Of a stretch of 38,782 nucleotides of DNA, positions 1 through 38,782 are shown piece after piece; positions within the stretch are counted from its first letter, which is position 1, and every line of letters starts with the position of its first letter. Made by a program: the position numbers and the translations under genes. The DNA comes from Oerskovia rustica (GTDB lineage: Bacteria; Actinomycetota; Actinomycetes; Actinomycetales; Cellulomonadaceae), in NCBI RefSeq assembly GCF_014836555.1, contig NZ_JACSQQ010000002.1, positions 174,424 through 213,205 of the forward strand, written 5' to 3'. The notes below the pieces were generated by a model that was not told the DNA's origin, ran no database searches, and saw only the letters and a program-made list of their open reading frames with translations.

Positions 1-16
1 CACGAGCCGGGAGACG

Positions 17-56
17 CCGACGGCGCCCCGCACCGTGAGGTGCGAGGCGCCGTCGG
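17..56 (-). terminator. gltA terminator hairpin
   Basis: An inverted repeat starts 18 bases after the gltA stop. The outer stem is 17-27 with 46-56 (11 bp, CCGACGGCGCC pairing GGCGCCGTCGG) and the inner stem is 29-33 with 40-44 around a 6-base loop. There is no T tract, as is common in actinobacteria. The right arm carries the 13-mer GGCGCCGTCGGGC that recurs between other genes of the window. Confidence 0.7.
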
Positions 57-74
57 GCGGACGCGTGGGCGAGG

Positions 75-1373
75 TCAGCGACCGTCGACCGGCACGTACG
101 GGCGCTCGGTCGCACCCGTGTACACCTGGCGCGGGCGCCCGATCTTGGTCTGGGGGTCCTTCATCATCTCGCGCCACTGCGCGATCCAGCCGGGCATGCG
201 GCCCAGCGCGAACAGCGGCGTGAACATGGCCGGCGAGAAGCCCATGGCCTTGTAGATCAGGCCGGTGTAGAAGTCGACGTTCGGGTAGAGCTTGCGCTCG
301 ATGAAGTAGTCGTCGTTGAGCGCGATCTCCTCGAGACGCAGCGCGATGTCGAGGAGCTCGTCCTTCTTGCCGAGGGTCGAGAGGACCGCGTCGGCCTTGG
401 CCTTGACGATCGCGGCGCGCGGGTCGTAGTTCTTGTAGACCCGGTGCCCGAAGCCCATGAGCCGGACGCCGTCCTCCTTGTCCTTCACCTTCTTCATGAA
501 GGTGTCGACGTCGAAGTCGCTGTGCTGGATCTTGTCCAGCATCGACAGGACGGCCTCGTTCGCGCCACCGTGCAGCGGGCCCGAGAGGGCGTTGACCCCG
601 GCGGCGACCGAGGCGTAGAGGTTCGCGTGGCTTGAGCCCACGACGCGGACCGTCGAGGTCGAGCAGTTCTGCTCGTGGTCCGCGTGCAGGATGAGGAGCT
701 TGTCGAGCGCGTCGACCACGGTCGGGTCGGACTCGTACTTCTCGTAGGGCGTCGCGAAGGTCATGCGCAGGAAGTCGTCGACGTAGCCGCGCGAGTAGTC
801 CGGGTACAGCAGCGGCTCGCCCACGGCCCGGCGGTGGAGGTAGGACGTGATGGTCCGCGTCTTGGCCAGGAGCAGGACCGTCGCGAGCTCGACCGTGTCG
901 TCGTCGAACGGGTCGAGCGAGTCGGGGTAGAACGTCGACAGCGCGTTGATGGCCGAGGAGAGCACGGCCATGGGGTGCGCGTTGCGGGGGAACGTCCCCA
1001 TGAACGTCCGGAAGTCCTCGTGCACCAGGGTGTGGCGGTTGACGCGCTCGACGAACGCGTCGAGCGTGGGCCCGTCGGGGAGCTCTCCGTGGATCAGGAG
1101 GTATGCGACCTCGAGGAACGTCGACTTCTCGGCGAGCTGGTCGATCGGGTAGCCGCGGTAGCGCAGGATGCCCGCGTCGCCGTCGATGTACGTGATCTCC
1201 GACTCGCACGAGGCGGTGTTCATGAACCCGGGGTCCACGGTGACGAGCCCGGTCGACTTCAGCAACGAGGAGACGACGATGCCGTCGTTGCCCTCGGACG
1301 CTGCGACCACGGGCAGGTCCTGGCTCGATTCGTTGACGACGAGCCGAACTGTCGCCTGCTGGGTGGTGGTCAT
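75..1373 (-). CDS. gltA: Citrate synthase
   Basis: Type II (hexameric-family) citrate synthase of 432 residues, the usual length. It condenses oxaloacetate and acetyl-CoA in the cytoplasm at the entry of the TCA cycle. The three catalytic positions are visible: the His of GPLHGGANE, the His of MGFGHRVYKNYDPRA and the Asp of PNVDFYTGLIY. The N-terminus has the beta-rich extension of this type (TVRLVVNES). I chose the ATG at 1373 because AAGGAAGG lies just upstream; an in-frame ATG at 1400 would add nine residues but has no comparable site. The gene is monocistronic between a terminator and a 268-base upstream region with a CRP/GlxR-type palindrome. Confidence 0.97.
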   Translation of the reverse strand: MTTTQQATVRLVVNESSQDLPVVAASEGNDGIVVSSLLKSTGLVTVDPGFMNTASCESEITYIDGDAGILRYRGYPIDQLAEKSTFLEVAYLLIHGELPDGPTLDAFVERVNRHTLVHEDFRTFMGTFPRNAHPMAVLSSAINALSTFYPDSLDPFDDDTVELATVLLLAKTRTITSYLHRRAVGEPLLYPDYSRGYVDDFLRMTFATPYEKYESDPTVVDALDKLLILHADHEQNCSTSTVRVVGSSHANLYASVAAGVNALSGPLHGGANEAVLSMLDKIQHSDFDVDTFMKKVKDKEDGVRLMGFGHRVYKNYDPRAAIVKAKADAVLSTLGKKDELLDIALRLEEIALNDDYFIERKLYPNVDFYTGLIYKAMGFSPAMFTPLFALGRMPGWIAQWREMMKDPQTKIGRPRQVYTGATERPYVPVDGR

Positions 1374-1505
1374 GTCTTCCTTCCTTGCGCGCTGCCGCAC
1401 CCCCTGCGGGTGGCTGCGCGTGTCTTTCGTGGTGTCGCTGCGAGATCGTCACCTGTCCGGCCCGGGTGGATGGCCGAGAACGTCGGACAGCATTGGCCTG
1501 CGTCG

Positions 1506-1535
1506 ACGGTACTCGCTTCACCCACACGTGACCAA
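1506..1535 (-). promoter_or_regulatory. Candidate gltA promoter
   Basis: On the minus strand TTGGTC (1535-1530) is followed after 18 bases by TACCGT (1511-1506), a fair -35/-10 pair that would give a leader of about 125 bases for gltA. The -35 lies inside an inverted repeat, GTGACC-N10-GGTCAC (1528-1549), which could be an operator. This is a consensus reading only. Confidence 0.35.
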
Positions 1536-1565
1536 TCTGGAACGGTCACAAAACCGCCACGCGGG

Positions 1566-1581
1566 TGTGATGCGAGTCACA
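1566..1581. promoter_or_regulatory. CRP/GlxR-type operator upstream of gltA
   Basis: TGTGA-N6-TCACA is a perfect match to the CRP/GlxR consensus. It lies about 190 bases upstream of the gltA start and about 75 bases upstream of the inferred transcription start. GlxR, the cAMP-binding CRP homologue, is known to control gltA in Corynebacterium. That the same holds here is inference. Confidence 0.6.
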
Positions 1582-1641
1582 GGCGAGAACGTGGAGGGAT
1601 TGCACCAACAATCTCTCCATGACCATGAGGCCGTCGTGCAG

Positions 1642-2778
1642 CTACCGGCCGGAGAGCCGGGCCGCAGCCTCGTGCACCCTCTCGTCGCCCGCGGTGAGGG
1701 CGACCCGCACGTGCCCCGCGGCCGCCGGGCCGTAGAACGCGCCCGGACCCACGAGGATCCCGAGGTCGGCGAGGTCCCCCACGACCGACCAGCAGTCCCC
1801 CTGCTCGTCCGCCGCGCCCGCGGGGCGCGACCACAGGTAGAGCCCCGCCTGGGAGCCGTCGACCTGCAGCCCGACCTCTCCGAGCGCGGGCAGCAGCACG
1901 TCCCGACGGCGCCGGTAGACCTCGCGCTGCGCCGCGACGTGCGCGTCGTCCGTGAGAGCCGCGACCATGGCCGCCTGGACCGGCGCGGGCACGATCATGC
2001 CCAGGTGCTTGCGCGTCGTCAGCAGGTCCGCGACGACCGCCGGGTCGCCCGCGACGAACGCGGCCCGGTACCCCGCGAGGTTCGACTGCTTCGACAGCGA
2101 GTACGCCGCGAGCAGGCCCTGCGTCGAGCCCCCGCTCACCCGCGGGTCGAGGATGCTCGGCACCCCCTGGCTCGCGAACGGCTCCTCCCACGCGAGCTCG
2201 GCATAGCACTCGTCGCTCACGACGAGCGCCCCGATCTCGCGGGCCGCCGCCACGACGCGCGCGAGCTCCTCGACGCCCAGGACCTCCCCCGTCGGGTTGC
2301 CCGGCGAGTTGACCCAGACGAGCCGCACGTCGCTGCGCCCGGCCCAGTCCTCGACCCGGTCCGTCGCGAGCGGGGTCGCCCCGGCGAGGCGCGCGCCGAC
2401 GTCGTACGTCGGGTAGGCCGTGGCGGGGTGCACGACGACGTCCCCCGGTCCCAGCCTCAGCAGCGAGGGCAGCAGACCGACGAGCTCCTTGGAGCCCACC
2501 GTGGGCAGGACCGCGTCGGGGTCGAGCCCGGGCACGCCGCGACGGCGGTCGAACCAGCCCACGACGGCCTCGCGCAGCGCGGAGGTCCCGTGCGTGGTCG
2601 GGTAGCCGTGCGCGTCGCCGGCTGCGGCGAGCGCGTCACGGACGACGGCAGGGGTCGGGTCCACCGGCGTGCCGATCGACAGGTCGACGATGCCTCGCGG
2701 GTGCGCGCGTGCACGCTCCGCGTAGGGCAAGAGTGAGTCCCACGGGTAGGCGAGGCCCCCCAGGTCGGCGAATCCCAT
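1642..2778 (-). CDS. dapC: Succinyldiaminopimelate transaminase (DapC-type)
   Basis: Class I/II PLP-dependent aminotransferase of 378 residues. Family members in actinobacteria transfer the amino group to N-succinyl-2-amino-6-ketopimelate in lysine and meso-DAP synthesis. Visible motifs are YPTTHGTSALREAV near residue 60, WVNSPGNPTGEV (substrate and cofactor contacts), VVSDECYAELAW with the PLP-pyridine Asp, and SLSKQSNLAGYR with the Schiff-base lysine. A C-terminal GHVRVALT carries the carboxylate-binding Arg. It starts 16 bases after the ferredoxin stop, so the two are probably co-transcribed. The fdxA-dapC pairing is common in actinobacteria and supports the DapC call over a generic aspartate aminotransferase. 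Confidence 0.9.
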   Translation of the reverse strand: MGFADLGGLAYPWDSLLPYAERARAHPRGIVDLSIGTPVDPTPAVVRDALAAAGDAHGYPTTHGTSALREAVVGWFDRRRGVPGLDPDAVLPTVGSKELVGLLPSLLRLGPGDVVVHPATAYPTYDVGARLAGATPLATDRVEDWAGRSDVRLVWVNSPGNPTGEVLGVEELARVVAAAREIGALVVSDECYAELAWEEPFASQGVPSILDPRVSGGSTQGLLAAYSLSKQSNLAGYRAAFVAGDPAVVADLLTTRKHLGMIVPAPVQAAMVAALTDDAHVAAQREVYRRRRDVLLPALGEVGLQVDGSQAGLYLWSRPAGAADEQGDCWSVVGDLADLGILVGPGAFYGPAAAGHVRVALTAGDERVHEAAARLSGR

Positions 2779-2794
2779 GCTCCGCTGCCCGCGC

Positions 2795-3112
2795 TCAGGC
2801 CTGCGGGGCCAGGGCCGCGATCATCGGGTCGTCCTTCTCGATCATGCCCATCTTCGCCGCACCACCCGGCGACCCCAGATCGTCGAAGAACTCCACGTTC
2901 GCCCGGTAGTAGTCGCTCCACTCCGACGGCACGTCGTCCTCGTAGTAGATCGCCTCCACCGGACACACCGGCTCGCACGCACCACAGTCCACGCACTCGT
3001 CCGGATGGATGTACAACGACCGCTTGCCCTCATAGATGCAGTCGACCGGACACTCCTCGATGCACGCCTTGTCCTTCACGTCCACACAAGGCTGAGCAAT
3101 CACGTACGTCAC
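2795..3112 (-). CDS. fdxA: 7Fe ferredoxin (3Fe-4S plus 4Fe-4S)
   Basis: A 105-residue FdxA-type ferredoxin, an electron carrier in the cytoplasm. The N-terminal half has QPCVDVKDKACIEECPVDC and the second half CVDCGACEPVCPVEAI, which is the cysteine pattern of one 3Fe-4S and one 4Fe-4S centre. An acidic C-terminal tail (YYEDDVPSEW and on) is normal for the actinobacterial family. The start is a GTG at 3112 with AAAGGGA upstream. It is the first gene of a pair with dapC and is divergent from the SH3-like gene at 3205. Which enzyme it feeds cannot be read from the neighbours. Confidence 0.95.
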   Translation of the reverse strand: MTYVIAQPCVDVKDKACIEECPVDCIYEGKRSLYIHPDECVDCGACEPVCPVEAIYYEDDVPSEWSDYYRANVEFFDDLGSPGGAAKMGMIEKDDPMIAALAPQA

Positions 3113-3204
3113 GTCGGAGGTTCCCTTTCACCTGCTGCACCGAGCACTTCCCCCTAGTATCGCTCAGGAACGGGGCATCCCGGCCATCGGCGGACGAAGA
3201 GAGC

Positions 3205-3534
3205 GTGAGCACGACGATGAACTCCACCCCGCGCCCGGCGCTCGACCCGCAGTGGGCCACCTGGCCCCCGGGCGCTCGCGTCGTGGTCCGGCGACGCCTC
3301 ACGCCGGACGAGGCGCGCGCCACCCAGGCCCCCGCGACCGGGGAGGCGAAGTCGGTGACCGACGTGATCGGGATCGTCCTGTCGGTCTCCCCCGGCGCCT
3401 CGATCACCCTGCGCACCGACGCAGGCGGCTCGCACGAGTCGGTCGAGGTGACGATCCCCGCCGAGCAGCTCGTGGCCGCCAAGCGGATCCCACCCCGGCC
3501 GCCTCGCAGGCTGCCGCGTCAGCCGGTCGACTGA
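3205..3534 (+). CDS. Small protein with Rv0428c-type SH3-like domain
   Basis: A 109-residue protein. Residues 19-100 (WPPGARVVVRRRL, then TDVIGIVLSV, ITLRTD, VTIPAEQLVAAKRIPPRP) resemble the SH3-like domain found at the N-terminus of actinobacterial GNAT acetyltransferases of the Rv0428c kind. Here no acetyltransferase follows: the frame stops six bases before a RidA-family gene on the other strand. It could be a free adaptor domain or the remnant of a longer protein; conserved spacing and codon use argue for a real gene. The start is GTG at 3205 with GAAGAGAG nearby; an ATG four codons later is the alternative. I cannot assign a partner. Confidence 0.75.
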   Translation: MSTTMNSTPRPALDPQWATWPPGARVVVRRRLTPDEARATQAPATGEAKSVTDVIGIVLSVSPGASITLRTDAGGSHESVEVTIPAEQLVAAKRIPPRPPRRLPRQPVD

Positions 3535-3539
3535 CCGTC

Positions 3540-3941
3540 TCAGGCGGGGACGACCGCCGCGATCGCGCTCACCTCGATGAGCGCACCGGGCACGCCCAGG
3601 CCCGCGACGCGCGCGGCCGTCACGAGCGGCGGCACCCCCGGCCCGGCGAGCCGGGGCGCGATCGCGCCGTAGGCCGCGCCCAGGTCGGCGTCCTCGACCA
3701 GCAGCACCGTCCACTGCACGACGTCGGCGAGCGTGGCACCCGCCGCCTCGAGCGCGACGCTCACGTTGTCGATGGTCCGGACCGACTGCTCGGCGACGTC
3801 GTCCGAGACGACCGCCCCCGTGTCGTCGACGCCGTTCTGGCCGCCGACGTAGATGGTCGTGGCGCCCGGCGGGACGATCGCGACATGGCTGAACGCCGGG
3901 CTCACGACGAGCCCGGCCGGCTGAATCCGTGTGATCTCCAT
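3540..3941 (-). CDS. RidA/YjgF family protein lacking the usual arginine
   Basis: A 133-residue RidA-superfamily protein. Matching segments are IYVGGQNGVDDTGAVVSDDVAEQSVRTIDNVSVALEAAGATLADVVQWTVLL and the C-terminal ALIEVSAIAAVVP. Canonical RidA hydrolyses 2-aminoacrylate and related enamines and needs an arginine in the PARSxV segment. Here that segment reads PLVTAARVAGL, so the arginine appears to be missing, as in the other Rid subgroups without proven deaminase activity. The start is the ATG at 3941; a longer frame begins at 4037 but crosses the hairpin at 4030-4058. It lies downstream of the tyrA operon but behind that terminator, so it probably has its own promoter. Confidence 0.85.
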   Translation of the reverse strand: MEITRIQPAGLVVSPAFSHVAIVPPGATTIYVGGQNGVDDTGAVVSDDVAEQSVRTIDNVSVALEAAGATLADVVQWTVLLVEDADLGAAYGAIAPRLAGPGVPPLVTAARVAGLGVPGALIEVSAIAAVVPA

Positions 3942-4029
3942 GACGCCCACGGTTCCACCCACCACCGACACACGCGCGGCGTGCGGCAGGCGGCGGGCGG
4001 CGGGCGGCCTGCACGCGACCGCATCTCCG

Positions 4030-4058
4030 CCCGGCACGCCCGTGGTAGGCGTGCCGGG
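4030..4058 (-). terminator. Terminator of the pheA-tyrA operon
   Basis: A perfect 11-bp stem (4030-4040 with 4048-4058, CCCGGCACGCC with GGCGTGCCGGG) closes a 7-base loop 11 bases after the tyrA stop. It separates tyrA from the RidA-family gene. Confidence 0.75.
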
Positions 4059-4069
4059 CGCGTGGAGCC

Positions 4070-5176
4070 CTAGCGCGCGAGCTCCACCAGGTCATCGTGC
4101 ACCGCGACGACCGCCCACCCCCCGAGAGCGAGCTCGACGAGCTCGGAGAACCACTCCGGCTCTCCGAGGTCGACCGACAACCGCTCCGTCCCGACGCCGT
4201 CCGCACCACCCGGCGTCGCTGACCCGCCCGGCGGCAGCGACGCCGTCGGCAGGGGCCCCGTCGGCAGCGACCCGCCAGGTGCCGCGGGCACGACCGCGGC
4301 CGCTCCCTGGGGCTGCCACGTCGCCCGGACGTCGTCGGCCCGGTCGAAGAACTCCGTCGTGGCGGCGTTCGCCTCCAGCGCCGTCGCGAGCGCCTCGAGG
4401 TCGCGCGCCGCGAGCCGCAGCGCCGGAGCGACCCAGCCGGCGTTCTCGGTGAGCATGGCCTCGGTCCGACGTGGGTCCGTCCGACCCACGCGCGTCCCGT
4501 CCCGGAAGCTCCCTGCGGCCAGCGCCAGCGCCACCTCCCGGACCGGGGCGGCGGACACGAGGTTGAGCAGCTCGATCGCGAACGCGTGCGGGACATGGCT
4601 GATGAGCGCTGCGGCTTCGTCGTGCACGTCGTCGGTCAGCACGAAGGCGCGACCGCCCGCGGCGCCCGTCACGAGCGCCAGCACGGTCGCGAGCGGCTCG
4701 GCGCGGGTCCTGTCGGTGACCGTGACGGCCCACCGAGCCCCGTCGAGCAGCCCCGCCGACGACGCGGCGAACCCCGACGCCTCGGTCCCGGCCATGGGGT
4801 GCGCGCCGACGTACCGGTCCCCCAGGCCGCACCCCTCCAGGACCTCGCGTACCGGCCCCTTGACGGACCCGACGTCCGTGACGACCGTCGTCGCCGGCAG
4901 GTGCCGGGCGACCCCGGTCGCCACGGGGCGCACGGCCCGCAGCGGGACCGCGAGGACCAGGACCTCCGGGGCCGACACGCACAACGACTCGACGTCCTCG
5001 ACCACCCAGATCCCGGCGTCCGCAGCCTGCGCCCGCGTCTCGGCCGAGGCGTCGTACCCCGTGACCGTCACGCCCTCGCGGGCCAGACGCCGGGCCAGCG
5101 ACCCGCCGATGAGCCCGAGCCCCAGGACGGCGACCGTCCGAGGGCCGTCGCGGTACGCAGCCTCGTCGCGCCTCAC
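4070..5176 (-). CDS. tyrA: Prephenate dehydrogenase
   Basis: A 368-residue enzyme that oxidatively decarboxylates prephenate to 4-hydroxyphenylpyruvate in tyrosine synthesis. The N-terminal Rossmann motif is VAVLGLGLIGGSLARRLA; then TDVGSVKGPV, the catalytic-region GAHPMAGTEASGF and the C-terminal helical ISHVPHAFA and SFRDGTRVGRTDP. After about residue 285 there is a proline- and glycine-rich linker and a short tail (EPEWFSELVELALGGWAVVAVHDDLVE) in place of a recognisable ACT domain. The start is the GTG at 5176, whose GTGA overlaps the pheA stop by four bases, indicating coupled translation. The longer open frame upstream runs inside pheA and is not used. Confidence 0.93.
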   Translation of the reverse strand: MRRDEAAYRDGPRTVAVLGLGLIGGSLARRLAREGVTVTGYDASAETRAQAADAGIWVVEDVESLCVSAPEVLVLAVPLRAVRPVATGVARHLPATTVVTDVGSVKGPVREVLEGCGLGDRYVGAHPMAGTEASGFAASSAGLLDGARWAVTVTDRTRAEPLATVLALVTGAAGGRAFVLTDDVHDEAAALISHVPHAFAIELLNLVSAAPVREVALALAAGSFRDGTRVGRTDPRRTEAMLTENAGWVAPALRLAARDLEALATALEANAATTEFFDRADDVRATWQPQGAAAVVPAAPGGSLPTGPLPTASLPPGGSATPGGADGVGTERLSVDLGEPEWFSELVELALGGWAVVAVHDDLVELAR

Positions 5177-6174
5177 GCCCACAGCAGCCCCCGGTCGAGC
5201 TCGTCGGCCCCGGCCCCTGCCCGGACCGACCCCACCGGGACGTGGTCGGTGGACAGCGCCTCGTCGAGCTCCCCCCGCGCCGGGAAGACCCCCAGCGTCT
5301 TGACCGAGTCCCCCGCCCGGAGCAGCCCGTCGAGGACCTCGCGCACGGCAGGCTCCCAGGGTGCGGCGTCGACCGTCAGGACGAACACGTACTTGCCCTC
5401 GAGCGCCTTGAGCGGGCGCGTGATGAGGCTCGACAGGTTCACGCCCCCCGCCCCGAACGCCTGAGTGATCCTCGCCAGCACACCGGGCCCCGTGACGTGC
5501 GGCGTCAGCGCGAGCATGGTGCGCCACTGGGCGTCCGCCCCGCCCGCCCGTGCGGCGGCGAGGGCGACCTGCGCCCGGTCGCGTCGGACGATCGTCAGGA
5601 ACCTCGTCCGTGCGCCGCGGAAGTCCTCGACCCGGGCCTCGAGCAGGTCGAGGCCGTACAGCTCGCCGCAGATGGCAGGACCGATCGCGATCTGGTGCTC
5701 GGTCGCGTCACGGCACGCCGCAGCGTTGGACGACGCCGGGACGGGGACCGCGCCCGACCGCACCACGAAGTCCTGGCACTGGGCCAGCCCGTGCGGGTGA
5801 GCCGTGACCTCGGTCAGCTCACCGTGCCCCGGGCGGACGAACGCGTCGAACGTGATCTCCAGGACCACCTCGTCGATCGCGACGACGTCCTCGCTGCCCA
5901 CGATCGCGTCGAGCGACGGGACCACGTACCCCTCGACCGAGTTCTCGATCGCCACGATGCCGTGGTCGAGCTCTCCCGAGGCGACCCCCGCGTAGACGTC
6001 GGTCACGGTCGGCACCGGGACGAGCTCGACGTCCGCGCCGCCGTCCGTGCCGTCGCCACCCCGGGCGAGCGACGTCGTCGGGCCTGCTCCCGCGGCTGCC
6101 TGCGTGCGCACCCACCGGACCGCCGCCTGGTGCGTGAACGTCCCCTCCGGCCCGAGGTAGGCGACCCTGGTCAC
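5173..6174 (-). CDS. pheA: Prephenate dehydratase
   Basis: A 333-residue monofunctional prephenate dehydratase that makes phenylpyruvate in phenylalanine synthesis. The N-terminus is VAYLGPEGTFTHQAA; then GIVAIENSVEGYV, HPHGLAQCQ, SSNAAA and the catalytic GARTRFLTI (TRF motif). A C-terminal ACT domain (about residues 205-285) shows GVNLSSLITRPLK and GKYVFVLTVD, the phenylalanine-binding region for feedback control. The start is the GTG at 6174, overlapping the stop of the upstream gene as GTGA; tyrA overlaps its own stop in the same way. No chorismate mutase domain is fused to it. Confidence 0.95.
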   Translation of the reverse strand: MTRVAYLGPEGTFTHQAAVRWVRTQAAAGAGPTTSLARGGDGTDGGADVELVPVPTVTDVYAGVASGELDHGIVAIENSVEGYVVPSLDAIVGSEDVVAIDEVVLEITFDAFVRPGHGELTEVTAHPHGLAQCQDFVVRSGAVPVPASSNAAACRDATEHQIAIGPAICGELYGLDLLEARVEDFRGARTRFLTIVRRDRAQVALAAARAGGADAQWRTMLALTPHVTGPGVLARITQAFGAGGVNLSSLITRPLKALEGKYVFVLTVDAAPWEPAVREVLDGLLRAGDSVKTLGVFPARGELDEALSTDHVPVGSVRAGAGADELDRGLLWA

Positions 6175-7058
6175 GAGCCCACGTGCTCCGGCGCCCACTG
6201 CGGGGCCAGGGCGTCCGGCCCCGGGACGAACTCCCGGCCCGGGAGGACCGCGAGCACCCGGTGGGCGACGTCGCGCGAGGACAGCTCGGCGATGAGCCCG
6301 GTCAGCACCGAGGCGTCGGGGCACGAGAAGGACGAGAAGAAGATGTGCGGGCCCGCCGACGAGCGGTGGCTGCGCAGGTGCTGCATGTCGATCCCGCTCT
6401 CTGCGATGACCGAGAGGGTCTGCTGGAGCGAGCCGCGGTGGTCGTCGCGCGGGCCGAACGCGAACCAGACCTGTGCCTCGCCCGCGAACTCCGGTGCGGG
6501 ACGACGGGCCTCGACCAGGCCGTACCAGATCGGCGCGCCCGCGCTCAGGCGCGCGCTGCCGGGGATCTCCTCCCATCCGGCCGGGATCTCCGAGCGCTCG
6601 ACGACGAGCGTCCCGCTGGGCCCCGCCAGGGCGATCCTCTCGTCGAGCGCGGTCCGTGACGGGACGAGGCGGGGGTTCGCCCCCAGCGTCCGCAGGACGT
6701 GACGGCAGTCGCGCATGCCGGCCTCGTCGACGACGACGCTGCCCGTGGACTGCCCCGGGCGACCGGCCCACACCCACTGCGCGGGGACCGCGACCGCGGA
6801 CGTGATGACCAGCGACGGCGCCGCGGCCAGCAGCGCACGCTCGAGGTCGTGGGACGGCTGCGCCGGGTGGCCGATGTGCACGACCGCAGCCAGGTCGTCG
6901 ATGCTCGCGACCGTCGCGAGGGTCGTCGACGTGGACCCCAGGTCCAGCAGGTCGTCCGCCCCCGTGCCCGCGGGCCAGCCGTCCGCGCCGTGCCACTTCG
7001 CGATCTGTGCGGCGAGCCGTGCGTGGGCCCCCGACTCGCGTTCACTACGTCCGAGCAT
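6171..7058 (-). CDS. Prephenate-dehydratase-like protein with ACT domain, catalytic motif absent
   Basis: A 295-residue protein, first gene of the operon with pheA and tyrA. Its C-terminal part resembles an ACT domain: GSLQQTLSVIAESGIDMQHLRSHRSSAGPHIFFSSFS matches the PheA segment with GVNLSSLITRP and GKYVFVL. The preceding part follows the dehydratase fold: EAGMRDCRHVLRTLGA parallels HPHGLAQCQDFVVRSGA of PheA, and RTALDERIALAG parallels SSNAAACRDA. The catalytic TRF is replaced by a segment reading AQVWFAFGP, and the ENSVEG motif is not present. I read it as a pseudoenzyme, possibly a phenylalanine sensor or partner of PheA. The start ATG at 7058 has GAGGAC upstream. No chorismate mutase motif is seen. 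Confidence 0.85.
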   Translation of the reverse strand: MLGRSERESGAHARLAAQIAKWHGADGWPAGTGADDLLDLGSTSTTLATVASIDDLAAVVHIGHPAQPSHDLERALLAAAPSLVITSAVAVPAQWVWAGRPGQSTGSVVVDEAGMRDCRHVLRTLGANPRLVPSRTALDERIALAGPSGTLVVERSEIPAGWEEIPGSARLSAGAPIWYGLVEARRPAPEFAGEAQVWFAFGPRDDHRGSLQQTLSVIAESGIDMQHLRSHRSSAGPHIFFSSFSCPDASVLTGLIAELSSRDVAHRVLAVLPGREFVPGPDALAPQWAPEHVGS

Positions 7059-7217
7059 CGAGTGTCCTCGCCCTGCCTCTCGCGGTTGCCGCGTGTGCGC
7101 GGCGCCTGTCAGCGTCCGACGAGCAGTCTAGCGGCGGGCCCCCTGCCGACGGGGAGCGCGAGCTCCCCTGAGACGCAGGGGCCCGCCCGCCGGCCGTCGC
7201 CCGCACCCGGAAGCGAC

Positions 7218-7251
7218 GAGCGGGCCGAGACCCGTCGGTCTCGACCCGCTC
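7218..7251 (-). terminator. Terminator after the VanW-family gene
   Basis: Arms 7218-7232 and 7237-7251 form a stem of 14 pairs with one mismatch around a CGTC loop, 43 bases after the stop at 7295. There is no T tract. It separates this gene from the dehydratase-like operon. Confidence 0.75.
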
Positions 7252-7294
7252 ACCTCAACCGGACGCGTACCGGCGGAGGTCCGTCACTGCGGGC

Positions 7295-10066
7295 TCAGGG
7301 CCCGCAGACGACCTGGTTGTCCGGCTTGTACGTCCACCGGTCCGACTCCTCCTTGACGACCTTCCCCTCGAGGAGGAGCTTGCGATACGTCGTGATGGAG
7401 AAGCCCGCGTTGCCCTTGGCCTGGGGTACGCAGCCCGGCCCCGAGTGCGTCACCGTGGTCGGCTCGACCACGTTCTGCTTGCCGCTCGAGGACTCCTGCA
7501 CGGTCCAGTACTTCGTGCTCCAGATCGCCACGTGGAGCTGGCCGCCGCCGATCCAGGACTGCATGAGCACACCGTAGGGCGTGTTGTTCTTGAACTTCAT
7601 GTCGATCGAGCCGACGAAGATCGTCGCCTCACGACCGGCGGGGTAGCGGCTGAACCAGTAGCTGTGCTGACGGTGCTCGACATCTTCGAGCCCCGCGTAG
7701 AAGCCGGCGTTGTAGGTCGTCGTGGCCATCTGCGACAGACCGCCACCGATGCCCTCGACGTGCTTGCCGTCCTGGACGATGCCCGCCGAGTAGTAGCCAC
7801 CGGCCGCCGTGATCGGGGACAGGGTGTCCGTCAGGGAGAACGTCTCGCCCGGCTTGACCAGGGTGCCGTTGACCTTGCTCGCCCCGACCCTGAGGTTCTC
7901 GGTGCGCTGGGCGTCGCTCGTCAGGTTCGTGGAGAACTCGGAGATCTTCTCCTTGACGCCGAGCGCCTCGAGCGCCGCGACCGACTCGGCAGGGTCCGAC
8001 TGCGTGAGCTCGACCGTCGCCGTCCGCTCGGTGCCGAGGGCGGCCGTCGTGACCGCCGAGCTCAGGGCGACCGGATCGATCGTGGTGCCTGGCTCGCCCC
8101 CTTCGATGACGGGCGCTCCGTTGACGAAGACGAACTTCGCGTCCGCTGCCTCGTCGAGCAGGTTGTCGGTCCCCGCGACGACGGCCTCGAGCAGCGTCGG
8201 GCCGTCGAAGGTGAGCTGGAGCGCGCCGTCCGTCGGGTTGAAGGCGGCTGCGGACGCAAGGACGTCGGGCGAGAGCTCGGCCTGCTGACCGCCGACCGCG
8301 ACCGTGACGGGGGCCGAGACGACGCTCTGCGCCTGAGCGAGCGCCGCGTCCGTCTCCTCCTGCGTGACGGCCGGTGCTTCCGGGGTCGTCGGGAGGTCGA
8401 GCGGGTCGGAGCCCGTGAGCCAGGAGGTGCTGATGATCTCGATCGACTCGTCCTCGACGATCTCCGCGCCGTCCTGCGCCGGCGTAGCCACGGGCTGCCC
8501 GTCCGTGAACACGACGTTGCCGTCGACCGGCTCGAGCGCGAGCCGGGCCTTGAGCTCGGCGACCTGGGCCTCGAGCTTCTTGTCGTCGACCGTCGTCACG
8601 GGCTCCTCGTCCGTGCCCCCGAAGACGTGCTTCCAGAGCTGGACGGGACTCATCGAGAACGACGTGAGCTCGTCGGCCGTCGCCTGCGCGTCGAACGCGA
8701 GCCCGGCTGCTGCCGGGTCGAGCGTCGTCGTCGAGGCTCCTGCCTGGAGCGTGATCGGCTCGGCAGCGCGTCCGCCGAGCCCCTTCTCGAGCGCAGCCGT
8801 GGCCGCCGTCGTGTCGAGGCCTCCCACGGACACCCCTGCCACGGTGGTCTCCGGCGGGACCTTGTCCGAGTAGAACCACTGCGCCCCGGTGTAGAGCCCG
8901 CCGAGCACGACGACCCCGATCCCCGCCCACAGCGCCACCTTCGGCAGGCGGCTGGGTGCCTTGTCACCGGAGATCCCGTCGAGCGGCGACCCGCCGTCCG
9001 TCGGGACGTCCGGCGCCGCCCCCTCGGGGGCGCCGACCGGGGTGAACGCCGACGCGATCGAGGTGCGTGCCGGTGCGGCGGCCGCCTCCTGGGCGGGGGG
9101 CGTCGCGGCGCCCGACGTCGCAGCGCTGGTCCACGCCGACGTCGCCGGGGCGAAGGGCGACACGGGAGGCGTCGAGCCTGCCTGTGCAGCCGGCTCGACG
9201 ACGGGGTGCATGACCTGCGTGGGCTGGGCGTCCGCGGCGGGCTCGACATCCGTGGCGGGCGTCGGCGGAGCGGCCGAGACCGGGGCCGAGGGGGTGGGCG
9301 TCGGCGCGGCAGGGGCCTCCGCGGCCACCGGCAGGACCGCCGGCCGCTCCTGCGACGCGTCGGGGGTGGAGGCAACCGGTGCAGGTGTCTCGGGCGTCGG
9401 CGGGACGACCGGGAGGGCCACCGGCTCCTCGAACGCGAACACACGAGGCGAGTACGGCACGTCGTCGTCGTCATCGAAGCTGGGGCGACGGGGCTCGGCG
9501 GCCGGCGTCGCAGCGCTCGGCGCGACCGGCTCAGCAGGAGCCGTCGGGGTCTCCGGCGTCGCAGCGCTCGGGGCGACCGGCTCGACCGGCGTCGCAGCAT
9601 TCGGGGCGACCGGCTCGACCGGCGACGCAGCATTCGGCGCGACCGGCTCGACCGGCGACGCAGCATTCGGCGCGACCGGCTCAGCCGGAGCCGCCGGGGT
9701 CTCCGGCGTCGCAGCGCTCGGCGCGACCGGCGACGCAGCGTTCGGCTCGACCGGAGCCGCCGGGGTCTCCGGCGTCGCAGCGCTCGGGACGTGGGTCGTG
9801 ACCGCCGGTGCCGACTCCTCGACCGGCCCCGGCGCCGGGTCGATCACCGCAGCGTCACTCACCGCAGACTCGCTCCCCGTACCCGTGCTGCCGGTGGCGT
9901 CGGCACGGTCCTCGCCGGCCTCGGGCGGCGCTGCCGAGACGGACTCCGCCGGAGCACCCGGCTCGGTGCTCTCGGGAGGCGTGCCGTCCGTCGGCTGCTC
10001 CGGGGTCGACACCTCGTCGTTCGTGCTCGGTTCCTGCGCGTTCTCACGCTCGGTCGGGTGGCCCAT
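7295..10066 (-). CDS. VanW family envelope protein with long repetitive N-terminus
   Basis: A 923-residue protein. Residues 1-370 are a Pro/Ala/Thr/Glu-rich, disordered-looking segment with tandem 11-residue repeats (PVEPVAPNAAS type) and an acidic DDDDDVPYSP patch. One transmembrane segment (VALWAGIGVVVLGGLYTGAQW, about 375-397) follows. The outer part has YoaR-type peptidoglycan-binding-like modules (TVAGVSVGGLDTTAATAAL near residue 410 and a second copy) and a VanW domain at about 725-850 (KPGETFSLTDTLSP, GGGLSQMATTTYNAGFYAGLE, HSYWFSRYPAGREATI). The N-in topology puts the repeats in the cytoplasm, where their threonines could be kinase targets (inference). The start ATG at 10066 has GGAGA upstream. 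VanW function is not established; cell-wall association is the usual inference. Confidence 0.92.
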   Translation of the reverse strand: MGHPTERENAQEPSTNDEVSTPEQPTDGTPPESTEPGAPAESVSAAPPEAGEDRADATGSTGTGSESAVSDAAVIDPAPGPVEESAPAVTTHVPSAATPETPAAPVEPNAASPVAPSAATPETPAAPAEPVAPNAASPVEPVAPNAASPVEPVAPNAATPVEPVAPSAATPETPTAPAEPVAPSAATPAAEPRRPSFDDDDDVPYSPRVFAFEEPVALPVVPPTPETPAPVASTPDASQERPAVLPVAAEAPAAPTPTPSAPVSAAPPTPATDVEPAADAQPTQVMHPVVEPAAQAGSTPPVSPFAPATSAWTSAATSGAATPPAQEAAAAPARTSIASAFTPVGAPEGAAPDVPTDGGSPLDGISGDKAPSRLPKVALWAGIGVVVLGGLYTGAQWFYSDKVPPETTVAGVSVGGLDTTAATAALEKGLGGRAAEPITLQAGASTTTLDPAAAGLAFDAQATADELTSFSMSPVQLWKHVFGGTDEEPVTTVDDKKLEAQVAELKARLALEPVDGNVVFTDGQPVATPAQDGAEIVEDESIEIISTSWLTGSDPLDLPTTPEAPAVTQEETDAALAQAQSVVSAPVTVAVGGQQAELSPDVLASAAAFNPTDGALQLTFDGPTLLEAVVAGTDNLLDEAADAKFVFVNGAPVIEGGEPGTTIDPVALSSAVTTAALGTERTATVELTQSDPAESVAALEALGVKEKISEFSTNLTSDAQRTENLRVGASKVNGTLVKPGETFSLTDTLSPITAAGGYYSAGIVQDGKHVEGIGGGLSQMATTTYNAGFYAGLEDVEHRQHSYWFSRYPAGREATIFVGSIDMKFKNNTPYGVLMQSWIGGGQLHVAIWSTKYWTVQESSSGKQNVVEPTTVTHSGPGCVPQAKGNAGFSITTYRKLLLEGKVVKEESDRWTYKPDNQVVCGP
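9505..9790 (-). repeat. 33-bp in-frame tandem repeats in the VanW-family gene
   Basis: The strand opposite the gene shows repeated blocks of about 33 bases (GGCGTCGCAGCATTCGG followed by GCGACCGGCTCGACC) encoding PVEPVAPNAAS/T units. Three to four near-identical units lie at about 9576-9690, flanked by diverged ones with PETPAAP inserts. The near identity at DNA level suggests recent slippage or recombination. Confidence 0.85.
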
Positions 10067-10147
10067 CGACTGTCTCCGTGACGGTTCTGGCGCGCGGCGA
10101 AGGCCGCGACGAAGGAGGGTGGTGCGGACTGCCCGCGGGGGGCAATT

Positions 10148-10609
10148 CTATGCGTCCGTACCGATCTGTCCGGTCGGTGTCTGGCGTGAAGATCCGGTGA
10201 CGATCTGTGCCGCCGGGTGGCTTGCGGCGCCGGCCCGCAGCGGCCGGTCGCTGAACCACGACCACGGCAGGAAGGCGACGATCGCGACGACGGCCATCCC
10301 GCCGTAGACCCACACGAGCCCGACGGTCTGGTTCGGGACCAGCAGGTCACCGCCCGGTCCCTTGGACGCGAGGACCTGCACCGCCACGACCCAGCCGATC
10401 GCGTAGCCGGCGACTCCCGCCCAGCCGGTCCACGCCCGTGCAAGGACTCCCCCGGCGAGGACCGCGAGCAGCGCCACGACGATCCCGATGGGCAGCAGGT
10501 GGTCCGTCACCACGACACGGTGCATCACGGTGCCGACGGCTCCCACCACGAGGCCGAGCACGACGCACAGCAGCGCGCGCCCGATCGTGCGGGCCCCGGT
10601 GTTCTTCAC
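10148..10609 (-). CDS. DUF6113-type membrane protein
   Basis: About 153 residues with four predicted membrane segments (RALLCVVLGLVVGAVGTVMH, LLPIGIVVALLAVLAGGVLA, WAGVAGYAIGWVVAVQVLA, VGLVWVYGGMAVVAIVAFLPW). It resembles the small membrane protein next to mshB in other actinobacteria (Rv1171 in M. tuberculosis, DUF6113). I place the start at the GTG at 10609, whose GTGA overlaps the mshB stop by four bases; a GTG three codons earlier (10618) is the alternative. Its position directly after mshB suggests a link to mycothiol or only a shared operon. The function is unknown. Confidence 0.8.
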   Translation of the reverse strand: MKNTGARTIGRALLCVVLGLVVGAVGTVMHRVVVTDHLLPIGIVVALLAVLAGGVLARAWTGWAGVAGYAIGWVVAVQVLASKGPGGDLLVPNQTVGLVWVYGGMAVVAIVAFLPWSWFSDRPLRAGAASHPAAQIVTGSSRQTPTGQIGTDA

Positions 10610-11700
10610 TGTGTCCACGCTACTGGTCCTGTCTGATCATTTCCCGTGAACCTGCGGGGAGGTCCCGCAGACTCCGGGGTCACGGTGTAGAACTCACGTG
10701 AAGGAAGGGCGGCGAGGACGTCGTTGCTCAAGGCGTACCACCCGAGCACGCCGTCGGGCGCCTCGGACGGTGCCGCATCGCTCCGTGCTGCCACCGGCAC
10801 GGTCCCGACGTGCTGGACCTGGGTCGCGTGCGCGCGCAGCGCGCCGACCACCGCGTCGAGCACGGGCGCCACCTCGACGACCGCGACCTCCTCGAGGTCG
10901 TCCTTCGCCACGGGAGGCAGGTCCTCCTGCGGGTCCGGCAGGGTGAGGTCGGGATGCTCGGCGAGCAGTGCACGGATGCCCGGCAGGCCGGCCAGCTCGC
11001 GACGAGCGGCTCGCGCCACCGCGGTCGGCACGACGGACTGCCACAGCTCCGGGCCCGGCTCCCCCGTGTCGCCCTCGGGCACCCGTACGCCGACCGGTGC
11101 GACGCCGTCGGGCGTGCCGTGCTCGCCGCCGCGGGCGAGCGCGATGGCTCGGACCGTGATCTCGTGCGCCCGGACGTGGTCCGGGTGCCCGTACCCACCC
11201 GACGGCTCGTACGTCACGACGACCCGGGGCCGCCGCTCACGCAGGACGCGCGCCAGGCGGTGCGCCGCGTCGTCGAGCGGGACGCCGACGAGCGCGCCGT
11301 CCGGGAGGTCGGCCTCCGCCGCCGCCCGCGCGATGCCGGGCGCGGCCCACGCCATGCCCGAGTCGCGGAAGGCGACGGGTGCGCGAGCGCCCGCCACCTC
11401 GGCGCTCTCGTCGGGCTCGACGTGGTCGAGGAACACGTGGTCGGACACCCCCAGGCTCGCCAGAGCCTCGGCGAGCTCTCCCTCGCGGTGTGCCGCGAGG
11501 GCAGGTCCGTCACCCTCGAGGTGCGCGAGCTCCGTGCCGATCACCTCGCCCTGCTCGCCCCGCGTGCACGTCACGAGCGTCACCGGCTCGCCCGACGCCG
11601 CCCACGTCGCCAGCAGCGCGCCGGTCGCGAGGGTCTCGTCGTCAGGATGGGCGTGCACCGCGAGCAGCCCGCCGCGGGGCCGGACCGGCTCGGACCTCAT
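10606..11700 (-). CDS. mshB: N-acetyl-GlcN-inositol deacetylase of mycothiol synthesis
   Basis: A 364-residue zinc-dependent LmbE-family deacetylase that removes acetate from 1-O-(2-acetamido-2-deoxy-glucosyl)-myo-inositol, the second dedicated step to mycothiol. Zinc ligands are visible in LLAVHAHPDDETLATG (His and Asp) and YGHPDHVRAHE (His). VTCTRGEQGEV and GVPLDDAAHRLARVL fit MshB, although the homologous mycothiol-conjugate amidase is close in sequence. Length and the DUF6113 neighbour favour MshB. The ATG at 11700 has a strong GGAGGA site. A large hairpin (11723-11771) lies 22 bases upstream of the start. Confidence 0.92.
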   Translation of the reverse strand: MRSEPVRPRGGLLAVHAHPDDETLATGALLATWAASGEPVTLVTCTRGEQGEVIGTELAHLEGDGPALAAHREGELAEALASLGVSDHVFLDHVEPDESAEVAGARAPVAFRDSGMAWAAPGIARAAAEADLPDGALVGVPLDDAAHRLARVLRERRPRVVVTYEPSGGYGHPDHVRAHEITVRAIALARGGEHGTPDGVAPVGVRVPEGDTGEPGPELWQSVVPTAVARAARRELAGLPGIRALLAEHPDLTLPDPQEDLPPVAKDDLEEVAVVEVAPVLDAVVGALRAHATQVQHVGTVPVAARSDAAPSEAPDGVLGWYALSNDVLAALPSREFYTVTPESAGPPRRFTGNDQTGPVAWTQ

Positions 11701-11722
11701 ACGTCCTCCAAGGGGGCGGGTA

Positions 11723-11771
11723 GTGCGGAGCCCGCACCGCCGGTCACGAGGACCGGCGGCACGGGCTGCAC
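11723..11771 (-). terminator. Terminator after typA, just upstream of mshB
   Basis: The inner stem is 11737-11745 with 11751-11759 (CCGCCGGTC with GACCGGCGG, 9 bp). A 2+2 internal loop follows, then AGCCCG (11729-11734) with CGGGCT (11762-11767), and a closing GTG/CAC. It starts 28 bases after the typA stop and leaves only 22 bases before the mshB start codon. Confidence 0.75.
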
Positions 11772-11799
11772 GCTCAGCGGTGGTGCCGTCCTGAGGTGA

Positions 11800-13710
11800 T
11801 CAGGACTTCTTCGCGCGGGAGAACGCGCGGGCGCGCTCGGTCTGGTCGAGGATGACCTTGCGGATGCGCACGACCTCGGGGGTGACCTCGACGCACTCGT
11901 CCTCGCGGGCGAACTCGAGCGACTCCTCGAGCGTCAGGTGCTTCGGGGGCGTGAGGTTCTCGAAGGTGTCGGAAGAGGCTGCACGCATGTTCGTGAGCTT
12001 CTTCTCCTTCGTGATGTTGACGTCCATGTCCTCGTTGCGCGAGTTCTCGCCGACGATCATGCCCTCGTAGACCTCCTGCGTGGGGTCGACGAAGAACGAG
12101 CCGCGCTCCTGCAGGTTGATCATCGCGAACGGCGTCACGACACCGGCACGGTCCGCGACGAGCGAGCCGTTGACGCGGGTCTCGATGGGGCCGGCCCACG
12201 GCTCGTAGCCCTCGGCGATCGAGGACGCGATGCCCGTGCCGCGCGTGTCCGTGAGGAAGCGGGTGCGGAAGCCGATGAGGCCACGCGCCGGGACGACGAA
12301 CTCCATGCGGACCCAACCCGTGCCGTGGTTCGACATGGTCTCCATGCGGCCCTTGCGCTGCGCGAGGAGCTGCGTGACGTTGCCCAGGTACTCCTCGGGC
12401 ACGTCGATCGTCATTCGCTCCATGGGCTCGTGACGCTTCCCGTCGACCTGCTTGGTGACGACCTGCGGCTTGCCCACGGTCAGCTCGAAGCCCTCGCGAC
12501 GCATCTGCTCGACGAGGATGGCCAGCGCGAGCTCACCACGGCCCTGGACCTCCCAGGCGTCGGGGCGCTCGGTCGGCAGGACACGCAGCGACACGTTGCC
12601 GATGAGCTCCTTGTCGAGGCGGTCCTTGACCTGGCGGGCCGTGACCTTGTGGCCCTTGCCGCCCTTGCCCGCGAGCGGGGAGGTGTTGATACCGATCGTC
12701 ATCGAGATCGCCGGGTCGTCGACCGTGATGAGCGGCAGCGGACGCGGGTCGTCGGGGTCCGTGAGGGTCTCACCGATGGTGATGTCCTCGATGCCGGCGA
12801 CCGCGACGATCTCGCCCGGGCCCGCCGAGTCGGTGGGCACGCGGGTGAGCGCCTTGGTCTCGAGCAGCTCGGTGATCTTGACGTTCTGCATCGTGCCGTC
12901 GGCACGGGCCCAGGCCACGGTCTGACCCTTGTGGATCGTGCCGTTGAAGATGCGCAGCAGCGCGAGGCGGCCGAGGAACGGCGACGCGTCGAGGTTCGTG
13001 ACGTGAGCCTGGAGCGGCGCGCCCTCCTCGTACGTGGGGGCCGGGATCTTGTCGAGGATGACCTTGAACAGGGGCTCGAGGTTCTCGCTGTCGGGGACCG
13101 AGCCGTCGGCGGGCTGCTCCGTCGAGGCGCGCCCGACCTTGGCCGCGGCGTACACGACGGGCATGTCGAGGATCGCGTCGAGGTCGAGGTCGGGGACCTC
13201 GTCGGCGAGGTCGCTCGCGAGACCCAGCAGGAGGTCGGTCGCCTCGGCGACGACCTCCTCGATGCGCGAGTCGGGGCGGTCGGTCTTGTTGACCACGAGG
13301 ATCACGGGCAGCTTGGCGACGAGCGCCTTGCGCAGCACGAAGCGCGTCTGGGGCAGCGGGCCCTCCGAGGCGTCGACGAGGAGCACGACACCGTCGACCA
13401 TGGACAGGCCGCGCTCGACCTCACCCCCGAAGTCGGCGTGGCCCGGGGTGTCGATCACGTTGATCGTGATGCCCTCCGGGTGCCCCGCCTCGACGGCCGC
13501 CGGACCGGCGTAGTGCACGGCGGTGTTCTTCGCGAGGATCGTGATGCCCTTCTCGCGCTCCAGGTCACCGGAGTCCATGGCCCGCTCGTCGACGTGCGCG
13601 TGAGCGCCGAAGGCGCCGGACTGGTGCAGCATCGCGTCGACGAGGGTCGTCTTGCCGTGGTCGACGTGGGCGACGATCGCCACGTTGCGCAGGTCAGAGC
13701 GCACAGACAT
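11800..13710 (-). CDS. typA: Ribosome-associated GTPase TypA/BipA
   Basis: A 636-residue translational GTPase of the EF-G/LepA group, linked to ribosome assembly and stress growth. G motifs: AHVDHGKTTL (P loop, about residue 13), KGITI, DTPGHADFGGEVER (G3) and NKTDRPDSR (G4). Then come domain II (PFLGRLALLRIFNGTI), the EF-G-like domains and the TypA-specific C-terminus (VPARGLIGFRTRFLTDTRGTGI). I chose the ATG at 13710 because MSVRSDLRNVAIVAHVDHGK matches the family N-terminus; the open frame runs 37 codons further upstream through non-family sequence. No strong ribosome site precedes it. A TAAGAT -10-like hexamer at 13826-13831 would give a leader of about 110 bases. Confidence 0.96.
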   Translation of the reverse strand: MSVRSDLRNVAIVAHVDHGKTTLVDAMLHQSGAFGAHAHVDERAMDSGDLEREKGITILAKNTAVHYAGPAAVEAGHPEGITINVIDTPGHADFGGEVERGLSMVDGVVLLVDASEGPLPQTRFVLRKALVAKLPVILVVNKTDRPDSRIEEVVAEATDLLLGLASDLADEVPDLDLDAILDMPVVYAAAKVGRASTEQPADGSVPDSENLEPLFKVILDKIPAPTYEEGAPLQAHVTNLDASPFLGRLALLRIFNGTIHKGQTVAWARADGTMQNVKITELLETKALTRVPTDSAGPGEIVAVAGIEDITIGETLTDPDDPRPLPLITVDDPAISMTIGINTSPLAGKGGKGHKVTARQVKDRLDKELIGNVSLRVLPTERPDAWEVQGRGELALAILVEQMRREGFELTVGKPQVVTKQVDGKRHEPMERMTIDVPEEYLGNVTQLLAQRKGRMETMSNHGTGWVRMEFVVPARGLIGFRTRFLTDTRGTGIASSIAEGYEPWAGPIETRVNGSLVADRAGVVTPFAMINLQERGSFFVDPTQEVYEGMIVGENSRNEDMDVNITKEKKLTNMRAASSDTFENLTPPKHLTLEESLEFAREDECVEVTPEVVRIRKVILDQTERARAFSRAKKS

Positions 13711-13825
13711 ACAGAACTCATTTCGGGAGAGGAGCGAGCGACGGAGGATTCCGCCCCGGAGCTGGTGGCCGGCGGACGGGCGCCGCCCGCGCAGAGCACG
13801 CGCGCGCCGTCGTCCGGGCACGGCT

Positions 13826-13831
13826 ATCTTA
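13826..13831 (-). promoter_or_regulatory. Candidate -10 box for typA
   Basis: TAAGAT on the minus strand fits the actinobacterial TAnnnT -10 pattern and is the most AT-rich hexamer in the 186-base gap upstream of typA. No matching -35 box is visible at the standard spacing. Confidence 0.35.
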
Positions 13832-13896
13832 CCGGGTGCGAGCCAGTGGGTGGAGAGGGTGCTCCGTCACACCCGTCCCTCGCCCCGCCACAACGC

Positions 13897-13936
13897 GAGA
13901 TGCCCGACGACGGCGCGTGCCGTCGTCGGGCATCTC
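13897..13936 (-). terminator. Terminator of the fused peptide-transport ATPase gene
   Basis: A perfect 18-bp stem (13897-13914 with 13919-13936, GAGATGCCCGACGACGGC with its complement) closes a GCGT tetraloop, 17 bases after the stop at 13954. It is one of the strongest terminator-like hairpins in the window. Confidence 0.85.
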
Positions 13937-13953
13937 ACCCGTGCTGTGCGAGG

Positions 13954-15759
13954 TCAGGGCTGCTGCGGGATGCGGTCGCCCTCGATGTTCTCGCGGCGGT
14001 CGACCTGTGAACGCAGGAGCGCGTCGACCTCGCTCGACTCGTCCTGGGCGATGTCCTTGGCCTCGTTGACGAGCAGGAGGTCGCGGGCCTCTCGGCGCAC
14101 GCGCTGCTGCTCGGGGTCCGGGACGGGCACCGCGGCCAGCAGGCGGCGCGTGTAGTCGTCCCGCGGGGAGTTGACGACCTGCGCCGTGTCCCCGACCTCG
14201 ACCAGCTTGCCGTGGTGCATCACCGCGATCCGGTCGGACAGGATCTCGACGACCGCGAGGTCGTGCGAGATGAACAGGCACGCGAAGCCGTGCTCGCGCT
14301 GCAGGTCCTGGAACAGGTCGAGCACCTTCGCCTGGACCGACACGTCGAGCGCCGACGTGGGCTCGTCCGCGACCAGGAGCTTGGGCTCGAGCGAGAGCGC
14401 ACGGGCGATGCCCACGCGCTGACGCTGGCCACCCGAGAGCTCGTGCGGGTAGCGGTTGCGCATCGCCCGCGGCAGCTCGACCTGGTCGAGGAGACGCTCG
14501 ACCTCGTTGCTCAACGCCTTGCCCTTGATGCCCTTGTGGAGCATGAGGGGCTCGCCGATGGACTCACCGATCGGCAGACGCGGGTTGAGCGACGAGCCCG
14601 GGTCCTGGAAGACGATCCCGACCTGGTTGCGCAGCGGGCGCAGGTCGCGCGAGCGCGCGCCGACCATGTTCTGGCCGACGATCGTCAGCTCGCCACCCGT
14701 GACGGGCAGGAGCCCGACCACCGCGCGGCCGATCGTCGTCTTGCCCGACCCGGACTCGCCCACCAGACCGACGACCTCACCCTGACGGATGGTCAGGTTG
14801 ACCTCGTCGACGGCGCGGAAGCCCGGAGCGCGGCCACGACCCGGGTACTCGATGACCATGTTCTTGGCCTCGAGCACGACCGGGCGCTCGTCGACGACCT
14901 GCTGCGCGGGCTCGACGACCTCGGCACGTGCGGTGCCCAGGTGCGGGACCGCGTCCAGCAGACGCTGCGTGTAAGGGTGCTGGGGCGCGGAGAAGATCTG
15001 CGCCGCCGTCCCCTCCTCCACGACCAGGCCGTTCTTCATGACGAGGATGCGGTCCGCCATGTCGGCGACGACGCCCATGTCGTGGGTGATGAGGATGATG
15101 CCCGAGTCGATGCGGTGACGCAGGTCACGCATGAGCTTGAGGATCTCGGCCTGCACCGTGACGTCGAGGGCCGTGGTCGGCTCGTCGGCGATGAGCAGGC
15201 GCGGGTCGCACGCCAGGGCCTGCGCGATCATCGCGCGCTGACGCTGACCGCCCGAGAGCTGGTGCGGGTAGGAGTCGAACCGGCGCGCCGGCTCGGGGAT
15301 CTCCACGAGCGTGAGCAGCTCGATCGCGCGCTTCTTGGCGTCCTTGGGACCCATGTCGAAGTGCGTGCGCAGCGTCTCGACGATCTGGAACCCGACGGTG
15401 TACACCGGGTTGAGCGCCGTCATGGGCTCCTGGAAGATCACCGAGATCTCCTTGCCACGGATGTGGCGGAGCTTGCTCGTGGACATCCCGATGAGCTCGC
15501 GGTCGCCCAGCTTCGCGCTGCCGGTCGCTCGACCGTTCGGCGGGAGCAGCCCGATGAGGGACATCGACGACTGCGTCTTGCCCGAACCGGACTCGCCCAC
15601 GATCGCGAGCACCTCGCCCGGGTGCACGTCGTAGCTGACGCCGGACGCGGCGGGGAACCACTCGCCGTCGACGTAGAAGTCGACGCCGAGATCACGGACG
15701 GTCAGCACGGGTTCGCCGGTGGGCGCCGATGCCGCCTGGGGTGCTGTCTCGATTGCCAC
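13954..15759 (-). CDS. Fused dipeptide/oligopeptide ABC transporter ATPase (DppD-DppF type)
   Basis: A 601-residue protein with two complete ABC ATPase domains. Domain 1 (about 17-275) has GESGSGKTQS, LSGGQRQRAMIAQAL and LLIADEPTTALDVT; domain 2 (about 300-560) has GESGSGKTTI, LSGGQRQRVGIARAL and LLVADEPTSALDVS. Each is followed by the oligopeptide-family C-terminal extension (HPYTQRLLDAVP and DDYTRRLLAAVP). It powers the peptide permeases encoded at 16504-19115. I place the start at the GTG at 15759, giving VAIETAPQ, with AGGAAGGA about 11 bases upstream. It is separated from the permease genes by an opposite-strand PH-domain gene, so it must have its own promoter in 15760-15845. Confidence 0.93.
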   Translation of the reverse strand: MAIETAPQAASAPTGEPVLTVRDLGVDFYVDGEWFPAASGVSYDVHPGEVLAIVGESGSGKTQSSMSLIGLLPPNGRATGSAKLGDRELIGMSTSKLRHIRGKEISVIFQEPMTALNPVYTVGFQIVETLRTHFDMGPKDAKKRAIELLTLVEIPEPARRFDSYPHQLSGGQRQRAMIAQALACDPRLLIADEPTTALDVTVQAEILKLMRDLRHRIDSGIILITHDMGVVADMADRILVMKNGLVVEEGTAAQIFSAPQHPYTQRLLDAVPHLGTARAEVVEPAQQVVDERPVVLEAKNMVIEYPGRGRAPGFRAVDEVNLTIRQGEVVGLVGESGSGKTTIGRAVVGLLPVTGGELTIVGQNMVGARSRDLRPLRNQVGIVFQDPGSSLNPRLPIGESIGEPLMLHKGIKGKALSNEVERLLDQVELPRAMRNRYPHELSGGQRQRVGIARALSLEPKLLVADEPTSALDVSVQAKVLDLFQDLQREHGFACLFISHDLAVVEILSDRIAVMHHGKLVEVGDTAQVVNSPRDDYTRRLLAAVPVPDPEQQRVRREARDLLLVNEAKDIAQDESSEVDALLRSQVDRRENIEGDRIPQQP

Positions 15760-15845
15760 AGGTATCAGGATCCTTCCTGTATGCGACGGACGTCGGCGCT
15801 GGTCAGCGCTCCGGTCGATGTCTGCATCTCTGGGAGTATGGGCCC

Positions 15846-16436
15846 ATGGGACCCACACACGTTTTCAGGTCGACGTACGGCCGGATACTGACCGGTGCCG
15901 CAGCGCTGGTCGCGCTCGTCACCCTGGTCAGCCTCGCGACGTCGGGGGGCGTCGAAGAAGTACTGCGCTACGGCGCGTGGCCGCTGCTCGCGGTGCTGGT
16001 CGTCTGGGCGCTCTTCTGGTACCCCGAGGTCCAGGTGAGCGACGGCGAGATCGTGCTGCGCAACGTGCTGCGCACCGTGCACGTCCCGTGGCCCACCTTC
16101 CGGAGCGTGGACTCGCACCTCGCGCTCAAGGTGACCACGACGAGCGGCACCTTCACGGCGTGGGCCGCACCCGCCAGCAGCGGCTCCGTGGCGAGGCTGC
16201 GAAACCCCCGCACGGTGGACCCCAGCAAGGGCATGGTCGGTGACCGGCTGGTCAGCGGGGCCAACGCCGACGCGGTGGCGCTCGTGATCGGAGAACGCTA
16301 CGAGGCGCTGCGTTCCGCGGGGCACCTCGACGGTGACGACCACGGGCTCACGCCCCGCACGACGTGGCACGTCGCGACCGTCGCCGGCCTCGTGGTGCTC
16401 ACGACCCTCGGGGTGCTCGCGCCGCAGCTCGGCTGA
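15846..16436 (+). CDS. PH-domain-containing membrane protein
   Basis: A 196-residue protein. Two membrane segments (ILTGAAALVALVTLVSLAT and YGAWPLLAVLVVWALFWY, residues about 12-60) are followed by a bacterial PH-like domain (PEVQVSDGEIVLRNVLRTVHVPWPTF and KVTTTSGTFTAWAAP). A third membrane segment (HVATVAGLVVLTTLGVLA) lies at the C-terminus. The start is the ATG at 15846. A GAGTAT hexamer ends six bases upstream, which would fit a leaderless mRNA. The gene lies on the opposite strand between the permease and ATPase genes of a peptide transporter, with a shared terminator at its 3' end. No function is known to me for this small family. Confidence 0.88.
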   Translation: MGPTHVFRSTYGRILTGAAALVALVTLVSLATSGGVEEVLRYGAWPLLAVLVVWALFWYPEVQVSDGEIVLRNVLRTVHVPWPTFRSVDSHLALKVTTTSGTFTAWAAPASSGSVARLRNPRTVDPSKGMVGDRLVSGANADAVALVIGERYEALRSAGHLDGDDHGLTPRTTWHVATVAGLVVLTTLGVLAPQLG

Positions 16437-16442
16437 GCACGC

Positions 16443-16486
16443 CACCGGTACCGACGGCGCCCCGCGGGGGGTCGTCGGTACCGGTG
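16443..16486. terminator. Bidirectional terminator between PH-domain gene and permease gene
   Basis: A perfect 14-bp stem (16443-16456 with 16473-16486, CACCGGTACCGACG with its complement) contains an inner CCCC/GGGG pairing. It sits seven bases after the stop of the plus-strand PH gene and 17 bases after the stop of the minus-strand permease gene, so it can serve both. Confidence 0.85.
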
Positions 16487-16503
16487 ACGTGAGGCCGGTC
16501 ATG

Positions 16504-17592
16504 TCAGCTCCCGCCGCCCAGGCCGACGTGGCCACCCTGGGCCTGCATCGGGATGGTGGTCTCGTGCGAGCCGGCGGCAGCGCGGTCCATCTTCTTCTGG
16601 GAGGGGATCCGCTTCTGGCGCGGGTCGAACGCGTCGCGCAGACCGTCGCCGATGAAGTTGATGCACAGCGCGATCACGACGATGAACAGACCGGGCCACC
16701 AGAACAGCCAGGGCCGCGTCGCGAACGACGACTGGTACTGGTTGATGAGCTGGCCGAGCGAGATGTCGGGCGACTGGATGCCGAAGCCCAGGTAGCTCAG
16801 CGCGGTCTCGAGCAGGATCGCCGAGCTCATGAGCAGCGTCGTCGCGACGATGATGACACCGATCGCGTTCGGCAGGATGTGCTTGAAGATGATCCGGGTG
16901 TTCGAGGCGCCGGCCACACGGGCGGCGTCGACGAACTCCCGCTCGCGCAGGCTCAGGAACTCACCGCGCACCAGTCGGGCCAGGCTCGGCCACAGGATCA
17001 GGCCGAGGGCGGCACCGAAGATCGCCGCGCTCAAGGATCCGGCCATCTTGCCGATGACAGCACCGATGACGATGGTCGGGACCGTGATGACGAGGTCCGT
17101 GAAACGCATGAGCATGCCGTCCGTGCGACCACGGAAGAAGCCCGACAGCGAGCCGATCAGGACACCGAGCACGCAGGCGATACCGCCGATGGTGAACATG
17201 ACGCCGAGCGACGTCTGGGTGCCCTTCATGACGTAGTAGAACATGTCGTGCCCGTTCTCGTCCTGACCGAAGGGGTGCTCGCCGATGGCGAAGCCGCTCC
17301 CTCCCAGCCAGGTGGGCAGGCTCATCGTGGGCGCCCCTCCGGGGTTGATGACCTTGCCCGACCCGCCGCCCTGCGGCCACCATCCCGGGACCGGGCCGAA
17401 GCCCACCGAGGTGAAGGCGAGCAGCACGACGAAGATCAGGACCGCGAGGCCGACCATGGCGCCCTTGTGCCGGAAGAACCGGCTGCGGACGATCTGGCCC
17501 TGCGACAGGCCTTCCACGTCCTTGAGCTCGATCGCGTTCTCGATGGTGACCGAGTCCGGTTCGCCGTTCTGGGGGTTCAGAGGGGTACTCAT
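16504..17592 (-). CDS. Peptide ABC transporter permease (OppC/DppC type)
   Basis: A 362-residue inner-membrane permease of the oligopeptide/dipeptide family. After a cytoplasmic N-terminus there is KGAMVGLAVLIFVVLLAF (first membrane segment), the extracellular HPFGQDENGHDMFYYVMKGTQTSLGVM that marks the OppC group, and then five further segments. The EAA loop that contacts the ATPase is EFVDAARVAGASNTRIIFKHILPNAIG. A family-typical FIGDGLRDAFDPR precedes a Gln/Gly-rich tail. The ATG at 17592 overlaps the stop of the partner permease gene as ATGA. Confidence 0.95.
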   Translation of the reverse strand: MSTPLNPQNGEPDSVTIENAIELKDVEGLSQGQIVRSRFFRHKGAMVGLAVLIFVVLLAFTSVGFGPVPGWWPQGGGSGKVINPGGAPTMSLPTWLGGSGFAIGEHPFGQDENGHDMFYYVMKGTQTSLGVMFTIGGIACVLGVLIGSLSGFFRGRTDGMLMRFTDLVITVPTIVIGAVIGKMAGSLSAAIFGAALGLILWPSLARLVRGEFLSLREREFVDAARVAGASNTRIIFKHILPNAIGVIIVATTLLMSSAILLETALSYLGFGIQSPDISLGQLINQYQSSFATRPWLFWWPGLFIVVIALCINFIGDGLRDAFDPRQKRIPSQKKMDRAAAGSHETTIPMQAQGGHVGLGGGS

Positions 17593-19115
17593 GCGTTCAC
17601 CCGAATTCGTGGGTCGAGGGCAGCGTAGATCAGGTCCGCCACGATGTTGGCGATGATCGCGAGCGCAGCGGTGATCAGGAGGTAGGCCATGACCGGCTCG
17701 ATCTCGGCTTCCTGGAGCGAGTTGAGGAAGAGCGCACCCATGCCCGGCCGGTTGAAGATCCGCTCCGTGACGACCGCGCCACCGATGAGCGTGATGACGT
17801 CGATCGGGACGATCGTCGCGAGCGGGATCAACGAGTTGCGGAAGCCGTGGCGCATGATGACGGTTCGCTCGCTCAGCCCCTTGGCCCGAGCCGTGCGGAT
17901 GTAGTCCTGGCTCATGACCTCGAGCATGCTCGAGCGCGAGTAACGCGTGTAGCCCGCGAAGGCGACCAGGATCAGCGTCAGGGTCGGCAGCAGCAGGTGC
18001 GTGTACTGGTCGAGGACCTGCACCCAGTAGTTGCCGCCGAGGTTCGGCGTCCGGTCACCGAACGTCGCGATGGGACGCCCACCGATCGCGTTCGAGTTCA
18101 CGTACGCGGGCCAGACCTGCATGACGCGGTCGATGTAGATCATCGCCGCGATCACGAACGCCGTGATGCCACCGGTCCTCGCGGAGACACCCCAGTCGGG
18201 TCCGCGGAAGAGGAAGCCGACCAGGACGCCCACGCCGATCGCGACGATGGCGAGCCCGAACATCATGAGGTGGCTCGGGGCGACCGAGTCGAAGAAGCCC
18301 TGGAGCGGGTAGTAGAGGGCGACGCCGATGGCCACGGTCGCGAGGGCCGTGTACAGGGCACGGCGGTTGCGCAGGCCGGCAGAGACCGCCGTCAGGGCGA
18401 ACGCGAAGCCGACCCCGGTGATGGCGATCAGCACCGGGCCGAGCTGCGGATCGGCCCACCAGTCCGTGAGCTGCACGTAGAGCATGACGCCGAGCGTGGC
18501 CGCGAAGGCGAGACCGAAGGTCTGCAGCCTGCGCGTGACCGACCCGCCGATCGCGAGCACCCACAGCAGGCCCATGAGCGCCGCGACGACGATCAGGACC
18601 GGTATGGAGAGGTTGGGGTCCGCGAGGAAGTCGTTGAACCCGATGGCCCCCCACTGCTTGAGGAGGACGGCGACCCAGAACGAGGGCAGCGAGTAGAGCA
18701 GGAAGGACAGGAAGATGATCAGGTAGTCGAACGTCGCGTACTGGCGCAGGGCGCTGACGATACCGACCGAGACACCGAGGATCAGCGACAGGACCGTGGC
18801 GGCAGTCACGAGCTGCAGCGTCGAGCCGATCGCGTGCGACACGAGCGTGCCGACGTCCTGGCCCGAACGCCAGGCGACGCCGAAGTCTCCCTGGAAGACG
18901 TGGCCGAGCCACTGGAAGAAGCGCACCACGACGTTGGTGTCGAGGTTGAGCATGTCCTCGCGCGCCGCGATCTTCGCGGCCTTGTCCGCTCCGCGGTACT
19001 CCTGGAGGTCGGCCAAGGGGTCGATCGCCAGATCGACCAGGAGGTACATCATGAAGATGGCCACGAACAGCGTGGCTATGCCGGCCAGAAGGCGGCGCGT
19101 AATGAACGTCAACAC
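17589..19115 (-). CDS. Peptide ABC transporter permease (OppB/DppB type) with membrane insertion
   Basis: A 508-residue OppB/DppB-type permease; most relatives have about 310-340. The N-terminal MLTFITRRLLAGIATLFVAIF, the second and third segments (QLVTAATVLSLILGVSVGIVSA, YLIIFLSFLLYSLPSFWVAVLL) and the C-terminal half with the EAA loop IRTARAKGLSERTVIMRHGFRNSL and IGGAVVTERIFNRPGMG are canonical. Between residues about 170 and 345 lies an extra block with roughly six hydrophobic segments. The reading frame is intact through the block and codon use is unchanged. I choose the ATG at 19115. It forms an operon with the OppC-type gene; a terminator-like hairpin separates it from the lipoprotein gene upstream. 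Confidence 0.94.
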   Translation of the reverse strand: MLTFITRRLLAGIATLFVAIFMMYLLVDLAIDPLADLQEYRGADKAAKIAAREDMLNLDTNVVVRFFQWLGHVFQGDFGVAWRSGQDVGTLVSHAIGSTLQLVTAATVLSLILGVSVGIVSALRQYATFDYLIIFLSFLLYSLPSFWVAVLLKQWGAIGFNDFLADPNLSIPVLIVVAALMGLLWVLAIGGSVTRRLQTFGLAFAATLGVMLYVQLTDWWADPQLGPVLIAITGVGFAFALTAVSAGLRNRRALYTALATVAIGVALYYPLQGFFDSVAPSHLMMFGLAIVAIGVGVLVGFLFRGPDWGVSARTGGITAFVIAAMIYIDRVMQVWPAYVNSNAIGGRPIATFGDRTPNLGGNYWVQVLDQYTHLLLPTLTLILVAFAGYTRYSRSSMLEVMSQDYIRTARAKGLSERTVIMRHGFRNSLIPLATIVPIDVITLIGGAVVTERIFNRPGMGALFLNSLQEAEIEPVMAYLLITAALAIIANIVADLIYAALDPRIRVNA

Positions 19116-19229
19116 GTTGGGGTAAACCTCGCAGACGACTGAGGACTCGCGATCAGCGAGTCATTCTATTCCGCGGCCCGGCAGTCGATGCACGGCGGAT
19201 ACTGCTGGCCGGCGTGTGCAGGCACGCGC

Positions 19230-19260
19230 GAGGGCGCCGGATGGGTGCTCCGGCGCCCTC
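19230..19260 (-). terminator. Hairpin between binding-protein and permease genes
   Basis: A perfect 12-bp stem (19230-19241 with 19249-19260, GAGGGCGCCGGA with TCCGGCGCCCTC) closes a 7-base loop. It lies 92 bases after the stop of the binding protein and about 115 bases before the OppB-type start. Partial termination here would make more binding protein than permease, as is usual for such operons. Confidence 0.65.
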
Positions 19261-19294
19261 TCGTCGTCTCCGACCGAGGAGATCTTCCGCGCGC

Positions 19295-19319
19295 GGGGGG
19301 TGGGGAGCGCCCCCCCCCC
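19295..19319. repeat. G-run/C-run stem with a 10-base C homopolymer
   Basis: On the plus strand a GGGGGGTGGGG run is followed by AGCG and then ten C (19310-19319). On the minus strand this can fold as a G/C-only hairpin directly downstream of the binding-protein stop (19353). It may be part of its terminator or a slippage-prone tract. Confidence 0.6.
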
Positions 19320-19352
19320 GCCCGCGACTCGTCTCACCTGACGGAGTCGGTA

Positions 19353-21200
19353 CTACTTGCTGGCCTCGGCGTTGCCGGTCTTCCAGTCCCAGAACCCGTA
19401 GAAGATGCCCGGGGCGATCGTGAGCGGCTTGACGCCCGAGATCTTGGACTCGTTCCAGGCGGTGACGCCCGGGAACTGGAAGATGGTCACGCCGAACGCG
19501 TCGTCGACGAGGTGCTTCTCGACCTCGCCGAGGAGACGGGTCTGCTCGGCCGGGTCCGTCTCGGTCTGGAGCTGGTTGAACAGCTCGTCGACCTCGGGGT
19601 TGGAGTACCCGTAGTGGTTGTTCGTCGCGTCGGTGCGGTAGTTCGCGTCCGACTCGGTCACGGCGGTCGAGGTCGACTGCCAGCCGAAGAGCGCCGCGTC
19701 GTAGAACGACTTGGCGTTGCTCAGGTCGGTGCCCCAGTCGGTCTGGACCTGGTACGGGGCGACCGTGAAGCCCGCGAGGGCGGCCGACTCGGTGATGAGC
19801 TGCGCCTGGTTGACACGACGCGTGTTGTTGGGGTCGAACAGCAGGCGGACGGAGACGGGCGAGGTGACGCCGGCCTCGGCCAGGAGCGCCTTGGCGCCCT
19901 CGATGTCGACCTCGTCGTACTGGGACTGGCCGTTCGCGGCGACGATGTCGTCGTACGCGGGCGAGCCGGGGACCGTGGTGTACGAGTTGCGGATCTCAGC
20001 GTCCGGGTTCAGCGGCTTGATCAGGTTGTCGATGATCTGCTGACGCGGGATGGTCTTGAGGAACGCCTGGCGGACCTTCTTGGCCTTCTCGGCGTCGCCA
20101 CCGTAGGTGTTCGGGTCGAACGGCCCACCGTTGGAGAACTGCAGGTCGACGTGCTCGTACGTGCCCTCGGTCGCGGACTCGACCTTGACGCCGTCGAGAG
20201 CGCTGACCGCCGAGAGGATGTCGGCCGTGGACTGCGGGTTGATGAGGTCGACCTCACCGTTCTGCAGCGCCTGGACCTGGCCCATCGGGTCGCCGTTGTA
20301 GCGGATGGTGACCTGGTCGATGCCGGCCTTGTGCTCGCCCTTGTACTTCTCGTTGGCCTTCAGCGTGACGTACTGGTCCTTGACGAAGTCCGTCATGACG
20401 TACGCGCCGCTCGAGAGGTAGAGGTTCTCGTCGTCGGGGAGCTCGGCGTAGTTGAAGTCCTTGTTCCAGACGTTCGCGATCTTCTGCAGGCTCGCGACGT
20501 CGCCGTCCTGGATGGCCTTGACGACGGCGTCGCTCGCCTCGGTCGCGTCCTCGATGCCGAGCGCACGCTGCCCGACCACGTGGGCCGGGAGGTTCGGGGA
20601 GATCGCGGTCTCCCAGTCGGCGAAGGGCTTGGAGTACGTGAACGTGATCGAGTTGTCCTCGATGACGGGCACGTCGGTCACGAGCGAGATGCCCGGGGAC
20701 GAGGCGTCGAAGTAGACACCGGCGTCGACCTCGGCCTGGTTGGTGACCTCTCCGGTCTCCTCGTCGTACACCGGCTCGATGTTGTTGTACTTACCGGTCT
20801 GGGCGACCCACTCGAGGAGGAGGTCGGCGGGGCCGGCCGCGACGTCGTCGGACCAGCCGGCGGTGTCCGCGTAGGTGTACTTGATCGTCAGCGGGTCGTC
20901 GGAGACCTTCTCGTACGTCCCGTACGACTCGTCCTGAACCAGGTTCAGGTCCTCGTCGTAGTAGTTGAAGCCGGCACGCATGAGGTACAGCACGACGTTG
21001 TTCGCCGTGGCGTTACCGGTCATGGAGTTGCCGTTGTACGAGTAGAACGGCTGGTTCCACGCGATGTTGACGCTCTCGCTGTCGTTGATGCCCGCGCCGT
21101 CGTCGCTGTTGCCGTCGCCGGACCCACCGGCGCACGCGGAGAGCGCCAGTGCGCTCGCCGCCACGGCTGCGACAGCCGCAGACTTCCGTGAGATCTTCAA
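19353..21200 (-). CDS. Peptide-binding lipoprotein (family 5 extracellular solute-binding)
   Basis: A 615-residue substrate-binding lipoprotein of a peptide ABC importer. The signal peptide is MKISRKSAAVAAVAASALALSAC, with lipobox LSAC and the lipidated Cys at about residue 23, followed by a Gly/Asp/Ser linker. The family 5 binding fold covers about 45-605; typical segments are RAGFNYYDEDLNLV, YLSSGAYVMTDF, IRYNGDPMGQVQALQNGEVDLI and FGWQSTS. The start is a TTG at 21200 with a strong GAGGAGG site. A long inverted repeat (21218-21294) sits a few bases upstream of that site. It is the first gene of the peptide transporter set. Specificity within di- to oligopeptides cannot be told. Confidence 0.95.
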   Translation of the reverse strand: MKISRKSAAVAAVAASALALSACAGGSGDGNSDDGAGINDSESVNIAWNQPFYSYNGNSMTGNATANNVVLYLMRAGFNYYDEDLNLVQDESYGTYEKVSDDPLTIKYTYADTAGWSDDVAAGPADLLLEWVAQTGKYNNIEPVYDEETGEVTNQAEVDAGVYFDASSPGISLVTDVPVIEDNSITFTYSKPFADWETAISPNLPAHVVGQRALGIEDATEASDAVVKAIQDGDVASLQKIANVWNKDFNYAELPDDENLYLSSGAYVMTDFVKDQYVTLKANEKYKGEHKAGIDQVTIRYNGDPMGQVQALQNGEVDLINPQSTADILSAVSALDGVKVESATEGTYEHVDLQFSNGGPFDPNTYGGDAEKAKKVRQAFLKTIPRQQIIDNLIKPLNPDAEIRNSYTTVPGSPAYDDIVAANGQSQYDEVDIEGAKALLAEAGVTSPVSVRLLFDPNNTRRVNQAQLITESAALAGFTVAPYQVQTDWGTDLSNAKSFYDAALFGWQSTSTAVTESDANYRTDATNNHYGYSNPEVDELFNQLQTETDPAEQTRLLGEVEKHLVDDAFGVTIFQFPGVTAWNESKISGVKPLTIAPGIFYGFWDWKTGNAEASK

Positions 21201-21217
21201 TGTTCCTCCTCAAGGGG

Positions 21218-21294
21218 ATGGTGGGTTCCCCGTCGACGTGCTCCGCAGCAGCACTGCGCGCGGAGCTCGGCGACACTCGCGGGAGACCCACCAT
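21218..21294 (-). promoter_or_regulatory. Structured leader next to the lipoprotein ribosome binding site
   Basis: ATGGTGGGTTCCC (21218-21230) pairs with GGGAGACCCACCAT (21281-21294) through 13 pairs with one bulge. Inside, GCTCCGC (21240-21246) pairs with GCGGAGC (21260-21266). The base of the stem lies about seven bases from the GAGGAGG site (21205-21211). It could protect the mRNA 5' end or control translation; no known riboswitch class is recognised. Confidence 0.6.
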
Positions 21295-21451
21295 TGGTTT
21301 GGGGCAACGGTACCGACCAAGATGGGCGACTTCACCCGGTTGCACCTTTCGAGCGGTCGATCGTTACCGAGTTGATACTGGCCGGTACGGTGCTGTTTCC
21401 CATTCGATACCCGGAGAAACCGGTACGTAACGGACCGGAAACATGGAACGA

Positions 21452-21482
21452 GCGCCGCCCGCGTCTCACGATGCGGTGGCGC
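21452..21482 (-). terminator. Candidate ychF terminator
   Basis: A stem of about ten pairs (GCGCCGCCCGC with GCGGTGGCGC, including one G-T pair and one bulged C) closes a 10-base loop, 63 bases after the ychF stop. A smaller GGCCC-GCG-GGGCC hairpin at 21520-21532 lies nearer the stop and could act first. Confidence 0.5.
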
Positions 21483-21544
21483 CCGTCCCATATCCGGCGA
21501 ATGTGGCAGACCTCATAGCGGCCCGCGGGGCCAGGCCGAAGGGC

Positions 21545-22630
21545 TCAGACGTTGAAGCGGAACTCCACGACGTCCCCGTCGACCATGACGTAGTCCTTGC
21601 CCTCGATGCGGGCCTTGCCCGCCGCACGGGCCGCCGCCACCGAGCCGGTCTCGACGAGGTCGTCGAACGAGATGACCTCGGCCTTGATGAAGCCGCGCTC
21701 GAAGTCGGTGTGGATGACCCCGGCCGCCTGCGGAGCGGTCCAGCCCTTGCGGATCGTCCAGGCGCGCGACTCCTTGGGCCCGGCCGTGAGGTAGGTCTGC
21801 AGGCCGAGCGTGTCGAAGCCGACGCGCGCGAGCTGGTCGAGGCCCGACTCCTCCTGGCCCGTCTCGGCGAGCATCTCGGCGGCCTCCTCGGGCTCGAGCT
21901 CGACGAGCTCGGACTCGAACTTGGCGTCCAGGAAGATCGCCTGCGCCGGCGCGACGAGAGCCCGCAGCTCGGCCTTGCGGTCCTCGTCCACGAGGCCCGC
22001 GTCGTCGGTGTTGAAGACGTAGATGAACGGCTTGGCCGTCATGAGCTGCAGGCTCGCGATCTCGGCCAGGTCCAGCCCGGCGGACTTCGCGCCCTGGAAC
22101 AGGGTGATCCCCTGCTCGAGCAGCGTCTGCGCCTTCTGGGCCGCGGCGAGCAGGACGGGGTCGCCCTTCTTGATCTTGACCTCCTTCTCGAGACGCGGCA
22201 GCGCCTTCTCGAGGGTCTGGAGGTCCGCGAGGATCAGCTCGGTGCTGATGGTCTCGATGTCGTCCGCCGAGTCCGTCGAGCCCTCGACGCGGATCACGTC
22301 GGGGTCGTCGAACGCGCGGGTCACCTGGCAGATCGCGTCCGCCTCACGGATGTTCGCGAGGAACTTGTTGCCGAGCCCCTCCCCCTCGCTCGCACCCTTG
22401 ACGATGCCCGCGATGTCCACGAAGGACACGGTCGCGGGCAGGATGCGCTCGCTGCCGAAGATCTCCGCGAGCTTGTTCAGCCGCGGGTCCGGGAGGGACA
22501 CGACGCCGATGTTCGGCTCGATCGTCGCGAACGGGTAGTTCGCGGCGAGGACCTGGTTGCGCGTCAGGGCGTTGAAGAGGGTGGACTTGCCGACGTTGGG
22601 CAGGCCGACGATGCCGATTGTTAGAGCCAC
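21545..22630 (-). CDS. ychF: Ribosome-binding ATPase YchF (OLA1 family)
   Basis: A 361-residue Obg-family P-loop protein that binds ribosomes and prefers ATP over GTP. G1 is GIVGLPNVGKSTLFNAL and G3 is VSFVDIAGIVKGASEGEGLGN. The usual NKxD of GTPases is replaced by NTDD, as expected for the YchF branch. A coiled-coil region (residues about 140-200) and a C-terminal TGS domain (WTIRKGWTAPQAAGVIHTDFERGFIKAEVI) complete it. The start is the GTG at 22630. There is no ribosome site, but a TAGACT -10 hexamer ends eight bases upstream, so the mRNA is probably leaderless. The gene stands alone. Confidence 0.97.
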   Translation of the reverse strand: MALTIGIVGLPNVGKSTLFNALTRNQVLAANYPFATIEPNIGVVSLPDPRLNKLAEIFGSERILPATVSFVDIAGIVKGASEGEGLGNKFLANIREADAICQVTRAFDDPDVIRVEGSTDSADDIETISTELILADLQTLEKALPRLEKEVKIKKGDPVLLAAAQKAQTLLEQGITLFQGAKSAGLDLAEIASLQLMTAKPFIYVFNTDDAGLVDEDRKAELRALVAPAQAIFLDAKFESELVELEPEEAAEMLAETGQEESGLDQLARVGFDTLGLQTYLTAGPKESRAWTIRKGWTAPQAAGVIHTDFERGFIKAEVISFDDLVETGSVAAARAAGKARIEGKDYVMVDGDVVEFRFNV

Positions 22631-22638
22631 GGGGCCTG

Positions 22639-22644
22639 AGTCTA
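22639..22644 (-). promoter_or_regulatory. -10 box of a leaderless ychF promoter
   Basis: TAGACT on the minus strand lies eight bases upstream of the GTG start, which puts the transcription start at or next to the start codon. No clear -35 is visible. The same hexamer precedes ispH at a similar distance. Confidence 0.5.
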
Positions 22645-22698
22645 CGCCGAGCGACCGCGCGCGCCGCTCGCACCGGAGCAGGCGGTCGGCAGGCAGAC

Positions 22699-22778
22699 GG
22701 CCCGACGGCGCCGCCCGCCCCGGGCGGCCACGTGCACTGCTGCACGGGCGCGCCTTGGGCGAGCGGCGCCGTCGGGCC
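22699..22778 (-). terminator. Long cruciform-like terminator of the ABC-2 exporter operon
   Basis: A perfect 16-bp inverted repeat (22699-22714 with 22763-22778, GGCCCGACGGCGCCGC with its complement) encloses two smaller possible stems: CCGCCCG/CGGGCGG at 22711-22727 (alternative to the outer stem) and GTGCA/TGCAC at 22732-22745. It starts 14 bases after the permease stop. Both arms are copies of the dispersed GGCGCCGTCGGGC element in opposite orientation. Confidence 0.75.
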
Positions 22779-22792
22779 GCTGCGGGAGACGC

Positions 22793-24379
22793 CTACTTGT
22801 AGCTCATGACCTGCTGGAGGAGCTCCGGGCCCCGCTGGTCGACCAGGCGGCCGCCCCAGCGCATGCCCATCACGAGGAACACGACCCCGAGACCGACGCC
22901 CACGACGAGCGTGAGCCAGCCCCAGACCGCCGCCCCCGTCAGGACGTTCGTGAGCGCGAGCCCCGCCGCCGGCAGGCACAGGGCCGCGAGGACCAGCATG
23001 GTGATCATCTGCGCCACGAGCGTCGCCATCGCAGCGCCCTGCGGCGACTTGAACGGGCTGTCCCCCGGCTTCGGCACCGGGTAGAGCAGGCGCGCCGAGA
23101 CCACGCTCGACACCCCCAGCCCCGCACCCAGCACGCCCAGGCTCAGGCCGATCGTGGCGACCAGGAGGTCCCACCGGCCCGTGAACGCGACCGAGGCCAC
23201 CGCGAACACGAGCACGACCGGCACCCCGATGACCGCGGCCGCGAGCACACGGCCCGCGCGGTCCGCGAACCCGCTCACGCCCGACGACACCTGCGTCCAG
23301 AACGCGGTGTGGTCGTACGCGACGTCCGCCGAGATCGCGAACCCGAACGTGAAGGCCGTGACAGGGCCCAGCACGAGCATGAGCTCCTTGAACCCGTCCC
23401 CGCCGTCGATCCCCATGCTCGACCCGACGAACCACAGCAGGACGGGGAGCAGCGGGACCACGGCGATCGACCCGGAGTAGCGCGGGTCGCGGAACCAGTA
23501 CGTCAGGCAGCGCGCCGCCACGGCGCCCACGGGGGTCGCCGGGAACCGGTCGAACCAGCCGAGCCCCTTGGACTTGCCGGCCGAGGCGCCGCCGTGCGGC
23601 GCGACCAGCGCCTTGGCGAGCGCGCGGTCCCACACGACCCACGCCGCGACCAGGACGACCACCGCGATGGCGAGCCGCGCGAGCGCGAGGCCCCAGGCGC
23701 CGTCGGACACCGCGGACGCGACCGCCCACGGCGCCCCGAACGGCGTCCACCCCAGGACGTCCGCGATGACCGGCAGCACCTCCTGCCCGCGCGCGATCGC
23801 CGACGTCGCCCAGCCGATGATCGGCCCTGCGAGCATGAGCGGCACGAACGCCGCGATCGACAGGACCTCGCGGTAGCGCCGCGAGTCGAGCAGCGGCGCG
23901 AGCGCGGTCGTCGTCGCACGGGACCCGACGACGCACAGCGCGACCGCGAGCAGCGCGCCCACGAGCGCGGCCAGGGCCGCGAGCGGCGAACGCCACCACG
24001 CGAGCGCCGTGCCGGCCGAGGCGACGAGCGTCACGATCCCCGGGATGCCCACGAGACCCGCGACCGCGAGCCCCGCGAGGAGCTGGCGCTGCGGCACCGC
24101 GAACGTCACGAAGCGCTGCGGGTCGAGCGTCGCGTCCACGCCGAACGCGAAGAGCGGCACGATCCACCACGCGAGCACGACGACCGACCCGACGATCGTG
24201 ATGATCTGGCCCGCCATCTCGGGGGCCGTGGTGCCCAGGACCGTCAGGCCGATCAGGGCCATCGAGATGACGCCCAGCCCGTAGAGGATGCCGAGGACGA
24301 GCCCCACCGTCTGCCACACGCTCTTCTTGAGCGTGTTGCGCAGGAGGGTGAGCTTGAGCCTTACGAGGTGCGCAACCAC
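22793..24379 (-). CDS. ABC-2 type transporter permease
   Basis: A 528-residue membrane protein with about twelve hydrophobic segments, for example TVGLVLGILYGLGVISMALIGL, ITIVGSVVVLAWWIVPLFAFGV and VVGVGLGVVFLVMGM. The repeated pattern of two six-segment halves is typical of large ABC-2 exporter permeases. I choose the GTG at 24379, which overlaps the ATPase gene by 19 bases and has GGAGGGG upstream. With the ATPase it forms a two-gene exporter. The substrate is unknown; no lantibiotic, antibiotic or polysaccharide gene is nearby. Confidence 0.88.
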   Translation of the reverse strand: MVAHLVRLKLTLLRNTLKKSVWQTVGLVLGILYGLGVISMALIGLTVLGTTAPEMAGQIITIVGSVVVLAWWIVPLFAFGVDATLDPQRFVTFAVPQRQLLAGLAVAGLVGIPGIVTLVASAGTALAWWRSPLAALAALVGALLAVALCVVGSRATTTALAPLLDSRRYREVLSIAAFVPLMLAGPIIGWATSAIARGQEVLPVIADVLGWTPFGAPWAVASAVSDGAWGLALARLAIAVVVLVAAWVVWDRALAKALVAPHGGASAGKSKGLGWFDRFPATPVGAVAARCLTYWFRDPRYSGSIAVVPLLPVLLWFVGSSMGIDGGDGFKELMLVLGPVTAFTFGFAISADVAYDHTAFWTQVSSGVSGFADRAGRVLAAAVIGVPVVLVFAVASVAFTGRWDLLVATIGLSLGVLGAGLGVSSVVSARLLYPVPKPGDSPFKSPQGAAMATLVAQMITMLVLAALCLPAAGLALTNVLTGAAVWGWLTLVVGVGLGVVFLVMGMRWGGRLVDQRGPELLQQVMSYK

Positions 24380-25245
24380 GACAGCCCCTCCGTGGTCTGA
24401 CGCCCGCCGACCAGGTCGACGAAGCGGTCTTCCAGGCTCTGGCCCGCGCGGACCTCGTCCACGGTCCCGGCCGCGAGCACGTGCCCGCCCGCGATGACCG
24501 CGACGTGGTCGCACATGCGCTGGACCAGGTCCATGACGTGCGAGGACACGATCACGGTGCCGCCGCTCGCGACGTAGCCGTTGAGGATCTCGCGGATGTT
24601 GGCCGCGGAGACCGGGTCGACGGCCTCGAACGGCTCGTCGAGGACGAGCAGGTTCGGGGCGTGGATCAGCGCCGAGGCCAGCGCGATCTTCTTGGTCATG
24701 CCCGCCGAGTAGTCGACCACGAACGTGTTCGCGTCGGCCGCCAGGCCCAGGGCCTCGAGCAGGTCCGCGGTGCGCTCGGCGACCGTCTCGCGGTCCATGC
24801 CGCGCAGCAGGCCCGCGTACGTGATGAGCTGGGCGCCCGTGAGCCGGTCGAACAGGCGCACGCCGTCCGGGAGGATGCCGAGCAGGCGCTTGCCCTCGAG
24901 CGGGTTCGCCCACAGGTCCAGGCCGTGCACGTGGACCGAGCCGAAGTCCGGGCGCAGCAGACCCGTGGCCATCGACAGCGCGGTCGTCTTGCCCGCGCCG
25001 TTGGGGCCGACGAGCCCGTAGAACGAGCCCGCCGGGACGTCGAGGTCGATACCCGCCACGGCGATCTTCTCGCCGAACTTCTTCCACAGCCCGCGCACCG
25101 ACAGCGCGGGGGCGGTGCCCGCCGCGTGGGTCGGGGGCGTGGGCGTCGCGGGAGCGAGGACGGGCGCGGCAGGCGCTGCGGGGTACGCGGGCGCTGCGTC
25201 GGCAAGGGGTGGGAGCTGGTCGCGGGGCTCAGGTTCGTGGGCCAT
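24361..25245 (-). CDS. ABC transporter ATP-binding protein
   Basis: A 294-residue ATPase. Residues 1-45 are a Pro/Ala-rich lead; the ABC domain follows with GLVGPNGAGKTTALSMATGLL (Walker A), signature DYSAGMTKKIALASAL in place of LSGGQ, LLVLDEPFEAVDPVSA (Walker B) and VIVSSHVMDLVQ (H loop). It energises the permease encoded downstream, with which it overlaps. The start is the ATG at 25245 (MAHEPEPRD); longer frames upstream lack family sequence. There is no clear ribosome site. It resembles drug/lipid exporter ATPases, but the substrate cannot be assigned. Confidence 0.92.
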   Translation of the reverse strand: MAHEPEPRDQLPPLADAAPAYPAAPAAPVLAPATPTPPTHAAGTAPALSVRGLWKKFGEKIAVAGIDLDVPAGSFYGLVGPNGAGKTTALSMATGLLRPDFGSVHVHGLDLWANPLEGKRLLGILPDGVRLFDRLTGAQLITYAGLLRGMDRETVAERTADLLEALGLAADANTFVVDYSAGMTKKIALASALIHAPNLLVLDEPFEAVDPVSAANIREILNGYVASGGTVIVSSHVMDLVQRMCDHVAVIAGGHVLAAGTVDEVRAGQSLEDRFVDLVGGRQTTEGLSWLRTS

Positions 25246-25354
25246 ACGGACAAACCTAGTGGAGCCGGGCGGTGTCCCCCCAGGAGATATGTCATGTCTT
25301 TCCAGGTGGGAGCCGGATTCACCCGTGCACGCGGTCTCGCAGGCCCGGCGACGC

Positions 25355-25367
25355 GCCCGACGGCGCA
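25355..25367 (-). repeat. Near-copy of the dispersed GGCGCCGTCGGGC element
   Basis: 12 of 13 bases match (GCCCGACGGCGCA) in the 163-base gap between the divergent exporter ATPase and rmuC genes. Confidence 0.45.
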
Positions 25368-25408
25368 GCTCCCCGCACCCTGTGGGTGGCACCTGGCAGA
25401 GTGCGGGC

Positions 25409-27013
25409 ATGGACAACGCCCTGCCGTGGCTCATGCTCGTCGTCGGACTCCTCGTGGGGGCCCTCCTGGGCTGGCTCGCACGCCGCACCTCCCCCGACTC
25501 CGGGCGCGCCGAGATCGGTCGGCTCACCGGGCTGCTGGCCCAGGCCCAGCAGGAGGCCGCACGCGGAGCGGGCCTCGCCGAGCGGCTCGCGGCCGAGCGC
25601 GAAGGGTTCGAGCGCCAGCTCCGCACCGAGCGCGAGGCGTTCGGACGCCAGCTCGCGAGCACCGAGCGCGCCGCGGACGAGCGCCTCGACATCGAGCGCG
25701 CCAACCACGAACGGTCGATCGAGGACCTGCGCGCCGGCTCCGAGAAGCGCCTGGCCGAGATCCGTGGCGACCAGGCCCGGCTCGAGGCCCAGTTCGAGGC
25801 CCTCGCCCGCAAGGCGCTCGCGACCAGCTCCGAGCAGTTCCTCACGCAGGCCGAGGAGCGCTTCAAGCGCAGCCAGCAGGTCGGGGAGGCCGAGCTCGCC
25901 AAGCGCGAGCAGGCCGTGCAGCAGCTCGTCGAACCGCTCAGCAAGGCCCTCGACCAGGTCAAGGCCGAGGTCTCCGCCGCCGAGCAGGCTCGCCGCGAGG
26001 CCCACGGCACGCTCGCCGAGCAGGTCCGCGGCATGCGCCACGACTCCGAGGCGCTGCGCGCCGAGACGTCCCAGCTCGTCACCGCCCTGCGCTCCTCGCA
26101 GGTCCGCGGGGCATGGGGCGAGCTCCAGCTGCGCCGCGTCGTCGAGGCCGCAGGCATGATCCCCCACGTCGACTTCATGGAGCAGGACCAGGTCACGACC
26201 GACGACGGCGCGCTGCGCCCCGACATGGTCATCCGGCTCGCGGGCGGCAAGAACGTCGTCGTCGACGCCAAGGTCGCCTTCCTCGGCTACCTCGACGCCC
26301 AGCAGACGACCGACCCCCGCGTGCGCGCCGAACGCCTCGCCGCGCACGCCCGCCACTTCCGCAAGCACATCGACGACCTCGCGGGAAAGCGGTACTGGGA
26401 CCAGTTCAGCCCGGCCCCCGAGTTCGTCGTCATGTTCGTCCCGGCCGAGTCGTTCCTGTCCGCCGCGATCGAGCAGGACCCGTCGATCCTGGAGTACGCG
26501 GTCGCGAAGAACGTCATCATCGCGGCGCCCATGACGATGATCGCCCTGCTGCGGACCGTCGCGTACGCCTGGCGGCAGGACGCGCTCGCCGCGAACGCCC
26601 AGCAGGTGCTCACGCTCGGCAAGGAGCTCCACGGCCGCCTCGCCGTCATGGGCAGCCACCTCGCCAAGCTCGGCCGATCCATCCAGGGCGCCGCCGAGTC
26701 CTACAACCGCACCGTCGCCTCGCTCGAGACACGGGTCCTCGTGAGCGCGCGCCGCTTCGCCGACCTCAACGTCGTCGACGAGGACCTCGAGAGCCCTGCC
26801 GTGGCCAACCCCCAGCTCAGCGCCGTGAGCGCCCCCGAGCTCCTCGCGTCCGTCCACGAGAACTTCGTCGCGATCGACGAGATCGCCACGGGATCGCGCG
26901 CGGGCACCGATCCGGCGGAGGCCGCCGAGCAGGACCCGCTCGACGCCGGAATGCTCGGGACCATCAACGCCCCCGGGCGGCACGAGCGCGACCGGGGAGC
27001 AGACGCGTCCTGA
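25409..27013 (+). CDS. rmuC: DNA recombination protein RmuC
   Basis: A 534-residue RmuC-family protein, thought to limit inversions at short inverted repeats. An N-terminal membrane anchor (ALPWLMLVVGLLVGALLGWLA) is followed by a long charged coiled coil (about 35-240) and the RmuC core from about residue 225: QVRGAWGELQLRRVVEAAGM, DMVIRLAGGKNVVVDAKV (nuclease-like fold with D and DAK), FVPAESFLSAAIEQDPSILEYA and NVIIAAPMTMIALLRTVAYAWRQD. The start is the ATG at 25409 (MDNALPW); the frame is open for about 98 codons upstream without family sequence. CAGAGT six bases upstream could be the -10 of a leaderless promoter. Confidence 0.95.
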   Translation: MDNALPWLMLVVGLLVGALLGWLARRTSPDSGRAEIGRLTGLLAQAQQEAARGAGLAERLAAEREGFERQLRTEREAFGRQLASTERAADERLDIERANHERSIEDLRAGSEKRLAEIRGDQARLEAQFEALARKALATSSEQFLTQAEERFKRSQQVGEAELAKREQAVQQLVEPLSKALDQVKAEVSAAEQARREAHGTLAEQVRGMRHDSEALRAETSQLVTALRSSQVRGAWGELQLRRVVEAAGMIPHVDFMEQDQVTTDDGALRPDMVIRLAGGKNVVVDAKVAFLGYLDAQQTTDPRVRAERLAAHARHFRKHIDDLAGKRYWDQFSPAPEFVVMFVPAESFLSAAIEQDPSILEYAVAKNVIIAAPMTMIALLRTVAYAWRQDALAANAQQVLTLGKELHGRLAVMGSHLAKLGRSIQGAAESYNRTVASLETRVLVSARRFADLNVVDEDLESPAVANPQLSAVSAPELLASVHENFVAIDEIATGSRAGTDPAEAAEQDPLDAGMLGTINAPGRHERDRGADAS

Positions 27014-27059
27014 CGCCCGGGTGAGCGTCGCCGTGGGGTGACGCACGCGCCCGGTGAGC

Positions 27060-27072
27060 GGCGCCGTCGGGC
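27060..27072 (+). repeat. Copy of the dispersed GGCGCCGTCGGGC element
   Basis: Exact core with the conserved left flank GGTGAGC (from 27053), between rmuC and ispH. A degenerate relative (CGCCCGGGTGAGCGTCGCCG) begins right after the rmuC stop at 27014. Confidence 0.6.
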
Positions 27073-27100
27073 CGATACCTGCACGATGGCGCGCCAAGCC

Positions 27101-27166
27101 GCCGACGGTGACGTGCCCCGTCGCCGACGGTGACGGGCTGGGCCACCGACGGTGACGGGCCCGACC
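27101..27166 (+). repeat. Three contiguous 22-bp tandem repeats
   Basis: Units start at 27101, 27123 and 27145. The first 13 bases are GCCGACGGTGACG in two units and differ by one base in the third (A for G at position 1); the remaining nine bases vary. They lie in the convergent gap between rmuC and ispH. Confidence 0.85.
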
Positions 27167-27211
27167 CCACACGGGGCGGCAGGTCCGTCGCCGCGACGCC
27201 CCGGGGACGGA

Positions 27212-27246
27212 CGAGGCCCGTCCCGGAACATCCGGTACGGGCCTCG
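27212..27246 (-). terminator. ispH terminator
   Basis: A perfect 10-bp stem (27212-27221 with 27237-27246, CGAGGCCCGT with ACGGGCCTCG) encloses a loop with an inner CCGG/CCGG pairing, 13 bases after the ispH stop. Because the region is convergent, it may also stop rmuC transcripts. Confidence 0.75.
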
Positions 27247-27259
27247 ACGTGCGAACGGC

Positions 27260-28279
27260 TCAGACGGGCTCGACCGAGAGCGACGTGCGGTTCTCACGGC
27301 GCGGGCGTGCCGGCGCGTTGCCCGCGGCCTTGAGGTCGGCGCGCAGCTCCTTGGGGAGCGAGAACATGAGGTCCTCGGTCGCCGTGCGGACCTCCTGGAC
27401 CTCGCCGTATCCACGCTCGGCCAGGTACGCGAGCACGTCGTTGACGAGGATCTCCGGTACCGAGGCGCCCGAGGTCACACCGACCGTCGTGACACCGTCG
27501 AGCCACGACTCGTCCATCTCCTGCGCGCGGTCGATCCGGTACGACGCGTCCGCGCCGGCCCCCAGTGCCACCTCGACGAGACGGACCGAGTTCGACGAGT
27601 TCGCCGAACCGACCACGATCACGAGCTCGCACTCGGGCGCGAGCTTCTTCACCGCGACCTGACGGTTCTGCGTCGCGTAGCAGATGTCGTCCGACGGCGG
27701 GTTCTGCAGCGTCGGGAAACGCTCACGCAGACGGTCGACCGTCTCCATGGTCTCGTCGACCGACAGGGTCGTCTGCGAGATCCAGACCACCTTCTCCGGG
27801 TCGCGGACCGTGACGTTCGCGGCGTCGTCGGGCGAGTTGACGATCTGGACGTGGTCCGGCGCCTCGCCCGCGGTGCCCTCGACCTCCTCGTGGCCCTCGT
27901 GGCCGATCAGCAGGATGTCGTAGTCGTCCGCCGCGAAACGCACGGCCTCCTTGTGCACCTTGGTGACCAGGGGGCAGGTCGCGTCGATCGTCTGGAGGTT
28001 GCGCTGGGCAGCCGCCTCGTGGACCGCAGGCGAGACGCCGTGGGCCGAGAACACGACGCGCGCACCCTCGGGCACCTCGTCGGTCTCCTCGACGAAGACC
28101 GCGCCCTTGTCGCTCAGCGACTCGACGACGTACTTGTTGTGCACGATCTCCTTGCGGACGTACACGGGGGCGCCGTAGTGCTCGAGCGCCTTCTCGACCG
28201 CGATCACGGCACGGTCGACGCCCGCGCAGTAGCCGCGGGGGGCGGCGAGGAGGACACGCTTACCAGTCGGGGAAGTCAC
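27260..28279 (-). CDS. ispH: 4-hydroxy-3-methylbut-2-enyl diphosphate reductase
   Basis: A 339-residue IspH/LytB iron-sulfur enzyme, last step of the MEP pathway, yielding IPP and DMAPP. The three cluster cysteines are in [22 protein letters not shown] and [11 protein letters not shown]; other conserved parts are [30 protein letters not shown] and [11 protein letters not shown] with [11 protein letters not shown] basic tail ([16 protein letters not shown]) ends it. The start is the GTG at 28279, six bases after a TAGACT -10 hexamer, so the transcript is probably leaderless. It is divergent from xseA across a repeat-filled gap. Confidence 0.97.
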
Positions 28280-28285
28280 GTCACG

Positions 28286-28291
28286 AGTCTA
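28286..28291 (-). promoter_or_regulatory. -10 box of a leaderless ispH promoter
   Basis: TAGACT on the minus strand ends six bases before the GTG start codon. No -35 box is recognisable, as at ychF. Confidence 0.5.
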
Positions 28292-28393
28292 GGCGACGGG
28301 CTTTCGGTGGCGGGCCCGGCGGGTGGGTCCGGGCGCGGTCCGGGCCATGTCCTGGCAGCAACTCCACAGGATCCTCACGGACCGGGCCGCCGC

Positions 28394-28533
28394 GCCGAGC
28401 GTGACCGTGCCGGCTGCCGACGGCGACCGGGCGGACTGCCGACGGCGACCGAGTGAGCGCTCGAGGGTGACGCGCGCGTCGCCCTCGGCGGGCGCGGGCG
28501 TCACCCTCGGGGGTCTTGCACGTCGCCCTCGGC
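28394..28533. repeat. 22-bp-period repeat array, four forward then three inverted units
   Basis: Forward units start at 28394, 28416, 28438 and 28460 (each beginning GCCGA or a variant, then a GGYGACS-like stretch). Inverted cores lie at 28477-28489, 28499-28511 and 28521-28533 (CGTCGCCCTCGGC type), also exactly 22 bases apart. The junction can fold as a 10-bp hairpin (GAGGGTGACG-CGCG-CGTCGCCCTC). The array fills the gap between the divergent ispH and xseA genes. Confidence 0.8.
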
Positions 28534-28565
28534 GGCTGTCACACCCATGAGGCAGGCTTGACCCC

Positions 28566-29840
28566 GTGACCGACCGACCCGCCGACCCCACCAGCCCCCC
28601 GGCCTCCCCCGCACAGCCGACCGCCCTCCCCGTCCGGGCCCTCGACACGAGCGCCGAGCACCCGTGGCCCGTCCGGCTCCTGTCGAGCAAGATCACGGCG
28701 TACATCGACCGGATGTCCCCCGTCTGGGTCGAGGGGCAGGTCGTGCAGCTCAACCGTCGTCCCGGCGCCTCGATGGCCTTCCTCACGCTCCGCGACACGG
28801 ACGCCGACATGTCGCTCCCGGTCGCCGCGCTCGCCAAGGTCTTCGAGTCCGCGAGCACTCCCCTGACCGAGGGGGCGCACGTCGTCGTCCACGCCAAGCC
28901 CGTGTTCTGGCCCAAGCGCGGGTCGTTCCAGCTCCAGGCGAGCGAGGTCCGCACGGTCGGGATCGGTGAGCTCCTGGCCCGGATCGAGCACCTCAAGCGC
29001 ATCCTGGCGGCCGAGGGCCTCTTCGACGCCGACCGCAAGGTCCCCCTCCCGTTCCTGCCCGCGGTCGTGGGGCTCGTGTGCGGGCGCGAGTCCAAGGCCG
29101 AGCACGACGTCGTGGTCAACGCCCGCGCGCGCTGGCCCCAGGTGCGCTTCGAGATCCGCGAGGTCGCGGTGCAGGGCGCGAGCGCGGTCTCGCAGGTGAG
29201 CGCCGCGATCGCCGAGCTCGACGCGCGCCCCGACGTCGACGTGATCGTGGTCGCGCGCGGCGGTGGCGCGGTCGAGGACCTCCTGCCGTTCAGCAACGAG
29301 GCGCTCGTCCGCGCCGCGGCCGCGTGCCGCACGCCCTTGGTCAGCGCGATCGGCCACGAGACCGACACCCCGCTCCTCGACCTGGTCGCGGACTACCGCG
29401 CCTCGACCCCGACGGACGCCGCCAAGCGCATCGTGCCCGACGTGGGCGAGGAGCGGGCGCGCGTCCTGCAGGCGCGGTCTCGGATCCGGGCCGCGATCAC
29501 GCACCAGCTGCAGCGCGAGCAGTCCCGGCTCGACAGCGCGCGCTCGCGACCCGTGCTCGCCGCCCCCGAGACCATGATCTCCACGCGCGAGCAGCAGGTG
29601 CTCGCGGCCCGGGACCGGGCCAGGCGCTCGCTCGACGCGATCCTTCTGCGCGCTCACGGCGAGGTGGACCGCCTCGCGGCCCAGGTGCGCGCCCTGTCCC
29701 CCGCGTCGACGCTCGAGCGCGGCTACGCCGTGGTGCACGGGCCCGACGGCGGGATCGTCCGCTCCCCCGACGACGTGAGCCCGGGCGACGCCCTGCACGT
29801 GCGGCTCGCGAGCGGCGCGATCGACGCGACCGTGCGCTGA
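28566..29840 (+). CDS. xseA: Exodeoxyribonuclease VII large subunit
   Basis: A 424-residue catalytic subunit of ExoVII, which degrades single-stranded DNA from both ends. The N-terminal OB-fold is at about 35-125 ([27 protein letters not shown]). The catalytic domain follows with [74 protein letters not shown]-like sequence, a coiled-coil stalk (about 300-380) and the C-terminal TLERGYAVV. The start is the GTG at 28566. It lies 89 bases upstream of xseB in the same direction, so they form an operon. Confidence 0.96.
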
Positions 29841-29929
29841 CCGAGCCCCCCGGCCGGCCCGAGCCCAGCCCGCCCAGCCCTCCACGCACCGACGACCACA
29901 GACCCTCAGCACCAGGAAGGCCCTCCACC

Positions 29930-30199
29930 ATGAGCAGCACCACCCCGCCCCCCGCCGACGTCGCGACGCTCACGTACGAGCAGGCGCGCGACGAGCTGGT
30001 TCAGGTCGTGTCCCGCCTCGAGGCGGGCGGCGAACCGCTCGAGGCCTCGCTCGCCCTGTGGGAGCGCGGCGAGGCCCTCGCAGCCCGCTGCCAGCAATGG
30101 CTCGACGGAGCGCGCGAGCGCCTCGCGTCCGCTCGCGCGGCGGACGGCGCACCGTCCGCCCCGGTCGACGCTCAGGATGCCGGCACCGAGGACGACTGA
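29930..30199 (+). CDS. xseB: Exodeoxyribonuclease VII small subunit
   Basis: An 89-residue XseB. The family core is [52 protein letters not shown], helical, binding the stalk of XseA. An acidic, Ala-rich tail follows. The ATG at 29930 has AGGAAGG upstream. Its stop lies 11 bases from the stop of the convergent sugar-transport ATPase gene, with no clear hairpin in between. Confidence 0.95.
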
Positions 30200-30210
30200 C
30201 CGGCACCGGG

Positions 30211-31479
<1,269 letters not shown>

Positions 31480-31539
31480 CAGCTCTCTCCTCGGTCGGGG
31501 GACGGGCGGCGAAGGGTACGGGTGCGGGGCCGTGGCACA

Positions 31540-31561
31540 GGCCCGGGAGCGGACCCGGGCC
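31540..31561 (-). terminator. Intra-operon hairpin between sugB- and sugC-like genes
   Basis: A perfect 8-bp stem (GGCCCGGG with CCCGGGCC) closes a 6-base loop. GTACGGG upstream and CCCGTAC downstream could extend it. It may act as an attenuator or mRNA stabiliser inside the operon. Confidence 0.45.
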
Positions 31562-31596
31562 CGTACGCACGGGCGACGCGCTCACGCGGGGTGGGC

Positions 31597-31609
31597 GGCG
31601 CCGTCGGGC
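31597..31609 (+). repeat. Copy of the dispersed GGCGCCGTCGGGC element
   Basis: Exact core with left flank GGGGTGGGC (from 31588), located between the stop of the sugB-like gene (31622) and the hairpin at 31540-31561. Confidence 0.6.
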
Positions 31610-31621
31610 AGGTCGTGGCGC

Positions 31622-32476
31622 TCATCCCTTGACCGCCCCCTGCGTCAGGCCCGAGACGATCTGCCGCTGGAACAGCACCACGAGGATCACCACGGGGATG
31701 GTCACGACCACGGCCGCGGCGGAGATCGCGCCCGTCGGTTCCTCGAAGTAGGACGCGCCCGTGAAGAACGCGAGGGCGGCCGGCACGGGCCGGGCGGCGC
31801 TCGTGGACGTGAGCGAGATGCCGTACACGAAGTCGTTCCACGCGATGAAGAACGCGATGAGCGCCGTCGTGAAGACGCCGGGTGCGGCGAGCGGCACGAT
31901 GACCTTGCGGAACGCCTGCCACGGCGTGGCGCCGTCGACCTGCGCGGCCTGCTCGAGCTCCCACGGGATCTGGCGGAAGAACGCCGCGAGGGTCCAGATG
32001 GAGATCGGGAGCGTGAGCGACAGGTACGGGATGATCAGGCCGAGCCACGTGTCGTAGAGGCCGATGTTGCGCCACAGGTTGAACAGCGGCGTGACGATCG
32101 AGACCACGGGGAAGATCGAGACTCCCAGCGCGGTCGTGAGGATCAGACGCTTGCCCGGGAAGTTCAGGCGCGCGATCGCGTACGCGGCGAGCGTCGCGAG
32201 GACGACCGCGATCACGGTCGCGATGAGCGAGATGCCGACCGAGTTGCGCAGCGCCGACAGGAACAGCTCCTGCGCCGAGCCGCCCGAGGACAGGATCTGC
32301 TCGTAGTTGTCGGTGCTCCACTGCGGTGGCAGGAACGTGCCGGAGTTGAGGTCGCTCGGTCCCTTGAAGCTCGTCATGAGGATCGAGACGACCGGGAACA
32401 GCGCGCCCACGAGGACGACGACCGTGATGACGGCCCACCACACGCGGGCCCGGGTGCTCAGGACGCTACCCATCAT
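31622..32476 (-). CDS. sugB: Sugar ABC transporter permease (MalG/SugB type)
   Basis: A 284-residue CUT1 permease with six membrane segments, beginning VWWAVITVVVLVGALFPVVSILMTSF. The EAA loop is WELEQAAQVDGATPWQAFRKVIVPLAAPG. The C-terminus ends with the family RQIVSGLTQGAVKG. The ATG at 32476 overlaps the stop of the preceding permease gene as ATGA; a second ATG follows directly. Order lpqY-sugA-sugB-sugC matches the mycobacterial trehalose recycling importer. Confidence 0.88.
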   Translation of the reverse strand: MMGSVLSTRARVWWAVITVVVLVGALFPVVSILMTSFKGPSDLNSGTFLPPQWSTDNYEQILSSGGSAQELFLSALRNSVGISLIATVIAVVLATLAAYAIARLNFPGKRLILTTALGVSIFPVVSIVTPLFNLWRNIGLYDTWLGLIIPYLSLTLPISIWTLAAFFRQIPWELEQAAQVDGATPWQAFRKVIVPLAAPGVFTTALIAFFIAWNDFVYGISLTSTSAARPVPAALAFFTGASYFEEPTGAISAAAVVVTIPVVILVVLFQRQIVSGLTQGAVKG

Positions 32477-33471
32477 CGCTCCCCTCTCGCGCCGGCCAGA
32501 TCCACCTTGAACAGCTTGATCGCGACGAAGCAGATCCCGATCACGCACAGGAACAGCAGGACCGAGATGGCCGAGCCCATGCCGATCTGGAGCTGCCCGA
32601 TCGAGGTCCGGTAGGCCAGCAAGGACAGCACCTCCGTGTTGTTCGCGCCGTTGGTCATGATGAAGACGTTGTCGAAGATGCGGAACGCGTCGAGCGCGCG
32701 GAACAGGACGGCGACCATGATCGCGGCCTTCATGTTGGGCACGATCACGCGCGAGAAGCGCTGCCAGGCGGTGGCGCCGTCGACCTTCGCGGCCTCCTCG
32801 AGCTCGCCCGGGACCTGAGCGAGGCCCGCGAGCAGCAGGAGCGAGATGAACGGCGTCGTCTTCCACACCTCGGACGCGATGATGACGAACAGGCTCGTGC
32901 CCTGGTGGGCGAACCAGTTGAGGTCCGGCCCGATCCCGGGCACCCAGTCGAACCAGCTGTTGACGTAGCCGGACGTGATGTCGAACGCGTAGAACCACGC
33001 GAAGGCCGAGACCACGGTGATGATGCCGTACGGCACGAGGATCGCGGTGCGCAGGAGACCGCGCAGGCGCTTGATCGCGCGGTGCATGACGAGCGCGAGC
33101 GCGAAGCCCAGGACGAGCTCGACGACCACGGACACGACCATGATGAAGAACGTCACCGCGAAGTCTCGCCACCAGACGGGGTCGGTGAGGATCACGACGT
33201 AGTTGCCGAGGCCCACGAACGAGCGGTCGTCGGGGGCCGTGAGCTTGTAGTTGAACAGCGAGTCGTAGACGGCCTGGAGGATCGGGTAGAGGGTCACGGC
33301 CAGCATGACGACGAACGCGGGCCCGGCGAGGTACCAGCCGAGACGGGCCTCGGCCCGGGCCCGGTCGCTGCGCGCGGCCTTGGCCTTCTTGTCGGGAGTC
33401 AGGTCGGGCGCGGGGTCCGGCTCGGGCCTGGACGGCTGGGCCGGGTGCGCGCCCCGGGTGTCGGTGCTCAC
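32473..33471 (-). CDS. sugA: Sugar ABC transporter permease (MalF/SugA type)
   Basis: A 332-residue CUT1 permease. A Pro-rich, charged cytoplasmic lead (about 45 residues) precedes LGWYLAGPAFVVMLAVTLYPILQAVYDSLF and five further membrane segments. The EAA loop is ELEEAAKVDGATAWQRFSRVIVPNMK. The GTG at 33471 overlaps the stop of the binding-protein gene as GTGA, and its own stop overlaps the next permease, so translation of the three genes is coupled. Confidence 0.88.
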   Translation of the reverse strand: MSTDTRGAHPAQPSRPEPDPAPDLTPDKKAKAARSDRARAEARLGWYLAGPAFVVMLAVTLYPILQAVYDSLFNYKLTAPDDRSFVGLGNYVVILTDPVWWRDFAVTFFIMVVSVVVELVLGFALALVMHRAIKRLRGLLRTAILVPYGIITVVSAFAWFYAFDITSGYVNSWFDWVPGIGPDLNWFAHQGTSLFVIIASEVWKTTPFISLLLLAGLAQVPGELEEAAKVDGATAWQRFSRVIVPNMKAAIMVAVLFRALDAFRIFDNVFIMTNGANNTEVLSLLAYRTSIGQLQIGMGSAISVLLFLCVIGICFVAIKLFKVDLAGARGER

Positions 33472-34763
33472 AGCAGTCGCTCCCCTCGCAGGACGGCGGT
33501 GATGAAGTCGGTCGAGGTCACGGGCGTGCCGTCCTCGGTCACGCTCGCGGGCGGGTACCAGGTCTGCTGGAGCCCGGTGGAGACCTCGTTGTAGAACGGC
33601 GTCTGCGGCCGGGGCGCGGCCTGCTCGAGCGACTGCCGGATCACGTCGTACATGGGGTAGGCCTTCTGCACGGCGGGGTCGTCGTAGGCCGCGGTGTTCG
33701 CCGCGGGGTTGCCGTCGGACACGAAGTACGCGGCCTGGTTCTCGGCGCTCACGATGCACTGCGCGGCCTCGTAGGACAGGTCGGTGTGCCTGCTGAACGC
33801 CCCGACGCCGAGACTGATGCCGCCGTAGGGCGGGCGCGTGTCCTGCCCCTCGACCACCTGGGGGTACGTCGTCCAGCCGATGTCGTCGAGCAGCGTCTGG
33901 TCGAGCGACCCCGCGTCGACGCCGCTCAGCGTCGAGGACCAGACGAACGGCCAGTTGACCATGAACGAGCCCTTGTCCCCCTGGAAGAGGGTCAGCGACG
34001 CGGCCTCGTCCTCGCTCGGCAGACCGGGCCCGCCGAGGCCCGAGCTCCCGATCTCGCCGACGATCCGTGCGGCGGCGCGGCCCGCGTCGGTCTCGAGGCC
34101 GAGCGTGAGCTCGTCGGCCGGCGCCTCGGGGTTCTCGAGGATCTGACCGCCCGCGGACTCGACGAGCGCGTTGATCCACACGGTCAGCGACTCGGCCTTG
34201 GCGCCCTGCACCGCGAGGTACTTGTCCTGGTCCTGCGCCGCGGTCATGATCTGGTCCCACGTCACGGGCTGCGTCAGGTCGAGCCCCGCGGCCTGGGCGA
34301 CGGACTTGCGGTACCAGAGGAGCTGGGTGTTGGCCCAGAACGGGATCGCGACCAGCTCGTCCTTCCACGTCGAGCCGTCGATCGCGCCCTGCACGACGTC
34401 CTGGGTCGTCGCGGTCGCGACGTCGTCGGGCACGGGGGCGAGGAAGCCCGCCTCGGCGAGCTCGGGGATGAACGGCGGGTCGAGGCTCATGAGGTCGATC
34501 GACGAGTCCTTGGCCGCGAGGCGGCGCGCGAGCTGTTCACGCTGGGCCGCGGCGTCTCGCGGCAGCAGCGAGGTCTCGATGCTGTACGCGCCGCCCGAGG
34601 CGTCGCTGCAGGACGCCGCGATCGCGGCCTGTCCCCCGTTGTCCGGGTTGATGTACCAGGTGAGCACGGGTGGGCCTGAGCCCTCCCCGGTGCTGCACGC
34701 GGCGAGCGGCACGATCGTCGCGACGGCCAGTGCCGCGGCGAGTGCCCGGGTGCTTCGGTGCAC
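33468..34763 (-). CDS. lpqY: LpqY-like sugar-binding lipoprotein
   Basis: A 431-residue CUT1 binding lipoprotein. The signal peptide is short, with lipobox LAAC (PLAACSTGEGSG). Segments such as LPRDAAAQREQLARRLAAKDSSIDLMSLD, NTQLLWYRKS, KGSFMVNWPFVWSS and KAYPMYDVIRQSLEQAAPRPQTPFYNEVS resemble mycobacterial LpqY as I recall it, the trehalose-binding protein of LpqY-SugABC. I choose the GTG at 34763, with AAGGGGAG just upstream; an in-frame ATG at 34790 would lengthen the signal peptide by nine residues. Trehalose is the likely ligand, but other alpha-glucosides are possible. Confidence 0.85.
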   Translation of the reverse strand: MHRSTRALAAALAVATIVPLAACSTGEGSGPPVLTWYINPDNGGQAAIAASCSDASGGAYSIETSLLPRDAAAQREQLARRLAAKDSSIDLMSLDPPFIPELAEAGFLAPVPDDVATATTQDVVQGAIDGSTWKDELVAIPFWANTQLLWYRKSVAQAAGLDLTQPVTWDQIMTAAQDQDKYLAVQGAKAESLTVWINALVESAGGQILENPEAPADELTLGLETDAGRAAARIVGEIGSSGLGGPGLPSEDEAASLTLFQGDKGSFMVNWPFVWSSTLSGVDAGSLDQTLLDDIGWTTYPQVVEGQDTRPPYGGISLGVGAFSRHTDLSYEAAQCIVSAENQAAYFVSDGNPAANTAAYDDPAVQKAYPMYDVIRQSLEQAAPRPQTPFYNEVSTGLQQTWYPPASVTEDGTPVTSTDFITAVLRGERLL

Positions 34764-34874
34764 GGTCTCCCCTTCGTCCAACGGGCGCATCGCTGTGCCC
34801 GTTCTCGGTTGGTTCCTCCTCCTAGAGGTACCCGGTCCGGGGACGACTCGCCACGCGAGGGACATTTCCACCAG

Positions 34875-34887
34875 GCCCGACGGCGCC
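34875..34887 (-). repeat. Copy of the dispersed GGCGCCGTCGGGC element
   Basis: Exact core on the minus strand with the conserved flank GGGGCGAGC (to 34897), in the 209-base gap between the divergent lpqY-like and carbonic anhydrase genes. I see no other convincing signal in that gap apart from an AGGAGGAGG run at 34817-34825 (minus strand). Confidence 0.6.
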
Positions 34888-34972
34888 GCTCGCCCCGGTG
34901 CGGACGTCGCGGTGTCCAGGGGTCTGGTCAGATCGTGAACGCCGCGCACGGCACGGCCCGCGGTGAGCGAAC

Positions 34973-35650
34973 ATGGAGGTTGTGACGACGACGAGCAGCA
35001 CCCCCGAGACCACCTCCATGACCCCCGCCGAGGCCTGGGCCCAGCTCCGCGACGGCAACGGACGCTTCGTGCGCGACGAGATGGAGCACCCCTCGCAGGG
35101 CGCCGCGCGCCGCGCCGAGGTGAGCGTGGCCCAGCACCCCCACACTGTGATCTTCGGCTGCGCGGACTCGCGCGTCGCGGCCGAGATCATCTTCGACCAG
35201 GGGCTCGGTGACGTGTTCGTCGTGCGGACCGCGGGTCACGTCCTGGACACCACGGTGATCGGGTCGATCGAGTACGGGGTCAACATCCTCGGGACGCCGC
35301 TCGTGGTCGTGCTCGGCCACGACAGCTGCGGTGCGATCGCCGCGGCCGCCCACACGCTCGCGACGGGCGAGCAGGCCGACGGGTTCGTCCGCGCGGTCGT
35401 CGACCGGGTCATCCCCTCGATCGTCAACATCACGAGCAGCAAGGGTGGCGTGTCCGCCGTCGACCCCGACACGCTGCGCCGCGAGCACGTGCGTCACACC
35501 GTGGACATGCTGCACGGCTACTCCGCGGCGCTCGCCGACGCGGTCGCCGAGGGACGCCTGGCGATCGTCGGCGTCGAGTACACGCTCGCGGACGGCCGCG
35601 CCCGGCTCGTCGAGGTCGTGGGCGACGTCGACGACACCCCGGACGTGTGA
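34973..35650 (+). CDS. Beta-class carbonic anhydrase
   Basis: A beta-carbonic anhydrase of up to 225 residues that interconverts CO2 and bicarbonate. Zinc ligands are the Cys and Asp/Arg pair in [19 protein letters not shown] and the His and Cys in [37 protein letters not shown] joins them. The start is uncertain: ATG at 34973, GTG at 34982 (directly behind GGAGGT, too close for normal use), or ATG at 35018. It may supply bicarbonate for carboxylases; fumC downstream (103 bases) may be independent. Confidence 0.93.
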
Positions 35651-35753
35651 GGCCCGGGTCCCGCCTGCGGGCGGGACCTGCCCGGCGCACCGCGCGCGGG
35701 TCGTGCCCGGACCGGTTCGAGAACACCCGTCCCGGTGCGGCACCATTAGGCCC

Positions 35754-37163
35754 ATGACTTCTGCCGAAGATTCCGACTACCGCATCGAGCACGACACCAT
35801 GGGTGAGGTCCGCGTCCCCGCGGCCGCCCTCTACCGCGCGCAGACGCAGCGCGCCGTGGAGAACTTCCCGCTGTCGGGCACTCCTCTCGAGCGCAGCCAC
35901 ATCGAGGCCCTCGCTCGCGTCAAGAAGGCCGCGGCGCGCGCCAACGCCGAGCTGGGGGTGCTCGACGAGGACGTCGCGGCCGCCATCGTGGCCGCCGCCG
36001 ACGAGGTCGCCTCGGGCGTCCACGACGCCCACTTCCCGATCGACATCTTCCAGACGGGCTCCGGCACGTCGTCGAACATGAACACCAACGAGGTCCTCGC
36101 GACGCTCGCGACGCGCTCGCTGGGCCGCGAGGTCCACCCCAACGACCACGTCAACGCGTCGCAGTCGTCGAACGACGTCTTCCCGACGTCGGTGCACCTG
36201 GCCGCGACCGCGGGCGTCGTGCACGACCTGGTCCCCGCCCTCACGCACCTCGCGGAGGCGCTCGAGGCCAAGTCGGCCGAGTTCGCGACGGTCGTCAAGT
36301 CGGGCCGCACGCACCTCATGGACGCGACCCCGGTCACGCTCGGCCAGGAGTTCGGCGGGTACGCCGCGGCCGTGCGCTACGGGATCGAGCGCCTGCAGTC
36401 CGCGCTGCCCCGCGCGGCCGAGGTCCCCCTGGGCGGCACGGCCGTCGGCACGGGCATCAACACCCCGGCAGGCTTCCCGCAGCGCGTCATCGCGCTGCTC
36501 GTCGAGGACACGGGCCTGCCGCTGACCGAGGCGCGCGACCACTTCGAGGCGCAGAGCTCGCGCGACGGGCTGGTCGAGCTCTCGGGTGCGCTGCGCACCA
36601 TCGCGGTCTCGATCACGAAGATCTGCAACGACCTGCGCTGGATGGGCTCGGGCCCCAACACGGGTCTGGGCGAGATCTTCATCCCCGACCTGCAGCCCGG
36701 TTCGTCGATCATGCCGGGCAAGGTCAACCCCGTCGTGCCCGAGGCCGTCCTCATGATCGCCGCGCGCGTGATCGGCAACGACGCGACCGTGGCCTGGGCC
36801 GGTGCGAGCGGCTCGTTCGAGCTCAACGTGCAGATCCCCGTCATCGCGCTCGGTGTGCTCGAGTCGATCCGTCTGCTCTCGAACGCGTCGGTCGTCCTCG
36901 CGGACAAGACGGTCGTGGGCATCACGGCCAACGTCGAGCGTGCGCGCGCCCTCGCGGAGTCCTCGCCCTCGATCGTCACGCCGCTCAACCGCGTGATCGG
37001 CTACGAGGCGGCGGCCAAGGTCGCCAAGCACTCGGTCAAGCAGGGCCTCACGGTCCGCGAGGCCGTGATCGACCTGGGCTTCGTCGAGCGCGGCGAGGTC
37101 ACCGAGGAGCAGCTCGACACGGCGCTCGACGTCCTGTCGATGACGCGCCCGCCGCAGGCGTGA
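35754..37163 (+). CDS. fumC: Class II fumarate hydratase
   Basis: A 469-residue iron-independent fumarase, fumarate to malate in the TCA cycle. Family motifs include [65 protein letters not shown] and the signature [15 protein letters not shown] with its flexible serine loop. The start is the ATG at 35754 ([22 protein letters not shown], matching the family N-terminus). Two hairpins follow the stop. Confidence 0.97.
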
Positions 37164-37169
37164 CCGCTC

Positions 37170-37203
37170 GCCGAGGCCCCTGCCCGGGAGGGCGGGTCTC
37201 GGC
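37170..37203 (+). terminator. First fumC terminator hairpin
   Basis: GCCGAG (37170-37175) pairs with CTCGGC (37198-37203), and inner GCCC/GGGT and GCCC/GGGC stretches continue the stem with a small bulge. It begins seven bases after the fumC stop. Confidence 0.65.
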
Positions 37204-37222
37204 GCGTACCGACGAACGGCGT

Positions 37223-37246
37223 GGGCCGGGTGCTGTCACCCGGCCC
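37223..37246. terminator. Second fumC/marR terminator hairpin ending in a C tract
   Basis: A perfect 10-bp stem (GGGCCGGGTG with CACCCGGCCC) closes a CTGT loop between the convergent fumC and marR-type genes. It runs straight into a homopolymer of 14 C (37244-37257) where a T tract would be expected. Confidence 0.7.
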
Positions 37247-37286
37247 CCCCCCCCCCCGCCCGCGCCCCGCCGTCCGGTCCGTCGTG

Positions 37287-37327
37287 CCGCGGTCGGTCGT
37301 GACGAGGGTCCCGCGGTCGGTCGTGAC
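37287..37327 (+). repeat. Two direct 17-bp repeats 24 bases apart
   Basis: CCGCGGTCGGTCGTGAC occurs at 37287-37303 and 37311-37327, with a weaker relative just before (about 37270-37286). They lie between fumC and the marR-type gene. Confidence 0.75.
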
Positions 37328-37365
37328 CGGAGGGAGGTCCTGGGTGCGCACGACCCGGGACGACG

Positions 37366-37854
37366 TCAGTACTCGACCGGGTCCACGCGTCGCAGCACGA
37401 TCGCGAGCAGCTCGCCGAGCCGTTCCCGCTGGTCGTCGGTGAGCCCGTCGAGCGCGGCACGTTCACGGTCGAGCTGGGCGGGGAAGAGCTCGTCGACGAG
37501 CCGTTCGCCCTCCTCGGTGAGCGAGAGCAGCACCCCGCGCCGGTCGCGCTCGACGACGGTCCGCTCGACCAGCCCCTCGCGCTGGAGGTGGTCGAGCCGC
37601 TTGGTGATCGAGGCGCCGGGCGCGCGCGTGATGGTCGTGACCTCGCGCGCTCGCAGGGGGCGGCCCGCGCGGCGGAGCGCGGCGAGGACCTCGAACTCGG
37701 GCCGGGTCAGCGAGCGTTGCGCGAGGGCCGCGTCGCTCGACTCAGCCAGGAGCGCCGCGATCCTGGTGATCCTGCCGATCGAGTCGACGGGCGAGAAGTC
37801 GACGTCGGGCAGCCGTTCGCCCCACTGCGCCCGCAGGCGCTCCACGTAGTCCAC
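37366..37854 (-). CDS. MarR-family transcriptional regulator
   Basis: A 162-residue winged-helix regulator. The core is LTRPEFEVLAALRRAGRPLRAREVTTITRAPGASITKRLDHLQREGLVERTVVERDRRGVLLSLTEEGERLVDEL: helix-turn-helix at about 65-95 and the wing with DRRGVLLSLT, as usual for MarR. It is divergent from the FUSC-like gene, with a palindrome between them, so it probably represses both. The GTG at 37854 follows a TAGGCT -10 hexamer by six bases, indicating a leaderless transcript. The inducer is unknown. Confidence 0.93.
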   Translation of the reverse strand: MDYVERLRAQWGERLPDVDFSPVDSIGRITRIAALLAESSDAALAQRSLTRPEFEVLAALRRAGRPLRAREVTTITRAPGASITKRLDHLQREGLVERTVVERDRRGVLLSLTEEGERLVDELFPAQLDRERAALDGLTDDQRERLGELLAIVLRRVDPVEY

Positions 37855-37860
37855 GGGACC

Positions 37861-37889
37861 AGCCTAGGGCCTGCGCCTCAATAGTTCAC
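37861..37889 (-). promoter_or_regulatory. Leaderless promoter of the marR-type gene
   Basis: On the minus strand GTGAAC (37889-37884), a 17-base spacer and TAGGCT (37866-37861) end six bases before the GTG start. The -35 lies inside the palindrome at 37885-37896. Confidence 0.55.
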
Positions 37890-37896
37890 ATGTGAA
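37885..37896. promoter_or_regulatory. Palindromic operator between marR-type and FUSC-like genes
   Basis: TTCACATGTGAA is a perfect 12-bp palindrome. It overlaps the -35 boxes of both divergent promoters, a fitting site for the neighbouring MarR-type dimer. The binding protein is inferred from position. Confidence 0.65.
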
Positions 37897-37920
37897 ACAT
37901 CTACGAACGAGGCGTATCCT
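37892..37920 (+). promoter_or_regulatory. Leaderless promoter of the FUSC-like gene
   Basis: GTGAAA (37892-37897), a 17-base spacer and TATCCT (37915-37920) lie seven bases before the ATG at 37928. The -35 shares bases with the palindrome. Confidence 0.55.
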
Positions 37921-37927
37921 GGACGGG

Positions 37928-38782
37928 ATGCCACCCTCCTCCACGCCCCTCGCTCGCCCGTCCACGCCCACGCCCACCGCCGCGACAGCGCCCCGGCGAG
38001 CGCCCGCGACCCCGCCCGCACCGGCCGGCCGCCGCTCACCCGTCCGCGTCGCCGCGCGCGAGGTCCTCGACCCCGCGCACCTGCGCGCCGCCCTGCGGCT
38101 CACCTCGGTCGACGCCACGCTCGTCGCGGCCCTGCTGTGCGGGGCGAGCGTCGCGATCACGCTCGTGATCGCGGCGACGACCGGCCACCAGGACCTCGCG
38201 GGCTTCGCGGCCCTCGGGGCCCTGACCTCGCTCTACGGGCGCTTCGACCCGTACCGGCGCCGGGCGGCGCTGCTCGCGGTGGTCGGCGCGATCATGGTCG
38301 CCTCGATCCTGCTCACGACGGCGGTCACCGCGGCCGGCGCCCCGCCCTGGGTCGCGCTGGCGGTCGTCGCGCTCCTGGCGGGCGGCATGACCGCGTGGTG
38401 CCACCTCCTGCGCACGGGCCCTCCTGGCGCGACGATCGTCGTCTTCGCCGCCGGCGCCGGGCTCGCGGGGGCGCCCACGTTCGCCGACCTCGCACCCCGG
38501 GGGCTCGCCGGGCTCCTGGGCGTCGCGGTCGCCTGGGCCGTGTGCGTCGCGGGGTTCCTGTTCCGGCCGAGCGGTCCGGCGCGGCTCGCCGTGCGGCGCG
38601 CGACCCTCGCCGCCGAGGCCGCAGCCCTCGCTCCCGACGACCGTGGCGCCGTCGGGCGGGCGCGCGACGCCGTGGCCCTCGCGCGGACCGTCCTCGCCGA
38701 CGCCGCGTCGCACCGCCGCACGCGCGCGACCGCCCTGCGCCTTGCCGACGCGCTCTCGGGGGCCGCCGGGACGCCTGCCGCC
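37928..38782 (+). CDS. FUSC-like membrane protein, 3' end outside the window
   Basis: At least 285 codons are open to the window end. A Pro/Thr/Arg-rich cytoplasmic lead (about 50 residues) precedes LRLTSVDATLVAALLCGASVAITLVIAATT and GFAALGALTSLYGRFDPYRRRAALLAVVG. Further segments (VASILLTTAVTAAGAPPWVALAVVALLAGG, TIVVFAAGAGLAGAP, GLAGLLGVAVAWAVCVAGFLF) give about six membrane helices, followed by a charged helical region. This is the layout of FUSC/aromatic-acid exporter-like proteins, and GALTSLYGRFDPYRRRA is the most telling stretch. The regulator next door fits an efflux role, which remains inference. Confidence 0.78.
   Translation, partial: MPPSSTPLARPSTPTPTAATAPRRAPATPPAPAGRRSPVRVAAREVLDPAHLRAALRLTSVDATLVAALLCGASVAITLVIAATTGHQDLAGFAALGALTSLYGRFDPYRRRAALLAVVGAIMVASILLTTAVTAAGAPPWVALAVVALLAGGMTAWCHLLRTGPPGATIVVFAAGAGLAGAPTFADLAPRGLAGLLGVAVAWAVCVAGFLFRPSGPARLAVRRATLAAEAAALAPDDRGAVGRARDAVALARTVLADAASHRRTRATALRLADALSGAAGTPAA

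Follow-up and report, generated by a model that had tools for sequence, protein, structure and literature searches.

Gene X, which directly precedes pheA and tyrA in Oerskovia rustica, encodes a protein with a predicted prephenate dehydratase (PDT) fold followed by an ACT domain, and the catalytic motifs of PDT are missing from it. Since the PheA encoded beside it is without the usual phenylalanine-sensing motif, X may be a separate control subunit, and we give about an even chance to the explanation in which X, as a dead PDT relative, serves as the regulatory subunit of this PheA through pairing of ACT domains. X is carried by some soil actinobacteria. PheA and TyrA of the X-linked type are called PheA* and TyrA* here, and the window denotes the whole 38,782-nucleotide stretch of O. 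rustica DNA that was analysed.

Organization of the X locus

The features of the locus in the window are the following.

4070..5176, minus strand: tyrA, encoding TyrA*, prephenate dehydrogenase; 4-base overlap with pheA
5173..6174, minus strand: pheA, encoding PheA*; GTG start, catalytic motifs kept, non-canonical ACT domain (GVLA, LITRP)
6171..6174, minus strand: overlap of the X stop with the pheA start, 4 bases, GTGA
6171..7058, minus strand: gene X, 295 aa, ATG start, N-terminus MLGRSERES, from an open reading frame call
6234..6479, minus strand: ACT domain at the C-terminus of X, roughly residues 194-275; GSLQ and RSH replace GALV and ESRP
6501..7058, minus strand: PDT-like two-lobed N-terminal domain of X, about residues 1-186, placed by predicted structure and profile alignment
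7295..10066, minus strand: conserved upstream neighbour, present at each of 41 long X loci; it need not belong to the system

The four-base overlap between X and pheA, reported in a preliminary description of this DNA, was confirmed at 6171-6174, and the overlap between pheA and tyrA also measures four bases. PheA* of the window keeps LGPEGTF, IENSVEG, AQC and TRF, and was matched by the Pfam PDT model with E 2.6e-38, its ACT match falling below the cut-off. TyrA* of the window matched prephenate dehydrogenase domains in Pfam, with no ACT domain among the Pfam matches. No natural fusion of X with PheA was seen among 83 loci (L001-L083).

The product of 7295-10066, which we take to be VanW-like, is long and rich in Pro and Ala, and repeats such as VEPVAPNAASP precede its VanW-like end. 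In some species this gene apparently ends at the start of X, and may therefore share a transcript with it. A TAGACT box located 5′ of X (7125-7130, minus strand) recurs in 7 of 24 loci, including all five from Oerskovia, and is a possible promoter -10 element. A search for a leader peptide with Phe codons ahead of X gave one implausible candidate (L075) among 24 loci, and Rfam models gave no matches within the window.

Sequence searches and predicted structure

The preliminary description had proposed to search X with PDT and ACT profiles. In Pfam, X of the window gave one match, to ACT and below threshold (E 0.054), and PF00800 gave no match at E≤1. NCBIfam matches to X of the window were far below cut-off and fell in the ACT region (phenylalanine 4-monooxygenase, E 0.11; prephenate dehydratase, E 0.14, residues 189-268), and none of the dehydratase profiles in Pfam or NCBIfam reached its cut-off. 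Among 35 members of the X family scanned at E≤0.1, Pfam ACT was matched by 24 and PF00800 by none, and weak NCBIfam matches were obtained to phenylalanine 4-monooxygenase (14 members), PDT (10) and a prephenate dehydrogenase model (6). Because no Pfam or NCBIfam model covering the PDT half was found in these 35 members, annotation likely leaves X unnamed. BLASTP of X against PheA found nothing (best E 0.44, over 11 residues at a different place) and phmmer of X against the PDB gave no matches. A single pairwise tblastn match (E 5e-4), 213 aa long and extending across both parts, aligned an X with a canonical PheA at 25.8% identity.

When the X profile was compared with that of canonical PheA by hhalign, the ACT part scored 36.9 and the full-length local alignment 40.3; none of 40 full-length column shuffles exceeded 19.0, and a reversed profile scored 12.7. 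The dehydratase half of X alone scored 17.5; shuffles reached 23.0, so this half is not significant by sequence, and its PDT assignment thus rests on predicted structure. A forced global alignment of X and PheA scored only 20.85. The ACT part of 4lub was also matched by X (E 7e-4). These comparisons indicate that the ACT part of X is clearly homologous to the ACT domains of PheA.

A first AlphaFold (AF2) model, of X from the window, was built from the 35-protein X alignment and reached a pLDDT of 86.2 and a pTM of 0.84. For the second model, a homologue sharing 49% identity with window X was taken together with a smaller alignment (A2, 21 sequences), and the pLDDT was 89.3. Foldseek against the PDB returned 3mwb as the best match of the window model (E 4.8e-13), followed by 2qmw, 6vh5, GqqA 7am0, 3luy and 2qmx. 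For both models places 1-13 were occupied by PDT or PDT-like chains, aligned over the whole length with 12-19% identity. TM-scores across these first 13 places were 0.56-0.69 (query-normalised), which indicates a likeness of fold and not of close structure, and a viral structure library gave nothing for X at E≤0.001. The N-terminal half of X is therefore predicted to have the PDT fold, as had been proposed from alignment by eye; PDTs head the Foldseek results for both models. The by-eye alignments themselves were reproduced, since profile alignment with canonical PheA sets 'MRDC' of X on 'WAQC', and the alignments with canonical PheA and with PheA* both set 'GIDMQHLRSH' on the ESRP region.

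Motif loss and selection on X

TRF is described as a catalytic motif of PDT, and two ligand motifs, ESRP and GALV, are described as well (PMC10845154). In the profile alignment, IENSVEG falls on IGHPAQP of X, THPHAWAQC on VDEAGMRDC and TRF on I177-W178-Y179, and the forced global alignment sets the first-strand LGP on LGR. LGPEGTF, IENSVEG, AQC and TRF are all absent from X, in agreement with the loss of TRF and ENSVEG noted earlier, and the picture of a dead-type X overlapping an intact pheA holds, with the PDT motifs gone from X and kept in the neighbouring PheA. Residues H64, P65, P68, D111, E112, G114, R116, D117, R141, E154 and W178 are identical in all 66 distinct X sequences, as are G209, S210, L211, R229 and S230 of the ACT domain, in which the Glu of ESRP is replaced and the motif mostly reads RSH or RSQ. 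We infer that X is without catalytic activity.

Selection on X is strongly purifying. Values of dN/dS ranged from 0.012 to 0.040 for X (8 of 12 pairs computable) and from 0.023 to 0.052 for PheA (6 of 12 pairs computable). Among 45 pairs of Promicromonospora-type X, 39 gave values of about 0.008-0.073, and the remaining 6 fell back to NG86 and gave about 0.16-0.23. Between species X is approximately as conserved as PheA, with mean distances of 0.541 and 0.511, respectively. A role for X as a missing chorismate mutase was considered and ruled out, since AroQ-type mutase matches were obtained in the window genome as well as in 54 of the 61 genomes from the family.

Distribution of X and its linkage to pheA

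X was detected in 100 of 150 genomes of its GTDB family, covering 18 of 25 genera. In a sample of 396 genomes from the order, it was present in 19 of 35 genomes of its own family and in 0 of 361 others (E≤0.001), and in a sample of 396 genomes from the phylum the window genome alone gave a strong match. Thus, among the genomes searched, X was found in this one family only. A further 17 genomes of the phylum matched the X profile at E values from 7.6e-5 to 0.096, and the best six of these weak matches fall in profile positions 202-278, which is the ACT part. Two of the weak phylum matches (G517, G602) immediately follow a PDT match of their own genome.

A pattern-based scan of GTDB genomes yielded 53 X loci, from Oerskovia, Cellulosimicrobium, Promicromonospora, Isoptericola, Sanguibacter, Jonesia, Timonella, Rarobacter and relatives, and the X on an Oerskovia turbata contig is 99% identical to that of the window. 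In all 53 loci pheA is located directly downstream of X on the same strand (frame-broken in L042), and tyrA follows in 51, L048 being cut by the contig end and L053 showing none. The pheA behind X is frame-broken in L042 (Paraoerskovia sediminicola) and also in L027, apparently from the same genome, either by sequencing error or by real loss. Split or frame-broken copies of X occur in the draft genomes G051, G052, G067, G080 and G145. Each of 80 X genomes examined has one PF00800 match (E≤0.001), and this sole PDT gene adjoins X in 79 of them, as seen by comparing the positions of the X and PDT matches by eye; the exception is G116. The conserved neighbourhood of 41 long X loci contains genes that are presumably MshB-like and VanW-like in all 41, and typA in 37.

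An unusual PheA beside X

The PheA* proteins encoded at X loci differ from other PheAs in their ligand motifs. At the place of GALV, 51 of 52 have GVLA and one has GVLS; the Glu of ESRP is found in none of the 52, mostly with ITRP or VTRP instead, and TRF is kept by 50, with TQF in the other two. In comparison, among 90 PheAs from X-less loci (the best-scoring 30 each from the family, order and phylum searches), 82 have the ESRP Glu, 81 have E-S and 88 have E/Q-S. X-less genomes of the same family as X gave a PDT match in 49 of 50 cases (none in G036), with canonical ESRP in all 49, and the best tyrA match in the 16 such genomes examined was only 34-41% identical. A tree of PheA was built from 59 rows, of which 14 are X-linked, 5 come from a family designated f4, 10 from X-less genomes of the family, 18 from the order and 12 from the phylum. 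In it the X-linked PheA* group with the f4 proteins, and a branch of 3.09 changes per site, with a support of 100/100, separates them from the remaining 40 rows. By hhalign X is nearer to canonical PheA (40.3) than to PheA* (28.1), although the PheA* profile is shallower, so that X as a copy of its partner, including a recent duplicate of pheA*, is not supported.

Of 34 genomes of family f4, 29 have PheA*, at 178-259 bits, and 5 gave no match; the next other genome scored 120 bits. This family is probably Bifidobacteriaceae, because 3luy of Bifidobacterium adolescentis, which has the features of PheA*, is the nearest solved structure to PheA*. No X was found in f4 genomes in the order search (E≤0.001). 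Two f4 loci examined closely have the gene order typA (presumed), short protein, pheA*, tyrA*, without X. The typA neighbourhood is common to X loci, so the pheA*-tyrA* pair here is older than X or independent of it. The ESRP Glu is found in none of five f4 PheA* examined and SRP is kept in all five; the loss of the Glu thus predates X or does not need X. In the same five (L197-L201), TDF or TEF replaces TRF. Genomes of another family, f6 (G154, G172, G229 and others), have two PDT matches each.

In G116 (L258:2000-3000 and L259:1100-3030), whose X is closest to that of Promicromonospora, pheA* is gone from between X and tyrA* and X is intact. The remnant consists of the start with its four-base overlap, 16 codons and a stop. 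The only PDT gene of this genome is a different pheA beside another tyrA elsewhere, 31.5% identical to PheA* and without ESRP. X of G116 is 91-95% identical to its relatives, with pairwise dN/dS like theirs. Either pheA* was lost recently, or X does something that needs no PheA*. The interpretation in the preliminary description is partly supported; it missed the unusual nature of the partner PheA, the absence of the Glu in an X-less family as well, and the retention of X in one genome, G116, after the loss of pheA*.

Possible roles of X

In the explanation given about an even chance above, X would be a catalytically dead PDT paralogue (PDT lobes and ACT domain) whose gene forms a single overlapping unit with that of PheA*. 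The two proteins would most likely form a hetero-oligomer, chiefly by ACT-ACT pairing, in which X would provide allosteric control by sensing Phe and perhaps by activation, the ligand and the direction of regulation being presumed, and the ESRP-less ACT domain of PheA* may no longer provide that control by itself. The linkage, the conservation, the retention of GSL and RS and the weak matches to Phe-related ACT models all support a regulatory subunit, and the earlier idea of an allosteric subunit or sensor is strengthened because X is paired with an ESRP-less PheA. Several observations argue against it. PheA* occurs without X in f4, X occurs without PheA* in G116, and partial correlations of distances over 36 loci (0.399 of X with PheA, 0.398 with TyrA) do not separate the two possible partners; in addition, X is nearer by profile to canonical PheA than to its partner, and the invariant residues of the pseudo-cleft could serve a separate activity. 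A two-component PDT is a more specific and rather doubtful form of the idea, in which X and PheA* would be an obligate hetero-oligomer with a composite Phe site at the interface only and the pseudo-cleft of X would bind a second pathway signal. The ACT domain of X would then contribute GSL and RS, and that of PheA* would contribute RP of the old Phe signature.

The pseudo-cleft residues could also mean that the PDT scaffold of X has been re-purposed for catalysis or binding, a new active site having arisen in the old cleft. The polar residues H64, D111, E112, R116, D117, R141 and E154, together with W178, are invariant in the family and more numerous than the scaffold seems to need, X outlives the loss of pheA* in G116, and a PDT-fold protein described as having an added acylase activity exists in GqqA (PMC8192741), which is among the Foldseek matches (7am0). 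We nevertheless consider re-purposing unlikely, given that X is linked to and co-occurs with PheA* and that the pathway enzymes are present (an AroQ-type chorismate mutase match, PheA* and TyrA*), with no missing step identified for X. It is similarly improbable that X regulates the branch point more broadly, with TyrA* or both TyrA* and PheA* as its main partner or as a free sensor of aromatic amino acids. G116 keeps X and tyrA* side by side after the excision of pheA*, tyrA* follows in 51 of 53 loci, TyrA* has no ACT domain among its Pfam matches and X shows the same partial correlation with TyrA as with PheA. However, G116 is one genome of 80, tyrA* of f4 also manages without X, and the PDT-ACT architecture of X would make pairing with PheA through shared ACT geometry more natural.

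An X that is still an active PDT with unusual catalytic residues would fit the predicted fold and the linkage to tyrA, but we regard this as very improbable, because TRF, ENS and the SHP..Q loop are all missing, a PheA* with those motifs directly adjoins X, and PF00800 matched 0 of 35 members at E≤0.1. Nor is X, except by the slightest chance, a decaying relic of a pheA duplication. The lost catalytic motifs and the few split or frame-broken copies in draft genomes would agree with decay, but the selection data contradict it, with a low dN/dS in the range of PheA, a conservation about that of PheA and presence in 18 of 25 genera.

If a regulatory subunit is the correct explanation, an ESRP-less PheA accompanied by a conserved dead relative across many genera would mean that regulation has been moved to, or is shared with, a second protein. 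The pathway of prephenate dehydratase is of industrial interest, and the split of the family into genomes with X and PheA* and genomes with canonical PheA, together with G116, makes the subunit idea directly testable.

Comparison with known systems

Prephenate dehydratase is generally treated as self-sufficient and controlled by its own ACT domain. Among the open-licence papers listed for this subject we saw none on a heteromeric, pseudoenzyme or paralogous prephenate dehydratase. The two-component reading, if true, would to our knowledge be the first heteromeric prephenate dehydratase. With PheA (PDT-ACT; 3mwb, 2qmw, 2qmx, 3luy), X shares the predicted whole-length fold, PDT lobes followed by ACT, the ACT domain being shared by sequence as well. 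Unlike PheA, it is without TRF, ENS and the SHP..Q loops and is not recognized by PF00800, and in 79 of 80 genomes its neighbour is a true PheA. Judged by the features examined, X falls outside the PDT enzyme family. IlvN and IlvH are separate ACT regulatory subunits of an amino acid enzyme; in comparison, X also carries predicted PDT lobes and is not a bare ACT domain.

GqqA of Komagataeibacter (7am0) is described as a bifunctional AHL acylase and PDT (PMC8192741). As described there, it resembles X in its PDT fold, in carrying an ACT domain and in having an incomplete set of the known catalytic residues; the activities described are those of GqqA, whereas X is known from sequence and prediction and adjoins a PheA. 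HisZ is described as a separate regulatory protein of the short ATP phosphoribosyltransferase HisGS that mediates feedback inhibition (PMC9734150). The arrangement proposed for X would be similar, namely a separate regulatory protein beside the catalytic subunit of an amino acid pathway. HisZ is a dead paralogue of histidyl-tRNA synthetase and not of HisG, and unlike HisZ, X has, by prediction, the fold of its presumed partner. The AdoMetDC prozyme is reportedly an inactive paralogue of the enzyme that pairs with the active copy. For the deoxyhypusine synthase of trypanosomatids, too, an inactive paralogue is described as pairing with the active copy (PMC3663545). These pairs are eukaryotic and biochemically proven, whereas X is bacterial and its role as a subunit is proposed. 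By analogy, X would act like such known partner systems, HisZ-HisGS and the deoxyhypusine synthase pair.
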